DNA from: Streptomyces sp. R302
GTDB taxonomy: Bacteria > Actinomycetota > Actinomycetes > Streptomycetales > Streptomycetaceae
Direction: 5' to 3'
DNA length: 64,000 nt
Assembly (NCBI RefSeq): GCF_012927245.1
Contig: NZ_JABBGE010000002.1
Coordinates: 186,001-250,000, forward strand
Shown here: one piece after another, positions 1-64,000 of the stretch
Layout of the letters: each line of letters opens with the position of its first letter
How positions within the stretch are numbered: position 1 is the stretch's first letter
The notes under the pieces: model-generated
Database searches by the model: none
What the model was told of the DNA's origin: nothing
What the model saw: only the letters and a program-made list of their open reading frames with translations
Position numbers and translations under genes: made by a program

Positions 1-1305
1 GCGGTCGGTCGCGTCGGGGCCGAGGCGGGTGGCCTCGGGGGCGGTCCAGGTGGGGGCGTGGACGCCGTTGGTGATGGAGGTGATCGGCACCTCGTCGGCG
101 TCGAAGCCGGGCCAGAGTCCGGCGAACATCTCGCGGCTGACGGCGCCGTGGAGGGTGGAGACGCCGTTGGCGCGCTGGGCGAGGCGCAGGCCCATGGCGG
201 CCATGTTGAAGACGCCGGGCTCGCCGCCGAGCGGGGTCTCGTCGCCGAGGGCGAGGATCCGGCCGGTGTCGAGGCCGGGGAGGGCGCCGTCGTCGCCGAG
301 GTGGCGGGCGACGAGCTCCCGGTCGAAGCGGTCGATGCCGGCCGGGACGGGGGTGTGGGTGGTGAAGACGGTACCGGCCCGCACGGCCTCCAGGGCGGTG
401 TCGAAGTCGAGGCCCTCGCCCTGGAGTTCACGGATCCGTTCGAGTCCGAGGAAGCCGGCGTGGCCCTCGTTGGTGTGGAAGACCTCGGGCTCGGGGTGGC
501 CGGTGAGCCGGGTGTACGTGCGCACGGCGCGGACGCCGCCGATGCCGAGCAGCATCTCCTGGAGGAGCCGGTGCTCGCTGCCGCCGCCGTAGAGCCGGTC
601 CGTGACGGACCGCTCGCCGGGGGCGTTCTCCTCGACGTCGGAGTCGAGCATGAGGAGCGGTACGCGGCCGACCTGCGCGACCCAGATCTGGGCGTGCAGG
701 CTCCGCCCGCCGGGCAGGGCGAGCGCGATCCCGGCGGGGCCGCCGTCGGCCTCCCGGAGCAGGGTGACGGGCAGCTCGCCGGGGTCGAGGACGGGGTACT
801 GCTCCTGCTGCCAGCCGTCCCGGCCGAGGGACTGCCGGAAGTAGCCGTGGCGGTAGAGCAGCCCGACGCCGATCAGCGGCACGCCGAGGTCGCTGGCGGA
901 CTTGAGGTGGTCGCCGGCGAGGATGCCGAGCCCGCCGGAGTACTGGGGCAGGGCGGCGGCGACGCCGAACTCGGGCGAGAAGTAGGCGAGGGCGGCGGGC
1001 CCGTCGCCGGCGCTCCGCTCCTGGTACCAGCGGGGCCGCCGCAGATAGCCGTCGAGGTCCTCGGCGGCGGTGGCGAGTCTGCCGAGGAAGTCCCGGTCGG
1101 CGGCGAGCGCGGCGAGCCGGGGCGCCTCCAGGGCGCCGAGCACGCGGACGGGATCGGCGCCCGCGAGCCCCTCGGGGGCCAGCGAGTCGAAGAGGGCGCG
1201 GGTCGGCTCGTGCCACGACCAGCGCAGGTTGCGCGCCAGGGCAGCGAGGGGTCGAAGGGTGTCGGGGAGGACAGGACGCACGGTGAATCGACGGATTGCC
1301 TTCAC
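1..1305 (-). CDS. glgP: Alpha-glucan (glycogen) phosphorylase, C-terminus missing at window edge
   Basis: Cytosolic enzyme that releases glucose-1-phosphate from the non-reducing ends of alpha-1,4-glucan. Only the first 435 codons are present; the family usually runs to about 850-880 residues, so roughly half lies outside the window. The N-terminus reads MKAIRRFTVRPVLPDTLRPL and then LARNLRWSWHEPTRALFDSL, the typical opening of bacterial maltodextrin/alpha-glucan phosphorylases. The start is GTG at 1303-1305, preceded by an AAGGTGGG ribosome site; no ATG competes. It lies next to the GlgE-pathway genes, so it is probably the degradative arm of the same glucan pool. From memory, S. coelicolor has a phosphorylase at the same place (SCO5444). 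PLP-binding residues fall outside the window. Confidence 0.88.
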   Translation of the reverse strand, partial: MKAIRRFTVRPVLPDTLRPLAALARNLRWSWHEPTRALFDSLAPEGLAGADPVRVLGALEAPRLAALAADRDFLGRLATAAEDLDGYLRRPRWYQERSAGDGPAALAYFSPEFGVAAALPQYSGGLGILAGDHLKSASDLGVPLIGVGLLYRHGYFRQSLGRDGWQQEQYPVLDPGELPVTLLREADGGPAGIALALPGGRSLHAQIWVAQVGRVPLLMLDSDVEENAPGERSVTDRLYGGGSEHRLLQEMLLGIGGVRAVRTYTRLTGHPEPEVFHTNEGHAGFLGLERIRELQGEGLDFDTALEAVRAGTVFTTHTPVPAGIDRFDRELVARHLGDDGALPGLDTGRILALGDETPLGGEPGVFNMAAMGLRLAQRANGVSTLHGAVSREMFAGLWPGFDADEVPITSITNGVHAPTWTAPEATRLGPDATDR

Positions 1306-1432
1306 GTGTCCCACCTTCGCAGGCCGGTGACGCTACGGAGCGGATGCACCACGCTGTGCGCCCGGCGTGCCGCCCCCGAGCCTAGGCCCGCAGCCCCCGC
1401 TCCGGCCACGGTGCGCCCCCGGCCTCCGGGGG

Positions 1433-1459
1433 CACGCGCGGGGCGCCGGGGGGCGCGTG
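1433..1459 (-). terminator. Hairpin downstream of the kinase-SBP gene
   Basis: CACGCGC at 1433-1439 pairs with GCGCGTG at 1453-1459, about 20 bases past the stop of the kinase gene on the minus strand. A second short stem, GCCCCCGG/CCGGGGGC at 1415-1433, follows. There is no T-tract, as is usual for Streptomyces terminators. Confidence 0.45.
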
Positions 1460-1479
1460 CGTCGCGGCCCCCGGGCGCG

Positions 1480-4400
1480 TCAGGGGGTCCCGCCGATGCC
1501 CAGGGCCTGGACGTCGGTCAGGTTGAACGCCTCGTGGACGTAGACGTTGGTGAGCCGCGGGTTGCGGTAGTTGACGTTCTTCTCGGCGGTGAAGGGCAGG
1601 TAGTAGGCCCCGTCGGTGAGCCGGTGGTTGGCCTCCTGGTAGAGCCGGGTCGCCTCGGCCTCGTCGGTCTCGGCCGACGCGCGGTCGAACAGCTCGTCGA
1701 TCCGGGCGTCCTTCACCCGGGCGTAGTTGCTGTTGCCCTCGGTCCTGATCAGGTCGCTGTCGGCCAGGGGCTGGAGGAAGCCCGCGCCGGTGGGGAAGTC
1801 GGCGCCCCAGCCCAGCATGAGCATGCCGATCCCCTTCTTCTTCAGGATCTCGGGGGAGCCCAGGGCGGCGTAGTAGGCCGAGAAGTTGTCGTACCGCTCG
1901 ATCTCCAGGGTGATGCCGACGGCCTTCAGGTCGGTCTGCAGGACGGCGGCCGCCTGGACGTCCTTGGGGTTGCCGCTGTTCACGGCGGCCTTCGTGGTGA
2001 ATCCGCCGGGCTTGCCGCACGCCCGCAGCGCCGCCCTCGCCTTCTCCCGCCGGGGCTCGCCCCCGGTCAGGCCGAAGGGGTCGTAGGAGTCGGCGCCCCG
2101 GGCCGTCGGGGGCAGCATGTTGCCCTGCAGCGAGGCGAACGCCGCCCCGCCGCGCGCGTTCCGCAGCGCCTCGGTGCCGGCCGCGTACACCACCGCCTTG
2201 CGGCAGTCGACGTTGTCGAACGGGGCGGTGTCGGAGATCATCGCGGCCATCCGGAGGTACCCGTTGTACGGGTTGTCCACGCCGGCCTTCAGCTTCGGGT
2301 CCTGCAGCAGCCTGGCGGCGGTCGCCTGCGACAGGCCGATGTGGGAGGCGTCCAGGTCGGCGGTGCCCGCCAGCATCTGCTCGTCGACCTTCTCCTGACC
2401 GGACACGATGCTCAGCTCGACGCGGTCCGGCAGGGCCTTGCGGAGCGGGTCGGTGGCGGGGTCCCACTCCTCGTTGCGGACGAGGACCAGCGACCGGCCC
2501 GGCTGGTACGAGGAGAAGCGGTACGGGCCGGAGGCCATCGGCCTGGTCCCGTACCGGTCCGCGGTGTCGTGCTTCCGCGGCACGGGGGCCGTCGCGCCCA
2601 TGGTGAGCAGGTAGGGGAACCGGGAGTCGGGCTCGGCGAGCCGGAAGACGAGCGTGAGGTCGTCCGGGGCCTCGACGGACCGCAGGCCCGCCTTCCCCGT
2701 GTCCTTGTACGGGCCCCGGTAGTTCTGCTTCCGGTCCAGGACGTCGACGAGGTACGTGGGTCCGCCGGCGATCTCCGGGGCGAAGGCGCGCTCGATGCCG
2801 TACTTGACGTCCGCGGCGGTGATCGGCGAACCGTCCTCGTACTTCAGTCCGGGCCGCAGCTTGAACGTGTACGTCCGGCCGTCGGAGGACACCTCGGGCT
2901 GCGCGGCGGCCAGGTCCGGGACCACGGTGAGGCCCTTCTCGCCCGGTTCGCCGGCGTAGGTCATCAGCGTGCGGGCGTAGAGCCGCTGGACGTTCCAGAC
3001 CCATCCGAAGTAGGAGCGGGCCGGATCCCAGGAATCCGCGTCGGACCCGCTCACCAGGCGGAGGGTGCCGCCCTTCTTGTCGGAGGCGTTGACCACCTTG
3101 CCGACCGCGCCGTTGAAGCCCCCGCGGGACCCGGAGGACCCCTCGTCCGTCCCGCCGTCCTTCCCGTCGCCCTTCCCGTCGTCCTTCCCCTCGTTCTTTC
3201 CCCGGTCCTCGCCTTGGCCCTGCGCCTGCTCCTTCGTCTTGGACGGGTCGTCCTTCTGCGTGAGGATCACGGCGGTGGTGCCGCCTCCCGCCACCAGGAC
3301 GGCGCCGAGGGCGATCGCCACGAGCCTGCGGCCCCGGAAGCGGCCGGACGCGCGGGCCGGGCCGCCCACGCCGGGACCGGGCGGATACGGGACGGGAGCC
3401 GTGACGGCGTACGGGTTGCCGGGGACCGGAAGGCCGGCGGGGGGCGGCGGCGCACCCGGCGGCGTACCCGGTACGGCGGGCGGCGGCGTGGCGGGCATCG
3501 CGGGCGGCGGGGTACCCGGGGTCGCGGGCGGCCCCGCGGGGCTCTTCACCAGGGGGACGCGGGGATCGGGCGCGGGAGGCGCGGCCGGGGCAGGAGGCGC
3601 GGCCGGCGTGGGAGGCGTGGCCGGGCCGGGGCCGGGGTCGGCCGTCTGCCCGACGGCGCCGCTCGCTTCGCCGAGGGCGGTCGCCACCGCCTCCGGCAGC
3701 CAGTGGGTCTCCTTCGCCGGCCCTCCCCCGTGGGTGTGGCCGCTCTCCTCGCCGAGCAGCCCCGCGAACTCGGCCAGCAGCTCCGGCACGGTGGGCCGTC
3801 GGGCGGGGTCCTTCTCCAGGCACCGGCCGATCAGGTCCGTCCCCGGCGGCAGGAGGCGCAGGTCGGGTTCCCCGTAGACGGCGCGGAAGTTCACCGAGTG
3901 CGCGGAGCCGGTCCCGAAGGGCCCGGCCCCGGTGGCCGCGAAGGCCAGCACCGCGCCCAGCGAGAACACGTCGGCGGCCGGGCCGACGGCGGTTCCCGCG
4001 ATCTGCTCGGGCGACATGAAGCCGGGGGTGCCGATCACCATCCCCGCCTGCGTCAGGACGCTCGACTCGCCGATGATGGAGATGCCGAAATCGATCACCC
4101 GGGGGCCGTCGGCGGCGATCAGCACGTTCGACGGCTTCAGGTCACGGTGGATCAGCCCCGTGCCGTGGATGGCCTCCAGGGCCTCGACCAGGCCCGCCCC
4201 CAGGTAGAGCAGCGAGCGCCGGGGCCACGCCCCGTGGGTGCGCACCGCCGCCTCCAGGGGCAGACCGGGGACGTAGGCAGTGGCGAGCCAGGGCGGCGAG
4301 CCCATCGGGTCGGCGTCGACCACGGCGGCGGTGAAGAAGCCGGTGACCCGCCGGGCGGCCTCCACCTCGCGGACGAACCGGCGCTGGAAATCGGGGTCTT

Positions 4401-4551
4401 CCGCGAGTTCGGCGCGCACCACCTTGACGGCGACCATCCGGCCGCTGGTGGACCGCCCCAGGTAGACGCGCCCCATCCCGCCCGCCCCGAGGCGCGCGAG
4501 GATCCGGTACCGCCCCACCTGTCGCGGATCCGACCCGTCCAGCGCTTGCAA
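1480..4551 (-). CDS. Membrane Ser/Thr protein kinase fused to extracellular peptide-binding (SBP family 5) domain
   Basis: A 1023-residue single-pass receptor-like kinase. The Hanks kinase domain (about 14-270) has the glycine loop LGAGGMGRVYLG, the VAIK lysine (K43, AVKVV), catalytic HRDLKPSN (135-142), DFG (154-156) and SPEQ, so it should be active. A long Pro/Ala/Gly-rich linker (about 280-400) leads to one transmembrane helix (about 405-430), a charged Lys/Asp/Glu spacer, and an extracellular domain (about 480-1010) resembling oligopeptide ABC-transporter binding proteins (WDPARSYFGWVWNVQRLYAR, FKLRPGLKYEDGSPITAADV). By inference, a peptide or peptide-like ligand outside modulates kinase activity inside. 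The start is TTG at 4549-4551 behind GGGGGCGGAC, because no ATG precedes the kinase loop. No permease or ABC ATPase gene is adjacent, which argues against a transport role. Confidence 0.88.
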   Translation of the reverse strand: MQALDGSDPRQVGRYRILARLGAGGMGRVYLGRSTSGRMVAVKVVRAELAEDPDFQRRFVREVEAARRVTGFFTAAVVDADPMGSPPWLATAYVPGLPLEAAVRTHGAWPRRSLLYLGAGLVEALEAIHGTGLIHRDLKPSNVLIAADGPRVIDFGISIIGESSVLTQAGMVIGTPGFMSPEQIAGTAVGPAADVFSLGAVLAFAATGAGPFGTGSAHSVNFRAVYGEPDLRLLPPGTDLIGRCLEKDPARRPTVPELLAEFAGLLGEESGHTHGGGPAKETHWLPEAVATALGEASGAVGQTADPGPGPATPPTPAAPPAPAAPPAPDPRVPLVKSPAGPPATPGTPPPAMPATPPPAVPGTPPGAPPPPAGLPVPGNPYAVTAPVPYPPGPGVGGPARASGRFRGRRLVAIALGAVLVAGGGTTAVILTQKDDPSKTKEQAQGQGEDRGKNEGKDDGKGDGKDGGTDEGSSGSRGGFNGAVGKVVNASDKKGGTLRLVSGSDADSWDPARSYFGWVWNVQRLYARTLMTYAGEPGEKGLTVVPDLAAAQPEVSSDGRTYTFKLRPGLKYEDGSPITAADVKYGIERAFAPEIAGGPTYLVDVLDRKQNYRGPYKDTGKAGLRSVEAPDDLTLVFRLAEPDSRFPYLLTMGATAPVPRKHDTADRYGTRPMASGPYRFSSYQPGRSLVLVRNEEWDPATDPLRKALPDRVELSIVSGQEKVDEQMLAGTADLDASHIGLSQATAARLLQDPKLKAGVDNPYNGYLRMAAMISDTAPFDNVDCRKAVVYAAGTEALRNARGGAAFASLQGNMLPPTARGADSYDPFGLTGGEPRREKARAALRACGKPGGFTTKAAVNSGNPKDVQAAAVLQTDLKAVGITLEIERYDNFSAYYAALGSPEILKKKGIGMLMLGWGADFPTGAGFLQPLADSDLIRTEGNSNYARVKDARIDELFDRASAETDEAEATRLYQEANHRLTDGAYYLPFTAEKNVNYRNPRLTNVYVHEAFNLTDVQALGIGGTP

Positions 4552-4638
4552 GTCCGCCCCCGTTCCCGGCGCCGCATCCCCTGGACGCCGGGGACGATTA
4601 CATCAGATGGGCCGCCGGTCCCGGCGGGGGCCGGGGGT

Positions 4639-5466
4639 TCACGCCCTGCGGGGTGCGGCCGCCCGGTACTCGCCCGGGGTCATGCCGTACGCGGTGCGGA
4701 AGGCGAGGTGGAAGCCGACGCGGCTGCGGTAGCCGACGCGGGCGGGGACGGCCGACTGGGGGAGCCCGGTCCCGGCGAGCAGCCGGGCCGCCTCCCGTAT
4801 CCGCCGGGCCGTCAGATGGCGGGCCGGGGAGGTGCCGACGGCCTCGCGGAAGGCGGCGGTGAAGGCGGAGCGGGACATCCCGGCCTCGCGGGCGAGGGTC
4901 ACCACCGTCCACGGCTCGGCGTAGCGGTGTTCGATGGCGGCGACGCCGCGGGCGATGCCGGGGTGGGGGTACGGGCCGTCCGGCGGGCGCGGCGGGGCGG
5001 CGAGGACGAGGGCGGTCTCCAGGACGCGCAGGGCGAGCAGCCGGTCGCCGGGGCCCGTGCGCCGGCCGGGCGCGGCGAGCGCCAGGAGGGTCTCGCGCAG
5101 CAGTGGCGCGCCCTCGACGCGCCCCCGGTCGAGCCGGAGCGCGCGGGGCAGCGCGGCGATGAGGGGCGACGGGCCCCGGGGGTCGTAGCGGGCCCGCACG
5201 GTGAGCACCCGGGCGCCCTCCTCCGCCCCGCCGACGATCCGCACCTCCGCGGGCGCCGTGCCGGGAGGCGCCGTGCCGGAGGGCGGGTTGCCGGAGGGCG
5301 GGGCGCCGGGGGCGCCGGGGCCGGCGGTGAGCCGGTGGCGGGCGCCGGTCGGCAGGAGGGCCAGGTCGCCGGGGGCGAGGTCGAGGGGGCCCGAGCCGGG
5401 CAGGGCGAGCCGGCAGCGTCCGGTCAGTACGTGGTGGAGGACGGCCCGGGCCGGTTCCGTGTCCAT
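4639..5466 (-). CDS. AraC-family transcriptional regulator (short cupin N-terminus)
   Basis: A 275-residue DNA-binding regulator. The N-terminal part (about 8-60, LHHVLTGRCRLALPG then LAPGDLALLPTGARHRL) looks like an AraC-type cupin sensor. The C-terminal 100 residues carry two helix-turn-helix motifs (EPWTVVTLAREAGMSRSAF and GLPQSAVPARVGYRSRVGF, then HLAFRTAYGMTPGEYR). ATG at 5464-5466 follows GGGAGA and is the best start. Against typical cupin_6 AraC proteins of 300-320 residues it lacks about 35-40 residues of the first cupin strands. The frame stays open upstream to 5583, but that stretch does not read like the missing domain. It diverges from glgE, so glgE is an obvious but unproven target. 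Confidence 0.82.
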   Translation of the reverse strand: MDTEPARAVLHHVLTGRCRLALPGSGPLDLAPGDLALLPTGARHRLTAGPGAPGAPPSGNPPSGTAPPGTAPAEVRIVGGAEEGARVLTVRARYDPRGPSPLIAALPRALRLDRGRVEGAPLLRETLLALAAPGRRTGPGDRLLALRVLETALVLAAPPRPPDGPYPHPGIARGVAAIEHRYAEPWTVVTLAREAGMSRSAFTAAFREAVGTSPARHLTARRIREAARLLAGTGLPQSAVPARVGYRSRVGFHLAFRTAYGMTPGEYRAAAPRRA

Positions 5467-5767
5467 GCGCGTCTCCCGTCTTCTCCGGTGACGACGGACC
5501 GTCAGCGTAACGAGATCCGGCGCGGGTTCACGGTCCGCCGCACGGCACCCGGCGGGTTTCGGCCGACTCGCGCCTTGCCGCACCCCCTACGCCCTAGTAG
5601 TTAACAAAGGGCCGGATTGCCCACGCGCGAACCCGGGGAAGCTCCCCGGGTACTCCCCCGAATCCCTCCTTCCCGTCCCTTCTCCGTACTCGTCCCCGTA
5701 CCCGTCCTCGTACCCCCGCTTCATCCCTGTGTGCCCGCCATCCGAGTGAACGCGGAGGGGCGCGGCG
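5467..5767. other. Divergent intergenic region between AraC regulator and glgE
   Basis: About 300 bases without a convincing gene. It contains a compact hairpin at 5631-5651 (ACCCGGGGA, loop AGC, TCCCCGGGT) and an AT-richer spot around 5594-5606 (CTAGTAGTTAACA) that could hold the glgE promoter or an activator site. The rest is low-complexity C-rich sequence with a run of CCCGT repeats. Confidence 0.5.
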
Positions 5768-7842
5768 ATGCCCGCCTCCCACCGGCCTCCGGCGCGGCTA
5801 GAAAGAGCGCACCACCACCCGCACCCCCGTAAACCGTCAGGTGATGCTGTGAATCCGCTCATGGGACGCATTCCCGTACTGGACGTCCGCCCGCTGGTCG
5901 ACTGCGGCCGGCGCCCCGCGAAGGCGGTGGCCGGCGAGACCTTCGAGGTGTCGGCGACCGTCTTCCGCGAGGGCCACGACGCGGTCGCCGCCAATGTCGT
6001 ACTCACCGGCCCGACGGGCCGTCCGGGGCCGTGGACCCCGATGCGCGAGCTGGCCGAGGGCTCCGACCGCTGGGGTGCCGAGGTCACCCCGGACGCCGAG
6101 GGGCTGTGGACGTACACCGTCGAGGCGTGGAGCGACCCGCTGGCGACCTGGCGCCACGCGGCGAGGATCAAGATCCCGGCCGGGATCGACTCCGAACTCG
6201 TCCTGGCCGAGGGCGCGGAGCTGCACGAGCGGGCCGCGAAGGGCGTCCCGAAGAAGGGCGGCGGGCGGGAGGCGGTGCTCGCGGCGGCCGACGCGCTGCG
6301 CGACGAGTCCCGGCCGGCCGCCGCGCGCCTGGCCGCCGCGCTCGCGCCGCGGGTGACGGAGACCCTGGAGCGGCATCCGCTGCGCGAACTGGTCTCCGCC
6401 TCACCGGCGTTCCCGCTCCGGGTGGAGCGGGAACGGGCCCTGTACGGCGCCTGGTACGAGTTCTTCCCGCGCTCGGAGGGGGTGCGGAAGGTCAAGGGCC
6501 GTACGGTGCCCGGGAGTTTCCGCACCGCCGCCGAACGGCTCCCTGCCATCGCGGCGATGGGCTTCGACGTGGTGTACCTGCCGCCGATCCACCCGATCGG
6601 CGAGACCCACCGCAAGGGCCCGAACAACTCCCTGTCGGCGTCACCGAGCGATGTCGGCGTGCCGTGGGCGATCGGTTCGCCGGAGGGCGGGCACGACGCG
6701 GTCCACCCGGACCTGGGCACGATCGAGGACTTCGACGCCTTCGTGGCCCGGGCCCGTGAGCTGCGCCTGGAGGTGGCGCTGGACTTCGCCCTCCAGTGCT
6801 CGCCGGACCACCCGTGGGTGGAGAAGCACCCGGAGTGGTTCCACCACCGGCCGGACGGCTCGATCGCCTACGCGGAGAACCCGCCGAAGAAGTACCAGGA
6901 CATCTACCCGATCGCGTTCGACCACGACATGGACGGGATCGTGGCCGAGACGGTCCGGGTGCTGCGGCACTGGATGGACCACGGGGTGCGGATCTTCCGG
7001 GTGGACAACCCGCACACCAAGCCGGTGGTGTTCTGGGAGCGGGTGATCGGCGAGGTCAACGGGCGGGACCCGGACGTGATCTTCCTGGCGGAGGCGTTCA
7101 CCCGTCCGGCGATGATGCGGACCCTCGGCGCGATCGGCTTCCAGCAGTCCTACACGTACTTCACGTGGCGGAACTCCAAGGACGAGCTGACCGAGTACCT
7201 CACGGAACTGTCGGGGGACGTGGCGGCGCAGATGCGGCCGAACCTCTTCGTGAACACCCCGGACATCCTGCACGCCTACCTCCAGGAGGGCGGCCGGCCG
7301 GCCTTCGAGGCGCGCGCGGTGCTCGCGGCGACGCTGTCGCCGACCTGGGGGATCTACGCCGGGTACGAGCTGTGCGAGAACACCCCGCTGCGCGCGGGCA
7401 GCGAGGAGTACCTGGACTCGGAGAAGTACCAACTCAAGCCCCGCGACTGGGAGTCGGCGGAGCGCGCGGGCGCGACGATCACGCCGCTGATCACCGCCCT
7501 GAACCGGATCCGGCGCCGCCACCCGGCGCTCCGCCGGCTGCGGAACCTCACCTTCCACGACGCCGACAACCCGCAGGTGATCGCCTACTCCAAGAAGGAG
7601 GGTTCGAACATCGTTCTGGTGGTCGTCAACCTCGACCCGCACCACACCCAGGAGGCGACGGTCTCGTTGAACATGCCGGAACTCGGCCTCGGCTGGCACG
7701 AGACCGTACCGGTGCGCGACGAGCTCACCGGAGACACCTATCACTGGGGCAGGAACGCCTACGTGCGACTGGAACCGGGCGTCGCGCCCGCGCACGTGCT
7801 CGTCCTGCGACCGTCCCCGCAGACCGGAGGGTCACCCATCTC

Positions 7843-7846
<4 letters not shown>
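5768..7846 (+). CDS. glgE: Alpha-1,4-glucan:maltose-1-phosphate maltosyltransferase GlgE
   Basis: GH13_3 enzyme that elongates alpha-1,4-glucan using maltose-1-phosphate made by Mak. An N-terminal beta-sandwich domain ([20 protein letters not shown]) precedes the catalytic barrel. With this start the nucleophile is Asp413 ([10 protein letters not shown]), the acid/base Glu442 (FLAEAF) and the third carboxylate Asp499 (NTPDILH). These keep the 29- and 86-residue spacings of Asp394/Glu423/Asp480 in S. coelicolor GlgE1. The [13 protein letters not shown] and [13 protein letters not shown]-type segments are also present. ATG 5768 has a GGAGGGG site ten bases upstream. GTG 5849, preceded by AGGTGAT, is a plausible alternative that removes 27 residues. 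The stop overlaps treS by ATGA, so the two are translationally coupled. Confidence 0.95.
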
Positions 7847-9555
<1,709 letters not shown>

Positions 9556-9568
9556 CGCCCGGCCGTTT

Positions 9569-9602
9569 CCGGAGCGGGGCGGTTTCCGCCGCCCCGCTCC
9601 GG
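9569..9602 (+). terminator. Strong terminator after treS
   Basis: A perfect 14-bp stem (9569-9582 with 9589-9602, arm CCGGAGCGGGGCGG) closes a six-base loop, TTTCCG, 13 bases after the treS stop. It suggests that mak is at least partly transcribed from its own promoter in the next 170 bases. Confidence 0.8.
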
Positions 9603-9770
9603 GAACTGTGTCCCACACACGAACCCCCCCCATCCGGGTCCATCCATATGGATCTTCCCTTTCCGACACGTCCCGCACATCCGGACAGCCCCAGCCGCCA
9701 TCCGGGACAATCTGCGCATTTGAACACTTACGACAACCCTGTGCGCACCCCGGGGAAAGGACGCGATGCC

Positions 9771-11123
9771 ATGCCGGAGATCGCCGCATCCACCACCCGG
9801 GCCCCGGACGCCCTCCTTCCGTCCCTGACACCCCTGCTCCACGAATGGCTGCCACGGCAGCGCTGGTTCGCGGGCAAGGGCCGCCGGGTCACCGGATTCA
9901 CGCTGGACGCGGCCACCGAGCTGCTGCCCCTGGACGGCGCCGGCCCCGGACTCCTCCACCTCCTGCTCCGGGTCGAACAACCCGGCCGCCCCACCGGCGA
10001 ACCCGCCGACTGCTACCAACTCCTCCTCGGCGTACGGACCCAGCTGCCGCCGCGCCTCGCGCCCGCCCTCATCGGACGCGTCCGGCAGGGCCCGCTCGCC
10101 GGCCGCGCCGTCTACGAAGGGCTGCGGGACCCGCGCCTCGCCGGGCTCCTGTACGAGCGGCTGCGCACACCCGGCCGCACCGGGCCGCTCCGCTTCCACG
10201 CCACCCGTCCGCTGCCCGGGGCGCTCGCGCCGCGGGTCCTCGACGCCGAACAGTCCAACTCCTCGCTGGTGTTCGGCGACGCGTACATCCTGAAGATCTT
10301 CCGCCGGGTCAGCTCCGGCGCCAACCCCGACCTCGAACTGCCCCTCGCCCTCGGGCAGGCCGGGTGCGCCCGCGTCCCGGCGCCGGTGGCGTGGTTCGAG
10401 TCCGGGGCGGCGACGCTCGGCGTCCTCCAGCCGTACCTCCGCGACTCCCGCGACGGGTGGCGCCTCGCGCTCGACGCGCTCGCGGCCGGGCGGGAGTTCA
10501 CCGCGGAGGCGCGGGCGCTCGGGCGGGCCACCGCCGAGGTGCACCTCGCGCTCGCCGCGGCCCTGCCCACACAGCGCCTCGAACGCGCCGAGACGGAGGG
10601 CCTCGCGGCCGCGATGGACCGGCGGCTGCACGCCGCCGCCCAGGCCGTCCCCGCACTGCTGCCGTACGTCCCCGGGCTGCGGGCCGTCTTCGCCGCGGCG
10701 GGCGACGCGGAGGGGGCGGGCGCGGTGCAGCGCATCCACGGCGACCTGCACCTCGGGCAGACGCTGCGCGGCTCGGACGGCGGATGGGCCGTCATCGACT
10801 TCGAGGGCGAGCCGGCGAAGCCCCTCGAAGAACGGTGCCGCCCGCAGCCGACCGTCCGCGACGTCGCGGGCATGCTGCGCTCCTTCGACTACGCGGCGCG
10901 CACGCACCGGCCCTGGAACGCGGAGTGGGCGGCGCGGTGCCGGGCGGCGTACTGCACGGGGTACGCGGAGGTCGCGGGGGCGGACCCCCGCACCGACCCC
11001 GCGCTGCTCCGCGCCTACGAAACGGACAAGGCGGTCTACGAGGTCGTCTACGAAGCCCGCCACCGCCCCGACTGGCTCCCCGTCCCCCTCTCCGCCATCC
11101 ACCGCCTCGCCACCCCACCGTGA
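9771..11123 (+). CDS. mak: Maltokinase (ATP-dependent, forms maltose-1-phosphate)
   Basis: A 450-residue cytosolic kinase of the Mak/Pep2 family; it phosphorylates maltose at C1 to give the GlgE donor. It opens with LLPSLTPLLHEWLPRQRWFAGKGRRV, whose RWFAGKGR core is diagnostic. The aminoglycoside-kinase-like catalytic motifs are IHGDLHLGQTL (catalytic Asp) and VIDFEGEPAKPLEER (Mg-binding Asp). It ends with VVYEARHRPDWLPVPLSAI, also typical. ATG 9771 sits eight bases after GGGAAAGGA. The 215-base gap after treS contains a terminator and a 12-bp palindrome (ATCCATATGGAT, 9642-9653), so separate control is likely. Confidence 0.94.
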   Translation: MPEIAASTTRAPDALLPSLTPLLHEWLPRQRWFAGKGRRVTGFTLDAATELLPLDGAGPGLLHLLLRVEQPGRPTGEPADCYQLLLGVRTQLPPRLAPALIGRVRQGPLAGRAVYEGLRDPRLAGLLYERLRTPGRTGPLRFHATRPLPGALAPRVLDAEQSNSSLVFGDAYILKIFRRVSSGANPDLELPLALGQAGCARVPAPVAWFESGAATLGVLQPYLRDSRDGWRLALDALAAGREFTAEARALGRATAEVHLALAAALPTQRLERAETEGLAAAMDRRLHAAAQAVPALLPYVPGLRAVFAAAGDAEGAGAVQRIHGDLHLGQTLRGSDGGWAVIDFEGEPAKPLEERCRPQPTVRDVAGMLRSFDYAARTHRPWNAEWAARCRAAYCTGYAEVAGADPRTDPALLRAYETDKAVYEVVYEARHRPDWLPVPLSAIHRLATPP

Positions 11124-11162
11124 CCCCGCCGTTCCGTTCCGACCCCCGGCTCCGCGAGGGCG

Positions 11163-11412
11163 GTGCCCACCCGTCGCTCCCGTCGCGGGCGCCGCCGCCG
11201 CTCCGTTGTGGGCATACGTTCCGCTAGGGCGGAACGGGTGGGCACAACGGAACGGCACCGTTTGCGGGTGCTTCCGCTTCCGGGCCTGAACCCGCACCCG
11301 TACGGAGCCGTACAGCCGGTGCGGGTTCAGGCGCTGGAGCCTGGGCGCGGCAGGAGCGCGCCGTCCCGTGTGCCCACCCGTCCCGCCCTAGCGGGACGGG
11401 TGGGCACACGGG
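11163..11412. repeat. Cluster of three related inverted repeats upstream of glgB
   Basis: Within 250 bases: (a) a 22-base imperfect stem, 11203-11224 with 11229-11250, loop TAGG, four mismatches; (b) a 15-bp stem, 11284-11298 with 11318-11332, whose loop holds a smaller GTACGG/CCGTAC stem; (c) a perfect 22-bp stem with a G-T pair available outside it, 11365-11386 with 11391-11412, loop CCTA. Elements a and c share the core GTGCCCACCCGT...CGC and a CTAG-type loop, so they are copies of one palindromic family. An extra half-copy, GTGCCCACCCGT, lies at 11163-11174. They could terminate mak transcription or be a mobile hairpin element. Confidence 0.8.
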
Positions 11413-11503
11413 GGGGGGACATGGCCCGTTCGGCGGAGTTTCCGGGGGGGTTGTGGGGGTGTTGACATGTTCGTACATATTCCGAGCTTTCTGGAGGCCA
11501 CCG

Positions 11504-13717
11504 GTGACCGCCAAGACGCCCCGCACAGCGCCCCCTCTCGACCCCGGCGAGCGCGCGCGGCTGCTCGCCGGCGAGCATCACGACCCGCACGCCCTGCTCG
11601 GCGCGCACCCGGTGAAGGGCGGGATCGTCATCCGGGCGCTGCGCCCGTGGGCGAGCGGGGTGACGGCCGTGCTGCCGAAGGGGCGGAAGGTCCGGTTGAG
11701 CGACGACGGCGACGGGCTGTTCTCCGCGTTCGTCCCGCTGCTGCGGAAGGTCCCGGCGTACGAGCTCCGCGTGCGGTACGGCGACGACGAGCTCGCCGTA
11801 CAGGATCCGTACCGGCACCTGCCGTCGCTCGGCGAGCTGGACCTGCACCTGATCGGCGAGGGTCGGCACGAGGAGCTGTGGACGGCGCTCGGGTCGAGGG
11901 TGATGACGCACGGCGGCGTCACCGGCACCCGCTTCGCCGTCTGGGCGCCGAACGCCCGCGGCGTCCGCGTCACCGGCGACTTCACGCACTGGGACGGCAC
12001 CGGGCTGCCGATGCGGTCGCTCGGCTCGACCGGGGTGTGGGAGCTGTTCGTGCCCGGCGTCGGGGAGGGGGCGGTGTACAAGTACGACATCACCCGGCCC
12101 GACGGTTCGCACACCGTCCGCGCCGACCCGATGGCCCGCCGCACGGAGTGCCCCCCGGACACCGCCTCGATCGTCACCGAGTCGCACTACGCGTGGAGCG
12201 ACCAGGAGTGGATGGAGCGGCGCGGCGCCCGTCCGCCGCACGAGGCGCCGATCTCCGTGTACGAGCTCCATCTGCCGTCCTGGCGGCCTGGGCTGACGTA
12301 TCGCCAACTGGCCGACGAGCTGCCCGCCTACGTGCGCGAACTCGGTTTCACCCACGTCGAGTTCATGCCGGTCACCGAGCATCCCTTCGGCGGCTCCTGG
12401 GGCTACCAGGTCACGGGCTTCTACGCGCCGACGGCCCGCCTCGGCACCCCGGACGACTTCAAGTTCCTGGTGGACGCGCTGCACCGGGCCGGGATCGGCG
12501 TCCTGATGGACTGGGTGCCGGCGCACTTCCCGAAGGACGACTGGGCGCTGGCCGAGTTCGACGGCCGGCCGCTGTACGAGCACGCGGACCCGCGCCGCTC
12601 GCACCACCCGGACTGGGGGACCCTGGAGTTCGACTACGGCCGCAAGGAGGTGCGCAACTTCCTGGTCGCCAACGCGGTGTACTGGTGCCAGGAGTTCCAC
12701 GTCGACGGCCTGCGGGTGGACGCGGTCGCGTCGATGCTCTACCTGGACTACTCCCGCGAGTACGGCGAGTGGCTGCCGAACGAGTACGGCGGCCGGGAGA
12801 ACCTGGACGCGGTCGCCTTCCTCCAGGAGATGAACGCCACCGTCTACCGCCGCTGCCCCGGCATCGTCACCTTCGCCGAGGAGTCGACCGCCTGGGACGG
12901 GGTGACGCGGGCGACGGACCTGGTCGGCCCCGGCGGTCACGGCGGGCTCGGCTTCGGCATGAAGTGGAACATGGGCTGGATGCACGACTCGCTCCAGTAC
13001 ATGGAGAAGGAGGCCGTGCACCGCAAGTACCACCACCACGAGATGACCTTCTCGATGGTGTACGCGTACAGCGAGAACTACATCCTGCCGATCTCGCACG
13101 ACGAGGTGGTGCACGGCAAGCGGGCGCTCGTCTCGAAGATGCCCGGCGACTGGTGGCAGCGGCGCGCCAACCACCGCGCCTACCTGGGCTTCATGTGGGC
13201 CCACCCTGGCAAGCAACTCCTCTTCATGGGGCAGGAGTTCGCGCAGGGCTCGGAGTGGTCGGCGGACCGCGGGCCGGAGTGGTGGCTGCTCGATCCGGCG
13301 TACGGGGCTGAGGCCGACCACCGGGGCGTGAAGGACCTCGTGCGGGACCTGAACCGGGTCTACACGGCGACGCCCTCGCTGTGGGAGCGGGACACCGTGC
13401 CGGAGGGCTTCCAGTGGGTGGTCGGGGACGCCGCCGACGACAACGTCCTCGCCTTCCTCCGCTACGACGGCTTCGGCTCGCCGCTCCTCGCGGTCTGCAA
13501 CTTCTCCCCCGTCGTCCGGCACGACTACCGGCTCGGCGTGCCGGACGCCTTCGCCGCCTGGGGCGAGGTGCTGAACACGGACGCGGCCCGGTACGGCGGT
13601 TCGGACGTGGTCGGCACCGACCCGGTGAAGACCGAGTCGGTGCCGTGGCACGGGCGGCCGGCGAGCGTCCGGATGACGCTGCCGCCGCTCGCGACGGTCT
13701 GGCTCAGGCCCGCCTGA
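11504..13717 (+). CDS. glgB: 1,4-alpha-glucan branching enzyme
   Basis: A 737-residue GH13_9 enzyme that introduces alpha-1,6 branches into the GlgE product. N-terminal modules (about 15-105 and a CBM48 with [17 protein letters not shown]) precede the catalytic barrel, which has [18 protein letters not shown] (nucleophile Asp), [12 protein letters not shown] (acid/base Glu) and [12 protein letters not shown] (third Asp), then the all-beta C-domain. GTG 11504 lies six bases after GGAGG and gives the expected N-terminus [27 protein letters not shown] at 11462-11467 with an AT-rich TACATAT at 11474-11480 is the probable promoter. It is separated from mak by the hairpin cluster. The last codons run into a 15-bp tandem repeat. 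Confidence 0.95.
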
Positions 13718-13760
13718 CTCAGGCCCGCCCGGCTCAGGCCCGCCCGGCTCAGGCCCGCCG
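13701..13760. repeat. 15-bp tandem repeat (four copies) bridging the ends of glgB and helD
   Basis: Four consecutive copies of GGCTCAGGCCCGCCN: 13701-13715, 13716-13730 (one change), 13731-13745 and 13746-13760. The array supplies the last five codons and the stop of glgB on one strand and the last codons and stop of the helicase gene on the other, with about 30 bases between the two stops. Confidence 0.9.
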
Positions 13761-15992
13761 GACGATCCCGAGCCGCTGGGTGGCCCGGGTCAGCGCCACG
13801 TACAGGTCGTTCGTGCCGTGCGGGGCGCCGGCCCGGATGCCGTCCGGGTCGACGACGAGGACCGTGTCGAACTCGAGGCCCTTCGCCTGGCGGGGGTCGA
13901 GGAGGACCACCGGCCGGGTGAGGTCGGGCTTCTCGCCGTACGAGGCGTCGGGGAGGGCCGCGACCAGGGCGGGCAGCAGCTCCGCGGGGGCGATCACCGC
14001 GAGCCGGCCCTCGGCGCCGCGCTCGGCCGCGACGGCGTCGGCGGTCTCCTTCACCGGGTCCTCTGCGGTGCGGTCCCAGGGCTCGACGCCGGTGGAGCGG
14101 ACCGAGCCGGGCGGCTCGAAGGCCGGGTCGTCCTCGCGGCGCACGGCGGCGGCGACCGCCATGATCTCAGCGGGCGTGCGGTAGTTGACGCCCAGCCTCA
14201 CGTGCTGCCAGCGGTCCTCCACGTACGGGGTGAGGATCCGCTCCCACGCGCCGACGCCGGCCGGGTCGCCGGTCTGCGCCGGGTCGCCGACGAGGGTCAT
14301 GGAGCGGGTGGGGCTGCGGCGCATGAGCAGGCGCCACTGCATGGCGGACAGCTCCTGCGCCTCGTCGACGACGATGTGGCCGAAGGCCCAGGTGCGGTCG
14401 GCGGCGGCCCGCTCGGCGGCGGTGCGGTGGTCGGCCTCCTCGTGGCGCTCGGCGAACCGCTCGGCGTCGATGATGTCGTGCGCGGACAGCACCTCGGACG
14501 CGTCCTCGTCGAGCTCCTCCTTGTCCTCGAACTCGTAGGTGCGGGAGGCGAAGGAGACGTCGAGGACGCCCTGCGCGTACTGCACCTGCCGCTGCCGCTC
14601 GGCCTCCTGCGCGGCGCGCTCGGCGGAGTCGTCGTGGCCGAGGAGCTCGGCCGCCTCGTCGAGGAGCGGTACGTCGCCCGGGGTCCACGCGCCGGCCCCG
14701 GCGCCGCCGCAGCGGATCGCCGCCGCGTCCTCCTCGGGGAGGTGGGTGGGCTCGGCGAGGTAGTCGGCGAGGAAGGCCTCGGGGGTCAGTTCCGGCCAGA
14801 GCTCGTCGATGGCGGCGTGCACGTCGGGGTTGGCGGCGATGCCCTTGGCGAGCAGGGCGATGTCGTCGGGGCCGAGGAAGTTCGGGCCGCCGTACGGGTC
14901 GGCGCCGATCCGGTCGGCGAGCTGCGCGGCGAGCGCGTCGAGGATCCGGAAGGCGAAGTAGGGGCGGGCGAGGTTGTGCGGCAGGGCGGTCTCGCGGGCC
15001 TTGTGGCGGGCCTCCAGGGCCATGTCCCAGTCGATGACGAGGTCGCCGTCCTCGTGCGGGACGACGAGCGGCGCGCCGCGCTCGGGGACCTGCTGCCGGT
15101 CGCGTACGGCCCCGGCGAGGGCGGCGGCCATCCGGACGTCGCCCTTCACGGCGGCGGCGCGGGGGGTGTCCGTGCCGGTGGCGCGGACGCCGGGGTACAG
15201 CTCGCCGGGGGTGGCGAGGAGGACGCCGGTCTCGCCGAGCGAGGGCAGCACGTTGCCGATGTAGCCGAGGAAGGCCGGGTTGGGGCCGACGATGAGGACG
15301 GCGCGCTTGGCGAGCTGCTCGCGGTGGGCGTAGAGGAGGTACGCGGCGCGGTGCAGGGCGACGGCGGTCTTGCCGGTGCCGGGGCCGCCCTCGACGACGA
15401 GGACGCCGTGGTGCGGGGAGCGGATGATGGCGTCCTGCTCGGCCTGGATGGTCTGCACGATGTCGTGCATGCGGCCGGTGCGGGCGGCGTCGAGCGCGGC
15501 GAGGAGGACCTCGTCGGCGTCCCGGCCCTCGTGCCCGGAGCGGCTGCGGTCGGCGAGGTCGAGGACCTCGTCGTGGAGCGAGACGACCTCGCGGCCCCGG
15601 GTGGTGATGTGTCGGCGGCGGCTGAGGCCCATGGGCTCGTGGCCGGTGGCGAGGTAGAAGGGGCGGGCGACCTCGGCGCGCCAGTCGACCACCAGCGGGG
15701 TGCGCTGCGGGTCGTCCTCGCGCAGCCCGATACGGCCGATGTGGTGGTCGCGGCCGTCCTGGAAGACGAGCCGGCCGAAGCAGAGCCCGGTCTCCCCTGC
15801 GTTGAAGGCGGCGAGCAGCCCCGACTGCTCGGCCACCAGGATGTCCCGCTCCAGGCGCGACTGCGCGCTCCCGGTCCCGGACGTCCCGAGCGCCTCGCCC
15901 ACGGCGGCCTCGGCCCGGTCCCTCAGGTCGTCGAGCCGCGCGTAGAGCGAGGTGATGAATTTCTGCTCGTCCCGAATTGGCTCGGTTGACAA
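13749..15992 (-). CDS. HelD-type superfamily-1 helicase (RNA polymerase recycling factor family)
   Basis: A 747-residue UvrD-like ATPase of actinobacterial HelD layout. A coiled-coil-like N-terminus (about 10-60) precedes a Q-motif-like IVQTIQAEQDAIIRSP (178-193), Walker A EGGPGTGKTAVAL (201-213), the DEAQ box VVDEAQELSAMQW, and C-terminal motifs NYRTPAEIM, AKGLEFDTVLVVDP and YVALTRATQRLGIV. Known relatives detach RNA polymerase from DNA, and HelR members protect it from rifamycins. I saw no recognisable rifamycin-associated element upstream, so antibiotic induction cannot be claimed. The start is TTG at 15990-15992, six bases after GGGAG. The stop lies inside the 15-bp tandem array. The 140-base leader region is unusual and is annotated separately. 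Confidence 0.88.
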   Translation of the reverse strand: MSTEPIRDEQKFITSLYARLDDLRDRAEAAVGEALGTSGTGSAQSRLERDILVAEQSGLLAAFNAGETGLCFGRLVFQDGRDHHIGRIGLREDDPQRTPLVVDWRAEVARPFYLATGHEPMGLSRRRHITTRGREVVSLHDEVLDLADRSRSGHEGRDADEVLLAALDAARTGRMHDIVQTIQAEQDAIIRSPHHGVLVVEGGPGTGKTAVALHRAAYLLYAHREQLAKRAVLIVGPNPAFLGYIGNVLPSLGETGVLLATPGELYPGVRATGTDTPRAAAVKGDVRMAAALAGAVRDRQQVPERGAPLVVPHEDGDLVIDWDMALEARHKARETALPHNLARPYFAFRILDALAAQLADRIGADPYGGPNFLGPDDIALLAKGIAANPDVHAAIDELWPELTPEAFLADYLAEPTHLPEEDAAAIRCGGAGAGAWTPGDVPLLDEAAELLGHDDSAERAAQEAERQRQVQYAQGVLDVSFASRTYEFEDKEELDEDASEVLSAHDIIDAERFAERHEEADHRTAAERAAADRTWAFGHIVVDEAQELSAMQWRLLMRRSPTRSMTLVGDPAQTGDPAGVGAWERILTPYVEDRWQHVRLGVNYRTPAEIMAVAAAVRREDDPAFEPPGSVRSTGVEPWDRTAEDPVKETADAVAAERGAEGRLAVIAPAELLPALVAALPDASYGEKPDLTRPVVLLDPRQAKGLEFDTVLVVDPDGIRAGAPHGTNDLYVALTRATQRLGIVRRA

Positions 15993-16015
15993 TTCGACTC
16001 CCAGCGCGATACAGT
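15986..16015 (+). promoter_or_regulatory. Consensus-like sigma70 (HrdB) promoter pointing away from helD
   Basis: TTGACA (15986-15991), an 18-base spacer and TACAGT (16010-16015) on the plus strand. The -35 overlaps the helD start codon. The predicted start near 16022 would launch an RNA antisense to the helD leader. Confidence 0.6.
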
Positions 16016-16021
16016 GCCTTT

Positions 16022-16128
16022 AGTGAAATGCTCCGTGAATTCGTTACGACATCATCGCGAACGGGCACACGGAATTCACCAATATAGGCGCCGTACCACC
16101 CCGACTGTCAATTCGGCCGGGGTTTTTT
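16022..16128 (+). ncRNA. Candidate ~107-nt small antisense RNA over the helD leader
   Basis: The region begins at the predicted start of the TTGACA/TACAGT promoter and ends in an intrinsic-terminator-like hairpin: CCCCG (16099-16103) pairs with CGGGG (16118-16122) and is followed by six T (16123-16128). Inside, GTGAATTC (16035-16042) can pair with GAATTCAC (16072-16079). Alternatively TCCGTG (16032-16037) can pair with CACGGA (16068-16073). No reading frame of note is present. T-tracts are rare after Streptomyces genes, so this one stands out. A competing reading is that the T-run is an A-tract UP element for the helD promoter on the other strand. Confidence 0.4.
16081..16111 (-). promoter_or_regulatory. 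Probable helD promoter
   Basis: On the minus strand TTGACA (16111-16106) and TATATT (16086-16081) are separated by 19 bases, with an A6 run about eleven bases upstream of the -35. The predicted start near 16074 gives an untranslated leader of about 80 bases before the TTG start of helD. The long spacer would weaken it. Confidence 0.5.
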
Positions 16129-16135
16129 CATGCCC

Positions 16136-17014
16136 TCACGCGGCTTCGGTGTGGCGCAGGATCTCCTGCGCGAGCGGGTCGTGGACCTCGGGCGGAAGGG
16201 CGTGGCCCATGCCGGGGATCTCGGCGATCCGGGCGCCGCGGATCACCTGGGCGAGGTGCTCGGCGTGCGGCGCCGGGGTGACCGGCTCGGCCGGGGCGGA
16301 GATCACCAGGGTGGGGACCTCGGTGGCGGACAGCCGTTCCGTACGGACGAGGTCGGAGTAGTCGGCGCGGGCGTGGGCGGTGCCGGGGACGTGGTGCCCG
16401 GTGTGGGCGACGATCCGGCGCTCCTGGGCGCGGAACCACTCCGCGTCGAAGGGCAGGACGTCGCCGGCGAGGGCCCGCCAGTGCGCGACCCGGACGTCCA
16501 GCTCTCCCTCCAGGTCCCGGCCCTCGGCCGGCCGCGACCACAGCTCCATCAGCTCGGCGGAGGGGCCGGGCAGCTCCTCGACCGGGGTCGGGGTCCCGTC
16601 CGGGGCGGTGTACGGGGTGGTGCTGAGCGCGGTGGCGCCGATGAGGGTCGCGCCGAGCAACCGGTCCGGGTGGTCGGCGACCAGCAGCTGGGCGATCAGT
16701 CCGCCCATGGACATGCCCACCACATGGGCCCGCTCGACACCGCACGCGTCCAGGACGGCGACGGCGTCCTCGGCGAGCCGGGAGAGCGGGTAGGGCTTCT
16801 CGTCGAAGGCCCAGGTGGAGCGGCCGGTGTCCCGGTGGTCGTAGCGGATCACCCGGTGCCGGGCGGCGAGCCGCTCCACGAGGCCGTCGGGCCAGGCGAG
16901 CCCGGAGGCCTGCGCCCCCATGACCAGGAGCAGCGCGGGCAGGCCGGGGTCGCCCTGCTCCTCGACCCAGAGTCGTACGCCGGGCTCCACGTCCACAAAC
17001 CGTTCGCGCGTCAT
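16136..17014 (-). CDS. Alpha/beta-fold hydrolase
   Basis: A 292-residue soluble serine hydrolase. The nucleophile elbow GMSMGG (VVGMSMGGLIAQLLV, about 99-113) supplies the Ser, IPGMGHALPPE near the C-terminus supplies the catalytic His, and the oxyanion-hole region reads LLLVMGAQASGLAWPDGL. HRDTGRST is common in this family. The substrate cannot be told from sequence; relatives include esterases, lactonases and polyketide-tailoring enzymes. ATG 17014 follows GGAAGGGG. It shares strand with helD but is separated by about 140 bases containing the helD promoter, so it is probably an independent unit. Confidence 0.88.
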   Translation of the reverse strand: MTRERFVDVEPGVRLWVEEQGDPGLPALLLVMGAQASGLAWPDGLVERLAARHRVIRYDHRDTGRSTWAFDEKPYPLSRLAEDAVAVLDACGVERAHVVGMSMGGLIAQLLVADHPDRLLGATLIGATALSTTPYTAPDGTPTPVEELPGPSAELMELWSRPAEGRDLEGELDVRVAHWRALAGDVLPFDAEWFRAQERRIVAHTGHHVPGTAHARADYSDLVRTERLSATEVPTLVISAPAEPVTPAPHAEHLAQVIRGARIAEIPGMGHALPPEVHDPLAQEILRHTEAA

Positions 17015-17090
17015 GCCGCGCCCCTTCCGCCGAACTCAACGAGACGAGACGTATCGTATCGCCAATCTCCCGGGCCGAGTCAAGCGCGAA

Positions 17091-17124
17091 GAAGGGCGGG
17101 CCCCGGGGAGGGGTCCCGCCCTTC
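17091..17124 (-). terminator. Hairpin downstream of the reductase-hemerythrin gene
   Basis: GAAGGGCGGG (17091-17100) pairs perfectly with CCCGCCCTTC (17115-17124) around a 14-base loop. It lies between the minus-strand fusion gene that ends at 17258 and the hydrolase start, so it probably terminates the former. Confidence 0.65.
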
Positions 17125-17140
17125 GCTCGCGACGAGCCGT

Positions 17141-17202
17141 CTGGCTGTCCGGCTGTCCGGCTGTCCGGCTGTCTGGCTGTCTGGCTGTCTGGCTGTCCGG
17201 CT
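17141..17202. repeat. 8-bp tandem repeat, about 7.8 copies
   Basis: CTGGCTGT or CCGGCTGT repeated head to tail from 17141: C/T order T, C, C, C, T, T, T, then a partial C unit to 17202. It is non-coding, lies between a terminator and the 3' end of the neighbouring gene, and is likely to vary in copy number between strains. Confidence 0.92.
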
Positions 17203-17257
17203 CAGGCTCTTGCGGGCGCGGCCCCGGCGGTCAGCCCCGCCTCGTCGTGATCACGGT

Positions 17258-18121
17258 TCATGCGGCCGAGTCCGGCACGGCCGCTCTCAGCAGGGGGACG
17301 ACCTCGGCCTCCTCGTACGCGAAGTGGGTCTCCAGCTCCGCCCGCAGCCGCTCGAACTCGGGCCGCAGCTGCTCCGGTCCCGTCCCGTCGACCCGGGCGA
17401 GCAGCTCCCGCAGGCCGTCGAGCGCGCGGGAGACGGTGGCGTGTTCGGCGTGGAGCCGCTCGAAGACCCGGGCCTTCCCGGGGAACTCGCGGGCCAGGTA
17501 CGGGAAGAGGCCGGCGTCCTCGCCGCCGTGGTGCCGGGCGAGGCCCGAGCAGAAGGTGAGGCAGTGGCGGCGGAGCTCCACCGTCAGATCGGCCGTGCCC
17601 GGCGCGGCGAGGCCCTCGGCGAGGGCGGCGAGTTCGTCGCGCAGCCAGTCGTGGACCTTCACCAGCTCGTCGGCGAGGGCGTCGAGCCGGTTCGGCGGGG
17701 TGTAGTCGTCGGCCGGGATCCGGTGGAGGACGACGACGGGCAGGACCCGGCTCGTCTGCTTCTGGTAGTCGGCGTAGCCGGGGGCGACGGCGATGACCTT
17801 GGCGAAGAGTTCGTCCCGCTCGGCGCCGGTCGCGGCGACGGCGGTGGCCTGCCAGCTGTCCTCGCCCAGCTCCACGGTCACCGTGGGGTTGACGAGGATG
17901 TTGCGGTACCAGTCCGGGTGGCGGTCGGAGCCGCCGGCCGAGCCGACGACGAGCAGCCGGTCGCCGTCCTCGGCGAATCCGAGCGGAGTGGTGTGTTCTT
18001 TTCCGGACCGGGCGCCGGTGGTGGTGAGGAGAAGGAGCACCCAGCCCTCGAACGGGCCGCCGAGGCGTCCGGCGTTGGTGCGGAATTCTTCGATGATCGG
18101 GGTGTTGAAGTCGAGAGGCAA
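17258..18121 (-). CDS. F420/FMN-type nitroreductase (DDN family) fused to a hemerythrin domain
   Basis: A 287-residue two-domain protein. Residues about 1-135 match the deazaflavin-dependent reductase family (GWVLLLLTTTGARSGKEHTT, GSDRHPDWYRNILVNPTVTV, DELFAKVIAVAPGYADYQKQ). Residues about 150-280 form a four-helix hemerythrin domain with di-iron ligand candidates in KVHDWLR, RHHGGEDAGLFPYL, LHAEHATVS and HFAYEEAEVVPLL. The pairing suggests a redox enzyme whose activity is sensed or supported by an O2/NO-binding di-iron centre; that is inference. The start is TTG at 18119-18121 after AGGGACGG, because no upstream ATG or GTG fits the family N-terminus. It stands alone, with terminators on both sides. 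Confidence 0.85.
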   Translation of the reverse strand: MPLDFNTPIIEEFRTNAGRLGGPFEGWVLLLLTTTGARSGKEHTTPLGFAEDGDRLLVVGSAGGSDRHPDWYRNILVNPTVTVELGEDSWQATAVAATGAERDELFAKVIAVAPGYADYQKQTSRVLPVVVLHRIPADDYTPPNRLDALADELVKVHDWLRDELAALAEGLAAPGTADLTVELRRHCLTFCSGLARHHGGEDAGLFPYLAREFPGKARVFERLHAEHATVSRALDGLRELLARVDGTGPEQLRPEFERLRAELETHFAYEEAEVVPLLRAAVPDSAA

Positions 18122-18208
18122 CTGCCGTCCCTACTGTTCTCTTGCCTCCATGTCTCCGCTTTCGAGCGCGGACCGACACGCGACGCGAGGAGCCCCATTC
18201 TGACGCGG

Positions 18209-18294
18209 AGGCCCTTGACGGTGTCAAGGGCCTTCTTCGCGGGGCGGGTTCCTCCCGGTGCCCGGATCCGGCTCAAGGCCCGGGTCCCGGGAGG
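18209..18294 (-). terminator. Double hairpin after dctA
   Basis: Two stems lie in the gap after the dctA stop at 18339: CCTCCCGG (18251-18258) with CCGGGAGG (18287-18294), and AGGCCCTTGAC (18209-18219) with GTCAAGGGCCT (18223-18233), loop GGT. The second is a tight 11-bp hairpin, which could also block readthrough from the opposite direction. Confidence 0.65.
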
Positions 18295-18338
18295 AGGTTC
18301 GGTAGGGGTTCGGTAGGGATTCGGACGTGCGGAGGGGG

Positions 18339-19727
18339 TCAGACTCCGGTGCGGGCGCGCTCCTCGCCCTGGTCGCGCTGGTCGGGTACGGCGGTGGGGT
18401 CGGCGGCCTGGGTGGGGCCGACGGGCCCGGCGTGGTCGACGTGACTGTCGGCGAGACTCTTCTCGTCGAAGGGGAACTTCCCCGCCAGGACCTCCGTCAC
18501 CCGCGTCCGGTCGATCTCCTTCGTCCAGGTACCGACCAGGACGGTGGCGACGGCGTTGCCGGCGAAGTTGGTGAGGGCGCGGGCCTCGCTCATGAAGCGG
18601 TCGATGCCGACGATCAGGCCGACGCCGTCGACCAGGTCGGGGCGGTGCGACTGGAGGCCGCCGGCGAGGGTGGCGAGACCGGCGCCGGTGACGCCGGCGG
18701 CGCCCTTCGAGGCGATGATCATGAAGACGAGGAGGGAGATCTGCTCGCCGACCGAGAGCGGGTCGCCCATCGCCTCGGCGACGAAGAGCGAGGCCATCGT
18801 GAGGTAGATGGCGGTGCCGTCGAGGTTGAAGGAGTAGCCGGTGGGGACGGTGATGCCGACGACCGGCTTGGAGACGCCCAGGTGCTCCATCTTCGCGATC
18901 AGGCGCGGCAGCGCCGACTCGGAGGAGGAGGTCGAGAGGATCAGCAGGAACTCGCGGCCCAGGTACTTCAGGAGCGACCAGATGTTGACCCCGGCGACCA
19001 GCCGGAGCAGCGCGCCGAGGATGACGAAGACGAAGAGGGCGCAGGTCAGGTAGAAGCCGATCATGATGACGGCGAGCGACTTCAGGGCGTCGATGCCGGT
19101 GGCGCCGACCACGGCGGCGATGGCGCCGAAGGCGCCGACCGGGGCCACCCACATGATCATGGAGAGGATGCGGAAGACGAGCCGCTGGATGTGCCCGATG
19201 CCGCGGAGGACCGGCTCGCCGGCCGAGCCCATCGCCTGGAGCGCGAAGCCCGCCAGGAGGGCGACGAGCAGGGTCTGGAGGACCTCGCCCGCGGTGAAGG
19301 CGGAGACCAGGGTCTTCGGGATGATCCCGAGCAGGAAGTCGGCGGTGCCCTCGCTCGCGCCCTCCGCCTGCTTGGCACCGGCGTCGGCCAGTTCCTTGGT
19401 GAGGTGGAGGTTGGATCCAGGATCCAGGATATTGCCGACGACGAGACCGATCGCGAGTGCGACGGTCGACATCACCAGGAAGTAGCCGAGCGCGAGGCCG
19501 CCGACGGCGCCGACCTTGGCGGCCTTGCGGACCGAGCCGACGCCCAGCACGATCGTGCAGAAGATGATCGGCGAGATCATCATCTTGATGAGGTTCACGA
19601 AGCCGGTGCCCAGCGGCTTCAGTTCGACGGCCACGCCCGGGGCGAGGAAGCCGACGCCGATGCCGAGCAGGACGGCGCCGATCACGGCCAGATACAGATA
19701 GTGGGTGCGGTCCCGGCGTGCGGCCAC
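18339..19727 (-). CDS. dctA: C4-dicarboxylate:cation symporter (DctA family)
   Basis: A 462-residue DAACS-family inner-membrane transporter taking up succinate, fumarate or malate with protons or sodium. Diagnostic motifs are LIKMMISPIIFCTIVLG, the serine-rich hairpin STSSSESALPRL, GYSFNLDGTAIYLT in the unwound helix, and ASKGAAGVTGAGLATLA, all near the substrate site in glutamate/dicarboxylate carriers. The C-terminal 40 residues are a hydrophilic tail (DHAGPVGPTQAADPTAVPDQ) longer than in E. coli DctA. GTG 19727 follows GAGGAGG. It diverges from a CitA/DcuS-type sensor and its regulator, the classic arrangement for dicarboxylate-induced transport. Confidence 0.92.
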   Translation of the reverse strand: MAARRDRTHYLYLAVIGAVLLGIGVGFLAPGVAVELKPLGTGFVNLIKMMISPIIFCTIVLGVGSVRKAAKVGAVGGLALGYFLVMSTVALAIGLVVGNILDPGSNLHLTKELADAGAKQAEGASEGTADFLLGIIPKTLVSAFTAGEVLQTLLVALLAGFALQAMGSAGEPVLRGIGHIQRLVFRILSMIMWVAPVGAFGAIAAVVGATGIDALKSLAVIMIGFYLTCALFVFVILGALLRLVAGVNIWSLLKYLGREFLLILSTSSSESALPRLIAKMEHLGVSKPVVGITVPTGYSFNLDGTAIYLTMASLFVAEAMGDPLSVGEQISLLVFMIIASKGAAGVTGAGLATLAGGLQSHRPDLVDGVGLIVGIDRFMSEARALTNFAGNAVATVLVGTWTKEIDRTRVTEVLAGKFPFDEKSLADSHVDHAGPVGPTQAADPTAVPDQRDQGEERARTGV

Positions 19728-19815
19728 GGGGTCCTCCTCGCGCTGATGGGGTCGTCCACGTCCCGGTGGACTCCGCGACTATCCATCAGCCTGTGACCCG
19801 GGTCACCGTTGCGTG

Positions 19816-19837
19816 CGTTTCGTTCATGGCCGAAACG
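19816..19837. promoter_or_regulatory. Inverted repeat in the dctA/sensor-kinase divergent promoter
   Basis: CGTTTCG (19816-19822) and CGAAACG (19831-19837) form perfect 7-bp arms eight bases apart, midway between dctA and the kinase gene. It is a candidate binding site for the adjacent CitB-type response regulator. Confidence 0.5.
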
Positions 19838-19914
19838 TGAGCCCGCCGCTTCCGCGGAGAACGATTCGGGAACGTGATGCGCGGGAGCAAATCCCGGCGT
19901 GCACACTTGCACGC

Positions 19915-21543
19915 ATGCGTCTCCCGTCCCTCCGCCCCCTCCCCCGGCCGCGGCCGCGGCCCCGCAGCCTGGCCGGCCAGCTCTTCGCCATGCAGGTCGT
20001 GCTGATGGCCGCGGTCGTGGCGGGGTGCGCGGTCTTCGCGTACCTCACGGACCGGGAGCAGGCCGAGGAGACCGCGCGCCGGCAGGCGACGGCCGCCGCG
20101 ACGGCGGTCGCCGGCTCGCCGTCCGTGCGGGCCGCCGCGCGCTCGTCGGATCCGTCCGCCGAGCTCCAGCCGTACGCGGAGGAGCTCCGGCGGCGGGCGG
20201 ACGTCGCCTTCGTGGTGATCATGGCGCCGGACGGCACCCGGTGGACGCACCCGGAGCCCGACCGGATCGGGGCGCACTATCTCGGCCACATCGAGCCGGC
20301 GCTGCGCGGCGAGACCTTCTCGGAGACGTACCCGGGGACCCTCGGCGCGTCGGTGCGGACGATCACGCCGGTCCTCTCCGACGGGCGGGTGGTCGCCCTG
20401 GTCAGCGCGGGCATCACCATCGAGCGGATCAGCGCGCAGGTACGGGAGCAGGTGACCGCGCTGCTCGGGATGGCGGGCGCGGCGCTCGCGCTCGGCGGCG
20501 CCGGTACGTATGTGATCAACGCGCGGCTGCGGCGGCACACGCACGGGATGAACGCCACCGAGCTCAGCCGGATGCACGACTACCACGAGGCGGCGCTGCA
20601 CGCGGTGCGGGAGGGGCTCGTGATGCTGGACGGGCGGCGCAGGATCGCGCTCATCAACGACGGGGCGCGCGAACTCCTCGGCCTCGACGAGGGGGTGGTG
20701 GGCCGGCCCGCGGCGGAGCTCGGCCTGCCGGCGCCGCTGACGGGGGCGCTGCTCTCCTCGGAGCCGCGGGTCGACGAGACGCATCTGACGGACGAGCGGG
20801 TCCTGGTCGTCAACACCCGCCCGGTGGTGGGCGGGGAGCGGCGCGGCACGGTCGTCACGCTCCGGGACCGCACCGAACTCCAGGCGCTGTCCGGGGAGTT
20901 GGACTCCCAGCGCGGCTTCACGGAGGCGCTGCGCTCGCAGGCCCACGAGGCGGCGAACCGGCTCCACACGATGGTCTCGCTGATCGAACTCGGGCGGGTG
21001 GCGGAGGCCGTGGAGTTCGCGACGGCCGAGCTGGAGCTGGCGCAGGCGCTCACCGACCGGGTGGTGGACGCGGTCGGCGAGCCGGTCCTCGCGGCGCTGC
21101 TGCTCGGGAAGGCGGCGCAGGCCAACGAGCGGGGCGTGGAACTGGTCCTCGCCGAGGGCAGCCGGATCGACGACGGGCTGCTGCCGCCGGACCTGGAGCC
21201 CCGGGACCTCGTGACGGTGCTCGGCAACCTCGTCGACAACGCGGTGGAGGCGGCCGGCGGGACCCCGCACGCGCGCGTGACCGTCACGGTCGCGGCCCGC
21301 GCGGGCGACGGCGAGCTGCTGGTCCGCGTCGACGACAGCGGGCCGGGCGTCCGGCCCGCCGACCGCGACGCCGTCCTCGGCCGCGGCTGGTCCACCCGGG
21401 GCCCGGGGCGCGGCCTCGGCCTGGCCCTGGTCGGCCAGGCCGTCGCCCGGGCCGCCGGCACGCTCACCGTCGCCGAGGCCCCCGGGGGCGGTGCCCGCTT
21501 CACCGTCCGGGTGCCGCTCCCCCGCACCGGAGGCGAGGCATGA
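19915..21543 (+). CDS. CitA/DcuS-type sensor histidine kinase
   Basis: A 542-residue membrane sensor, presumably for C4-dicarboxylates. It has a basic Pro/Arg N-terminus, TM1 (about 24-44), an extracytoplasmic sCache-like sensor (about 45-175, with FVVIMAPDGTRWTHPEPDRI and TYPGTLGASVRTITPVL), TM2 (about 178-202), a cytoplasmic PAS (DGRRRIALINDGARELLGL), an Spo0B-like dimerisation helix with phosphoacceptor candidate in RSQAHEAANRLHTMVSL, and an HATPase with N box GNLVDNAVEAAG, G1 VDDSGPGV and G2 GRGLGLALV. ATG 19915 is chosen because the N-terminus fits. It has no ribosome site, and a GCGTGC/GCACGC repeat (19897-19914) abuts it. The stop overlaps the regulator gene by ATGA. Confidence 0.9.
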   Translation: MRLPSLRPLPRPRPRPRSLAGQLFAMQVVLMAAVVAGCAVFAYLTDREQAEETARRQATAAATAVAGSPSVRAAARSSDPSAELQPYAEELRRRADVAFVVIMAPDGTRWTHPEPDRIGAHYLGHIEPALRGETFSETYPGTLGASVRTITPVLSDGRVVALVSAGITIERISAQVREQVTALLGMAGAALALGGAGTYVINARLRRHTHGMNATELSRMHDYHEAALHAVREGLVMLDGRRRIALINDGARELLGLDEGVVGRPAAELGLPAPLTGALLSSEPRVDETHLTDERVLVVNTRPVVGGERRGTVVTLRDRTELQALSGELDSQRGFTEALRSQAHEAANRLHTMVSLIELGRVAEAVEFATAELELAQALTDRVVDAVGEPVLAALLLGKAAQANERGVELVLAEGSRIDDGLLPPDLEPRDLVTVLGNLVDNAVEAAGGTPHARVTVTVAARAGDGELLVRVDDSGPGVRPADRDAVLGRGWSTRGPGRGLGLALVGQAVARAAGTLTVAEAPGGGARFTVRVPLPRTGGEA

Positions 21544-22229
21544 GCGGCGCGCCGGAGATCCGGGTCCTGGTCGTCGAGGACGACCCCGTCGCCGCGGACG
21601 CGCACGCGCTGTACGCGGGACGGGTGCGGGGCTTCCGGGTGGTCGGGGTCGCGCACTCGCGGGCGGCGGCGGTACGGCTGCTCGAACGGGTCCCCGTCGA
21701 CCTCATCCTGCTCGACCTCTACCTCCCCGACGGGCACGGTCTCGCCCTGCTCCGCGCCCTGCGGGCCGCCGGGCACGCGGCGGACGTCATCGCGGTCACC
21801 TCGGCGCGCGACCTGGCCGTGGTCCGCGAGGGCGTCTCGCTGGGCGTCGTCCAGTACGTCCTCAAGCCCTTCGCCTTCGCGACCCTGCGGGACCGGCTCA
21901 CGCGGTACGCCGAGTTCCGGGGCGCGGCCGGGGAGGCGTCCGGGCAGGACGAGGTCGACCGCGCCCTCGCCGCCCTGCGCGCCCCCCAGCCGGCCACCCT
22001 CCCCAAGGGCCTCAGCGGCCCCACCCTGGAAGCCGTCACCCGCACCCTGCGCGAGGCCCCCACGGGGCTGACCGCCGCGGAAGCGGGAGTGGCGGTGGGC
22101 ATCTCCCGCATCACCGCCCGCCGCTACCTGGAACACCTGGTCACCGAAGGCCGCGCCCTGCGCGCCCCCCAGTACGGCCAGATCGGCCGCCCGGAACTCC
22201 AATACCGCTGGCGCGAAACCACCCGCTGA
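21540..22229 (+). CDS. CitB/DcuR-type response regulator
   Basis: A 229-residue partner of the preceding kinase. The receiver domain (about 8-125) has the acidic pair EDD, phosphoacceptor Asp in LILLDLYLPDGHGL, Thr in IAVTSARD and Lys in YVLKPFAF. The C-terminal winged-helix segment (about 160-225, GLTAAEAGVAVGISRITARRYLEHL) is the CitB-family type, which recognises direct or inverted repeats near transporter promoters. It is translationally coupled to the kinase by ATGA. Target inference: dctA, divergent from this operon. The frame ends in a region with no obvious hairpin. Confidence 0.9.
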   Translation: MSGAPEIRVLVVEDDPVAADAHALYAGRVRGFRVVGVAHSRAAAVRLLERVPVDLILLDLYLPDGHGLALLRALRAAGHAADVIAVTSARDLAVVREGVSLGVVQYVLKPFAFATLRDRLTRYAEFRGAAGEASGQDEVDRALAALRAPQPATLPKGLSGPTLEAVTRTLREAPTGLTAAEAGVAVGISRITARRYLEHLVTEGRALRAPQYGQIGRPELQYRWRETTR

Positions 22230-22558
22230 CAGACCGGCCCTCGGACGCCGGGGCCACCGGGCCGCCGGCACTCCCGACGGTGCCACCGGGACACCCGAGG
22301 GACCCGGACCTCCGCGCCCCGGACGGCCGGGGGTCCCGAGCCCGGGGCGTCCGCCAGCGGGACGGGCGGCCCTCCCGGGCCTCACGGGGCGGAGCTCGTA
22401 CCCCTTCCCCGTGGGGTCCGAGGACGGCCCGCGGTCGCTCACCGGACGTCACTCACCGCTCAGCGGCGATTACCGGCCGGTTCCGACGTTCCTACAGGCC
22501 GTGGCCTCAGATGAACGCACCGTAGCCATTTTCGGCCATGTGTGGCTAACGTGGTCGG
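22230..22558. other. Intergenic region after the two-component operon
   Basis: About 330 bases, extremely C/G-rich in the first 200 with several short complementary runs but no clean terminator stem. The last 70 bases are AT-richer and carry a TAACGT -10-like hexamer (22547-22552) six bases before the next start codon. No gene is supported. Confidence 0.5.
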
Positions 22559-23230
22559 GTGCACCATCCCTCTCCCCCCTTCGACGCCCCGGCCGCGCGC
22601 CGCCTGCGGCAGGGGCTCGGCATGGCGCCCGCCCATGTCGCGTACGGCCTGCGGGCGCAGTACGGGCTCCCCGTCACCCCCGACGCCGTCGCCGCCTGGG
22701 AGCGCGGCACCCTCGTGCCGAGCGAACAGGAGCTGACCGCGCTCGCGGGCGTCCTGTGGTGCTCGCCGGCCGATCTGATCGCCGTCGCCTCCACGCTGCG
22801 CGAGCACCGGGTGGCGCGCGGGCTCGCCGTGGAGGAGCTGGCCCGGCGGGTCGGCGTCGCCGCGCACGCGTACGCCCGGATGGAGGACGCGGGGACCTGG
22901 AAGGGCACCGAGCGGCAGACCGCCGCGCTCGCCGAGGTCCTGGGGCTCGGCCCGCGCGCCCTGATCACCGCGACCGGCGGCGACGAGCGGCTCGCGGAGC
23001 TGCTGCGGGACGCGGCGACGACCCGCTGGCAGGCGTACGTGAAGCCGGCGGTACGGATGCTGCCGCTGCCCAAGCGGGTCGTGGAGCCGGCCCTCGCGCG
23101 GCTGCACGCGGAGTACCACGCCCACATGGCCGCGACGTCCAGCTGGGGCGCCTCGGGCGCGACGGGCGACGAGGGCCGCGCGTACCTGGAGACGGTCAAC
23201 GAGCACTTCTGGGCGGCGGTGGGGCACTAG
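22559..23230 (+). CDS. Helix-turn-helix (XRE-like) DNA-binding protein
   Basis: A 223-residue protein with two successive helix-turn-helix units: residues about 12-70 (RRLRQGLGMAPAHVAYGLRA, then PVTPDAVAAWERGTLVPSEQ) and about 80-135 (LREHRVARGLAVEELARRVG, AHAYARMEDAGTWKGTERQT). The remainder is a helical C-terminus (RMLPLPKRVVEPALARLH) with no assigned ligand. I recognise the family as a conserved streptomycete regulator of unknown role. The start is GTG 22559, with TAACGT six bases upstream and no ribosome site, which suggests a leaderless transcript. It converges on pfkA across a shared terminator. Confidence 0.85.
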   Translation: MHHPSPPFDAPAARRLRQGLGMAPAHVAYGLRAQYGLPVTPDAVAAWERGTLVPSEQELTALAGVLWCSPADLIAVASTLREHRVARGLAVEELARRVGVAAHAYARMEDAGTWKGTERQTAALAEVLGLGPRALITATGGDERLAELLRDAATTRWQAYVKPAVRMLPLPKRVVEPALARLHAEYHAHMAATSSWGASGATGDEGRAYLETVNEHFWAAVGH

Positions 23231-23244
23231 TACCCCCGGAAACA

Positions 23245-23281
23245 CAGGACGGAGGTCCCGCTCGGCGGGGCCTCCGTCCTG
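23245..23281. terminator. Bidirectional terminator between the HTH gene and pfkA
   Basis: A near-perfect 17-bp stem: CAGGACGGAGG (23245-23255) with CCTCCGTCCTG (23271-23281), continued inward by a T-G pair and CCCGC/GCGGG, loop TCG. Genes converge on it from both sides. Confidence 0.85.
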
Positions 23282-23307
23282 GGGTGCGTACGGGGTGCGT
23301 AAGGGGG

Positions 23308-24333
23308 TCAGAAGACCGACTCGGCCTCGCGGATGCGGTCCGCGGGGACCGTCTTGAGCCGGGTGATGGCCTCGGCGAGCGGCACCATCTTCACGTCGGT
23401 GCCGCGCAGCGCCGTCATGTTGCCGAAGTCGCCTCGGTGCACGGCCTCCACCGCGTGCCAGCCGAAGCGGGTGGCGAGGACGCGGTCGTACGCGGTGGGC
23501 GTGCCGCCGCGCTGGACGTGGCCGAGAATGACCGGCCGGGCCTCCTTGCCGAGGCGCCGCTCCAGCTCGTACGCGAGGGCCGTGCCGATGCCCTGGAAGC
23601 GCTCGTGGCCGAACTGGTCGATCTCGCCCTTGCCGTAGTCCATCGTGCCCTCGGCCGGGTGCGCGCCCTCGGCGACGCAGATGACGGCGAACTTCTTGCC
23701 GCGGGCGAACCGCTCCTCGACCATCTTGACCAGGTCGGCCGGGTCGAAGGGGCGCTCGGGCAGACAGATGCCGTGGGCGCCGCCGGCCATGCCGGACTCC
23801 AGCGCGATCCAGCCGGCGTGCCGGCCCATCACCTCGACGACCATGACCCGCTGGTGCGACTCGGCGGTGGTCTTCAGCCGGTCCATCGCCTCGGTGGCGA
23901 CGCCGACGGCGGTGTCGAAGCCGAAGGTGCGGTCGGTGGAGGAGATGTCGTTGTCGATGGTCTTGGGGACGCCGACGACGGGCACGCCCGCGTCGGAGAG
24001 CATCCGGGCGGCGGTCAGCGTGCCCTCGCCGCCGATCGGGACGAGCGCGTCGAAGCCGCTCTTCTCGACGAGCGCCTTGGCGTTGTCGCAGGCGGCGGCG
24101 AAGCGGTCGCGCTCCAGGCGGGAGGAGCCGAGGATGGTGCCGCCGCGGGCGAGGATGCCGCTGACGGCGTTGAGGTCGAGCGGGCGGTAGCGGCCGTCGA
24201 GGAGTCCGGCGTAGCCGTCCTCGAAGCCGATGACCTCGTCGCCGTAGTGGGTGACGGCCCGGTGCACGACCGACCGGATCACTGCGTTCAGGCCGGGGCA
24301 GTCGCCGCCTGCGGTGAGGACTCCGATGCGCAT
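23308..24333 (-). CDS. pfkA: ATP-dependent 6-phosphofructokinase
   Basis: A 341-residue cytosolic glycolytic enzyme that makes fructose-1,6-bisphosphate. It has MRIGVLTAGGDCPGLNAVIR, the nucleotide loop PIGGEGTLTAARML (GGEGT, rather than the GGDD expected of PPi-dependent enzymes), the catalytic segment VPKTIDNDISSTDRTFGF, VMGRHAGWIAL, and HVQRGGTPTAYDRVLATRFG at the effector/substrate site. It matches the group III actinobacterial PFKs, similar in length to S. coelicolor PfkA2. ATG 24333 has GGAG ten bases upstream; the frame is open further upstream but the conserved sequence begins here. A degenerate tandem repeat block lies directly upstream. It is divergent from pta. Confidence 0.95.
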   Translation of the reverse strand: MRIGVLTAGGDCPGLNAVIRSVVHRAVTHYGDEVIGFEDGYAGLLDGRYRPLDLNAVSGILARGGTILGSSRLERDRFAAACDNAKALVEKSGFDALVPIGGEGTLTAARMLSDAGVPVVGVPKTIDNDISSTDRTFGFDTAVGVATEAMDRLKTTAESHQRVMVVEVMGRHAGWIALESGMAGGAHGICLPERPFDPADLVKMVEERFARGKKFAVICVAEGAHPAEGTMDYGKGEIDQFGHERFQGIGTALAYELERRLGKEARPVILGHVQRGGTPTAYDRVLATRFGWHAVEAVHRGDFGNMTALRGTDVKMVPLAEAITRLKTVPADRIREAESVF

Positions 24334-24362
24334 CGTGCTGTGTCTCCTGCTCGATCGAGGTT

Positions 24363-24472
24363 CCGTGTGAGCCGTTGACCCGGTTCTCGAGCCGTCGGCC
24401 CGCTTCCGAGCCGCCGGCCCGATTCCTGGGCCGTCGACCCGCTTCCTTGAGCCGTTTCCGATTCTCACACGG
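24363..24472. repeat. Degenerate ~20-bp tandem repeats framed by a 9-bp inverted repeat, upstream of pfkA
   Basis: Five imperfect copies of GAGCCGTCGACCCGCTTCC run from 24369 to 24466 (units at about 24369, 24389, 24408, 24428 and 24449). The block is bracketed by CCGTGTGAG (24363-24371) and its exact complement CTCACACGG (24464-24472). It lies 30-140 bases before the pfkA start codon, so it falls in the pfkA promoter or leader. Confidence 0.8.
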
Positions 24473-24593
24473 CGGATCCGCCCGGGCCCTCCGCCGCCGC
24501 TCCGCGCGCGGCGGCGGAGGGTCCGTCCGGGGGTCTTTCGTCCCCTGGGACGGGGCCTTCGTACGGCGGGCGACCTACCCAGGTGCAGGGGTA

Positions 24594-24622
24594 TTGTCAA
24601 GGGGGCAATGCCACCCTATCGG
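24594..24622 (+). promoter_or_regulatory. Predicted pta-ackA promoter
   Basis: TTGTCA (24594-24599), a 17-base spacer and TATCGG (24617-24622). The predicted start near 24629 leaves an untranslated leader of about 120 GC-rich bases before the GTG of pta, containing a potential imperfect stem around GAGGGCCGGGCCC. Confidence 0.45.
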
Positions 24623-24749
24623 TGCCTTTCCGGGGCCGGGGGTTGACGAAGGTCGAGGGCCGGGCCCCGAGGACGGGCCGGGCCCTCGCGCAGGACGGCC
24701 CCTCCACGGGACGGGCCCCTTCCGCAGGAACGGGACAGGAGACCGCGGC

Positions 24750-26897
24750 GTGACGCGCAGTGTGTACGTGACCGGGATCGACCGCGGGGACGGCCGCCAG
24801 GTCGTCGAGCTGGGAGTCATGGAGCTCCTCACCCGACAGGTGGACCGGGTGGGGGTGTTCCGTCCCCTGGTGCACGACGGCCCCGACCGCCTCTTCGAGC
24901 TGCTGCGCGCCCGCTACCGCCTCACCCAGGACCCGTCCACGGTCTACGGCATGGACTACCACGAGGCCTCCGACCTCCAGGCCGAGCAGGGCACCGACGA
25001 GCTCGTCTCCCGGCTGGTGGACCGCTTCCACGCGGTCGCCCGCGACTACGAGGTCGTCCTCGTCCTCGGCACCGACTTCGCCGCCACCCAGCTCCCCGAC
25101 GAGCTGGCGCTCAACGCCCGCCTGGCGAACGAGTTCGGCGCATCCGTCATCCCCGTCGTCGGCGGCAAGGGCCAGCCCTCCGAGTCCGTCCGCGCCGAGG
25201 CCCGCAACGCCTTCCGCGCCTACGACGGCCTCGGCTGCGACGTCCTCGCGATGGTCGTCAACCGGGTCGCGGCCGAGGACCGCGAGACCATCGCCGAGCG
25301 GCTGACCGCCCGGCTGCCCGTGCCCTGCTACGTCCTCCCGGACGAGCCGGCCCTCGCCGCCCCCACCGTCGCCCAGATCACCCACGCGCTCGGCGCCACC
25401 GTCGTCCTCGGCGACGACGCCGGCCTCGCCCGCGACGCCCTGGACTTCGTCTTCGGCGGCGCGATGCTGCCGAACTTCATCGCCGCGCTGACCCCCGGCT
25501 GCCTCGTCGTCACCCCCGGCGACCGCGCCGACCTCGTCGTCGGCGCGCTCGCCGCCCACTCCGCCGGTACGCCCCCGATCGCGGGCGTCCTGCTCACCCT
25601 GGACGAGCGGCCCAGCGACGCGGTCCTCACCCTCGCCGCCCGGCTCGCGCCCGGCACCCCGGTCATCTCCGTCGCCGGCAACAGCTTCCCCACCGCCGCG
25701 GAGCTCTTCGCCCTGGAGGGCAAGCTCAACGCCGCCACCCCCCGCAAGGCGGAGACCGCGCTCGGCCTCTTCGAGCGGCACGTGGACACCGCCGACCTGC
25801 TCAAGCGGATCTCGGTGGCGCCCAGCGGCCGGGTCACCCCGATGATGTTCGAGCACGAGCTCCTGGAGCAGGCCCGCGCCGACCGGCGCCGGGTGGTCCT
25901 CCCCGAGGGCACCGAGGAGCGGGTGCTGCGCGCCGCCGACGTGCTGCTGCGCCGGGACGTCTGCGACCTCACCCTCCTCGGCGACGTCGAGGCCATCCGC
26001 AAGAAGGCCGCCGACCTCAGCGTCGACCTGCGCGACACCCAGCTGATCGACCCGCAGACCTCGGAGCTGCGCGACGCCTTCGCCGAGCAGTACGCGGCGC
26101 TGCGCGCCCACAAGGGCGTCACCGTGGAGCTCGCGTACGACGTCGTCTCGGACGTGAACTACTTCGGCACCCTGATGGTCCAGGAGGGCCTCGCCGACGG
26201 CATGGTCTCCGGCGCGGTCCACTCCACCGCCGCGACCATCCGCCCCGCCTTCGAGATCATCAAGACGGAAACAGCCGCGCGAAGCGCGTCAGGCAGGGCG
26301 GTGGCGGGCGACGGGAGGGCCAAGCCGGAGGCGTCGATCGTCTCCTCGGTCTTCTTCATGTGCCTCGCCGACAAGGTGCTCGTGTACGGCGACTGCGCGG
26401 TCAACCCGGACCCGAACGCGGAGCAGCTCGCGGACATCGCCGTCCAGTCGGCGGCCACCGCGGCCCGCTTCGGCGTCGAGCCGCGGATCGCGATGCTCTC
26501 GTACTCCACCGGCACCTCCGGCTCCGGCGCCGACGTCGACAAGGTGCGCGAGGCGACCAAGCTGGTCCGCGAGGCCCACCCGGAGCTGCGGATCGAGGGC
26601 CCGATCCAGTACGACGCCGCCGTGGAGCCCTCCGTGGCCGCCACCAAGCTGCCGGGATCGGAGGTGGCGGGGCAGGCGACCGTGCTGATCTTCCCGGACC
26701 TCAACACCGGCAACAACACCTACAAGGCGGTCCAGCGCTCGGCCGGCGCCATCGCCGTCGGACCGGTCCTCCAGGGCCTGCGCAAGCCGGTCAACGACCT
26801 CTCGCGCGGCGCCCTCGTCAGCGACATCGTCAACACGGTCGCCATCACCGCGATCCAGTCCCAGGTCCCGACCCCGGCTCAGGAGCTCCCCGCATGA
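24750..26897 (+). CDS. pta: Phosphate acetyltransferase (long form) with an in-frame insertion
   Basis: A 715-residue enzyme that interconverts acetyl-CoA and acetyl phosphate. It has an N-terminal P-loop-like/DRTGG regulatory half (about 1-360; LGTDFAATQLPDELALNARL, VISVAGNSFPTAAELFALEG) and a C-terminal PTA_PTB catalytic half (about 375-710; RRVVLPEGTEERVLRAADVL, SDVNYFGTLMVQEGLADGMV, MLSYSTGTSGSGADVDKV, VLIFPDLNTGNNTYKAVQRS). Residues 507-524 (ETAARSASGRAVAGDGRA) interrupt the usual EIIKT-KP-ASIVSSVFF stretch and look like an insertion. GTG 24750 has AGGAG eight bases upstream. The stop overlaps ackA by ATGA. Confidence 0.94.
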   Translation: MTRSVYVTGIDRGDGRQVVELGVMELLTRQVDRVGVFRPLVHDGPDRLFELLRARYRLTQDPSTVYGMDYHEASDLQAEQGTDELVSRLVDRFHAVARDYEVVLVLGTDFAATQLPDELALNARLANEFGASVIPVVGGKGQPSESVRAEARNAFRAYDGLGCDVLAMVVNRVAAEDRETIAERLTARLPVPCYVLPDEPALAAPTVAQITHALGATVVLGDDAGLARDALDFVFGGAMLPNFIAALTPGCLVVTPGDRADLVVGALAAHSAGTPPIAGVLLTLDERPSDAVLTLAARLAPGTPVISVAGNSFPTAAELFALEGKLNAATPRKAETALGLFERHVDTADLLKRISVAPSGRVTPMMFEHELLEQARADRRRVVLPEGTEERVLRAADVLLRRDVCDLTLLGDVEAIRKKAADLSVDLRDTQLIDPQTSELRDAFAEQYAALRAHKGVTVELAYDVVSDVNYFGTLMVQEGLADGMVSGAVHSTAATIRPAFEIIKTETAARSASGRAVAGDGRAKPEASIVSSVFFMCLADKVLVYGDCAVNPDPNAEQLADIAVQSAATAARFGVEPRIAMLSYSTGTSGSGADVDKVREATKLVREAHPELRIEGPIQYDAAVEPSVAATKLPGSEVAGQATVLIFPDLNTGNNTYKAVQRSAGAIAVGPVLQGLRKPVNDLSRGALVSDIVNTVAITAIQSQVPTPAQELPA

Positions 26898-28165
26898 CCG
26901 GCACCCCCACCCGCGTCCTCGTCCTCAACTCCGGCTCCTCGTCGGTGAAGTACCAGCTCCTCGACATGAGCGACGGCAGCCGGCTCGCGCAGGGGCTCGT
27001 CGAGCAGATCGGCGAGGAGACCTCCCGGCTCGCCCACACCCCGCTCCAGGGCGGCGGCAGCGCGCCGCGCGAGCGGACCGGCCCGATCCCCGACCACGCG
27101 GCGGCGCTGAAGGCGGTCGCCGAGGAGCTGGCGGCGGACGGGCTCGGCCTGGACTCCCCCGAACTGGCCGCGATCGGCCACCGGGTGGTGCACGGCGGGC
27201 TGCGTTTCACCGAGCCGACCATCATCGACGAGGAGGTGATCGCCGAGATCGAACGGCTCGTGCCGGTGGCGCCGCTGCACAACCCGGCAAACCTGCTCGG
27301 CATCCGCACCGCCATGGCGATGCGCCCCGACCTGCCGCAGGTCGCCGTCTTCGACACCGCCTTCCACACCACGATGCCGGAGTCGGCGGCGCGGTACGCG
27401 ATCGACGTGGAGACCGCCGACGCGTACCGGATCCGCCGCTACGGCTTCCACGGCACCTCGCACGCGTACGTCTCCCGGGCGACGGCGAAGCTGCTCGGCA
27501 AGGAGCCCGAGGAGGTGAACGTGATCGTGCTCCACCTCGGCAACGGCGCCTCCGCCTCGGCGGTCCGCGGCGGCCGCTGCGTGGACACCTCCATGGGCCT
27601 GACCCCGCTGGAAGGCCTGGTCATGGGCACCCGCTCCGGCGACATCGACCCGGCGGTCACCTTCCACCTCAAGCGGGTGGCGGGCATGGACGCCGACGAG
27701 ATCGACGCCCTCCTCAACAAGAAGTCCGGTCTGGTCGGTCTCTGCGGCGACAACGACATGCGCGAGATCCGGCGCCGGATCGACGCGGGCGACGAGCGGG
27801 CCGCGCTCGCCTTCGACATCTACGTCCACCGCCTGAAGAAGTACATCGGCGCGTACTACGCGGTCCTCGGGCGCGTCGACGCGGTCGCCTTCACCGCCGG
27901 CGTGGGCGAGAACGCGGCGCCCGTACGGGAGGCGGCCATCGCCGGCCTGGAGGAGCTGGGCCTCGCGGTGGACGCCGAGCTCAACGCCGTACGGTCCGGC
28001 GAACCGCGCATCATCTCGCCCGAGTACGCCCGGGTCGCGGTGGCCGTCGTACCCACCGACGAGGAGCTGGAGATCGCCCGCCAGACCTTCGCGCTGACGG
28101 GCTCGGACGCGGGCCCGGAGACGGGCTCGGAGACGGGCTCGGAGACGGGCGAGAACATGGCCTGA
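26894..28165 (+). CDS. ackA: Acetate kinase
   Basis: A 423-residue ASKHA-fold kinase that converts acetyl phosphate plus ADP to acetate plus ATP. It has VLVLNSGSSSVKYQL (N-terminal signature), the HRVVHGG motif, VFDTAFHTTMPESAARYAI, RRYGFHGTSHAYVSR (second signature, with catalytic Arg/His), VLHLGNGASASAV, DTSMGLTPLEGLVMGTRSGD and FTAGVGENA. It is coupled to pta by ATGA, giving the standard Pta-AckA overflow module. The last 20 residues are a low-complexity tail (GPETGSETGSETGENMA) encoded by three 12-bp repeats at 28118-28153. The tail is not needed for the fold and may vary between strains. Confidence 0.96.
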   Translation: MTGTPTRVLVLNSGSSSVKYQLLDMSDGSRLAQGLVEQIGEETSRLAHTPLQGGGSAPRERTGPIPDHAAALKAVAEELAADGLGLDSPELAAIGHRVVHGGLRFTEPTIIDEEVIAEIERLVPVAPLHNPANLLGIRTAMAMRPDLPQVAVFDTAFHTTMPESAARYAIDVETADAYRIRRYGFHGTSHAYVSRATAKLLGKEPEEVNVIVLHLGNGASASAVRGGRCVDTSMGLTPLEGLVMGTRSGDIDPAVTFHLKRVAGMDADEIDALLNKKSGLVGLCGDNDMREIRRRIDAGDERAALAFDIYVHRLKKYIGAYYAVLGRVDAVAFTAGVGENAAPVREAAIAGLEELGLAVDAELNAVRSGEPRIISPEYARVAVAVVPTDEELEIARQTFALTGSDAGPETGSETGSETGENMA

Positions 28166-28253
28166 AAAGTTACTCGAAAGGCAAACGCCTGAGCGGGCCC
28201 CCGCCCATTTGTACTTTCCACCAGCCGGAATATTCCGCAGTGAAACAAACCGA

Positions 28254-28259
28254 TAGGAT
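28254..28259 (+). promoter_or_regulatory. -10 hexamer for pyk, implying a leaderless mRNA
   Basis: TAGGAT lies exactly seven bases before the pyk ATG at 28267, and no ribosome site is present between them. The expected transcription start therefore coincides with the A of the start codon. The -35 is not well conserved. Confidence 0.5.
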
Positions 28260-28266
28260 CCGCCTC

Positions 28267-29697
28267 ATGCGCCGTTCCAAAATCGTCTGCACGCTGGGCC
28301 CCGCCGTCGACTCGTACGAGCAGCTGAAGGCTCTCATCGAGGCCGGTATGAACGTGGCCCGTTTCAACATGAGCCACGGAACCCAGGCAGAGCACCAGGA
28401 GCGGTACGACCGTCTCCGCAAGGCCGCCGCCGACACCGGCCGCGCCATCGGTGTGCTGGCCGACCTCCAGGGCCCCAAGATCCGTCTGGAGACCTTCGCC
28501 GAGGGCCCGGTCGAGCTGGTCCGCGGGGACGAGTTCACCATCACCACGGAGGACGTCCCCGGCGACAAGTCCATCTGCGGCACCACCTACAAGGGCCTCC
28601 CGGGCGACGTCTCCAAGGGCGACCAGGTCCTCATCAACGACGGCAACGTCGAACTGCGGGTCGTCGAGGTCGAGGGCCCCCGGGTCAAGACCGTCGTCAT
28701 CGAGGGCGGCGTGATCTCCGACCACAAGGGCATCAACCTGCCCGGCGCGGCGGTCAACGTCCCGGCCCTCTCCGAGAAGGACGTCGAGGACCTCCGCTTC
28801 GCCCTCCGGATGGGCTGCGACATGGTCGCCCTCTCCTTCGTCCGCGACGCCGCCGACGTCAAGGACGTCCACAAGGTGATGGACGAGGAGGGCCGCCGGG
28901 TCCCCGTCATCGCCAAGGTCGAGAAGCCGCAGGCCGTCGAGAACATGGCCGAGGTCGTCGCCGCCTTCGACGCCGTCATGGTCGCCCGCGGCGACCTCGC
29001 CGTCGAGTACCCGCTCGAACGCGTCCCGATGGTGCAGAAGCGCCTCGTCGAGATGTGCCGCCGCAACGCCAAGCCGGTCATCGTCGCCACCCAGATGATG
29101 GAGTCGATGATCACCAACTCCCGTCCGACCCGCGCCGAGGCGAGCGACGTCGCCAACGCGATCCTGGACGGCGCGGACGCGGTCATGCTCTCCGCCGAGT
29201 CGAGCGTGGGCGCCTACCCGATCGAGACCGTCAAGACGATGTCGAAGATCGTCGCCGCGGCCGAGGAGGAGCTCCTCGCCAAGGGCCTCCAGCCCCTGGT
29301 CCCCGGCAAGAAGCCCCGCACCCAGGGCGGCTCCGTCGCCCGCGCGGCCTGCGAGATCGCCGACTTCCTCGACGGCAAGGCCCTCATCGCCTTCACCCAG
29401 TCCGGCGACACCGCCCGCCGCCTCTCGCGCTACCGCACCCAGCAGCCGATCCTCGCCTTCACCACCGACGAGGGCACCCGCAACCAGCTCACCCTGAGCT
29501 GGGGCGTCGAGTCCTTCCTCGTCCCCTTCGTCGACAACACCGACGCCATGGTCGACCTCGTCGACGCCGAACTCCTCAAGCTCCAGCGCTACAACGCCGG
29601 CGACACCATGGTCATCACCGCCGGCTCCCCGCCCGGCGTCCCCGGCACCACCAACATGGTCCGCGTCCACCACCTTGGTGGCGGCGAGAGCGCCTGA
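28267..29697 (+). CDS. pyk: Pyruvate kinase
   Basis: A 476-residue glycolytic enzyme that converts phosphoenolpyruvate and ADP to pyruvate and ATP. It has MRRSKIVCTLGPAVDSYEQL at the N-terminus, NVARFNMSHGT, the B-domain (about 70-165), SEKDVEDLRFALRMGCDMVA, the K-containing signature VPVIAKVEKPQAVEN, VMVARGDLAVEYPLERVPMV, ATQMMESMITNSRPTRAEASDVANAI, and a C-terminal allosteric domain. ATG 28267 is preceded by a -10 hexamer at seven bases, not by a ribosome site. Its neighbours pfkA and pta-ackA make this a glycolysis/overflow block, as around SCO5423-5426 in S. coelicolor (from memory). Confidence 0.96.
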   Translation: MRRSKIVCTLGPAVDSYEQLKALIEAGMNVARFNMSHGTQAEHQERYDRLRKAAADTGRAIGVLADLQGPKIRLETFAEGPVELVRGDEFTITTEDVPGDKSICGTTYKGLPGDVSKGDQVLINDGNVELRVVEVEGPRVKTVVIEGGVISDHKGINLPGAAVNVPALSEKDVEDLRFALRMGCDMVALSFVRDAADVKDVHKVMDEEGRRVPVIAKVEKPQAVENMAEVVAAFDAVMVARGDLAVEYPLERVPMVQKRLVEMCRRNAKPVIVATQMMESMITNSRPTRAEASDVANAILDGADAVMLSAESSVGAYPIETVKTMSKIVAAAEEELLAKGLQPLVPGKKPRTQGGSVARAACEIADFLDGKALIAFTQSGDTARRLSRYRTQQPILAFTTDEGTRNQLTLSWGVESFLVPFVDNTDAMVDLVDAELLKLQRYNAGDTMVITAGSPPGVPGTTNMVRVHHLGGGESA

Positions 29698-29724
29698 CGC
29701 CTCCCCGCCAACGGACAGAACGGC

Positions 29725-29761
29725 CGGTGGGCCGCACTCCTTTCCGGAGTGCGGCCCACCG
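29725..29761 (+). terminator. Terminator after pyk
   Basis: A perfect 16-bp stem (29725-29740 with 29746-29761, arm CGGTGGGCCGCACTCC) around the loop TTTCC, 27 bases past the pyk stop. Confidence 0.9.
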
Positions 29762-29953
29762 CCGTTTCCGGATGACCGCATGCGGAACACCCGGCCGTCC
29801 TGAAGCCGAAAAAAGATCTTCCGTCTGCGAATGTGCCGGTGCGATGATGCCCCGGCCTCCGGGGGGGAGGCGGGGGGAGAAGTGCCTTGACCAGGCACCC
29901 AGAGGATCTCATTTCGTCCAACATCCGAGTCGCCATGGAAAGGTTCAAGGCCA

Positions 29954-30448
29954 ATGGCGGATGCTGAGGTGTCCCCCGAGCTCCGGGCCGCCGTACGGCG
30001 GCTGGAGACGCTGACCGGGCAGCGTGTGTCCGGGACGGCGGACGGACACGCACGGTGGGAGCTGTACCGGGCCGCCCTGGCGTCCGACGCGGCGCGGCCG
30101 GCGCTGCTAACGGCGGTCACTGCGGAGGCGGACGGCGCGCTCGCGTCGGCCGTCGTCGGTGAGGTGCTCGAGCGGGTGCCACGCGCCGAGCGCGGGGCCT
30201 GGGTCGACGCACTGGCGCCCGCGGTGCGGGCGTTCTGCGCACGCCGGACGGACGAGCTGGGGATCCTGGAGGATCTCCGGGCCGGGACCCGCGTCCCAGA
30301 GCTCGGTCCCGGGCTGGTGGAGGGCTGGAGCGACTGGCTTCAGCTGCGGATCACCGCCGAGGTGTCCGACCCGGCGGTGCTGCGCGCGCTGGCGGAATCC
30401 GGGCGGACGAAGCGGATCCGGCGCACCGCTGCCGAAGCGCTCGGCTGA
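29954..30448 (+). CDS. Hypothetical helical protein (164 residues)
   Basis: I do not recognise this protein. It is almost entirely helical, rich in Ala, Arg, Glu and Leu, with no signal peptide, membrane segment or Cys. Repeating Leu/Ala spacing (LRAAVRRLETLTGQRV, ALASAVVGEVLERVPRAERG, LRALAESGRTKRIRRTAAEA) suggests HEAT-like or four-helix packing. ATG 29954 is supported by AAGG about eight bases upstream. It sits between the pyk terminator and a bidirectional terminator, so it is a single-gene unit with a 190-base upstream region that includes an A-rich GAAAAAAGATC stretch. Confidence 0.7.
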   Translation: MADAEVSPELRAAVRRLETLTGQRVSGTADGHARWELYRAALASDAARPALLTAVTAEADGALASAVVGEVLERVPRAERGAWVDALAPAVRAFCARRTDELGILEDLRAGTRVPELGPGLVEGWSDWLQLRITAEVSDPAVLRALAESGRTKRIRRTAAEALG

Positions 30449-30460
30449 CACCATGACATG

Positions 30461-30501
30461 ACGACGGCCTCTCCTCCCGGGTGGGAAGGAGAGGCCGTCG
30501 T
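30461..30501. terminator. Bidirectional terminator
   Basis: ACGACGGCCTCTCCT (30461-30475) pairs perfectly with AGGAGAGGCCGTCGT (30487-30501) around an 11-base loop, between the hypothetical gene (plus) and the secreted-protein gene (minus), which converge on it. Confidence 0.88.
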
Positions 30502-30530
30502 TCTGTGCGGCTCCCGGAGGGGTACGGGGG

Positions 30531-31880
30531 TCAGATCGGCTCGATGGTGTTGCGGAGGTCCTCGACCTTGAGGGTTCCGCCGAACTGGCCGGCCTGCTTG
30601 AGCTTGACGTTGGTGAAGAAGACCGCCGGGAGGTCCACCGGCGGCGGGGACTCGGGGCCGAAGGTGATCGGGATGATGCCGAGGAGGTTGCCCTTCAGCT
30701 CCTCCGTGTACATCGTCACCGTGCCGTTGGTGATCGTGGAGGTCGAGCCGCGCTTGGAGCGGACGTGACCCTCACGGCCCTCGGAGTGCTCCGTGATCTG
30801 GTGCAGGTCCTTGATCCCGACGTAGGTCGCCGTGAACTTCAGGACCTTCTTGACCTTGCCGCCGTACGTCTTCACCTCGACGATGCCGTGGTACTTCAGG
30901 CCGCTGAGCGTGAGCAGCGAGGACTCCAGGCGCCACGGCTCGTCCGGCAGCAGCGGGACGCCGGGCTCCAGCTCGGCGGCGGCGAGCGCCGCGTCGTCGC
31001 GCTCGGGGCACGGGAAGCGGGGCTTGGCGCCGTCGGGTATGTCCGTGTCCGGCTTGGCCTCCAGGCCCTGCGCGCTCTTCGGCAGTTCCTGGACCTCCAC
31101 ACCGGCCTTCTCCGCGGCCTCCTTGATGGCGGCCTTGGTCTCGGCTGCCTTCGTTTCGGCTGCCTTTGTGTCGGCGGCCTTCGTGTCGGCTGCCTTTGTG
31201 TCCGTGGTGTCGGACTTCGCGGCCGGGGCCTGCGTCTCGTCCGCCGCGGTCGCCTTCTGCTGCGGGGCGGCCGTCGTCGCCGACGGGGTGGGCGTCGGGG
31301 TCGCGGTCGCCGTGGGCTCCTGCTGCGGGGCGAGGCCGCCGAAGAAGTCCTTCAGGGCGTCGCCGACGCCCAGCGGGTCGAGCGGGTTGACGGACTTCGT
31401 GGGCGTGGGCGTGGCGGTGGGCGCCGCTTCCGCGGCTGCCGCCTGCGCGCCGCCCTGGGCAGCCTCGACGGCCGTCGTGGTGGACGGGCTCGCCGTCGCG
31501 GTGGGCGTGGCGGTCGCGGACGGGGTCGCCGTCGGCTCGCCGGTCGGTTCGGCCGGCTTGGTGGCCGTGGCCGTGGCCGTCGCGGTCGGTTCCGGCTTCG
31601 CGGTCTCGGTGGCCTTCGCCGTGGGCGTGGCCGTCGTCTCCTCCGCCACCGGCTCGTCGGAGCGGGTCACACAGGGGCCCGGCGCGAAGGGGACGTCCTT
31701 CTCGTCGGCGAGCGCGGGACTGGGCGCGAGGCCCATGCCCATGAGCACCGCGGTCGGCATGGCGGCGAGCGCCATCGCCTTGCCCGCGGGGCCCTGGATC
31801 CTGTTCAGCAGCGTCTTGCGAGGGGCCGCGTGGCGCGGCCCGCTCCTCGCGACAGTCGGCTGGGTGTCGTCACCCCGCAC
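30531..31880 (-). CDS. Secreted low-complexity protein of the DUF6230/DUF6114 operon
   Basis: A 449-residue exported protein. A long N-region and a signal peptide with hydrophobic core (AMALAAMPTAVLMGMGLAPS) end at a probable cleavage site PALA-DEK near residue 59. Residues about 75-265 are Thr/Ala/Pro-rich and repetitive (TATATATATKPAEPTGEPTA; five copies of D/E-TKAA), as in wall-spanning linkers. Residues about 300-449 form a compact domain (LTLSGLKYHGIVEVKTYGGK, TSTITNGTVTMYTEELKGNL) whose family I cannot name. GTG 31880 follows GGAGG and overlaps the end of the DUF6114 gene by 11 bases, so it is the third gene of that operon. Function is unknown; it is probably envelope-associated. Confidence 0.8.
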   Translation of the reverse strand: MRGDDTQPTVARSGPRHAAPRKTLLNRIQGPAGKAMALAAMPTAVLMGMGLAPSPALADEKDVPFAPGPCVTRSDEPVAEETTATPTAKATETAKPEPTATATATATKPAEPTGEPTATPSATATPTATASPSTTTAVEAAQGGAQAAAAEAAPTATPTPTKSVNPLDPLGVGDALKDFFGGLAPQQEPTATATPTPTPSATTAAPQQKATAADETQAPAAKSDTTDTKAADTKAADTKAAETKAAETKAAIKEAAEKAGVEVQELPKSAQGLEAKPDTDIPDGAKPRFPCPERDDAALAAAELEPGVPLLPDEPWRLESSLLTLSGLKYHGIVEVKTYGGKVKKVLKFTATYVGIKDLHQITEHSEGREGHVRSKRGSTSTITNGTVTMYTEELKGNLLGIIPITFGPESPPPVDLPAVFFTNVKLKQAGQFGGTLKVEDLRNTIEPI

Positions 31881-32418
31881 TGTTCCTCCCGCCCTTGGCG
31901 TCGATGCTGGTCTCGGTCGCCTCGCGCTGGTCCGGGACGCCGGCCGTCATGACGGTCTCGGTCTCGTCCTCGTGCGCCGGCCCACCGTCGTACTCCGCCT
32001 CCGCCGTGTCCTCGGTCTCCTCAGGCTCGGGCGCGGGCGCCCAGGACGCCGACAAGGCGCCGCCTATGAGGGCGAAGAGGAATCCGACGACCAGTCCGCC
32101 GAAGTTCGACACCGGGATGGACACCAGCGCCAAGACGATCGCCGCGACACCCGCGAAGACCCGGACGAGAGGCTGGAACCACATCGTCAGGCCGAGGGTG
32201 ATGAGCAGGACGCCGATGATCAGCGCGCCCGCACCGGCCGTGGTCGCCATGGTGAGGGTGACGTTGCCGAGCCTCATGTCCCCGTAGGGGAGATAGCCGA
32301 TCGGCACACCACCGATGATGGTGAACAGTCCCGCCCAGAAGGGCCGGGTCTGCCGCCAGGCCTTGAACCGGTTCTCCTTCTTGGGGACTTCGCGGGAGGC
32401 AAGGGTCTCGGCGCTCAT
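31870..32418 (-). CDS. DUF6114 integral membrane protein
   Basis: A 182-residue membrane protein with four hydrophobic helices (about 28-48 WAGLFTIIGGVPIGYLPYG, 57-80, 84-104, 107-127), then an acidic cytoplasmic or exterior tail (PEPEETEDTAEAEYDGGPAH). The RFKAWRQTRPFWAG opening before helix 1 is a conserved feature. ATG 32418 has GGGAG nine bases upstream. It lies between the DUF6230 gene and the secreted low-complexity protein in one minus-strand operon. Such DUF6230-DUF6114 pairs recur in Streptomyces and I know of no assigned function. The acidic tail is less conserved than the core. Confidence 0.85.
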   Translation of the reverse strand: MSAETLASREVPKKENRFKAWRQTRPFWAGLFTIIGGVPIGYLPYGDMRLGNVTLTMATTAGAGALIIGVLLITLGLTMWFQPLVRVFAGVAAIVLALVSIPVSNFGGLVVGFLFALIGGALSASWAPAPEPEETEDTAEAEYDGGPAHEDETETVMTAGVPDQREATETSIDAKGGRNSAG

Positions 32419-32524
32419 GGAAACAGCTCCCTGGAAGCGGTATTGCTGAGAGAAGTGGAGAGACCGGGGACGGACCCCGGCGCGGGTGCGGGCCGCCGGA
32501 ACGGCCCGCACCCCAAGGGCTGAA

Positions 32525-33208
32525 TCAGCCCTGGAAGCACTCCTTGTCGGTGCCCCGGTGCAGGGACAGCTTCAGGTCAGGGAGCTTGAACGTCGCGGCG
32601 GTGGTCGCCCACGCCTTCTGCTCGACATTGGTCAGCGTGGCGACGTCCGCCCGCTGGGCGAACCCGTTCTCGTTGACCGTGCGCGGGTCGACGCCGGGCT
32701 GGATGCCCTGGCCATCCTTGTGCTTCGGCAGCGAGCCGGCCGCGACGCCGATGTCGATCCGCTCGAACTCGGCGTCGGCCTTCAGGTCGGAGACGTCGAG
32801 GTAGAGGTCCTTGGCGTAGACCTGCTCGCTCTTGTCGCCGCTCTTGGCCTTGTCGCTGTCACCCGCGGTCAGGCGGAGCGTGATGTCGCCGAGGAACGGA
32901 ACCTTCGGCGTCACGACCGACTGGCACATGTTGGTGATGTAGGCCGTGTCGAAGCCGGAGACCGCGACGGCGGCGGCGTGCGGGTCACCCTCCAGCGTCT
33001 TGCCGGAGGCGACACTGCCGTACTGCACGAACTCGGTACCGACGAGACGGTCCGTCTTGACCTTGAACTCCTGGCCGGAGATCGCGAAGGACGCGGCGAG
33101 CGCGCCCTGGGCCAGGCCGACACCGATCGCGGCCGTGGCCGCCAGGCTCGGGACCATGACGACGGCGAAACGCTTCCATCTGGTCCCGCCACGAACCTGG
33201 GACTTCAT
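32525..33208 (-). CDS. DUF6230 secreted/membrane-anchored protein
   Basis: A 227-residue protein whose N-terminus (KRFAVVMVPSLAATAAIGVG, then LAQGALAASFAISGQ) is a signal peptide or anchor with probable cleavage after ALA. The exported domain reads EFKVKTDRLVGTEFVQYGSV, FDTAYITNMCQSVVTP and LPDLKLSLHRGTDKECFQG, with two Cys that could form a disulfide. It begins MKSQVRGGTRWKRFAV, typical of this streptomycete family. It is the first gene of the three-gene envelope operon; ATG 33208 follows GAGGATT. Function is unknown. Its long upstream region holds two TTACT/AGTAA palindromes. Confidence 0.85.
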   Translation of the reverse strand: MKSQVRGGTRWKRFAVVMVPSLAATAAIGVGLAQGALAASFAISGQEFKVKTDRLVGTEFVQYGSVASGKTLEGDPHAAAVAVSGFDTAYITNMCQSVVTPKVPFLGDITLRLTAGDSDKAKSGDKSEQVYAKDLYLDVSDLKADAEFERIDIGVAAGSLPKHKDGQGIQPGVDPRTVNENGFAQRADVATLTNVEQKAWATTAATFKLPDLKLSLHRGTDKECFQG

Positions 33209-33562
33209 GAGAATCCTCCTTCTCGGACGTACATCTCCAGGAGGGCCCGGGGCCCGGCCTGGGATGGGAGAAGAGCTACGTCCTCGGGAAGGAGAGCGCC
33301 GAAGCGTCAGGAGGCGCGACGCGCGTCCGAATCACCGGCGATCACCCCCGAGCGACAACCATGTGCCGCGCGTGCGCACGGCCCGGTGGACAGGTCCTGC
33401 CCGGTGGGAGCAGGAACCCCCCTGTCCGATGACCGGCCGCCTGGGGCGTCCGGTCCGCCCGGTGGGGACCCTCGCCGTGCGTCCTGGCGGTTGCCGGGGC
33501 GTGCGGTTCGGACCGAGCGTGGCCGATCGTGGTCCATTCCTGGCGCCCGCACAAGGGGTTCA

Positions 33563-33576
33563 TTACTCGCTAGTAA
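33563..33576. promoter_or_regulatory. Palindromic operator candidate TTACT-N4-AGTAA
   Basis: TTACTCGCTAGTAA, arms of five bases with a four-base centre, about 355 bases upstream of the DUF6230 start. It shares its half-site with the second element at 33693. TetR-family proteins commonly bind such palindromes. Confidence 0.4.
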
Positions 33577-33692
33577 CGGATGCGTGACCACGCCATGGCG
33601 CGATGCCGCCACCCGGGTACGCAGGGTGGGGGTGCGTGGTGCGGAATATCCGCTTATCGGAAGGCGAACCCGGACAGAACCACAGGTTCGAT

Positions 33693-33705
33693 TTACTGCA
33701 AGTAA
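33693..33705. promoter_or_regulatory. Second TTACT-N3-AGTAA element
   Basis: TTACTGCAAGTAA, same half-sites as the 33563 element but with a three-base centre, 130 bases further upstream. The recurrence of both half-sites is the evidence. Confidence 0.4.
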
Positions 33706-33706
33706 C

Positions 33707-33746
33707 AGCGGCCGCGTTTATCAAGATTTGGTAAAGCGCGGCCGCT
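33707..33746 (-). terminator. Hairpin downstream of the thioredoxin-TPR gene
   Basis: AGCGGCCGCGTTTA (33707-33720) pairs with TAAAGCGCGGCCGCT (33732-33746) with one bulged base and an 11-base loop, about 100 bases after the stop at 33848. It probably terminates that gene. Confidence 0.6.
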
Positions 33747-33847
33747 GCTTGTCACTCTGTCGCCAAATCGTCGGACGATTCGGCAGCCTTTCCCGCTCTG
33801 AGCAGGCGCTTAGTCGCGGGGCGGGAAGCAGTACGGGAATTCGGACG

Positions 33848-34816
33848 TCAGAACAGCACTCGCGCCAGCGCCTGGCGGCCCGCGATCACCCGCGGGTCCT
33901 CCGGGCCGATGACCTCGAACAGTTCCAGGAGCCGCAGCCGCGCCGCGTCCCGGTCGTCGCCGAAGGTGCGGCGCACGGTCTCCACGAGCCGCCCGAAGGC
34001 GTCCTGGACGTGACCGCCCACCAGGTCCAGATCGGCGGCGGCGATCTGCGCGGCGACGTCCGCCGGGTTGTCCGCCGCGTTCTTCCTGACCGTCTGCGGG
34101 TCCATGCCCTGCACCCGGCCGAGCAGCTCCGCCTGGGCGAGGCCCAGCTTGGCCTCGGGGTGCTCCGGGTCGTCGGCGAGGACGTTCTTGTACGCCTGCA
34201 CCGCGCCGGCCAGGTCACCCGCGTCCAGCGCGGACGCGGCCGCCTCCAGGAGGGCGTCGTACGGGCCGGCGGGCTGCCGGTCGGCGGGCTCGGCGCCCTC
34301 GGCGCCGGCGTCCACGGTCAGGCCGGTCAGACCGAACCGCTCCTCGCCGACCTGGATCAGCTGGTCGAGGGTCTCGCGGATCTGGCCCTCCGGCACCGCG
34401 CCCTGGAAGAGGGGCAGCGCCTGGCCGGCGACGACCGCGAAAACGGCCGGAATTCCCTGGATGCCGAACTGCTGCATCAGCATCTGATTGGCGTCGACGT
34501 CGATCTTCGCGAGGAGGAAACGGCCGCCATACTCCACGGCCAGCCGCTCCAGGAGCGGGCCCAGCTGCTTGCAGGGCTCGCACCACTCGGCCCAGAAGTC
34601 GAGGACGACCGGGACCTCGGCGGAACGCTGGAGCACATCGCGCTCGAAGCCCGCCTCGTCGACGTCGATCACGAGGGCGGAAGGCGGCACCGCCGCGGGT
34701 CCGCCGTGGCGCGCCGCCTCGGCGCGCGCCTGCTCCGCCTTCGCCTTGGCCTCTCCGGCCGCCTTCACCGCGGCGAGGTCGACGACGCCGCTCATGGACA
34801 TGTTTCGGGGCTGCAT
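33848..34816 (-). CDS. Thioredoxin-fold TPR protein (CnoX/YbbN family)
   Basis: A 322-residue cytosolic protein. A helical N-terminus (about 12-40) precedes a thioredoxin domain (about 48-150) with LDFWAEWCEPCKQLGPLLER, where the active site is WCEPC instead of WCGPC, and cis-Pro in GIQGIPAVF. The C-terminal half (about 185-320) has TPR-like helices (ALDAGDLAGAVQAYKNVLAD, EHPEAKLGLAQAELLGRVQG). E. coli CnoX/YbbN is a chaperone-holdase working with GroEL and DnaK; the CXXC here could retain redox activity. ATG 34816 lies seven bases after GGAGG. It is a single-gene unit divergent from a TetR gene. Confidence 0.9.
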   Translation of the reverse strand: MQPRNMSMSGVVDLAAVKAAGEAKAKAEQARAEAARHGGPAAVPPSALVIDVDEAGFERDVLQRSAEVPVVLDFWAEWCEPCKQLGPLLERLAVEYGGRFLLAKIDVDANQMLMQQFGIQGIPAVFAVVAGQALPLFQGAVPEGQIRETLDQLIQVGEERFGLTGLTVDAGAEGAEPADRQPAGPYDALLEAAASALDAGDLAGAVQAYKNVLADDPEHPEAKLGLAQAELLGRVQGMDPQTVRKNAADNPADVAAQIAAADLDLVGGHVQDAFGRLVETVRRTFGDDRDAARLRLLELFEVIGPEDPRVIAGRQALARVLF

Positions 34817-34952
34817 GAGTACATCCTCCCCCTTCCGCGCGCGGAACCGGTAAGCCGTGGCTGAACAGCGCCCTCCGCCGAGGGCGCCCTCCGCTCGCCG
34901 GGTCCCCACCCGGCGTCCTGCATGGTTGTCGCTCAGGCCGCTCAATGCCTTT

Positions 34953-34969
34953 CGCTACGGGTCGTAGCG
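34953..34969. promoter_or_regulatory. Inverted repeat between the thioredoxin-TPR and TetR genes
   Basis: CGCTAC (34953-34958) and GTAGCG (34964-34969), five bases apart, about 100 bases upstream of the TetR start. Candidate operator, possibly autoregulatory. Confidence 0.4.
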
Positions 34970-35068
34970 TAATGGCCGAGGCCTGGGCGGAGGGGAGCCG
35001 TACGCCGTGAACTGCCTCACATCACGGGCCTCTGGCGCCGAACCTACCGGCGGGTATGGTCGTCGTTC

Positions 35069-35701
35069 ATGTGTAGCCGCACCACCCCCCGCAGCACCCG
35101 TACCGGCCGCCCCCGCTCCACCGAGGCCGACGTGGCCATCCTGGAGGCGACCCGCGCGGCCCTGGTGGAGCTGGGCTGGTCCAAGCTCACGATGGGCGAC
35201 GTCGCCACCCGCGCCGGGGTGGCCAAGACCACCCTGTACCGCCGCTGGCCCAACAAGAACGAACTCGTCGTCGACGCCGTCGCCGTCCTCTTCGATGAAC
35301 TCGAACTGCCCGACCTGGGTTCCCTCCAGGCCGACATCGCCCACGTCGTCCTCCAGTTCGCGGCGCTCCTGGAACGCCCCGAGACCCAGACCGCGCTGAT
35401 GGCGGTGGTCGCCGAGTCCACCCGGGACGTCCCGCTGCGCGAGCGGATCCGCGCCTCGATCGTGGACCGCCAGAAGCGGCTGGTCCTGGACGGGCGGCGG
35501 CGGGCGCAGGAGCGCGGCGAACTGCCCGCGGACCCCGACCCGGTGACCGTGGACGCCATCGACGACCTCGTCTTCGACGTGGTCGCCGGCGCCGTGGTGC
35601 ACCGCGCCCTGGTGAGCGCCGAGCCGGTCGACCCGGCCTGGGTGGCCCGCCTCTCCGCGCTGCTGATGGGCGGACTGGGCGCGGTCGCGGTGCTGGGTTA
35701 G
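35069..35701 (+). CDS. TetR-family transcriptional regulator
   Basis: A 210-residue regulator. The N-terminal HTH (about 20-65) reads AILEATRAALVELGWSKLTM, GDVATRAGVAKTTLYRRWPN and KNELVVDAV, the TetR signature. The helical C-terminal ligand domain (about 75-205) resembles the TetR_C class found with efflux or oxidoreductase genes (RERIRASIVDRQKRLVLDGR, VTVDAIDDLVFDVVAGAVVH). ATG 35069 is preceded by TATGGT at eight bases and no ribosome site, so the mRNA may be nearly leaderless. The PPOX-family gene starts nine bases after its stop and is likely co-transcribed. The ligand is unknown. Confidence 0.9.
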   Translation: MCSRTTPRSTRTGRPRSTEADVAILEATRAALVELGWSKLTMGDVATRAGVAKTTLYRRWPNKNELVVDAVAVLFDELELPDLGSLQADIAHVVLQFAALLERPETQTALMAVVAESTRDVPLRERIRASIVDRQKRLVLDGRRRAQERGELPADPDPVTVDAIDDLVFDVVAGAVVHRALVSAEPVDPAWVARLSALLMGGLGAVAVLG

Positions 35702-35710
35702 CGTGCCCGG

Positions 35711-36121
35711 ATGACGACACACCTGCCGGACCGGGTCCGCGCCCTGCTCGACGACGTGAACCCCGCCGTCCTGGCCACCGTCCAGCCCGACGGCTCCCCG
35801 CAGACCTCGGTGGTCTGGGTGGGCCGGGACGGCGACGACCTGCTGATCTCCAGCCAGGACGGCCGCCGCAAGGTCAAGAACGTCCGGGCGGACGCCCGCG
35901 TCTCCCTGACCGTCCACGACCGTCGCGACCCGCTGCTCTACGCGGAGATACGCGGCACGGCCGCGGTCGCCGAGGACGCGGGCCGGGAGCTGGCGGTCGC
36001 GCTGGCGGAGTCGTACGAGGGCGAGGGCGCCGGTCAGGAGTACCGGGAGCTGCCGCCGGAGAAGGTCCGGGTGGTCATCCGGATCACCCCCACGAAGGTG
36101 CTGGGCACGGCGGCGAAGTAG
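35711..36121 (+). CDS. PPOX-class F420/FMN-dependent oxidoreductase
   Basis: A 136-residue split-barrel flavin/F420-binding protein of the pyridoxamine-phosphate-oxidase-like superfamily. Motifs: VNPAVLATVQPDGSPQTSVV, GDDLLISSQDGRRKVKNVRA, ARVSLTVHDRRDPLLYAEIR and IRITPTKVLG. Relatives use F420H2 to reduce various substrates; the actual one is unknown. ATG 35711 comes nine bases after the TetR stop; GTG 35703 would add three residues. It forms an operon with the TetR gene, which may respond to this enzyme's substrate. A strong terminator follows. Confidence 0.85.
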   Translation: MTTHLPDRVRALLDDVNPAVLATVQPDGSPQTSVVWVGRDGDDLLISSQDGRRKVKNVRADARVSLTVHDRRDPLLYAEIRGTAAVAEDAGRELAVALAESYEGEGAGQEYRELPPEKVRVVIRITPTKVLGTAAK

Positions 36122-36150
36122 CGCGCGGAAGCAGCGGAACAGAAGCAGTG

Positions 36151-36187
36151 CGAAGGGCCGGTACGGAGTCCCCGTACCGGCCCTTCG
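36151..36187. terminator. Bidirectional terminator between the PPOX gene and icmA
   Basis: A perfect 16-bp stem: 36151-36166 with 36172-36187 (arm CGAAGGGCCGGTACGG), loop AGTCC. The two genes converge on it. Confidence 0.92.
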
Positions 36188-36209
36188 CGCTGTCCGTCGG
36201 TGTGACGGC

Positions 36210-37910
36210 TCAGAAGCCGGCGGGCTCCACGTACACGCCCCACTCCTCGCGGAGGACGTCGCAGATCTCGCCGAGGGTGGCCTCGGCGCGGACCGCGTCG
36301 AGCATCGGCGGGATCATGTTGGCGCCGTCCCGGGCCGCCGCGAGCATGGCGTCGAGGGAGGCGCGGACCTTCGCCTCGTCGCGCCGGCCCTTCCGCTCGC
36401 CGAGGACCCGGACCTGCTCCCACTCGACCTCGTGGCTGACGCGCAGGATCTCCAGGTCGCCGGTGACCGAGCCGTGGTGGACGTTGACGCCGACGACGCG
36501 CTTCTCGCCCTTCTCCAGGGACTGCTGGTAGCGGAAGGCGGACTCGGCGATCTCGCCGGTGAACCAGCCGTCCTCGATGCCGCGCAGGATGCCGGAGGTG
36601 ATCGGGCCGATCGGGTGCTGCCCGTCCGGATGGGCGCGCAGGCCGCGCTCCTTGATCTGGTCGAAGATCTTCTCGGCGTCGGCCTCGATGCGGTCGGTGA
36701 GCTGCTCGACGTACCAGGAACCGCCCAGCGGGTCCGCGACGTTGGCGACGCCGGTCTCCTCCATCAGCACCTGCTGGGTGCGGAGCGCGATCTCGGCGGC
36801 CTGCTCGCTGGGGAGGGCGAGGGTCTCGTCGAGGGCGTTGGTGTGGAGGGAGTTGGTGCCGCCGAGGACGGCGGAGAGGGCCTCGACCGCGGTCCGTACG
36901 ACGTTGTTGTACGGCTGCTGCGCGGTGAGGGAGACGCCGGCGGTCTGGGTGTGGAAGCGGAGCCACTGCGCCTTGTCGGTCTTGGCGCCGTAGACCTCCT
37001 TCATCCAGCGGGCCCAGATCCGGCGGGCGGCGCGGAACTTGGCGATCTCCTCGAAGAAGTCGAGGTGGGCGTCGAAGAAGAAGGAGAGGCCGGGCGCGAA
37101 GACGTCGACGTCGAGGCCGCGGGAGAGGCCGAGCTCCACGTAGCCGAAGCCGTCGGCGAGGGTGTACGCCAGCTCCTGCGCGGCCGTCGCCCCGGCCTCG
37201 CGGATGTGGTAACCGGAGACCGAGAGCGGCTTGTACGCGGGGATGCCCTGCGCGCAGTGCTCCATCAGGTCGCCGATGAGGCGCAGGTGCGGCTCGGGCG
37301 GGAAGAGCCACTCCTTCTGCGCGATGTACTCCTTGAAGATGTCGGTCTGGAGCGTGCCGTTGAGCACGGCCGGGTCGACGCCCTGGCGCTCGGCGGCGAC
37401 CAGGTACATGCAGAAGACCGGGACGGCCGGGCCGGAGATCGTCATCGACGTGGTCACGTCGCCGAGCGGGATGTCCTTGAAGAGGACCTCCATGTCGGCG
37501 GCGGAGTCGATGGCGACGCCGCAGTGGCCGACCTCGCCCAGCGAGCGGGGGTCGTCGGAGTCGCGGCCCATGAGGGTGGGCATGTCGAAGGCGACCGAGA
37601 GCCCGCCGCCGCCGGCGGCGAGGATCATCTTGTACCGCTCGTTGGTCTGCTCGGCGTTGCCGAAGCCGGCGAACTGGCGGATGGTCCAGGTGCGGCCCCG
37701 GTAGCCGGTGGGGTGGAGTCCCCGGGTGAAGGGGTACTCGCCGGGCCAGCCGATGCGCTCGAACCCCTCGTACGTGTCCCCGGGCCGGGGCCCGTAGACC
37801 GGCTCGACCGGGTCCCCGGAGAGCGTGGTGAAGTCCGCGTCGCGCTTGCGGGCCTTGTCGTAACGGGCCTGCCAGCGACGGCGGCCTTCCTCGATGGCGT
37901 CAGCGTCCAT
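36210..37910 (-). CDS. icmA: Isobutyryl-CoA mutase large subunit
   Basis: A 566-residue TIM-barrel subunit of the coenzyme-B12-dependent mutase that interconverts isobutyryl-CoA and n-butyryl-CoA, feeding branched-chain catabolism and polyketide precursors. The active-site residues that separate it from methylmalonyl-CoA mutase are visible: Phe80 (TWTIRQFAGFG, Tyr in MCM) and Gln198 (FKEYIAQKE, Arg in MCM). Other motifs: FDMPTLMGRDSDDPRSLGEV, LSVSGYHIREAGATAAQELA, ARRIWARWMKEVYGAK, LGGTNSLHTNALDE. It has no B12-binding domain, as expected, because IcmB is separate and not in this window. ATG 37910 lies just downstream of a 24-bp perfect palindrome. The MeaB-family chaperone is 13 kb away. Confidence 0.93.
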   Translation of the reverse strand: MDADAIEEGRRRWQARYDKARKRDADFTTLSGDPVEPVYGPRPGDTYEGFERIGWPGEYPFTRGLHPTGYRGRTWTIRQFAGFGNAEQTNERYKMILAAGGGGLSVAFDMPTLMGRDSDDPRSLGEVGHCGVAIDSAADMEVLFKDIPLGDVTTSMTISGPAVPVFCMYLVAAERQGVDPAVLNGTLQTDIFKEYIAQKEWLFPPEPHLRLIGDLMEHCAQGIPAYKPLSVSGYHIREAGATAAQELAYTLADGFGYVELGLSRGLDVDVFAPGLSFFFDAHLDFFEEIAKFRAARRIWARWMKEVYGAKTDKAQWLRFHTQTAGVSLTAQQPYNNVVRTAVEALSAVLGGTNSLHTNALDETLALPSEQAAEIALRTQQVLMEETGVANVADPLGGSWYVEQLTDRIEADAEKIFDQIKERGLRAHPDGQHPIGPITSGILRGIEDGWFTGEIAESAFRYQQSLEKGEKRVVGVNVHHGSVTGDLEILRVSHEVEWEQVRVLGERKGRRDEAKVRASLDAMLAAARDGANMIPPMLDAVRAEATLGEICDVLREEWGVYVEPAGF

Positions 37911-37918
37911 GCCTTCGA

Positions 37919-37942
37919 ATTTACTAGGACGTCCTAGTAAAT
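37919..37942. promoter_or_regulatory. 24-bp perfect palindrome over the icmA promoter
   Basis: ATTTACTAGGAC followed by GTCCTAGTAAAT (37919-37942) is an exact palindrome ending eight bases before the icmA start codon. It contains two CTAG tetramers, rare in Streptomyces, and TAGTAA in -10 position. This is a textbook repressor-operator geometry; the protein is unidentified. Confidence 0.8.
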
Positions 37943-37982
37943 GTCGATGAGAAACCCCCGCACAGTTGTACGGGGGTGAGTC

Positions 37983-38315
37983 TCAGGCCTTGGCCGGAAC
38001 CGGCTGCGCGCCGCTGACCAGCGGCTTCACCTCGGCGACGACCTTGCGCTCGACGAAGAACGCGGCGAAGGGGATCGTCCCGGAGAGCAGCACCCACACG
38101 ATCTTGCCGAACGGCCAGCGGGCCTTGGAGCCCAGGTCGAAGGCGAAGACCAGGTAGATGATGTAGAGGACGCCGTGGGCCTGGGAGACCGCGAAGGTCA
38201 GGTCCTCGCCCGTGTCGAAGCCGTACTTGAAGATCATGCAGGTGCACAGCACGAGCAGCATGACGGCGGTCACGTACGCCATGACGCGGTAGCGGGTCAG
38301 CACGCTGGATTTCAT
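37983..38315 (-). CDS. DUF3817 membrane protein
   Basis: A 110-residue integral membrane protein with three or four hydrophobic helices: VMAYVTAVMLLVLCTCMIF, an AHGVLYIIYLVFAFDL segment holding the conserved His-Gly, and IVWVLLSGTIPFAAFFVE followed by ERKV at the cytoplasmic end. The pattern (xxHG-(F/I/V)L---L, then P-x-xF-E-) is the DUF3817 family. The role is unknown. A paralogue is at 47643-47996. ATG 38315 follows GACGGC, a weak ribosome site. It lies upstream of icmA on the same strand, with the 24-bp palindrome between them. Confidence 0.88.
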   Translation of the reverse strand: MKSSVLTRYRVMAYVTAVMLLVLCTCMIFKYGFDTGEDLTFAVSQAHGVLYIIYLVFAFDLGSKARWPFGKIVWVLLSGTIPFAAFFVERKVVAEVKPLVSGAQPVPAKA

Positions 38316-38378
38316 GCCGTCGAGCGTAACCGCCCGTTCCGGGGCGATCTTCGCGGGGGTCGGGCTCGTCGAAGCGAG

Positions 38379-38447
38379 GGCCGGACCTCGCCGAACCGGG
38401 TGGCCGGACCTCGCCGAACCGGGTGGCCGGACCTCGCCGAAGCGGGG
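38379..38447. repeat. 23-bp tandem repeat, three copies
   Basis: Head-to-tail copies of a 23-base unit starting GGCCGGACCTCGCCGAACC: 38379-38401, 38402-38424 (identical) and 38425-38447 (diverging after 17 bases). It lies immediately after the MarR gene stop and upstream of the DUF3817 gene. GAAGCGAGGGCCGG just before it may be a fourth, decayed edge. Confidence 0.9.
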
Positions 38448-38448
38448 T

Positions 38449-38958
38449 TCAGGCCTCGTCGAAGTCGCCCGCCGCGACCCGCAGCGGGCGGAGCATCGCG
38501 AAGATCTCGGCGCACTCCTCGGCGTCGTACGCGCCCAGGCCGAACTCCATCTCCATCAGGTCGCGGGTGGCCGCCTCGACCACCTCGCGGCCCTTCTCGG
38601 TGATCGAGGCGAGGGTGCCGCGCCCGTCGTTGGGGTTGGGGCGCTTGGCGACGAGGCCCGACTTCACCAGGCGGTCCACCGTGTTCGTCACGGACGTGGG
38701 GTGGACCATGAGCCGCTCGCCGATCTTCGACATGGTCAGCTCGCCCTCCTTGGAGAAGGTGAGCAGCACCAGCGCCTCGTAGCGGGCGAAGGTCAGCCCG
38801 TACGGCTTGACCACGGCGTCCACCTCGCCCAGGAGGATCTGGTGGGCGCGCATGATCGAGGTGATCGCGGCCATGGAGGGGACCGGGCCCCAGCGCTTCT
38901 GCCAGAGCTCGTCGGCGCGGGCGATGGGGTCGAACGGGAGACTCAGCGGCTTCGGCAC
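38449..38958 (-). CDS. MarR-family transcriptional regulator
   Basis: A 169-residue winged-helix regulator. Helix 1 (ITSIMRAHQILLGEVDAVVK), GLTFARYEALVLLTFSKEGE, the recognition region MSKIGERLMVHPTSVTNTVD and the wing VAKRPNPNDGRGTLASITEK all match MarR. The start is GTG 38958 after AAGG. Only nine bases separate it from the MFS exporter gene upstream on the same strand, so the two are probably one transcript and the regulator may control the exporter. The C-terminal helix lacks any obvious metal or Cys sensor. The stop abuts a 23-bp repeat array. Confidence 0.9.
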   Translation of the reverse strand: MPKPLSLPFDPIARADELWQKRWGPVPSMAAITSIMRAHQILLGEVDAVVKPYGLTFARYEALVLLTFSKEGELTMSKIGERLMVHPTSVTNTVDRLVKSGLVAKRPNPNDGRGTLASITEKGREVVEAATRDLMEMEFGLGAYDAEECAEIFAMLRPLRVAAGDFDEA

Positions 38959-38967
38959 GCATCGACC

Positions 38968-40284
38968 TTACCGACTGGTCACATGACGGTCAGCCCCGTC
39001 TCGCTCTTCGGTCGCGAGCAGGACACCGACGGTCACGACGGCGAGCAGGCCCGCGCCGGCGACCACCAGATGGACGGGGACGAACTCGGCGACCAGGCCC
39101 GCGCCGGCCATGCCGACGCCCTGGACGGTCATCATGCCCGCCGTCATGAGGGTCATCGCCCTCCCCCGCCGCTCCTCGGGGACGGCCGCGACGAAACGGG
39201 CGTCGAGGCCGAGGGTGTACGCCCCCGCGGCACCGGCCGCCACGAGCGCGAGCGCGGCGAGCGCGGGGCCGGGGCGGAGCGCGTACACGAGGAAGGGGAG
39301 GAAGCCGGCGAGGAGGAGCGGGGCGACGAGCCGGACGCGGGTGGCGGGGCCCAGGAGGGCGCCGGCGAGGAGTTCGCCGGCGATGGTGCCGACCGGCATG
39401 GCGCACATGAGGAGGCCGAGGGCGGCGGTGGAGACGCCGAGCCCGTCGGCGTAGGGGGCGGCGAGCGCCTCGGGGACGACGACGAAGAGCGGCGGCACCC
39501 AGAAGAGCAGCATCAGCCGGCGGATCCGGCGGTCGCGCAGCAGCGACCAGGTGGCGCCGAGCCCCTCGCGCTTCTCGGCGGCGCGGGCCGGGCGGCGGGC
39601 GGTGCCGAGGCGCAGCAGCAGGGCGGAGAGGAGGAAGGTCGCGGCGGTGAGCGCGATGGCCGCGCGGGCGGGGACGACGGTGAGCAGGACGCCGCCGACG
39701 CCGAAGCCGGCGAGGAGGGCGGACTGGGAGACGATCCGCAGGAGCGAGCGGCCGAGGACGAAGAGGTCGCCGTCGCCCAGGATGTCGGCGAGCGTCGCCA
39801 TGCGGGTGCCCTGGAAGACGGGCGCGACGGCGGCGACGGCGCAGCGCAGCACGAGCAGCCCGGCGACGGGGGTGGCGGGCAGCACCATGAGCGCGACGGC
39901 CCCGGCGCAGAGCAGGTCGCAGACGACGAGCACCCGGCGCGGCGGATGCCGGTCGGCGATCCCCGCGAGGAGGGTGCCGCCGAGGAGGTAGGGGAGGAAG
40001 CCGAGGGCGAAGGTGAGGGAGGAGAGGAGCGGGGACCGGGTGAGGTCGTAGACGAGGACGGTGAGCGCGATCTCGCTGACGACGAGCCCGAGCAGCGAGA
40101 GCAGATGCGCCCCGAACACCCACCGGAACTCCCGCACCCGGAAGACGGCGAGGTAGCCGGGGGCGGCGGACGCGGGCGCGTAGCCCGGGACGGCGGGCGT
40201 GGGCGTGGGTGCGGGGTCGGCCGGGGCGGTGTCGAGGGTGGGGTCAGGGGCGGAGTGGTGGGCCGGCGGGCCGGTTGGGGGCAT
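38968..40284 (-). CDS. MFS transporter (probable efflux)
   Basis: A 438-residue major facilitator with a Pro/Ala-rich cytoplasmic N-terminus (about 1-42) and about 12 membrane helices (for example FGAHLLSLLGLVVSEIALTV, LGFLPYLLGGTLLAGIADRH, LLVLRCAVAAVAPVFQGTRM, VPVHLVVAGAGLLAVVTVGV). The conserved loop GIADRHPPRRV between helices 2 and 3 matches motif A. The shape fits the drug-efflux-like MFS subgroup (MFS_3). ATG 40284 has only a weak ribosome site. It diverges from an ArsR-type regulator, with a palindrome over that gene's promoter, and is followed by a MarR gene, so it may have two local regulators. Confidence 0.88.
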   Translation of the reverse strand: MPPTGPPAHHSAPDPTLDTAPADPAPTPTPAVPGYAPASAAPGYLAVFRVREFRWVFGAHLLSLLGLVVSEIALTVLVYDLTRSPLLSSLTFALGFLPYLLGGTLLAGIADRHPPRRVLVVCDLLCAGAVALMVLPATPVAGLLVLRCAVAAVAPVFQGTRMATLADILGDGDLFVLGRSLLRIVSQSALLAGFGVGGVLLTVVPARAAIALTAATFLLSALLLRLGTARRPARAAEKREGLGATWSLLRDRRIRRLMLLFWVPPLFVVVPEALAAPYADGLGVSTAALGLLMCAMPVGTIAGELLAGALLGPATRVRLVAPLLLAGFLPFLVYALRPGPALAALALVAAGAAGAYTLGLDARFVAAVPEERRGRAMTLMTAGMMTVQGVGMAGAGLVAEFVPVHLVVAGAGLLAVVTVGVLLATEERDGADRHVTSR

Positions 40285-40323
40285 GTGTGCAGCCTGGGTC
40301 GGCTGAGGCGAGCGGCCTAGACT

Positions 40324-40339
40324 TTCGGCTGTAGCCGAA
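40324..40339. promoter_or_regulatory. Palindrome between the MFS and ArsR-type genes
   Basis: TTCGGCT, GT, AGCCGAA (40324-40339): perfect 7-bp arms, directly downstream of a TAGACT -10-like hexamer (40319-40324). It covers the expected start of the regulator transcript, so an autorepressor site is likely. Confidence 0.65.
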
Positions 40340-40364
40340 TGTCCCGTACGCCGGAGGGGGTGCC

Positions 40365-41360
40365 GTGCCGTACCACCTGCTCTTCGGGGAGTCCGATCCG
40401 CTGCGGATCCGGTTCGCCGTGTCGCCGCTCTGGGAGACGCAGTCGGCCGTGCGGGTGCTCGCGCGGCCCCGGCAGCAGGGGTACCACCTGCCCTGGCTGC
40501 GGCGGATCGCCGGGGCGGCGCGGGAGCTGGACCTCGCGCCGCTGCAGCTGCTCATGCCGTTGCGGGGGCATTCGCCGGACTTTCTCTATCCGCCGCCGCT
40601 GGGGCCCGCCGCGTCCTTCGAGGAGGAGCTGGCCGCCGTGCGGGCGATCGATCCGGCGCTGGTCGGGCCGGATCTCGCGCGGGCGCTGGCCTGTACGCCG
40701 GGGGCGGCGGAGAGCGCGGAGGGGCGGCGGATGCTCGCCGATCCCGCGGCGGCCGTGGCGCGGCTCGCCGATCTGCTCGCGGCCGCGTGGGAGGCGCTGG
40801 TCGCGCCCGAGTGGCCCCGGCTGCGGGCGCTGCTCGAAGCGGATGTGGCGTACCACTCGCGGAGGCTCGCGGAGGGTGGTCTGGAGCGGCTGCTCGGGGA
40901 GCTGCACCCGTCCTTCTCGTGGGACGCGGAGGCGGGGGTCCTGGAGGTGGCCGGCTATCGCGGGGAGCACGTGCGGGCCCTGGGCGGGCAGGGTCTGGTG
41001 CTGATGCCGTCGGTGTTCATCTGGCCGGAGGTGATCAGCGGTTTCGACGAGCCGTGGCAGCCGACGGTGGTGTATCCGGTGCGCGGCATCGGCGGGCTGT
41101 GGGCGGAGTCGCGGGAGCGGACGCCGGAGGCGCTGGCGCGGCTGCTGGGGCCGGTGCGGGCGGACGTGCTGTGCGCGCTGGACGAGCCGGCCGGGACGAC
41201 GGCGCTCGCGCACCGGCTGGGCAGGGCGCCGTCGTCGGTGTCGGCGCACCTGGCGGTGTTGCGGGACGCGGGGCTGCTGACCTCGCGGCGTTACGGCCAC
41301 CAGGTGCTGTACGAGCGGACGCCGCTGGGGATCGCGGTGTCGCAGCCGGACGCCGGGTGA
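40365..41360 (+). CDS. ArsR-type winged-helix regulator with DUF5937 domain
   Basis: A 331-residue protein. The first 250 residues match a large ligand-domain family found in streptomycete ArsR proteins (YHLLFGESDPLRIRFAVSPL, GHSPDFLYPPP, LMPSVFIWPEVISGFDEPWQ). The C-terminal winged helix (about 265-325) has RADVLCALDEPAGTTALAHR, GRAPSSVSAHLAVLRDAGLL and TSRRYGHQVLYERTPLG. No metal-binding Cys pairs are seen, so a small-molecule ligand is more likely than a metal. GTG 40365 is five bases after GGAGGGGG. It is divergent from an MFS exporter with a palindromic operator between them, a common drug-responsive pair. Confidence 0.88.
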   Translation: MPYHLLFGESDPLRIRFAVSPLWETQSAVRVLARPRQQGYHLPWLRRIAGAARELDLAPLQLLMPLRGHSPDFLYPPPLGPAASFEEELAAVRAIDPALVGPDLARALACTPGAAESAEGRRMLADPAAAVARLADLLAAAWEALVAPEWPRLRALLEADVAYHSRRLAEGGLERLLGELHPSFSWDAEAGVLEVAGYRGEHVRALGGQGLVLMPSVFIWPEVISGFDEPWQPTVVYPVRGIGGLWAESRERTPEALARLLGPVRADVLCALDEPAGTTALAHRLGRAPSSVSAHLAVLRDAGLLTSRRYGHQVLYERTPLGIAVSQPDAG

Positions 41361-41449
41361 CCGTTATGTCACGATGAGCCCCGTTCGTCCGGTGATCCCC
41401 TGACGGACCTCGCGCCCGTACTCCCCACGTTGCCGACCCTGGGGGCCGG

Positions 41450-42475
41450 ATGTCCCGCCGCACCACCACCGTCACCGCCGTCGCCCTCGCCGCCGCCCTG
41501 CTGCTGACCACCGGCGGCTGCTCCTCCGACGAGCCCGCCCGCTCCCCCGTCGGCCCCCCGGCCGCGACGAAGGGCGAGGCGCCGGCGCCGACCGGCGGTT
41601 CGCCGTTCTGGGTGGACCCGGAGAGCGACGCGGCCAAGCAGGTCCGGCAGTACGAGGCGCAGGGCCGCACCGACGACGCCCGGGTGCTGAAGCGGATCTC
41701 GGAGCAGCCGGTCGCGGACTGGCCGGCCGGGGACGACCCGGCGCCGGAGATCCGGCGGGCGGTGCGCGGGGCGACGGCCGAGGACCGGACGGCGGTCTTC
41801 GTGGCGTACAACATCCCGCACCGCGACTGCGGGATGTACTCCGCCGGCGGGGCGCGGGACGGGCAGGCGTACCGGGACTGGGTGGACGCCTTCGCCTCGG
41901 CGATCGGGGACGCCTCCGCGGTGGTGGTCCTGGAGCCGGACGCGGTGCCGCACATGGTGGACGGCTGTACGCCGGGGCAGTACCACGAGGAGCGGTCGGC
42001 GCTGCTCTCGGAGGCGATCGAGCGCCTGAAGCGGCAGCCGGGCACCCGGGTCTACCTGGACGCGGGGAACCCGGCGTGGATCGACGACCCGGGGAAGCTG
42101 GTGGAGCCGCTGCGGCGGGCCGGGATCGCCCGCGCGGACGGCTTCTCGCTGAACGTGTCGAACTTCCAGGAGACCTCGGTGGTGCGGGACTTCGGGGCGA
42201 CCCTGTCGGGGCTGCTCGGCGGGATGCACTTCACGGTCGACACGAGCCGGAACGGCGCCGGCCCCCTCCCGGGGGACCGGGCGGAGGCCTGGTGCAATCC
42301 CCCGGGCCGGTCGCTCGGCGTGCCGCCGACGGACCGGACCGGGGACGCGCTGGTGGACGCGTACCTGTGGATCAAGCGTCCGGGGGATTCGGACGGGCAG
42401 TGCCGGGGCGGCCCGTCCGCGGGGACCTGGTGGCCCGAGTACGCCCTCGGCCTGGCCCGCCGCGCCGACTCCTGA
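41450..42475 (+). CDS. cslZ: GH6 endoglucanase-type lipoprotein (CslZ)
   Basis: A 341-residue exported family-6 glycoside hydrolase. A lipobox (LLLTTGGC, Cys about residue 24) predicts a lipoprotein. The GH6 core has FVAYNIPHRDCGMYSAGGA, the catalytic-acid region VVVLEPDAVPHMVDGC, DAGNPAWI, GFSLNVSNF, FTVDTSRNGAGP, WCNPPGRSLG and AYLWIKRPGDSDGQC. In Streptomyces the CslZ hydrolase lies beside cslA-glxA and trims or releases the beta-glucan made at hyphal tips. ATG 41450 follows GGGGGCC. It converges on glxA with a 27-base gap and no hairpin. Confidence 0.88.
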   Translation: MSRRTTTVTAVALAAALLLTTGGCSSDEPARSPVGPPAATKGEAPAPTGGSPFWVDPESDAAKQVRQYEAQGRTDDARVLKRISEQPVADWPAGDDPAPEIRRAVRGATAEDRTAVFVAYNIPHRDCGMYSAGGARDGQAYRDWVDAFASAIGDASAVVVLEPDAVPHMVDGCTPGQYHEERSALLSEAIERLKRQPGTRVYLDAGNPAWIDDPGKLVEPLRRAGIARADGFSLNVSNFQETSVVRDFGATLSGLLGGMHFTVDTSRNGAGPLPGDRAEAWCNPPGRSLGVPPTDRTGDALVDAYLWIKRPGDSDGQCRGGPSAGTWWPEYALGLARRADS

Positions 42476-42502
42476 CGCCTTGTCAGTACTCCTGAAGCCT
42501 CG

Positions 42503-44470
42503 TCAGCCTCCCTTCACCTGGATCCACTTGGCCTCGGAGGGGATGCCCTCCTCGTCGGTGACGAAGAGCATGTACCAGCCGGGCGGGACGAGGGTGCGGT
42601 CCTCGGGGGCGTCCACGGTGACCGTGAGCCCGTCCTTGCCCCTGGTCAGCTCCAGGGCCACCGAGCGCTGTTCGACGTCCGTGGTGTGGGTGACGGCGCT
42701 GGGCCGCATCAGGCGGGCCTTGGCGATCCGGCCGGCGTCCTTGGTCTTGAAGGTGGCGCGGCCGTTGCGGTCGAGCTCCCGGGGGCCCTCGCCGAGCACC
42801 GGCCGGTCGGCGCCGGCCTTGTGGAGGTAGGGCGGGGTGAAGACCTCGATGCGCTGCTCGAAGGTGCCGAGCTTGGTGTTGTCCTTGTCGTCGAAGAGCG
42901 GGTCGGAGCCGAAGGTGGCGACCCGTCCGTCGGGCAGCAGCAGCGCCTCCGAGTGGTAGTTGCGGCCGACGGTGGGGTCGGCCGCCGCCGCGAAGGCGTT
43001 GGTGGCGGGGTCGTAGAACTGCGCCTTCAGGATGTCGCTGCCGCTGCGGCCCCGGTAGTCGCGGGAGCCGCCGGTGGTGAAGACGGTGTCGTCGGGGAGC
43101 AGGACGCTGCTGAGGTAGCGGGTGCCCTGCGGGAGGGCCGGGCCGTCCTGGAAGGCCGGGCTCTCGGCATTCAGGTCGACGATGGAGGTGCGGGCGGTGG
43201 ACTTGGCGGACTCGCCGACCCCACCGCCGCCGAGGACCATCACCTTCTGCGCCTGTGCGGGGGGCAGGATGAGGGAGGCGGAGGTCTCCAGCTGGTCGGG
43301 GTCGGTGAGGCCGGTCAGGGGGGTGAACTTGTTGGTCTTCAGGTCCCACAGGCCGGGTGCCCGGCCCTTCTCGGCGGGGCCGTAGCCGGCGTTGGAGCCG
43401 GTGTAGAGGAGCTTGCCGCCCTTGGTGAGGAAGAGCGAGGGGTAGGTGGGGAAGTAGCGGAAGGGGCCCTTGGTCCACTTCTTGGTCTTCGGGTCGTAGA
43501 TCTCGTTGTCGCCGGGGACGACGTCGCCGACGTCGTTGAGCCCGGAGACGGCGAGGACCTTGCCGTCCTGGAGGCCGACCAGGGTGGGGTACCAGCGGGC
43601 GTCCTTCATCGGGGCGACCGGAATGTACTTCTCCGCCTTGGGGTCGAACTCGTAGGCGGCCTTGATGCCCTGGAAGTCCTGCTTCTCGGTGGTGAGCTTC
43701 TGGGCGAGGCCGTAGACGTTGTCGGCCTGCTCGCCCTTGAGGCCGACGACCTCGTACTGCGCGGCCTCGGTGGTGAGGCCCTGCGGGCCCTCCTCGACGG
43801 CCTCGACGAAGACCCGGGCCTCGGCCGCGGTCACCTTGGTCTTCCACGGCTTCATCTGGCCGCTCTTGAAGTACGAGATCTCGAACTCGCGCTTCGCCTT
43901 GGGGACGGTGACGTCGGTGGTGGAGACGTACTCGACGCCGGACGGGGAGCGGAAGCGGGTGCCCTTCTTGAGGGTGACGGCCTTGTCGGGGCTCTCGTTC
44001 TTCACCCGCATGCCGCCGCCGGCCTTCTTCACCCCGCCGTCGAGGACCTCGTAGCGGGCGGTGCCGCCGGCCACCAGGAGCCGCCCGTCGGGCAGTTGGC
44101 TGTGGCCGGCGCAGAAGAAGTCCTCGGGGGTGGGGATCTTCTTGAAGGTGTTCTTCACCGGGTCCCACAGGACGGTGTCGAAGGTCCCGGCGTCGAAGTT
44201 CTCCTGGTCGTTGCCGGAGCCGGCGATCAGGAGCACCTTGCCGGTGTGCAGGAGGGCGGCGTGGATGGCGTTGATCCGCGCCCCGTCGGGGACGGAGACG
44301 CCGCCCCAGGAGCCGTACTTCTTCTTGTAGCCGGGCTGGGCGATCTTGTAGGCGTGGTACTTCTCCGAGGCGAAGGAGACGGCCGCGGGGGCGTTGAGCG
44401 CCGCGAGGACGAGGACGGCGCCGCTGCCGAGCAGGGTCTTCTTGAACTTCTTGGACGGCCGGTAGGCCAT
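42503..44470 (-). CDS. glxA: GlxA mono-copper radical oxidase (galactose oxidase-like)
   Basis: A 655-residue secreted or membrane-anchored copper oxidase needed for glycan deposition and development in Streptomyces. It has an N-terminal anchor/signal (KTLLGSGAVLVLAALNAPAA), a kelch-type seven-bladed domain and a C-terminal immunoglobulin-like domain. By alignment with galactose oxidase, the Tyr-Cys crosslink should join Cys120 (EDFFCAGHSQLPDGR) and Tyr294 (DARWYPTLVGLQDG). The equatorial His/Tyr ligands should be in GTRYLSSVLL, GRNYHSEALLLPDGR and the C-terminal PSAVTHTTD. ATG 44470 follows GGAGGGAA and lies only three bases after the cslA stop, so the two are tightly coupled. Confidence 0.93.
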   Translation of the reverse strand: MAYRPSKKFKKTLLGSGAVLVLAALNAPAAVSFASEKYHAYKIAQPGYKKKYGSWGGVSVPDGARINAIHAALLHTGKVLLIAGSGNDQENFDAGTFDTVLWDPVKNTFKKIPTPEDFFCAGHSQLPDGRLLVAGGTARYEVLDGGVKKAGGGMRVKNESPDKAVTLKKGTRFRSPSGVEYVSTTDVTVPKAKREFEISYFKSGQMKPWKTKVTAAEARVFVEAVEEGPQGLTTEAAQYEVVGLKGEQADNVYGLAQKLTTEKQDFQGIKAAYEFDPKAEKYIPVAPMKDARWYPTLVGLQDGKVLAVSGLNDVGDVVPGDNEIYDPKTKKWTKGPFRYFPTYPSLFLTKGGKLLYTGSNAGYGPAEKGRAPGLWDLKTNKFTPLTGLTDPDQLETSASLILPPAQAQKVMVLGGGGVGESAKSTARTSIVDLNAESPAFQDGPALPQGTRYLSSVLLPDDTVFTTGGSRDYRGRSGSDILKAQFYDPATNAFAAAADPTVGRNYHSEALLLPDGRVATFGSDPLFDDKDNTKLGTFEQRIEVFTPPYLHKAGADRPVLGEGPRELDRNGRATFKTKDAGRIAKARLMRPSAVTHTTDVEQRSVALELTRGKDGLTVTVDAPEDRTLVPPGWYMLFVTDEEGIPSEAKWIQVKGG

Positions 44471-44473
44471 GGC

Positions 44474-46330
44474 TCAGTTCCCTCCGGTCGTCGTGGGCGC
44501 GGTGGTCGCGGGCGGGTGCGGGGGCAGGGGCGGGAACTGCGGCAGGGGCGGGAACTGCGGCAGCGGCGGTACGGTGCGCAGCTCGATGCCCGTGCGGGCG
44601 ATGGCGAGGCGGCGGTCGCGGGTCCGGGCGCGGGCCCGTTCGCGGACCGTGCGGGCGCGCCGGTCGCGCAGCAGCGTCCAGGCCCAGACGGTCACCGGGG
44701 CGAGCGTGATGACGAGGGCGAGGACCGCCCAGGTGCGCATCGCCGCGTGGGTGTGGTCGTAGTGGACCGAGGCCGCCAGGGAGGCGACGAGGACGACCGC
44801 CCAGTAGAGGTGGATGCGGAAGGTGAGGACGCGGTCGGGGCTCGCGGAGCCGCCCTTGGGGGTGACGACGAAGCGGCCGCGGGTGCGCAGGAGCGCGGAG
44901 CCGAGGGACTTGAGGTAGATGGGCGCGGAGAGCGCGGACATCACCATGCCGGCGAGGCCGCCGGAGCCCTCGGGTTCGTGCGGGGAGACGTTGTGGCGGC
45001 GGTTCCAGAGGTAGAGGCCGATCTGGAGGGCGACGGCGTCGCTGTAGATCATGAGCCAGACCTGGGAGGAGACCTGGGTGCCGGAGGCGCCGAGCCACAG
45101 GTAGAGGACGCAGCTGAGGATGCCGAGCAGCCAGTTGACGGCCGTCATGGGGTAGTAGACGAGCATGAGCGTGTAGTTGAGGAGGCGGCCGGGCGGCATG
45201 CTGAACGGCGCCTTCCAGTACTGCTTGAGGATCGTCTCGTACGTCCCCCGGGACCAGCGGAGCTGCTGGGTGAAGAAGTCGGTCCAGGAGGCCGGGCCCT
45301 CGCCGACGGCGAGGACGTCGGGGGTGTAGACGGAGCGCCAGCGGCGGCCGGTGGCCGGGTTCTTGCGGCGGTGCAGCTCGAAGCCGGTGGCCATGTCCTC
45401 GGTGATGGAGTCGTACAGGCCGCCGGCCTGCTTGACGGCGGAGATCCGGACGACGTTGTTGGTGCCGACGAACATGGGGGCGCGGTAGCGGTTCCCGGCG
45501 CGCTGGATGAGCGCGTGGAAGAGGAACTGCTGGGACTCGGCGGCCTTGGTGACGGCGCCGGTGTAGTTGCCGTAGACCTGGGGGCCGACGACGAAGGCGA
45601 CGTCGGGGTCGCGGAAGTAGCCGAGCATCCGCTCCAGGAAGTCGGGGAGCGGGACGTGGTCGGTGTCGACCGAGGCGAAGCAGTCGTAGGCGTCGCCGTG
45701 CATGGCGAGCCAGGCGTTGTAGTTGCCGTGCTTGGTCTTCGCCTTGTGCACACCCTTCTTCCGGTTCCACTCGGGCACGCCGGCCCGGGTGAAGTGGCGG
45801 ACGCCGAGTTCGGCGCAGAGGGCCTTGGCCGCGTCGTCGTCGCCCTCGTCGAGGAGCCACACGTGCAGGGTGCCGTCGTGCCGGATGCGGACGGCGGCCT
45901 CCAGGGTGGCCCGCACCATGGCGAGGGGTTCCTTGCCGGGCACGTAGGTGGTGAGGAAGGCGACCCGGGTGCCCTTCTCGGGGTACACCGGGACGGGGTC
46001 GCGGGCGACCATGGTGGCGTGGGCGATCGAGACGACGTTCACCAGCATGAAGAAGCAGATGAGGCCGATCGACACGAGCATCACCGTGTCGTACGGCACC
46101 CGCCAGGTGTCGTCGCCCTCGCGGACGGTCCAGTGGGTGGGCCAGACCAGGTAGGCCAGGAGCACCGCGGAGAGCAGCGGCGCGAGCGCCATGAGGAGGA
46201 CGGCTCGTATTCGGTGCGGCTCCTTCGAGAGCAGACTCGTGTACCGCACCTGGTACTCCGCCGTGTCCGGTTCCGTGAGGGGACCGGCGAGTCGGCTGTA
46301 GGTGTCGTAGTCGTAGCCTCCCGGCCGCAC
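44474..46330 (-). CDS. cslA: CslA cellulose-synthase-like glycosyltransferase
   Basis: A 618-residue GT2 membrane synthase making a beta-linked glucan at hyphal tips. Two N-terminal helices (about 35-95), the GT domain with HVWLLDEGDDD, the DxD motif CFASVDTDHVPLPD, the acid/base TED in YDSITEDMATGF and QxxRW in FFTQQLRWSRGTYE, then about five C-terminal helices. The C-terminus is a Pro-rich repeat (PPLPQFPPLPQFPPLPPHPP). No PilZ domain is seen. GTG 46330 is five bases after GGAGG and replaces a longer open frame that starts at 46438. It is the first gene of cslA-glxA. Known partners at the tip include DivIVA. Confidence 0.92.
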   Translation of the reverse strand: MRPGGYDYDTYSRLAGPLTEPDTAEYQVRYTSLLSKEPHRIRAVLLMALAPLLSAVLLAYLVWPTHWTVREGDDTWRVPYDTVMLVSIGLICFFMLVNVVSIAHATMVARDPVPVYPEKGTRVAFLTTYVPGKEPLAMVRATLEAAVRIRHDGTLHVWLLDEGDDDAAKALCAELGVRHFTRAGVPEWNRKKGVHKAKTKHGNYNAWLAMHGDAYDCFASVDTDHVPLPDFLERMLGYFRDPDVAFVVGPQVYGNYTGAVTKAAESQQFLFHALIQRAGNRYRAPMFVGTNNVVRISAVKQAGGLYDSITEDMATGFELHRRKNPATGRRWRSVYTPDVLAVGEGPASWTDFFTQQLRWSRGTYETILKQYWKAPFSMPPGRLLNYTLMLVYYPMTAVNWLLGILSCVLYLWLGASGTQVSSQVWLMIYSDAVALQIGLYLWNRRHNVSPHEPEGSGGLAGMVMSALSAPIYLKSLGSALLRTRGRFVVTPKGGSASPDRVLTFRIHLYWAVVLVASLAASVHYDHTHAAMRTWAVLALVITLAPVTVWAWTLLRDRRARTVRERARARTRDRRLAIARTGIELRTVPPLPQFPPLPQFPPLPPHPPATTAPTTTGGN

Positions 46331-46421
46331 GGTGCCTCCAGCTGTCGTCGATCGGGTCGATATCCCCACAAAAGGGGACACCGCCCGGCGTGTCGACTGG
46401 AGTACTCCGAGTGAGGGCGTT

Positions 46422-47099
46422 CTACCGCCCGCGTCCACCCGATCGACGCAGCGCGTACGCGACCGCCTTCCGCGCCACCGGGTTCAGCTCCTCCACGGCG
46501 GCGAGCAGCGCGCCGAGCTGCTCCAGGGCGGCGAGCGCGGCGTCCGCGCCGTCCGGATCGACGCCCTCGTAGAGTTCGAGGCCGATGAAGGAGGCGGCGA
46601 CGGCGCGGGCGAGGCCGGCCGGGTCGGTGACGCCGTCCAGCGGGGTGCCGGCGAGGACCCGCCGCAGCACGCCCTCGATCTCCTCGGCCCACAGGTCGAG
46701 CCCGGCGGCGGTGGCCGGGGCGAGCCGGGGGTGGGTCTGGGCGCCGGCGAGCAGCTGGGCGAGGACGGCGACGTGTCCGGCGTCCCGTTCCTCGGCGTGC
46801 ATGGCCCGGCCGAAGGCGAGCAGTTCGGTGAGGCAGGTGACGGCCCGGAGCCGGTCGCGGTGGCGGGCCACCCGCTGTTCGGCGCCGCGCCGGCAGGCGG
46901 CGGCGAGCAGGTCGTCGACGGAGCCGAAGTGATAGAAGACGAGCGCCTGGTTGACTCCGGCGGCGGCCGCGACGGTCCGCGCGGAGGCCCCGGCGATCCC
47001 GTGCTCGACGAGCGCCCGCAGGGCCCCGTCGAGCAGCTTCTCGCGGGTCTCCCGCCCCTTGGCGTCCCGCGCCCCCCGGGGCTTCTCCTCCCCGCTCAC
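46422..47099 (-). CDS. TetR-family regulator with paired operators
   Basis: A 225-residue TetR protein. The HTH (about 15-60) reads GRETREKLLDGALRALVEHG, ASARTVAAAAGVNQALVFYH and FGSVDDLLAAACRRG; the helical C-terminal domain (about 75-205) is a generic ligand-binding one. GTG 47099 follows GGAGGGGGCGG. About 140 bases upstream a promoter (-35 TTGAGC, 17 bases, -10 TAACGT on the minus strand) is flanked by two TTGAGC-N4-GCTCAA operators, one over the -35 and one over the start site. This strongly suggests autorepression. It lies upstream of cslA on the same strand; whether it also affects cslA is unknown. Confidence 0.88.
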   Translation of the reverse strand: MSGEEKPRGARDAKGRETREKLLDGALRALVEHGIAGASARTVAAAAGVNQALVFYHFGSVDDLLAAACRRGAEQRVARHRDRLRAVTCLTELLAFGRAMHAEERDAGHVAVLAQLLAGAQTHPRLAPATAAGLDLWAEEIEGVLRRVLAGTPLDGVTDPAGLARAVAASFIGLELYEGVDPDGADAALAALEQLGALLAAVEELNPVARKAVAYALRRSGGRGR

Positions 47100-47230
47100 A
47101 CCGCCCCCTCCTCACCTGCGCGGCGCGCGGCCGGCCCGGTGGCGCTCCCCCGCGGAGACACCGGGCCGGCGGCGGCCGGGAACGGGGATGCCCGGTGGCG
47201 TCCCACGGCCACTGCCCCGTGTCGAGCGAT

Positions 47231-47281
47231 CTTGAGCGATCGCTCAAGGAGGACGTTAACCGATGTTGAGCACCCGCTCAA
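47231..47281 (-). promoter_or_regulatory. TetR autoregulatory promoter with two operators
   Basis: Operator 1 is an 18-bp perfect palindrome (47231-47248, core TTGAGCGATCGCTCAA). Operator 2 is TTGAGC-ACCC-GCTCAA (47266-47281). On the minus strand, GCTCAA of operator 2 reads as the -35 TTGAGC, the -10 is TAACGT (47258-47253) with a 17-base spacer, and the start (about 47246) falls inside operator 1. Confidence 0.78.
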
Positions 47282-47312
47282 AGTCCTGGCGAGGTCCCGG
47301 TGGGCAGCACAA

Positions 47313-47338
47313 AGCCCCTGGTCGGGCGGCCAGGGGCT
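47313..47338 (-). terminator. Terminator of the DUF3817/thiamine-binding operon
   Basis: AGCCCCTGG (47313-47321) pairs with CCAGGGGCT (47330-47338), loop of eight, 15 bases past the stop at 47353 on the minus strand. Confidence 0.7.
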
Positions 47339-47352
47339 CGGGCGGGGCGGAC

Positions 47353-47646
47353 TCAGCCGCCGAGGTGGCGCTCCACGGTGTCGACCTTGGCGGTGAGGCC
47401 GTCGGTGACACCGGGCCGGATGTCGGCCTTGAGGACGACGGAGACGCGCGGCGCGCGCGCCTCGACGGCGGCGACGGCCCGCTTCACGACGTCCATGACC
47501 TCGTCCCACTCCCCCTCGATGGACGTGAACATGGCGTCGGTGCGGTTCGGCAGCCCGGACTCGCGGACGACGCGGACGGCGTCGGCGACGTACTCGCCGA
47601 CCTCCTCGCCCACGCCGAGCGGGGTGACGGAGAAGGCGACGATCAC
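47353..47646 (-). CDS. MTH1187-family thiamine-binding protein
   Basis: A 97-residue cytosolic ferredoxin-like protein: [60 protein letters not shown] and [20 protein letters not shown]. The family (YkoF-like/MTH1187) binds thiamine or related pyrimidines; the exact cellular role is unsettled. The start is GTG 47646, overlapping the stop of the upstream DUF3817 gene by GTGA, so the pair is translationally coupled. It is followed by a terminator. There is no thiamine riboswitch that I can see upstream of the operon. Confidence 0.88.
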
Positions 47647-47996
47647 GCGTTCACCGTGCCCTCGGCGGCCTCCGCGCGGGCGCGGGAGGCGATGACGGCG
47701 GCCTCCGCCTCGCGCCTCAGCCTGCGGTCGGCGAAGAAGCCGCCGAAGGGCACGACGGAGAGGAGGAAGTAGACGGCGGCGGTGCCGAAGCTCCACTTGG
47801 TGCGGTTCCAGGCGTCCAGCCAGAAGAGCACGTAGAGGACGAAGAGGATGCCGTGGACCGCGCCCATGACCGGGACCGCGTTGAAGTCCGTGGTCCGCTT
47901 GAGCACCGAGCAGACCAGCAGGAGCAGGAACGACACGGCCTCGGGCGCGGAGACGAGCCGGAGGCGGTGCAGCGAGGAAGCGGTCTTGAGGTCCAC
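47643..47996 (-). CDS. DUF3817 membrane protein (second copy)
   Basis: A 117-residue membrane protein with helices [37 protein letters not shown] and [20 protein letters not shown]. It shares the conserved HG in helix 2 and the P-FGGFF end with the copy at 37983-38315. A charged C-terminal tail ([20 protein letters not shown]) follows. GTG 47996 has AAGGTGA seven bases upstream; the longer open frame lacks a ribosome site. It forms an operon with the thiamine-binding protein gene and diverges from the AIM24 genes. Function is unknown. Confidence 0.86.
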
Positions 47997-48030
47997 GGAG
48001 GGGTCACCTTCGTTCAAACAGGAGCGCGAT

Positions 48031-48050
48031 CTTGTGAACGGATGCACAAG
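48031..48050. promoter_or_regulatory. Inverted repeat in the DUF3817/AIM24 divergent region
   Basis: CTTGTG (48031-48036) and CACAAG (48045-48050), eight bases apart. A related TTGTGCAC follows at 48065-48072. It is placed 35 bases upstream of the DUF3817 start codon and 70 bases upstream of the first AIM24 gene. Confidence 0.4.
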
Positions 48051-48118
48051 GGTGGGCGGGTCCATTGTGCACCGCGACTTTGCTGTCTCTTTATCCGGGT
48101 CCCCGCTACCTTCGACCG

Positions 48119-48757
48119 GTGGCTACGTTCCGACTCCAAGGCAGCAAGGTGCTCGCCGTGACGATGACCGGCGACGCCGTCAAGGCGAAGAACGGCTCGA
48201 TGGTCGCCTACGACGGGCAGATGGCGTTCAAGAAGATGAGCGGCGGCGGGGAGGGCCTGCGCGGCATGGTCACCCGTCGCCTGACGGGGGAACAGATGGA
48301 GGTGATGGAGGTCAAGGGCCAGGGGACCTGCTGGTTCGCCGACCGGGCCTCCGAGATCAACCTCGTCCAGCTGCACGGCGACAAGCTGTGGGTGGAGGCG
48401 AGCAACCTGCTCTGCACCGACGCGGGGCTCCGCACCGGCACGACCTTCACGGGGATGCGCGGCGGCGCGACCGGCAACGGCCTCTTCACCACCACGGTGG
48501 AGGGCACCGGGCAGGCGGCGCTCCTGTCCGACGGCCCGGCGACGGTGCTCCGGGTGACCCCGCAGTACCCGCTGTCGGTCGACCCGGGCGCGTACGTCGC
48601 CCACCAGGGCAACCTCCAGCAGCACTTCCAGTCGGGCGTGACCTTCCGCACCCTGCTGGGCGAGGGCGGCGGCGAGGCCTTCCAGATCCGCTTCGAGGGC
48701 GACGGACTGGTCTATGTGCAGCCGAGCGAGCGGAACACGATCGGAGGTGACGTCTGA
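48119..48757 (+). CDS. AIM24-family protein, copy 1
   Basis: A 212-residue all-beta protein: VATFRLQGSKVLAVTMTGDA, KNGSMVAYDGQMAFKKMSGG, TCWFADRASEINLVQLHGDK and YPLSVDPGAYVAHQGNLQQH. The AIM24 fold is a jelly-roll-like trimer known from mitochondria and bacteria; the biochemical role is unclear. It is related by sequence to the next two genes (shared patterns GxMxAYxG, GLFTTT, V-DP-AYVAH). GTG 48119 is preceded by TACCTT at six bases with no ribosome site, so the transcript is probably leaderless. The stop overlaps the next ATG by one base (TGATG). Confidence 0.87.
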   Translation: MATFRLQGSKVLAVTMTGDAVKAKNGSMVAYDGQMAFKKMSGGGEGLRGMVTRRLTGEQMEVMEVKGQGTCWFADRASEINLVQLHGDKLWVEASNLLCTDAGLRTGTTFTGMRGGATGNGLFTTTVEGTGQAALLSDGPATVLRVTPQYPLSVDPGAYVAHQGNLQQHFQSGVTFRTLLGEGGGEAFQIRFEGDGLVYVQPSERNTIGGDV

Positions 48758-49407
48758 TGCCCTTCCGTGAGATCAACTCGAAGATGGTCGAGGCGACCGT
48801 CATCCCCGGGCAGCGCCTCTTCAGCCAGCGCGGCGCCATGCTCGCGTACCGCGGGGACGTCACGTTCACGCCGAACATGGCGGGCGGGCAGGGCGGTCTG
48901 ATGTCGATGATCGGCCGCCGGGTGGCCGGCGAGGCCACGCCGCTGATGACCGTGGAGGGCAACGGACTTGTGATGTTCGGGCACGGCGGCCACCACATCC
49001 AGGTGATCGCGCTGACCGGCGACACCCTGTACGTGGAGGCGGACCGGCTGCTCGCCTTCGACGGCACCCTGGAGCAGGGCACGATGTTCATGGGCTCGCA
49101 GGGCGGGGTCATGGGCCTGGTCCGCGGCCAGGTGACCGGCCAGGGCCTCTTCACCACCACCCTGAAGGGCCACGGCTCGGTGGCGGTCATGGCGCACGGC
49201 GGGGTCATCGAGCTGCCGATCGCGCCGGGCCGCCCGGTGCACGTCGACCCGCAGGCGTACGTGGCCCACCACGGCGACGTGCGGAACAAGCTCTCGACCG
49301 CGCTGGGCTGGCGCGACATGGTGGGCCGCGGCTCGGGCGAGGCCTTCCAGCTGGAGCTGAGCGGCAGCGGTGCGGTGTACGTCCAGGCGTCGGAGGAGAA
49401 GCTGTGA
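48757..49407 (+). CDS. AIM24-family protein, copy 2
   Basis: A 216-residue AIM24 paralogue: GQRLFSQRGAMLAYRGDVTF, MIGRRVAGEATPLMTVEGNG, GHGGHHIQVIALTGDTLYVE, GQGLFTTTLKGHGSVAVMAH and VDPQAYVAHHGDVRNKLSTA. It is the closest of the three to copy 1, with the same VDPxAYVAHxG segment. ATG 48757 overlaps the previous stop (TGATG), and its own stop overlaps copy 3 by GTGA. The overlaps imply fixed stoichiometry, so a hetero-oligomer of the three is an attractive inference. There is no signal peptide, and the protein is likely cytosolic. Confidence 0.88.
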   Translation: MPFREINSKMVEATVIPGQRLFSQRGAMLAYRGDVTFTPNMAGGQGGLMSMIGRRVAGEATPLMTVEGNGLVMFGHGGHHIQVIALTGDTLYVEADRLLAFDGTLEQGTMFMGSQGGVMGLVRGQVTGQGLFTTTLKGHGSVAVMAHGGVIELPIAPGRPVHVDPQAYVAHHGDVRNKLSTALGWRDMVGRGSGEAFQLELSGSGAVYVQASEEKL

Positions 49408-50189
49408 GCACCCCTGTCATCCACGATCCGCACACCCTGCCGTCGGACGACAACGTCAACGACTACACCTTCTGCGTGGAGCTCAAGGGCTCCCAGTGGT
49501 TCCTGCAGAAGGGGAAGATGATCGCCTACTACGGGCAGATCGAGTTCAACGGGATCGGGCACGGGCGGCTCGACCGGCTGGTGCGGACCGCCTTCCACTC
49601 GCCGCTGCACGCGAGCGACTGGGTGGTGGCCGAGGGCTCCGGGAAGATGCTGCTCGCGGACCGGGCCTTCGACGTGAACTCGTACGACCTGGACGAGGGC
49701 AATCTGACGATCCGCTCGGGGAACCTGCTGGCCTACCAGCCGACGCTGGCGCTGAAGCAGTCGATCGTGCCGGGTTTCGTGACGCTGATCGGAACCGGCA
49801 AGTTCGTGGCCGCGTCCAACGGTCCGGTGGTCTTCATGGAGCCGCCGCTGCGGGTGGACCCGCAGGCGCTGGTCGGCTGGGCGGACTGCCCGTCCCCCTG
49901 CCACCATTACGACCACGCCTACCTGACGGGCGTGATGGGCGGCGTACGCGCCCTGACCGGCATCGGGGGCTCCTCGGGCGAGGAGCACCAGTTCGAGTTC
50001 GTCGGCGCGGGCACGGTGCTGCTCCAGTCGACGGAGCTGCTGATGGCGGAGCGGGCGATCGGCGCGCCGCCGGCCCAGGCGGGGGTGCCGGGCGGGCACG
50101 GTGCGCACGGTTCCGGCCAGGCGGCGCAAGGAGCGGTACCGCGCCTTCCCGGCCAGCTCGGGGACCTGCAGCGGCGCTTCGGGCTGTGA
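49404..50189 (+). CDS. AIM24-family protein, copy 3 (longer)
   Basis: A 261-residue paralogue. Its core (about 14-215) has NDYTFCVELKGSQWFLQKGK, MIAYYGQIEFNGIGHGRLDR, VNSYDLDEGNLTIRSGNLLA and LRVDPQALVGWADCPSPCHH. The AYVAH segment of copies 1 and 2 is replaced by ALVGWADCPSPCHHYDHAYL, a Cys/His cluster that could bind metal. A Gly/Ala-rich tail (about 222-261) is absent from the other copies. GTG 49404 overlaps copy 2 by GTGA. It is the last of the three-gene operon; the MarR gene 120 bases downstream has its own promoter. Confidence 0.87.
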   Translation: MSTPVIHDPHTLPSDDNVNDYTFCVELKGSQWFLQKGKMIAYYGQIEFNGIGHGRLDRLVRTAFHSPLHASDWVVAEGSGKMLLADRAFDVNSYDLDEGNLTIRSGNLLAYQPTLALKQSIVPGFVTLIGTGKFVAASNGPVVFMEPPLRVDPQALVGWADCPSPCHHYDHAYLTGVMGGVRALTGIGGSSGEEHQFEFVGAGTVLLQSTELLMAERAIGAPPAQAGVPGGHGAHGSGQAAQGAVPRLPGQLGDLQRRFGL

Positions 50190-50280
50190 GCGGTAGTCTG
50201 CGGAGCGTGATGCTTCGAACGGCCGCGCGAGGACCGCGGCCGGTCCGGCGGGTGCCGCGCGTCACCCCTCAGATTTCGTC

Positions 50281-50305
50281 AAGTATTCAACTTCTTAGGT
50301 AGAAT
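50281..50305 (+). promoter_or_regulatory. absC-like promoter with MarR-type repeat
   Basis: TAGAAT (50300-50305) lies seven bases before the ATG at 50313, implying leaderless mRNA. Just upstream, AAGTATTCAACTT (50281-50293, half-sites AAGT/ACTT) is the kind of short dyad MarR proteins bind, suggesting autoregulation. Confidence 0.5.
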
Positions 50306-50312
50306 CCACTCT

Positions 50313-50789
50313 ATGGACACCGAGACGGCCACCCCCTGGCTCACCGACGCCGAGCAGTGCGCGTGGCGCACCTTCCTCGACGTCCAGCGAATGCTGACGC
50401 ACCAGCTGGAGCGCGACCTCCAGCCCTTCGGCCTGACCATGAACGACTACGAGATCCTCGTGAACCTCTCGGAGTCCGCCGAGCGCCGGCTCCGCATGAG
50501 CGACCTCGCCACCGCCACCCTCCAGTCCAAGAGCCGCCTCTCCCATCAGATCACCCGGATGGAGAACGCCGGCCTGGTCCAGCGGGTCAACTGCGAGTCC
50601 GACCGCCGCGGCCTCTACGCGGTCCTCACCGACGAGGGCATGGACACCATGCGCAAGGTCGCCCCGCACCACGTGGAGTCGGTCCGCGACCACTTCATCG
50701 ACCGGCTCTCCCCCGAGGCGCTCGGCGACCTCCACGAGTCGCTCAAGCCGATCGCGGAGCGGCTGCGCGGCAAGCGCGGCAAGCCGTGA
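50313..50789 (+). CDS. absC: MarR-family regulator, AbsC-like
   Basis: A 158-residue winged-helix dimer. Motifs: DAEQCAWRTFLDVQRMLTHQ, PFGLTMNDYEILVNLSESAE, the recognition helix TLQSKSRLSHQITRMENAGL, the wing VNCESDRRGLYAVLTDEG and a C-terminal dimerisation helix. Position relative to meaB, thiolase, scy and filP matches SCO5405 (AbsC), a zinc-responsive pleiotropic regulator of antibiotic production in S. coelicolor; this orthology is from remembered synteny. His/Cys/Asp residues that could bind Zn are present (Cys in EQCAW, HQ, H-H-V near the C-terminus). ATG 50313 lacks a ribosome site and follows a -10 at seven bases. Confidence 0.82.
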   Translation: MDTETATPWLTDAEQCAWRTFLDVQRMLTHQLERDLQPFGLTMNDYEILVNLSESAERRLRMSDLATATLQSKSRLSHQITRMENAGLVQRVNCESDRRGLYAVLTDEGMDTMRKVAPHHVESVRDHFIDRLSPEALGDLHESLKPIAERLRGKRGKP

Positions 50790-50801
50790 CCTGACGGATC
50801 C

Positions 50802-50842
50802 ACGGAGAAGGGCCTCCCCGCGGCGGGGAGGCCCTTCTCCGT
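50802..50842. terminator. Bidirectional terminator between absC and meaB
   Basis: A perfect 19-bp stem, 50802-50820 with 50824-50842 (arm beginning ACGGAGAAGGGCCTCC), loop CGG, between convergent genes. It is one of the strongest hairpins in the window. Confidence 0.93.
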
Positions 50843-50852
50843 CGTCCAGGCG

Positions 50853-51809
50853 TCAGTTGCCGGTCAGGCTCGCCAGGAGCTCGTCGGAGGCCGCGTACGG
50901 GTCGAGCGCGCCGGTCGCGATCCGCTCGGCCAGCGCGTCGAGCCGCCGGTCCCCGTGCAGGTCGCCGATCCGCTCGCGCAGCGCCGTGATGGTGATGGTC
51001 TCCACCTCGCGGGCCGCCCGGGCCTTGCGGCGCTCCGCCAGGACCCCGTGCTCCTCCATCCAGGCCCGGTGCTTCTCCAGGGCCTCCACGACCTCGTCCA
51101 CGCCCTCGCCGCGCGCCGCGACCGTCTTCACGATCGGCGGCCGCCAGTCGCCGGGGCCGCGGGCCTCGCCGAGGCCCAGCATGTGGTTGAGCTCGCGGGC
51201 GGTGGCGTCGGCGCCGTCCCGGTCGGCCTTGTTGACCACGTACACGTCGCCGATCTCCAGGATGCCCGCCTTCGCGGCCTGGATGCCGTCGCCCATGCCC
51301 GGGGCCAGCAGCACCATCGAGGTGTCCGCCTGCCCGGCGATCTCCACCTCGGACTGGCCGACGCCGACGGTCTCCACCAGGATCACCTCGCAGCCGGCCG
51401 CGTCGAGGACCCGGATGGCCTGCGGGGCGGCCCAGGCGAGACCGCCCAGGTGACCGCGGGTGGCCATCGAGCGGATGTAGACGCCGGGGTCGGAGGCGTG
51501 CTCCGACATCCGGACCCGGTCGCCGAGGAGCGCGCCGCCGCTGAACGGCGAGGACGGGTCGACGGCGAGCACGCCGACCCGCTTCCCGGCCCTGCGGTAC
51601 GCGGTCACCAGCGCCGAGGTCGACGTGGACTTGCCGACGCCGGGCGAGCCTGTCAGGCCCACCACGTAGGCGTTTCCGGTGAGCGGGGCCAGCGCCGCCA
51701 TCACCTCGCGCAGCTGCGGGGACGCCCCCTCCACGAGCGAGATCAGCCGGGCCACGGCCCGCGGCCTGCCCTCCCGTGCCTGGGCGACCAGTGCGGGGAC
51801 GTCCACCAT
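50853..51809 (-). CDS. meaB: MeaB/ArgK-family G-protein chaperone of acyl-CoA mutases
   Basis: A 318-residue SIMIBI GTPase that loads and protects adenosylcobalamin in methylmalonyl-CoA or isobutyryl-CoA mutase. Walker A GLTGSPGVGKSTSTSALVTA, the conserved LAVDPSSPFSGGALLGDRVR, the switch region VETVGVGQSEVEIAGQADTS, the specificity motif VVNKADRDGADAT, and a C-terminal dimerisation helix are all present. ATG 51809 follows GGAGAAGG. It sits 24 bases downstream of the thiolase gene on the same strand, so they are one operon. IcmA, encoded 13 kb away, is a plausible client along with methylmalonyl-CoA mutase elsewhere. Confidence 0.95.
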   Translation of the reverse strand: MVDVPALVAQAREGRPRAVARLISLVEGASPQLREVMAALAPLTGNAYVVGLTGSPGVGKSTSTSALVTAYRRAGKRVGVLAVDPSSPFSGGALLGDRVRMSEHASDPGVYIRSMATRGHLGGLAWAAPQAIRVLDAAGCEVILVETVGVGQSEVEIAGQADTSMVLLAPGMGDGIQAAKAGILEIGDVYVVNKADRDGADATARELNHMLGLGEARGPGDWRPPIVKTVAARGEGVDEVVEALEKHRAWMEEHGVLAERRKARAAREVETITITALRERIGDLHGDRRLDALAERIATGALDPYAASDELLASLTGN

Positions 51810-51833
51810 GCTGCCTTCTCCTGTCGGAAGTGC

Positions 51834-53036
51834 TTACTTGCCGGCCACGCGGATGATCAGCGCGTCGCCCTGGCCGCCGCCGCCGCAGAGCGCGGCCGCG
51901 CCGATGCCGCCGCCGCGCCGCTTGAGCTCCAGGGCGAGGTGGAGCACCACACGGGCGCCGGACATGCCGATCGGGTGGCCGAGCGCGATGGCGCCGCCGT
52001 TGACGTTCACCTTTTCCGGGGACACGCCGAGGTCCTTCATGGACTGTACGGCGACCGCGGCGAAGGCCTCGTTGATCTCGATCAGGTCGAGGTCGTCGAC
52101 GGTCAGGCCCTCCTTCTTCAGGGCGTGCTGGATGGCGTTGGACGGCTGCGACTGGAGCGAGTTGTCCGGGCCCGCCACGTTGCCGTGGGCGCCGATCTCG
52201 GCGATCCACTCCAGGCCGAGCTCCTCCGCCTTGGCCTTGCTCATCACGACCACGGCGGCGGCGCCGTCGGAGATCTGCGAGGAGGTGCCGGCGGTGATGG
52301 TGCCGTCCTTGGCGAAGGCGGGGCGGAGCTTGCCGAGGGACTCGACGGTCGTCTCGGCGCGGACGCCCTCGTCCTTCGAGAAGACGACCGGCTCGCCCTT
52401 GCGCTGCGGGATCTCGACCGGGGTGATCTCGGCCTCGAAGACGCCGTTCTTCTGCGCGGCGGCGGCGCGCTGGTGCGACAGCGCGGCGATCTCGTCCTGG
52501 GAGGCGCGGTCGATGCCGAGGCGGGTGTTGTGCTTCTCGGTGGACTCGCCCATGGCGATGTTCTCGAAGGCGTCGGTCAGGCCGTCGTGCGCCATCACGT
52601 CGAGCATCTCGATCGCGCCGTACTTGAAGCCCTCGCGGGACTTCGGCAGCACGTGCGGGGCGTTGGTCATGGACTCCTGGCCGCCGGCCACGACGACGTC
52701 GAACTCGCCGGCGCGGATCAGCTGGTCGGCGAGCGCGATGGCGTCCAGGCCCGACAGACACACCTTGTTGATGGTGAGCGCGGGGACGTTCATCGGGATG
52801 CCGGCCTTGACGGCGGCCTGACGGGCGGGGATCTGCCCGGCGCCCGCCTGGAGCACCTGGCCCATGATCACGTACTGCACCTGGTCGCCGCCGATGCCGG
52901 CCCGGTCCAGGGCGGCCTTGATGGCGAAACCGCCGAGGTCGGCGCCGGAGAAGGACTTGAGCGAGCCGAGCAGTCGACCCATGGGCGTGCGGGCGCCCGC
53001 GACGATCACTGAAGTGGTACCGGTCGTTCCAGACAT
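51834..53036 (-). CDS. Acetyl-CoA C-acetyltransferase (thiolase)
   Basis: A 400-residue type II thiolase condensing or cleaving acetoacetyl-CoA. The acylation Cys lies in [20 protein letters not shown], the signature in [20 protein letters not shown] (His), and the second catalytic Cys in [15 protein letters not shown]. The N-terminus [20 protein letters not shown] is typical. ATG 53036 is preceded by AAGGGG. In this cluster it links acetoacetyl-CoA to the ethylmalonyl-CoA/propionyl-CoA metabolism represented by meaB and the epimerase. From memory the S. coelicolor counterpart is SCO5399. Confidence 0.94.
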
Positions 53037-53173
53037 GAGGCACAGCCCCTTGGGATGAGGAGTGAACGAGGGTTTACCGCCAATGTACTGAGCGGTGCGG
53101 CGCGCGGTCACCGGCCTGCCGGTGTGACGGCGCGCACGTTGCGTAACCACCCCCACCAGGGTGGACTGGAACC

Positions 53174-53626
53174 ATGCTGACGCGTATCGACCACATCGGG
53201 ATCGCCTGCTTCGACCTGGACAAGACCGTCGAGTTCTACCGTGCCACGTACGGCTTCGAGGTCTACCACTCGGAGGTCAACGAGGAGCAGGGCGTCCGCG
53301 AGGCCATGCTGCGGATCAACGCCACGGACGACGGCGGCGCCTCCTACCTCCAGCTCCTGGAGCCCACCCGCGAGGACTCCGCGGTCGGCAAGTGGCTGGC
53401 CAAGAACGGCGAGGGCGTCCACCACATCGCCTTCGGCACCGCGGACGTCGACGGGGACGCCGAGGCCATCCGAGGCAAGGGCGTCCGGGTCCTCTACGAC
53501 GAGCCCCGGACCGGCTCCATGGGCTCCCGGATCACCTTCCTCCACCCCAAGGACTGCCACGGCGTCCTCACCGAACTCGTCACCTCCGCGCCCGCTTCCG
53601 CTGACCACTCCTCAGCGGAGCACTGA
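53174..53626 (+). CDS. mce: Methylmalonyl-CoA epimerase
   Basis: A 150-residue VOC/glyoxalase-fold enzyme that interconverts (2R)- and (2S)-methylmalonyl-CoA. Metal ligands are visible as His in [13 protein letters not shown], Gln in SYLQLLEPT, His in [14 protein letters not shown] and Glu in HGVLTELV. The [13 protein letters not shown] end is diagnostic. ATG 53174 follows GGTGGACTGGAA. It diverges from the thiolase-meaB operon across 137 bases. The enzyme connects propionyl-CoA carboxylase products to B12-dependent mutase and to polyketide extender units. Confidence 0.95.
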
Positions 53627-53840
53627 CCTCCGTATTCCCGGCCCGGTAGAGTGGGCGGCTCCGGGCCGGGGCCGGTCGGGGCCGCTTCGCGCGGCGTCGT
53701 AGTCGGGATGTCGGGGTCGTCCGATCTGACACGATTCCCCGGGGGGCCGTTCTGTCGGGTGAACGGTGCTCGTCGGAACGTCGCGACCAGGGGTCGGGGT
53801 CTCCCCCGCTCGCAGGGCTCGGGGAAGGATGGACCGCGCG

Positions 53841-56800
53841 GTGCGGGGCTACGAACGGCAGGAGAGCCACCGAGCTGAAGACGACCATCTCTCGCGGTTC
53901 GAAGCCGAGATGGACCGGCTGAAGAAGGAGCGAGAGAAGGCCGTCCAGCACGCCGAGGACCTGGGCTACCAGGTCGAGGTCTTGCGTGCCAAGCTCCACG
54001 AGGCGCGGCGCACCATCGCGTCCCGCCCCGCCTACGACAGCGCGGACATCGGTTACCAGGCCGAGCAGTTGCTGCGCAACGCGCAGGCGCAGGCCGAGCA
54101 GCTCCGCCAGGACGCCGAGCGGGAGCTGCGCGAGGCCCGGGCACAGACCCAGCGGATCCTCCAGGAGCACGCCGAGCACCAGGCCCGGCTCCAGGCCGAG
54201 CTCCACAACGAGGCGGTGCAGCGCCGCCAGCAGCTCGACCAGGAGCTGAACGAGCGCCGCCAGACCGTCGAGGCCCACGTCAACGAGAACGTGGCCTGGG
54301 CCGAACAGCTGCGCGCCCGCACCGAGTCCCAGGCCCGCCGCCTGATGGACGAGGCCCGCGCCGAGGCCGAGCAGTCGATCGCCGCCGCCCGCGCCGAGGC
54401 CGCCCGCCTCTCCGAGGAGACCGGCCGCCGCGTCGGCGCCGAGGCGGAAGCCGCCCGCGCCGAGGCCGAAGCGATTCTGCTGCGCGCCCGCAAGGACGCC
54501 GAGCGGCTGATGACGGCCGCCTCCACCCAGGCGCAGGAGGCCACCGGCCACGCCGAGCAGCTGCGCACCGCAGCCGTCGCCGAGACCGACCAGGCCCGCC
54601 GCCAGGCCACCGAGCTGACCCGCGCCGCCGAGCAGCGGATCCAGGAGGCCGAGGAGAAGCTGCGGCAGGCCCGCGCCGAGGCCGACAAGGCCCTCGCGGA
54701 GGCCAAGGAGTCCGCCGCGAAGACGCTGGCCTCCGCCGACTCCGTCAACGAACAGCGCACCCGTACCGCCAAGTCGGAGATCGCCCGGCTCGTCGGCGAG
54801 GCCACCGAGAAGGCCGAGCAGCTCAAGGCCGAGGCCGAGGAGAAGCTCCGCGAGGCCACCGCCCACACCGAGAAGGTCTTCGCCGAGGCCACCGAGAAGG
54901 CCCGCGCCAGCGCCGCCGAGGACTCGGCCGCCGCGCTCGCCAAGGCCGCCCGGGGCGCCGAGGAGATCCTCAGCAAGGCCTCCGAGGACGCCGCCGAGAC
55001 CACCCGCAGGGCCTCCGAGGAGGCCGAGCGGATCCGCCGCGAGGCCGAGACCGAGGCCGACCGGCTGCGCTCCCGCGCCGAGGAGCAGGCCGACGAACTG
55101 CTCGGCTCGGCGAAGGACGACACCAAGGAGTACCGGGCCAAGACGGTCGAGCTCCAGGAGGAGGCCCGGCGGCTGCGCGGCGAGGCCGAGCAGCTGCGCG
55201 CCGAGGCCGTCGCCGAGGGCGAGCGGATCCGCGGCGAGGCCCGCCGCGAGGCCGTCCAGCAGATCGAGGAGGCGGCGAAGACCGCCGAGGAGCTGCTGGC
55301 CAAGGCGAAGGCCGACGCCGACGAGCTGCGCTCCAGCGCCGGCGCCGAGAGCGAGAAGGTCCGCTCGGAGGCGATGGAGCGCGCCCAGACGCTCCGGACC
55401 CAGGCCGAGGAGACCCTGGAGCGGACCCGCGCGGAGGCCGAGCGGCTGCGCGCCGAGTCCGAGGAGCACGCCGAGGCGGTACGGGCGTCCGCCGAGAAGG
55501 CCGCCGCCGAGCTGCGCGCGGACGCCGAGCGGGCCGCCGAGGCCCGCCGTGCCGAGGCCGCCGAGGAGCTGACCCGGCTGCACACCGACGCCGAGGCGAA
55601 GGTGGCCGCGGCCGGGCAGGAGCTGACCGACGCCCGCGCCGAGGGCGAGCGGATCCGGCGCGAGGCCGCCGAGGAGACCGAGCGGCTGCGCGCGGAGGGC
55701 GCCGAGCGGATCAGGACGCTGTCGGAGCAGGCCGAGCAGGAGGCCGAGCGGCTGCGGTCGGAGGCGGCGGCGGACGCGTCGGCGGCCCGTGCCGAGGCCG
55801 AGGCGACCGCGCAGCGGCTCACCTCCGAGGCGGAGACCGAGGCCGAGCGGCTGCGGTCCGAGGCCCAGGAGACCGCCGACCGGGTGCGGGCGGAGGCCGC
55901 GGCCGCCGCCGAGCGGGTGGCCGCCGAGGCCGCCGAGGCGCTGGCCGCCGCGCAGGAGGAGGCCGTCCGGCGCCGCCGGGAGGCCGAGGAGACGCTGGAG
56001 TCGGCGCGTTCCGAGGCCGGCCGGGAGCGCGAGCACGCCCGCGAGCAGTCCGAGGAGCTCCTGGCCGCCGCCCGCAAGCGGGTGGAGGAGGCGCAGGCCG
56101 AGGCGCAGCGCCTGGTCGAGGAGGCGGACGCGCGGGCGACCGAGATGGTCGGCGCCGCCTCGCGAGCCGCGCAGGAGGTCCGCGACTCGGTCGCCGGGCT
56201 GCGCGAGCAGGCCGAGGAGGAGATCGCCGGGCTGCGCTCGGCCGCGGAGCACGCGGCGGAGCGGACCCGGGCCGAGGCGCAGGAGGAGGCGGACCGGGTC
56301 CGCTCCGACGCGCACGAGGAGCAGGAGCGGGCCGCGGAGGACGCGGCCCGCACGCGGGCGCGCGCCCAGGAGGAGTCCGAGGCGGCGAAGGCGCTGGCCG
56401 AGCGGACGGTCGGGGACGCGATCGCGGAGGCGGAGAAGCTCCGTACGGACACCGCCGAGTACGCCCAGCGGGTGCGCACCGAGGCGACGGACGCGCTGGC
56501 CTCGGCCGAGCAGGACGCGGCCCGCACCCGGGCGGACGCCCGGGACGACGCCAACCGGATCCGTTCGGAGGCGGCCGAGAAGGCCGAGGGCGTGGTCGGC
56601 GAGGCGACGGCGGAGGCCGAGCGGATCGCCGCGGAGGCCTCCCAGGTCCTGGACGACGCCCGGCAGGCGGCGGACAAGCGCCGCCAGGACGCGGCCGAAC
56701 AGGCCGACACCCTCATCGGCGAAGCCGCCACCGAAGCCGAACGCATCACCACCGAAGCCACCCAGATCCTCGACGACGCCCGACAGGCCGCCGACAAGCG

Positions 56801-58373
56801 CCGCCAGGACGCCGCCGAACAGGCCGACACCCTCATCGGCGAGGCGACCACCGAAGCCGAACGCATTGCGGCGGAGGCCTCCCAGGTCCTCGACGAGGCC
56901 CGGCAGGCGGCGGACGAGCGGCGCCAGGACGCGGCCCAGCAGGCCGACACCCTCATCGGCGAAGCCACCACCGAAGCCGAACGCATCACCACCGAAGCCA
57001 CCCAGATCCTGGACGAGGCCCGGCAGGCGGCGGACAAGCGCCGCCAGGACGCGGCCGAGCAGGCCGACACCCTCATCGGCGAGGCGACGGCCGAGGCCGA
57101 GCGGATCGCGGCGGAGTCGGCCGAGCTGCGGGAGACGACCGAGCGGGACGCGGCGCGGCTGCGGACCGAGGCCGAGCAGGTCAAGACGGACGGCGAGGCG
57201 CACGCCCAGGCGCTGCGGACGGCGGCCCTGGCGGACGCCGAGCAGATCCTGGACGAAGCCCGGCAGGCCGCCGACAAGCGCCGCCAGGACGCGGCCGAGC
57301 AGGCTGACGCGCTGGTCGGCGAGGCGACCGCCGAGGCGGGCCGGATCACCGACGAGGCCGGCGAGCTGGCCGACTCGGTGACCGCCGACGCCCGTGCCGA
57401 GGCCGAGCGGACCATCGCGGACGCGGCCGGCGAGGCCGAGCGGCTGCGGGCCGACGGCGCCCAGGCGCTGGAGTCGGCCCGTCAGGACGCCGAGCGGATC
57501 CGTACCGAGTCGGCGCGGGTCAAGGAGGACGCCGAGGCGGCGGCCGAGCAGATGCGCTCGGAGGCCCGCGCGGAGGCCGACCGGACCCTGGACGAGGCCC
57601 GCGAGGCCGGCGCGAAGAAGCGCGCGGACGCGGCCGAGCAGGCCGACCAGCTGATCGCCAAGGCGCAGGAGGAGGCGCTGCGCGCCACCGCCGAGGCCGA
57701 GACGCAGGCCGACACCATGGTCGGCGCCGCCCGCAAGGAGGCCGACCGGATCGTCGCCGAGGCGACCGTGGAGGGCAACGCGCTGGTGGAGAAGGCGCGG
57801 ACCGACGCGGACGAACTCCTCGTCGGGGCGCGGAAGGACGCCACCGCCATAAGGGAGCGGGCGGAGGAGCTGCGGGGCCGCGTCGAGGGCGAGATCGAGG
57901 AGCTGCACGAGCGCGCCCGGCGCGAGTCGGCCGAGCAGATGAAGACGGCCGGCGAGCGGGTCGACAAGCTGGTGAAGGCCGCGGAGGAGCAGCGGGCCGA
58001 GGCCGAGGAGAAGGCCAAGGAACTGCTCTCGGAGGCGAGTTCGGAGGCGAGCAAGGTCCGGATCGCGGCCGTGCGGAAGGCCGACGGGCTCCTGAAGGAG
58101 GCCGAGCAGAAGAAGAGTTCGCTGGTGGCGGAGGCCGAGCGGATCAAGGCGGAGGCGGAGGCCGAGGCGGACCGGCTGGTCCAGGAGGGCCGGCGCGAGC
58201 TGGAGGTCCTGACCCGGCGTCGTACCGACATCAATGCCGAGATCTCCCGTGTCCAGGACGTTCTCGAAGCGTTGGAGTCTTTCGAGACTCCGTCGGCGGG
58301 AACGAAGGACGGACTCAAGGCGGGCGCTTCCTCGGGGTCCACTCGTTCGGGTGGCAAGTCCCAGGACGGCTAG
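53841..58373 (+). CDS. scy: Scy, polarity-determining coiled-coil protein (expanded)
   Basis: A 1510-residue, almost wholly coiled-coil scaffold that organises the hyphal-tip polarisome with DivIVA and FilP and interacts with chromosome-segregation proteins. The N-terminus MRGYERQESHRAEDDHLSRF, then RLKKEREKAVQHAEDLGYQV, is essentially that of S. coelicolor Scy. The rest is Ala/Glu/Arg/Gln-rich with hendecad-like spacing (EAERLR, AEAEAT patterns). The length exceeds S. coelicolor Scy (1326 from memory), partly through a 40-residue tandem repeat at residues 934-1093. GTG 53841 is chosen for conservation; ATG 53829 (four residues more) lies too close to its GGGGAAGG. The C-terminus is flexible (GASSGSTRSGGKSQ). 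Confidence 0.93.
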   Translation: MRGYERQESHRAEDDHLSRFEAEMDRLKKEREKAVQHAEDLGYQVEVLRAKLHEARRTIASRPAYDSADIGYQAEQLLRNAQAQAEQLRQDAERELREARAQTQRILQEHAEHQARLQAELHNEAVQRRQQLDQELNERRQTVEAHVNENVAWAEQLRARTESQARRLMDEARAEAEQSIAAARAEAARLSEETGRRVGAEAEAARAEAEAILLRARKDAERLMTAASTQAQEATGHAEQLRTAAVAETDQARRQATELTRAAEQRIQEAEEKLRQARAEADKALAEAKESAAKTLASADSVNEQRTRTAKSEIARLVGEATEKAEQLKAEAEEKLREATAHTEKVFAEATEKARASAAEDSAAALAKAARGAEEILSKASEDAAETTRRASEEAERIRREAETEADRLRSRAEEQADELLGSAKDDTKEYRAKTVELQEEARRLRGEAEQLRAEAVAEGERIRGEARREAVQQIEEAAKTAEELLAKAKADADELRSSAGAESEKVRSEAMERAQTLRTQAEETLERTRAEAERLRAESEEHAEAVRASAEKAAAELRADAERAAEARRAEAAEELTRLHTDAEAKVAAAGQELTDARAEGERIRREAAEETERLRAEGAERIRTLSEQAEQEAERLRSEAAADASAARAEAEATAQRLTSEAETEAERLRSEAQETADRVRAEAAAAAERVAAEAAEALAAAQEEAVRRRREAEETLESARSEAGREREHAREQSEELLAAARKRVEEAQAEAQRLVEEADARATEMVGAASRAAQEVRDSVAGLREQAEEEIAGLRSAAEHAAERTRAEAQEEADRVRSDAHEEQERAAEDAARTRARAQEESEAAKALAERTVGDAIAEAEKLRTDTAEYAQRVRTEATDALASAEQDAARTRADARDDANRIRSEAAEKAEGVVGEATAEAERIAAEASQVLDDARQAADKRRQDAAEQADTLIGEAATEAERITTEATQILDDARQAADKRRQDAAEQADTLIGEATTEAERIAAEASQVLDEARQAADERRQDAAQQADTLIGEATTEAERITTEATQILDEARQAADKRRQDAAEQADTLIGEATAEAERIAAESAELRETTERDAARLRTEAEQVKTDGEAHAQALRTAALADAEQILDEARQAADKRRQDAAEQADALVGEATAEAGRITDEAGELADSVTADARAEAERTIADAAGEAERLRADGAQALESARQDAERIRTESARVKEDAEAAAEQMRSEARAEADRTLDEAREAGAKKRADAAEQADQLIAKAQEEALRATAEAETQADTMVGAARKEADRIVAEATVEGNALVEKARTDADELLVGARKDATAIRERAEELRGRVEGEIEELHERARRESAEQMKTAGERVDKLVKAAEEQRAEAEEKAKELLSEASSEASKVRIAAVRKADGLLKEAEQKKSSLVAEAERIKAEAEAEADRLVQEGRRELEVLTRRRTDINAEISRVQDVLEALESFETPSAGTKDGLKAGASSGSTRSGGKSQDG
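56640..57119 (+). repeat. 120-bp (40-residue) tandem repeats inside scy
   Basis: Four consecutive in-frame units: 56640-56759, 56760-56879, 56880-56999 and 57000-57119. Each encodes the pattern (S/T)Q(V/I)LD(D/E)ARQAAD(K/E)RRQ. Units alternate SQV/TQI openings and ITTEA/IAAE(A/S) endings, so an 80-residue double unit appears duplicated. A diverged fifth copy is at 57240-57359. Parts of the units use GAA and ATC codons densely, unlike the GAG-dominated rest of scy. Confidence 0.93.
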
Positions 58374-58487
58374 CCACTCAAAAGGCTGGACATTCTCCAG
58401 ATCAAACGGGCATACGCTCGATGACACGCCGCTTCGGCCCCTAGGATTCCCTCTAACACCTCACCGGTCTCATTCGACAGGAACCCC

Positions 58488-59423
58488 ATGAGCGACACAT
58501 CCTCCCCCTTCGGCTTCGAGCTCGTGCGGCGTGGTTACGACCGCGGTCAGGTGGACGACCGCATTACCAAGCTGGTCGCCGACCGTGACAGTGCTCTGGC
58601 CCGGATCACCTCCCTGGAGAAGCGCATCGAGGAGCTCCACCTCGAAACGCAGAACGCCCAGGCGCAGGTGAGCGACGCGGAGCCGTCGTACGCCGGTCTC
58701 GGCGCGCGTGTCGAGAAGATCCTCCGCCTCGCCGAGGAGGAGGCGAAGGACCTGCGCGAGGAGGCCCGCCGCGCCGCCGAGCAGCACCGCGAGCTGGCCG
58801 AGTCGGCCGCCCAGCAGGTGCGCAACGACGCGGAGTCCTTCGCCGCCGAGCGCAAGGCGAAGGCCGAGGACGAGGGCGTCCGGATCGTCGAGAAGGCGCA
58901 GGGCGAGGCGAACTCGCTGCGTGCCGAGGCGCAGAAGGACGCCCAGTCGAAGCGCGAGGAGGCGGACGCCCTCTTCGAGGAGACCCGCGCCAAGGCCGCC
59001 CAGGCCGCCGCGGACTTCGAGACCAACCTGGCGAAGCGCCGCGAGCAGTCCGAGCGCGACCTGGCCTCCCGTCAGGCCAAGGCCGAGAAGCGCCTCGCCG
59101 AGATCGAGCACCGCGCCGAGCAGCTCCGCCTGGAGGCCGAGAAGCTCCGTACGGACGCCGAGCGCCGGGCCCGCCAGACGGTGGAGACCGCGCAGCGCCA
59201 GGCCGAGGACATCGTGGCCGACGCGAACGCCAAGGCCGACCGGATCCGTTCGGAATCGGAGCGCGAGCTGGCGGCGCTCACCAACCGCCGCGACTCCATC
59301 AACGCGCAGCTGACCAACGTCCGCGAGATGCTGGCGACGCTGACCGGTGCCGCGGTGGCCGCCGCCGGCTCCCCGCTGGACGAGGACCGCTCCGCGGGCG
59401 TCCCGGCCCAGCAGACCCGGTAA
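58488..59423 (+). CDS. filP: FilP, filament-forming coiled-coil cytoskeletal protein
   Basis: A 311-residue intermediate-filament-like protein that forms a meshwork below the growing tip and interacts with DivIVA and Scy. It opens MSDTSSPFGFELVRRGYDRG and VDDRITKLVADRDSALARIT, a DivIVA-like N-terminus, followed by a long coiled coil (about 65-280; LRLAEEEAKDLREEARRAAE, RAEQLRLEAEKLRTDAERRA) and a short tail. ATG 58488 follows AGGAA. It is separated from scy by 114 bases that include a TAGGAT -10-like site at 58442-58447, so it may have its own promoter besides readthrough from scy. Confidence 0.95.
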   Translation: MSDTSSPFGFELVRRGYDRGQVDDRITKLVADRDSALARITSLEKRIEELHLETQNAQAQVSDAEPSYAGLGARVEKILRLAEEEAKDLREEARRAAEQHRELAESAAQQVRNDAESFAAERKAKAEDEGVRIVEKAQGEANSLRAEAQKDAQSKREEADALFEETRAKAAQAAADFETNLAKRREQSERDLASRQAKAEKRLAEIEHRAEQLRLEAEKLRTDAERRARQTVETAQRQAEDIVADANAKADRIRSESERELAALTNRRDSINAQLTNVREMLATLTGAAVAAAGSPLDEDRSAGVPAQQTR

Positions 59424-59459
59424 GGCCCCGGCCCCCGGGCCGGCTGCGAGACCCCGTGA

Positions 59460-59491
59460 AAACCCCCCGTCACTCCGGTGGCGGGGGGTTT
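59460..59491 (+). terminator. Terminator after filP
   Basis: AAACCCCCCG (59460-59469) pairs with CGGGGGGTTT (59482-59491); CAC/GTG extends the stem inward over the loop TCCG. It lies 37 bases after the filP stop. Confidence 0.88.
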
Positions 59492-59514
59492 CGCGCGCCC
59501 TTAGCTTGGTACGC

Positions 59515-60531
59515 ATGATCGAGCTTGAGGGGCTGACGAAGCGGTTCGGGACGAAGACGGCGGTCGATCATCTCTCCTTCCAGGTCCGGCCGGGCATGAT
59601 CACCGGCTTCCTGGGGCCCAACGGGGCGGGGAAGTCGACGACGATGCGGATGATGCTCGATCTGGACAACCCGACGAGCGGGACCGTGCGGATCGACGGC
59701 CGGCACTACCGGGAGCTGGACGAGCCGCTCAAGTACATCGGGGCGCTGCTCGACGCCAAGGCGATGCACGGCGGCCGCTCGGCCCACAACAACCTCCTCT
59801 GCCTGGCGCAGTCGAACCGGATCCCGGAGCGGCGGGTGGACGAGGTGCTCGACCTGGTCGGGCTGACGGCGGTGGCACGGAAGAAGTCGAAGGGATTCTC
59901 GCTCGGCATGGGCCAGCGGCTCGGGATCGCGTCGGCGCTGCTCGGCGATCCCGAGATCCTGATGTTCGACGAACCCGTCAATGGTCTGGACCCCGAGGGA
60001 ATTCACTGGATCCGCAATCTGATGAAGTCCCTCGCGGCCGAAGGAAGAACGATCTTCGTTTCCAGCCATCTGATGAGTGAAATGGCACTGACGGCGGATC
60101 ATCTGATCGTCATCGGCCAGGGAAAGCTGCTGGCCGACACGTCGATGGCGGATTTCATCCAGCAGAATTCGCGGAGTTTCGTCCGGCTGCGGTCCCCGCA
60201 GCAGGAACGGCTGCGGGACGTGCTCCACGAGGCGGGTCTCGTGGTGGTCGAGGCCGGAAACGGCACCCTGGAGGTCGACGGGGCCTCGACGGAGAAGCTG
60301 GGCGAGCTGGCGGCGGCGCACCGGTTGACGCTGCACGAGCTGAGCGCCCAGCGCGCCTCCCTGGAGGAGGCGTTCATGCAGATGACGGCGGGTGCGGTGG
60401 AGTACCACGCGCACGGCACCGACGTACACGGCGGCGACGAGCCGGCCGCGCCCGGCCCCGCGTGGGGCGCGAACTCCGGCTGGGGTCCCGCGCAGGGCCC
60501 GGCGGCCGGCCAGAGCGGTGAGGGGGTCTGA
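59515..60531 (+). CDS. ABC transporter ATP-binding protein (pair 1)
   Basis: A 338-residue cytosolic ATPase for the permease that follows. Walker A GFLGPNGAGKSTTMRMML, Q-loop region ALLDAKAMHGGRSAHNNLLC, signature KGFSLGMGQRLGIASALL, Walker B EILMFDEPVNGLDPEG and H-loop IFVSSHLMSEM; a C-terminal Gly/Pro/Ala-rich tail (about 300-338) is not part of the fold. It resembles the bacitracin/ABC-2-type export family. ATG 59515 has TAGCTT seven bases before it and no ribosome site, suggesting a leaderless message. The permease starts two bases after its stop. Substrate unknown. Confidence 0.9.
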   Translation: MIELEGLTKRFGTKTAVDHLSFQVRPGMITGFLGPNGAGKSTTMRMMLDLDNPTSGTVRIDGRHYRELDEPLKYIGALLDAKAMHGGRSAHNNLLCLAQSNRIPERRVDEVLDLVGLTAVARKKSKGFSLGMGQRLGIASALLGDPEILMFDEPVNGLDPEGIHWIRNLMKSLAAEGRTIFVSSHLMSEMALTADHLIVIGQGKLLADTSMADFIQQNSRSFVRLRSPQQERLRDVLHEAGLVVVEAGNGTLEVDGASTEKLGELAAAHRLTLHELSAQRASLEEAFMQMTAGAVEYHAHGTDVHGGDEPAAPGPAWGANSGWGPAQGPAAGQSGEGV

Positions 60532-60533
60532 GG

Positions 60534-61313
60534 ATGGCGGCGGTACCTGCGGTCCTCCAGTCCGAGTGGACCAAGATCCGGACGGTCTCGTCGACGGTCT
60601 GGACGCTGGCGTCGGCGCTGATCGTCACGGTGGCGATGAGCGCGGCGCTCTCCGCGGTCCTGAACTCCACCTTCGACGAGCTGTCCGAGCTGGAGCGGGC
60701 GACCTTCGACCCGACGTTCGTCAGCTTCTCCGGGATGGTCCTCGGCCAGCTGGCGATGGTGGTCTTCGGTGTCCTCGTGGTGGGGACCGAGTACTCCTCG
60801 GGCATGATCCGCACCTCGCTGGCGGCCGTCCCCCAGCGGGCCACCTTCCTCATCTCCAAGATCGCGGTGGCCGGGGTGCTCGCCCTGGTCGTCGGCCTGG
60901 TGACGAGCTTCCTGTCGTTCTTCCTCGGGCAGGCGCTGCTCGGCGAGCACCGGACGACGATCGGCGCGGACAACGTGCTGCGGGCGGTGGTCGGCGGCGG
61001 GATCTACATGGGGCTGATCGCGGTCTTCTCGATGGGCGTGGCGACGATGCTCCGCTCCTCGATGCTGTCGCTCGGCATCCTGGTGCCGTTCTTCTTCCTG
61101 ATCTCCCAGATCCTGTCGGCGGTGCCGAAGGCGAAGGAGGTCGCGAAGTACTTCCCCGACCGGGCGGGCTCCAAGATCATGCAGGTGGTGCCGGACGCCC
61201 TCGGCTCGGAGAAGGCGCCGTACGGGCCGTGGGGCGGGCTCGGGATCATGCTGCTCTGGGTGGCGGCCTCGCTGCTCGGCGGCTACCTGGTGCTGAAGCG
61301 GCGGGACGCCTGA
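60534..61313 (+). CDS. ABC-2-type permease (pair 1)
   Basis: A 259-residue membrane protein with six hydrophobic helices. It begins LQSEWTKIRTVSSTVWTLAS, the motif shared by streptomycete ABC-2 permeases, and includes VVGTEYSSGMIRTSLAAVP, FLISKIAVAGVLALVVGLVT and FFLISQILSAVPKAKEVAKY. ATG 60534 is two bases after the ATPase stop, so the pair is co-translated. A paralogous pair follows at 61520-63462. Export of an antibiotic, lipid or similar compound is possible; nothing in sequence identifies it. Confidence 0.88.
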   Translation: MAAVPAVLQSEWTKIRTVSSTVWTLASALIVTVAMSAALSAVLNSTFDELSELERATFDPTFVSFSGMVLGQLAMVVFGVLVVGTEYSSGMIRTSLAAVPQRATFLISKIAVAGVLALVVGLVTSFLSFFLGQALLGEHRTTIGADNVLRAVVGGGIYMGLIAVFSMGVATMLRSSMLSLGILVPFFFLISQILSAVPKAKEVAKYFPDRAGSKIMQVVPDALGSEKAPYGPWGGLGIMLLWVAASLLGGYLVLKRRDA

Positions 61314-61324
61314 CGGCGGACGCG

Positions 61325-61358
61325 CCTGAGGGGGCCCGAGGCCCCTGGCCCCCTCAGG
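61325..61358 (+). terminator. Terminator after ABC pair 1
   Basis: CCTGAGGGGGCC (61325-61336) pairs perfectly with GGCCCCCTCAGG (61347-61358), loop of ten, directly after the permease stop. It separates the two ABC pairs. Confidence 0.85.
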
Positions 61359-61519
61359 GGCGTCCCGGATTTCTCCCGGAGGTTTCGCTTCGGTCTCGAA
61401 TCGCGGGCGCGGGAACCGTCAACGGCTGGATAAGCTCCTGACTCGTACGGGGGCCTCGTGGCCACGCGCGTCGTCCTGCCCCCGATCGCACACCACCGAG
61501 CCGTCGATGGGGCTGGAGA

Positions 61520-62629
61520 ATGATCGAGGCAGTCGGCCTGACCAAGCGCTACGGCGCGAAGACGGCCGTGTACAAGCTTTCCTTCCAGGTGAGGCCGGGC
61601 GTCGTCACCGGCTTCCTGGGCCCGAACGGCTCCGGCAAGTCGACCACCATGCGCATGATCCTCGGCCTGGACACCCCCACGGCCGGGCACGTGACGATCG
61701 GCGGCCACCCCTTCCGGCGGCTGCCGAACGCGCCCCGGCAGGTCGGCGCCCTCCTCGACGCCAAGGCCGTGCACGGCGGCCGCAGCGCCCGCAGCCACCT
61801 CCTGTCCCTCGCCCAGCTGGCCGGCATCCCGGCCCGCCGGGTGGACGAGGTGCTGGGCGTGGTGGGCCTCCAGGACGTGGCGAAGCGGCGTTCCAAGGGC
61901 TTCTCGCTCGGCATGGGCCAGCGGCTCGGCATCGCGGCGGCGCTGCTCGGCGACCCGCAGGTGCTGCTCTTCGACGAGCCGGTCAACGGCCTCGACCCGG
62001 AGGGCATCCTCTGGGTGCGGAACCTGATGAAGAAGCTGGCCTCCGAGGGCCGCACGGTCTTCGTCTCCAGCCACCTGATGAGCGAGATGGCGCTCACGGC
62101 GGACCACCTGATCGTGATCGGCCGGGGGCAGCTGCTCTCCGACATGCCGGTGAAGCAGTTCATCTCGGCGAACTCGGCGGACTTCGCCCGGGTCCGCACC
62201 CCGGAGGGCGAGCCCGCGCTGCGGGACAAGCTGTCGGGCGTGCTCGTCGAGGCCGGCGGCCAGGTGCTGTCCGAGCCGGACGGGGCGCTGCGGGTCACCG
62301 GCCTGCCGCTGCCGAGGATCAGCGACCTGGCGCACGGGGCGGACGTACGGCTCTGGGAGCTGTCCCCGCACCAGGCCTCCCTGGAGGAGGCGTACATGCG
62401 CCTCACGCAGGGCGCGGTGGACTACCGCTCGACCGACGACAAGCTGGCCCACCTCCAGGCCCCGCCGCAGCCCGGAGAGCCGGGGTACGGGATGCCGCAG
62501 GGGCCGCCGGTCCCGTCGGACGTGCCGCAGCAGGGCTGGTACGCCCCGCCGCCGCCCGGACAGAACTCGTACGCCGCCCCGCAGCCGAGCCTCCAGAAGC
62601 CGAGCGACACCACCGAGGACGCCCGATGA
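61520..62629 (+). CDS. ABC transporter ATP-binding protein (pair 2)
   Basis: A 369-residue ATPase closely related to the one at 59515: Walker A GFLGPNGSGKSTTMRMIL, signature KGFSLGMGQRLGIAAALL, Walker B VLLFDEPVNGLDPEG and H-loop VFVSSHLMSEMALTA. The extra C-terminal tail is Pro/Gln-rich (PPQPGEPGYGMPQGPPVPSD), longer than in pair 1 and low-complexity. ATG 61520 follows GGAG. The stop overlaps the permease gene by ATGA. The near-identical ATPase cores of the two pairs suggest a recent tandem duplication followed by divergence of the permeases. Confidence 0.9.
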   Translation: MIEAVGLTKRYGAKTAVYKLSFQVRPGVVTGFLGPNGSGKSTTMRMILGLDTPTAGHVTIGGHPFRRLPNAPRQVGALLDAKAVHGGRSARSHLLSLAQLAGIPARRVDEVLGVVGLQDVAKRRSKGFSLGMGQRLGIAAALLGDPQVLLFDEPVNGLDPEGILWVRNLMKKLASEGRTVFVSSHLMSEMALTADHLIVIGRGQLLSDMPVKQFISANSADFARVRTPEGEPALRDKLSGVLVEAGGQVLSEPDGALRVTGLPLPRISDLAHGADVRLWELSPHQASLEEAYMRLTQGAVDYRSTDDKLAHLQAPPQPGEPGYGMPQGPPVPSDVPQQGWYAPPPPGQNSYAAPQPSLQKPSDTTEDAR

Positions 62630-63462
62630 CCGCCCCCACGCCGACCCCGACGCCCGCCCCGCCGTACGGCTACGTCTCCCCCATCCCGGTCCGCCGGGCG
62701 CACCTCGGGGACGCGCTCGCCTCCGAGTGGACGAAGATCCGCTCGGTGCGGTCGACGGTGTGGACGCTGGGCACGATGGTCCTGCTGATGCTGGTGATCG
62801 GCCTGGGCGTGGGCGCGATCGCCGCCTCCGAGGGCGGGAACATGGGCGAGGAGTCGGCGCTGCCGCTGGGCTTCTTCGGGATGCTGCCGGCCTCGATCTG
62901 CGTGATCACGCTGGGTGTGCTGACGATCTCGTCCGAGTACGGCACGGGCATGATCCGGACGACGCTGACGGCGTGCCCGAGCCGGTCTCGGGTGCTCGCG
63001 GCGAAGGCGATCGTCTTCTTCCTGCTGGTCTTCACGGTGACCCTGGTCGTGGCCTTCGGGGTGGCGACCGCGCAGGTGGCGATGGTGGACGCGGCGGAGC
63101 CGACGGGCGGCGAGTGGGCGCGGGCCACGGTCGGCGCGGCCGGCTTCATGGCGCTGCTCGGTCTGCTGTCGATGGCGGTCGGGGCGCTGGTGCGGCACTC
63201 GGCCGGCGCGATCACGGTGATGATCGGCGTGCTGCTGCTGCCGCTGGTGGCGGCGCTGTTCATGTTCTCGTCGGCGCTGAAGGGGCTCCAGGAGGTGCTC
63301 TTCACCTACTCGGTGCCCTCGCAGCTGATCTCGCTGTACAGCGCGCGGCCGCCGTTCACGGACAACGGCCCGGCGGGCTGGGAGACGCTCCTGATCATGG
63401 CGGTGGCCGCCACGGTGGGTCTTGGCGGCGCGTTCGCCCTGCTGAACAATCGGGACGTCTGA
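62626..63462 (+). CDS. ABC-2-type permease (pair 2)
   Basis: A 278-residue membrane protein, same family as the permease at 60534. A Pro/Thr-rich start (TAPTPTPTPAPPYGYVSPIP) precedes ASEWTKIRSVRSTVWTLGTM, then ISSEYGTGMIRTTLTACPSR, VLAAKAIVFFLLVFTVTLVV and AITVMIGVLLLPLVAALFMF. Six helices are predicted. It is coupled to its ATPase by ATGA. Only 13 bases separate its stop from the convergent small zinc-protein gene, with no hairpin between. Substrate is unknown. Confidence 0.88.
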   Translation: MTAPTPTPTPAPPYGYVSPIPVRRAHLGDALASEWTKIRSVRSTVWTLGTMVLLMLVIGLGVGAIAASEGGNMGEESALPLGFFGMLPASICVITLGVLTISSEYGTGMIRTTLTACPSRSRVLAAKAIVFFLLVFTVTLVVAFGVATAQVAMVDAAEPTGGEWARATVGAAGFMALLGLLSMAVGALVRHSAGAITVMIGVLLLPLVAALFMFSSALKGLQEVLFTYSVPSQLISLYSARPPFTDNGPAGWETLLIMAVAATVGLGGAFALLNNRDV

Positions 63463-63475
63463 GCGCGGACGGACC

Positions 63476-63802
63476 CTAGTACTTCGGCGCGTTGCGGGAC
63501 CGCTGCACCCGGGTGGTGCGGCGGTCCTTCGCGTTCCAGCAGGCCTTGTGCCAGTGGCGGCGGTCGTCGACGCCGCCGTACTCGGGCCAGGCGACGACGT
63601 GCGGGGCGCCGGCCGGGATCTCCTGGTCGCAGCCGGGGCAGCGGTAGCGCTTGCCCGGGGAGCTGGCGCCGGCGACGAGGCGGACGTACCACTCCTCGCC
63701 CTGCCAGGTCTCGGTGCGCTGCGAGCCGCCGTACCGGTCGTCGCGCTCGTCCTGCGCCTCGGGCTTCGCGCCGCGGCGGGAGCGGTGGTGACGCGGGGAC
63801 AC
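63476..63802 (-). CDS. Small zinc-knuckle protein (often called ATP/GTP-binding)
   Basis: A 108-residue basic protein. A flexible Arg/His/Asp-rich N-terminus (about 1-40) is followed by WQGEEWYVRLVAGASSPGKR, RCPGCDQEIPAGAPHVVAWP and RRHWHKACWNAKDRR. Cys-x2-Cys with a distal His-x3-Cys looks like a single structural zinc site. It is conserved in Streptomyces and commonly named ATP/GTP-binding, but no P-loop is present, so that name is doubtful. GTG 63802 follows GAGGTG. It converges on the ABC permease. Confidence 0.82.
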   Translation of the reverse strand: MSPRHHRSRRGAKPEAQDERDDRYGGSQRTETWQGEEWYVRLVAGASSPGKRYRCPGCDQEIPAGAPHVVAWPEYGGVDDRRHWHKACWNAKDRRTTRVQRSRNAPKY

Positions 63803-64000
63803 AGCACACCTCACGGGGTCGGGGAACACGGACCGTTCCCTCCAGCGTACGGGCCGCGACGTGGTGCCCGGGTGCCCGGTCCCGGCCTCCGGACCGAAAA
63901 TCGCAAGAACTTCACGCGAGGCCGTTGCCTTTGGCACGTGTCAGACGTTGTTGCCGGTACGAGGGTCAGTGACGCGTCGGCCGCGAGGAGGCAGAAGACG
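63803..64000. other. Window edge, upstream of the small zinc protein
   Basis: No supported gene in the last 200 bases. An AT-richer stretch (about 63895-63925, GAAAATCGCAAGAACTTC) may belong to the promoter of the minus-strand zinc-protein gene or of a gene beyond the window. Confidence 0.4.

Follow-up and report, generated by a model that had tools for sequence, protein, structure and literature searches.

The Scy protein of Streptomyces coelicolor, which is 1326 amino acids long, consists of a short canonical coiled coil, a hinge and a very long rod of hendecads (PMC3718342, PMC9858780). The rod has a repeat of 51 residues in 14 turns, and the protein localises to the tip and binds both ParA and DivIVA (PMC3718342). 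That the lengths of coiled coils can be conserved, or changed by whole repeats, is already known as a general idea (PMC8598163, PMC9587094). The coiled coils of the synaptonemal complex keep their length, with few indels despite divergence in sequence (PMC8598163), whereas in Scy, as we describe below, a single rod contains both an arm of invariant length and a hypervariable segment that changes in phase. Another resemblance is found in signalling coiled-coil linkers, such as those of phytochrome-regulated diguanylate cyclases, where lengths in whole repeats (multiples of seven) keep the register as they do in Scy, but where the linkers are short and made of heptads, while the Scy rod runs in hendecads over hundreds of residues (PMC9587094). 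Neither length steps between species nor an invariant arm is described for Scy in PMC3718342 or PMC9858780. More generally, the literature searched held no description of a rod that joins an arm of fixed length to one in-phase variable segment. It also held no earlier report of length variation in Scy, although a mention is possible in Walshaw 2010 and Holmes 2013, reportedly the primary papers on the S. coelicolor protein, both of which fell outside the search.

The window analysed here is a stretch of 64,000 nucleotides from a Streptomyces genome that is assembled into 25 contigs with 7.95 Mb in all, and both scy and filP lie on its forward strand. It contains scy at 53841-58373, with a GTG start, as identified from the translation and from a match to the curated equivalog model NCBIfam NF041483, "polarized growth protein Scy", at 2102.7 bits, above the cut-off of 1040. 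The product is the same protein as in S. coelicolor, but has 1510 amino acids, a length that the initial annotation had given correctly, and carries 40-residue modules in its rod. According to the alignment with Streptomyces Scy and the published S. coelicolor layout, the N-terminal head (aa 1-65, 53841-54035) matches the canonical coiled coil CC7, which is followed by the hinge (PMC3718342). Directly downstream lies filP (58488-59423), encoding a FilP-like protein of 311 amino acids that adjoins scy in 157 of 158 relatives as well; its DivIVA match is weak here (24.4 bits against a cut-off of 28). FilP resembles Scy in having a DivIVA-like head and a hendecad rod, and served as a control with the same rod chemistry.

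As the initial annotation had claimed, four units of 120 bp in the reading frame of scy occupy exactly 56640-57119; they are arranged head to tail and encode aa 934-1093. Each of these units (unit 1, 56640-56759; unit 2, 56760-56879; unit 3, 56880-56999; unit 4, 57000-57119) encodes one copy of a 40-residue module, which we call A, and any two of them are identical at 100-113 of 120 bases. The array has a higher order of 240 bp: Tandem Repeats Finder scores this period at 888, compared to 751 for 120 bp, and residue identity is 0.69 at a lag of 80 amino acids against 0.56 at a lag of 40. Unit 3 is nearest to unit 1 (113/120 nt) and unit 4 to unit 2 (105/120 nt), and this pairing in the unit tree, together with the 240-bp period, suggests that a stretch of 240 bp was probably duplicated last. 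A diverged fifth unit had also been proposed, and such a copy of module A does exist at 57240-57359, with 31-33 of its 40 residues identical to the array units; however, it stands apart from the array and groups with its positional counterpart in relatives. The two are separated by a 40-residue module B (57120-57239), which is unlike A in sequence and is part of 80-residue AB units in relatives. On the 5' side of the array, the match to the unit covers only about half a unit. A search of the genome for a source of the array returned scy itself and weak, short matches only. Units 1 and 3 contain runs of the glutamate codon GAA (GAAGCCGCCACCGAAGCCGAACGC..., at 56720-56760 and 56960-57000), while GAG is used nearly throughout the remainder of scy; these runs might reflect recombination with a different allele, and neither the genome nor the Scy loci yielded a source for them.

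To follow the hydrophobic stripe along the rod, we coded I, L, V, M and F as hydrophobic and gave A half weight. The whole rod has one sharp period of 3.64 residues with a power of 126, where the maximum of 200 shuffles is 11.9, which matches the approximately 3.64 residues per turn (51/14) of the non-canonical Scy coiled coil. The array alone reaches a power of 33.0 at the same period (shuffled maximum 10.0), and the phase at a period of 40/11 is flat through it, within about 3 degrees over windows from aa 900 to 1100. Core positions placed by steps of 3 or 4 number 11 per 40-residue unit. The pitch of 11 turns in 40 residues is nearly equal to that of the published 51 residues in 14 turns (PMC3718342). 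The idea that a unit of 40 residues, being one heptad plus three hendecads (7+3x11), would preserve the register of the stripe is thus supported by a phase that continues unbroken across the array. The 51-residue periodicity that had been quoted alongside it is indeed the published one (PMC3718342), and relatives have homologous modules in two sizes, 40 and 51 amino acids, exactly one hendecad apart (51 = 40 + 11). We rejected a reading of the present array as disguised 51-residue units, since its units are 40 residues long, though module A does have a 51-residue form in these relatives. Within the N-terminal part of the rod, lag 51 is raised without being dominant, and lags of 11, 22, 18, 40 and 109 score higher.

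The in-phase character of the steps extends across the genus. From 158 distinct, complete Streptomyces Scy sequences we drew 66 non-overlapping close pairs (identity of at least 0.86), a comparison that treats near neighbours as independent, and which yielded 33 indels in the rod. Their sizes are 11 (twelve times), 22 (nine times), 40 (three times), 29 and 33 (twice each), and 18, 44, 51, 80 and 91 (once each). All 33 can be written as 7a+11b, with a mean deviation from the 51/14 lattice of 0.031 turn, and the indels in the flexible ends of the protein are mainly of 1, 4 or 5 residues. A tree based on the N arm requires at least 68 changes in the length of the variable segment, 41 of them multiples of 11 and 15 more equal to 7 modulo 11; at a period of 3.64 these changes give R = 0.94, while jittering the lengths by as much as 5 residues yields 0.34 at most. 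A few of the tree steps, for instance of 4 and 37 residues, fall off the lattice, possibly as merged events, since parsimony steps may fuse separate ones. With 21 of the 33 independent indels being 11 or 22 residues, and 41 of the 68 tree changes multiples of 11, the usual quantum is the hendecad. The expectation that length differences would gather at 40, 51 or 11 residues therefore held in so far as the steps are in phase (11, 22, 40, 51, 80 and 91 among them), but not in the weight given to 40, which is a larger module and a minority step. The in-phase step rule itself is real.

Length changes are also confined in position, a feature absent from the initial annotation. All 33 rod indels of the close pairs lie within aa 837-1161. 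Ahead of them in the rod, the N arm (aa 66-836, 54036-56348) aligns over 771 consecutive columns with zero gaps in the 158 sequences, each from a different species. The length-variable segment (aa 837-1272, 56349-57656) has 436 amino acids here and between 145 and 516 across the genus, with 42 different lengths among the 158 sequences. It is followed by the C arm (aa 1273-1478, 57657-58274), whose length is again invariant in the full alignment, at 168 amino acids (175 in 15 sequences) plus 38. The FilP rod, unlike that of Scy, is of constant length, with no indel in 157 species. Beyond the genus, the N arm has the same length in 10 of 15 aligned family sequences from other genera, at 64-68% identity. 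In L214, L220, L221, L226 and L227, which represent three other genera, the N arm is seemingly longer by 84-288 amino acids and the C arm by 73-84, in alignments of only 44-47% identity, so the fixed arm length may be specific to certain lineages. As a separate observation, the 15 species with the longer C arm carry a 7-residue insertion, one heptad, near aa 1440; they include the two closest relatives of the present strain, which itself lacks the insertion.

These relatives give an indication of how the array arose. In the closest ones found (L088, and L008/L089, which are one genome), Scy has 1397 amino acids, with exactly 120 fewer at the array site, where a single copy stands, and 7 more residues close to the C end; the shortfall at the array site is 80 in L019 and L024. 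Shortfalls of 120 and 80 suggest that the ancestral layout was probably A-B-A, and that the lineage studied here proceeded to A-A-A-A-B-A. A 40-residue duplication of the one ancestral A module would have come early, in the clade shared with L024 and L019, and the 240-bp duplication of the resulting 80-residue pair later, probably as the most recent event here. Other lineages have amplified AB (80 amino acids; L018, L011 and L030) or A51-B (91 amino acids; L010, L025 and L016), A51 denoting the form of module A that has an additional hendecad. Clear losses of stretches are seen as well.

One could also suspect that the array is merely a neutral minisatellite, recently expanded in one strain, or a product of mis-assembly, and the assemblies of relatives do show frame loss, runs of N or assembly ends in or just past the variable segment (L012, L014, L017, L020, L021, L026, L013, L015 and L023). 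Two of these broken records are complete or chromosome-length contigs, which suggests that some of the frame breaks may be polishing errors, and copy numbers from assemblies broken in this segment should not be trusted. The copy number given here is likewise taken from the assembly; however, any two units differ in 7-20 of their 120 bases, and the longest stretch repeated exactly within scy is 43 nt, so that ordinary reads should suffice to resolve the four units, and an assembly error is unlikely. Since similar repeated modules are also present in L092 and L094, genomes of one or two large contigs, and the in-phase rule is valid genus-wide, we regard a minisatellite or an artefact as highly improbable.

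The array, its phase, the step sizes and their confinement are all observed, and from them we infer that stretches are duplicated, that the arms are under selection and that the variable segment acts as a spacer. We consider it probable that the Scy rod has a tripartite build, in which a spacer (aa 837-1272 here) lies between an N arm and a C arm of invariant length, and that this spacer turns over by in-phase duplication and deletion. Direct DNA repeats in the reading frame, which the hendecad sequence itself may supply, would be the sites between which stretches of it are duplicated in tandem or deleted. The changes that keep the phase (11n, 7+11n and their sums) would then be the ones seen, at 11, 18, 22, 29, 33, 40, 44, 51, 80 and 91 residues, and length changes in both arms would be purged by selection.

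Part of this pattern might be a passive by-product, if slippage or recombination occurred only between repeats spaced at hendecad multiples and thus produced in-phase steps without any selection on register. Direct repeats in scy are in frame in 99% of cases or more, and those in the spacer are in phase in 67% at a length of at least 10 nt, 78% at 12, 93% at 15 and 96% at 18, a supply that alone could yield much of the pattern, although the in-phase share is raised partly by past duplications. Repeats of at least 21 nt are, moreover, commoner in the spacer than in the N arm (1.0 against 0.4 per gene), and young events are clean tandem copies, as in L115 (a 33-bp duplication, 100% identical) and L122 (a 66-bp copy with 92% identity). 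If repeats of at least 12 nt set the expectation, 78% of indels should be in phase, and the probability of 33 out of 33 is about 3e-4, but this rises to approximately 0.08 with the 93% at 15 nt; the mostly in-phase supply thus leaves selection for phase with only moderate support. The N arm holds 6.3 direct repeats of at least 15 nt per gene, compared to 3.2 in the variable segment, and since it equals or exceeds that segment in repeats of up to 15 nt, the supply of repeats alone fails to explain the confinement. Between 35 and 51% of the N-arm repeats (range up to 15 nt) are out of phase, yet no indel has survived in 158 species, which argues for a constraint on the length of the arm. Selection for phase and repeat-driven mutation can thus be told apart only in part, and we hold a purely passive origin to be possible, but the less likely account.

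Different views can be taken of what the length variation does. The initial annotation saw in it a quantised way to tune the length of the polarisome scaffold. With such adaptive tuning, lineages would alter the length of Scy and thereby adjust how far the polarisome reaches or how it is spaced. A helix rises by about 0.15 nm per residue, and the range of spacer lengths would then amount to some 55 nm; large expansions have occurred repeatedly, in several lineages, with spacers of up to 516 amino acids, and the gains reconstructed on the tree exceed the losses (47 against 21), though this tally is sensitive to the root and the parsimony rule. Close species, however, differ by up to 120 amino acids, which is compatible with drift as well, and we find such tuning quite unlikely. 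One could also speculate that Scy is a spacer rod, whose two fixed arms hold binding sites at either side of a segment ratcheted in steps of 11 and 7+11n, with arm length and phase under selection and the distance between the arms varying by tens of nm with functional consequence, a picture that we put forward as doubtful. The vague notion that long coiled coils vary thereby becomes a testable rule on the places at which a cytoskeletal rod may or may not change its length, and on the steps by which it does so. The invariant arm of 771 residues points to unmapped functions of Scy that depend on spacing, while the spacer provides a natural series of rod lengths with which one could ask whether the geometry of the polarisome depends on the length of its scaffold.

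Two further repeats were noticed in the window. At 17139-17202, just after a terminator-like, GC-rich hairpin, an 8-bp unit (GTCTGGCT/GTCCGGCT) is present eight times, and at 38365-38446 a 23-bp repeat (CTCGCCGAACCGGGTGGCCGGAC) is present in 3.6 copies with 91% matching.
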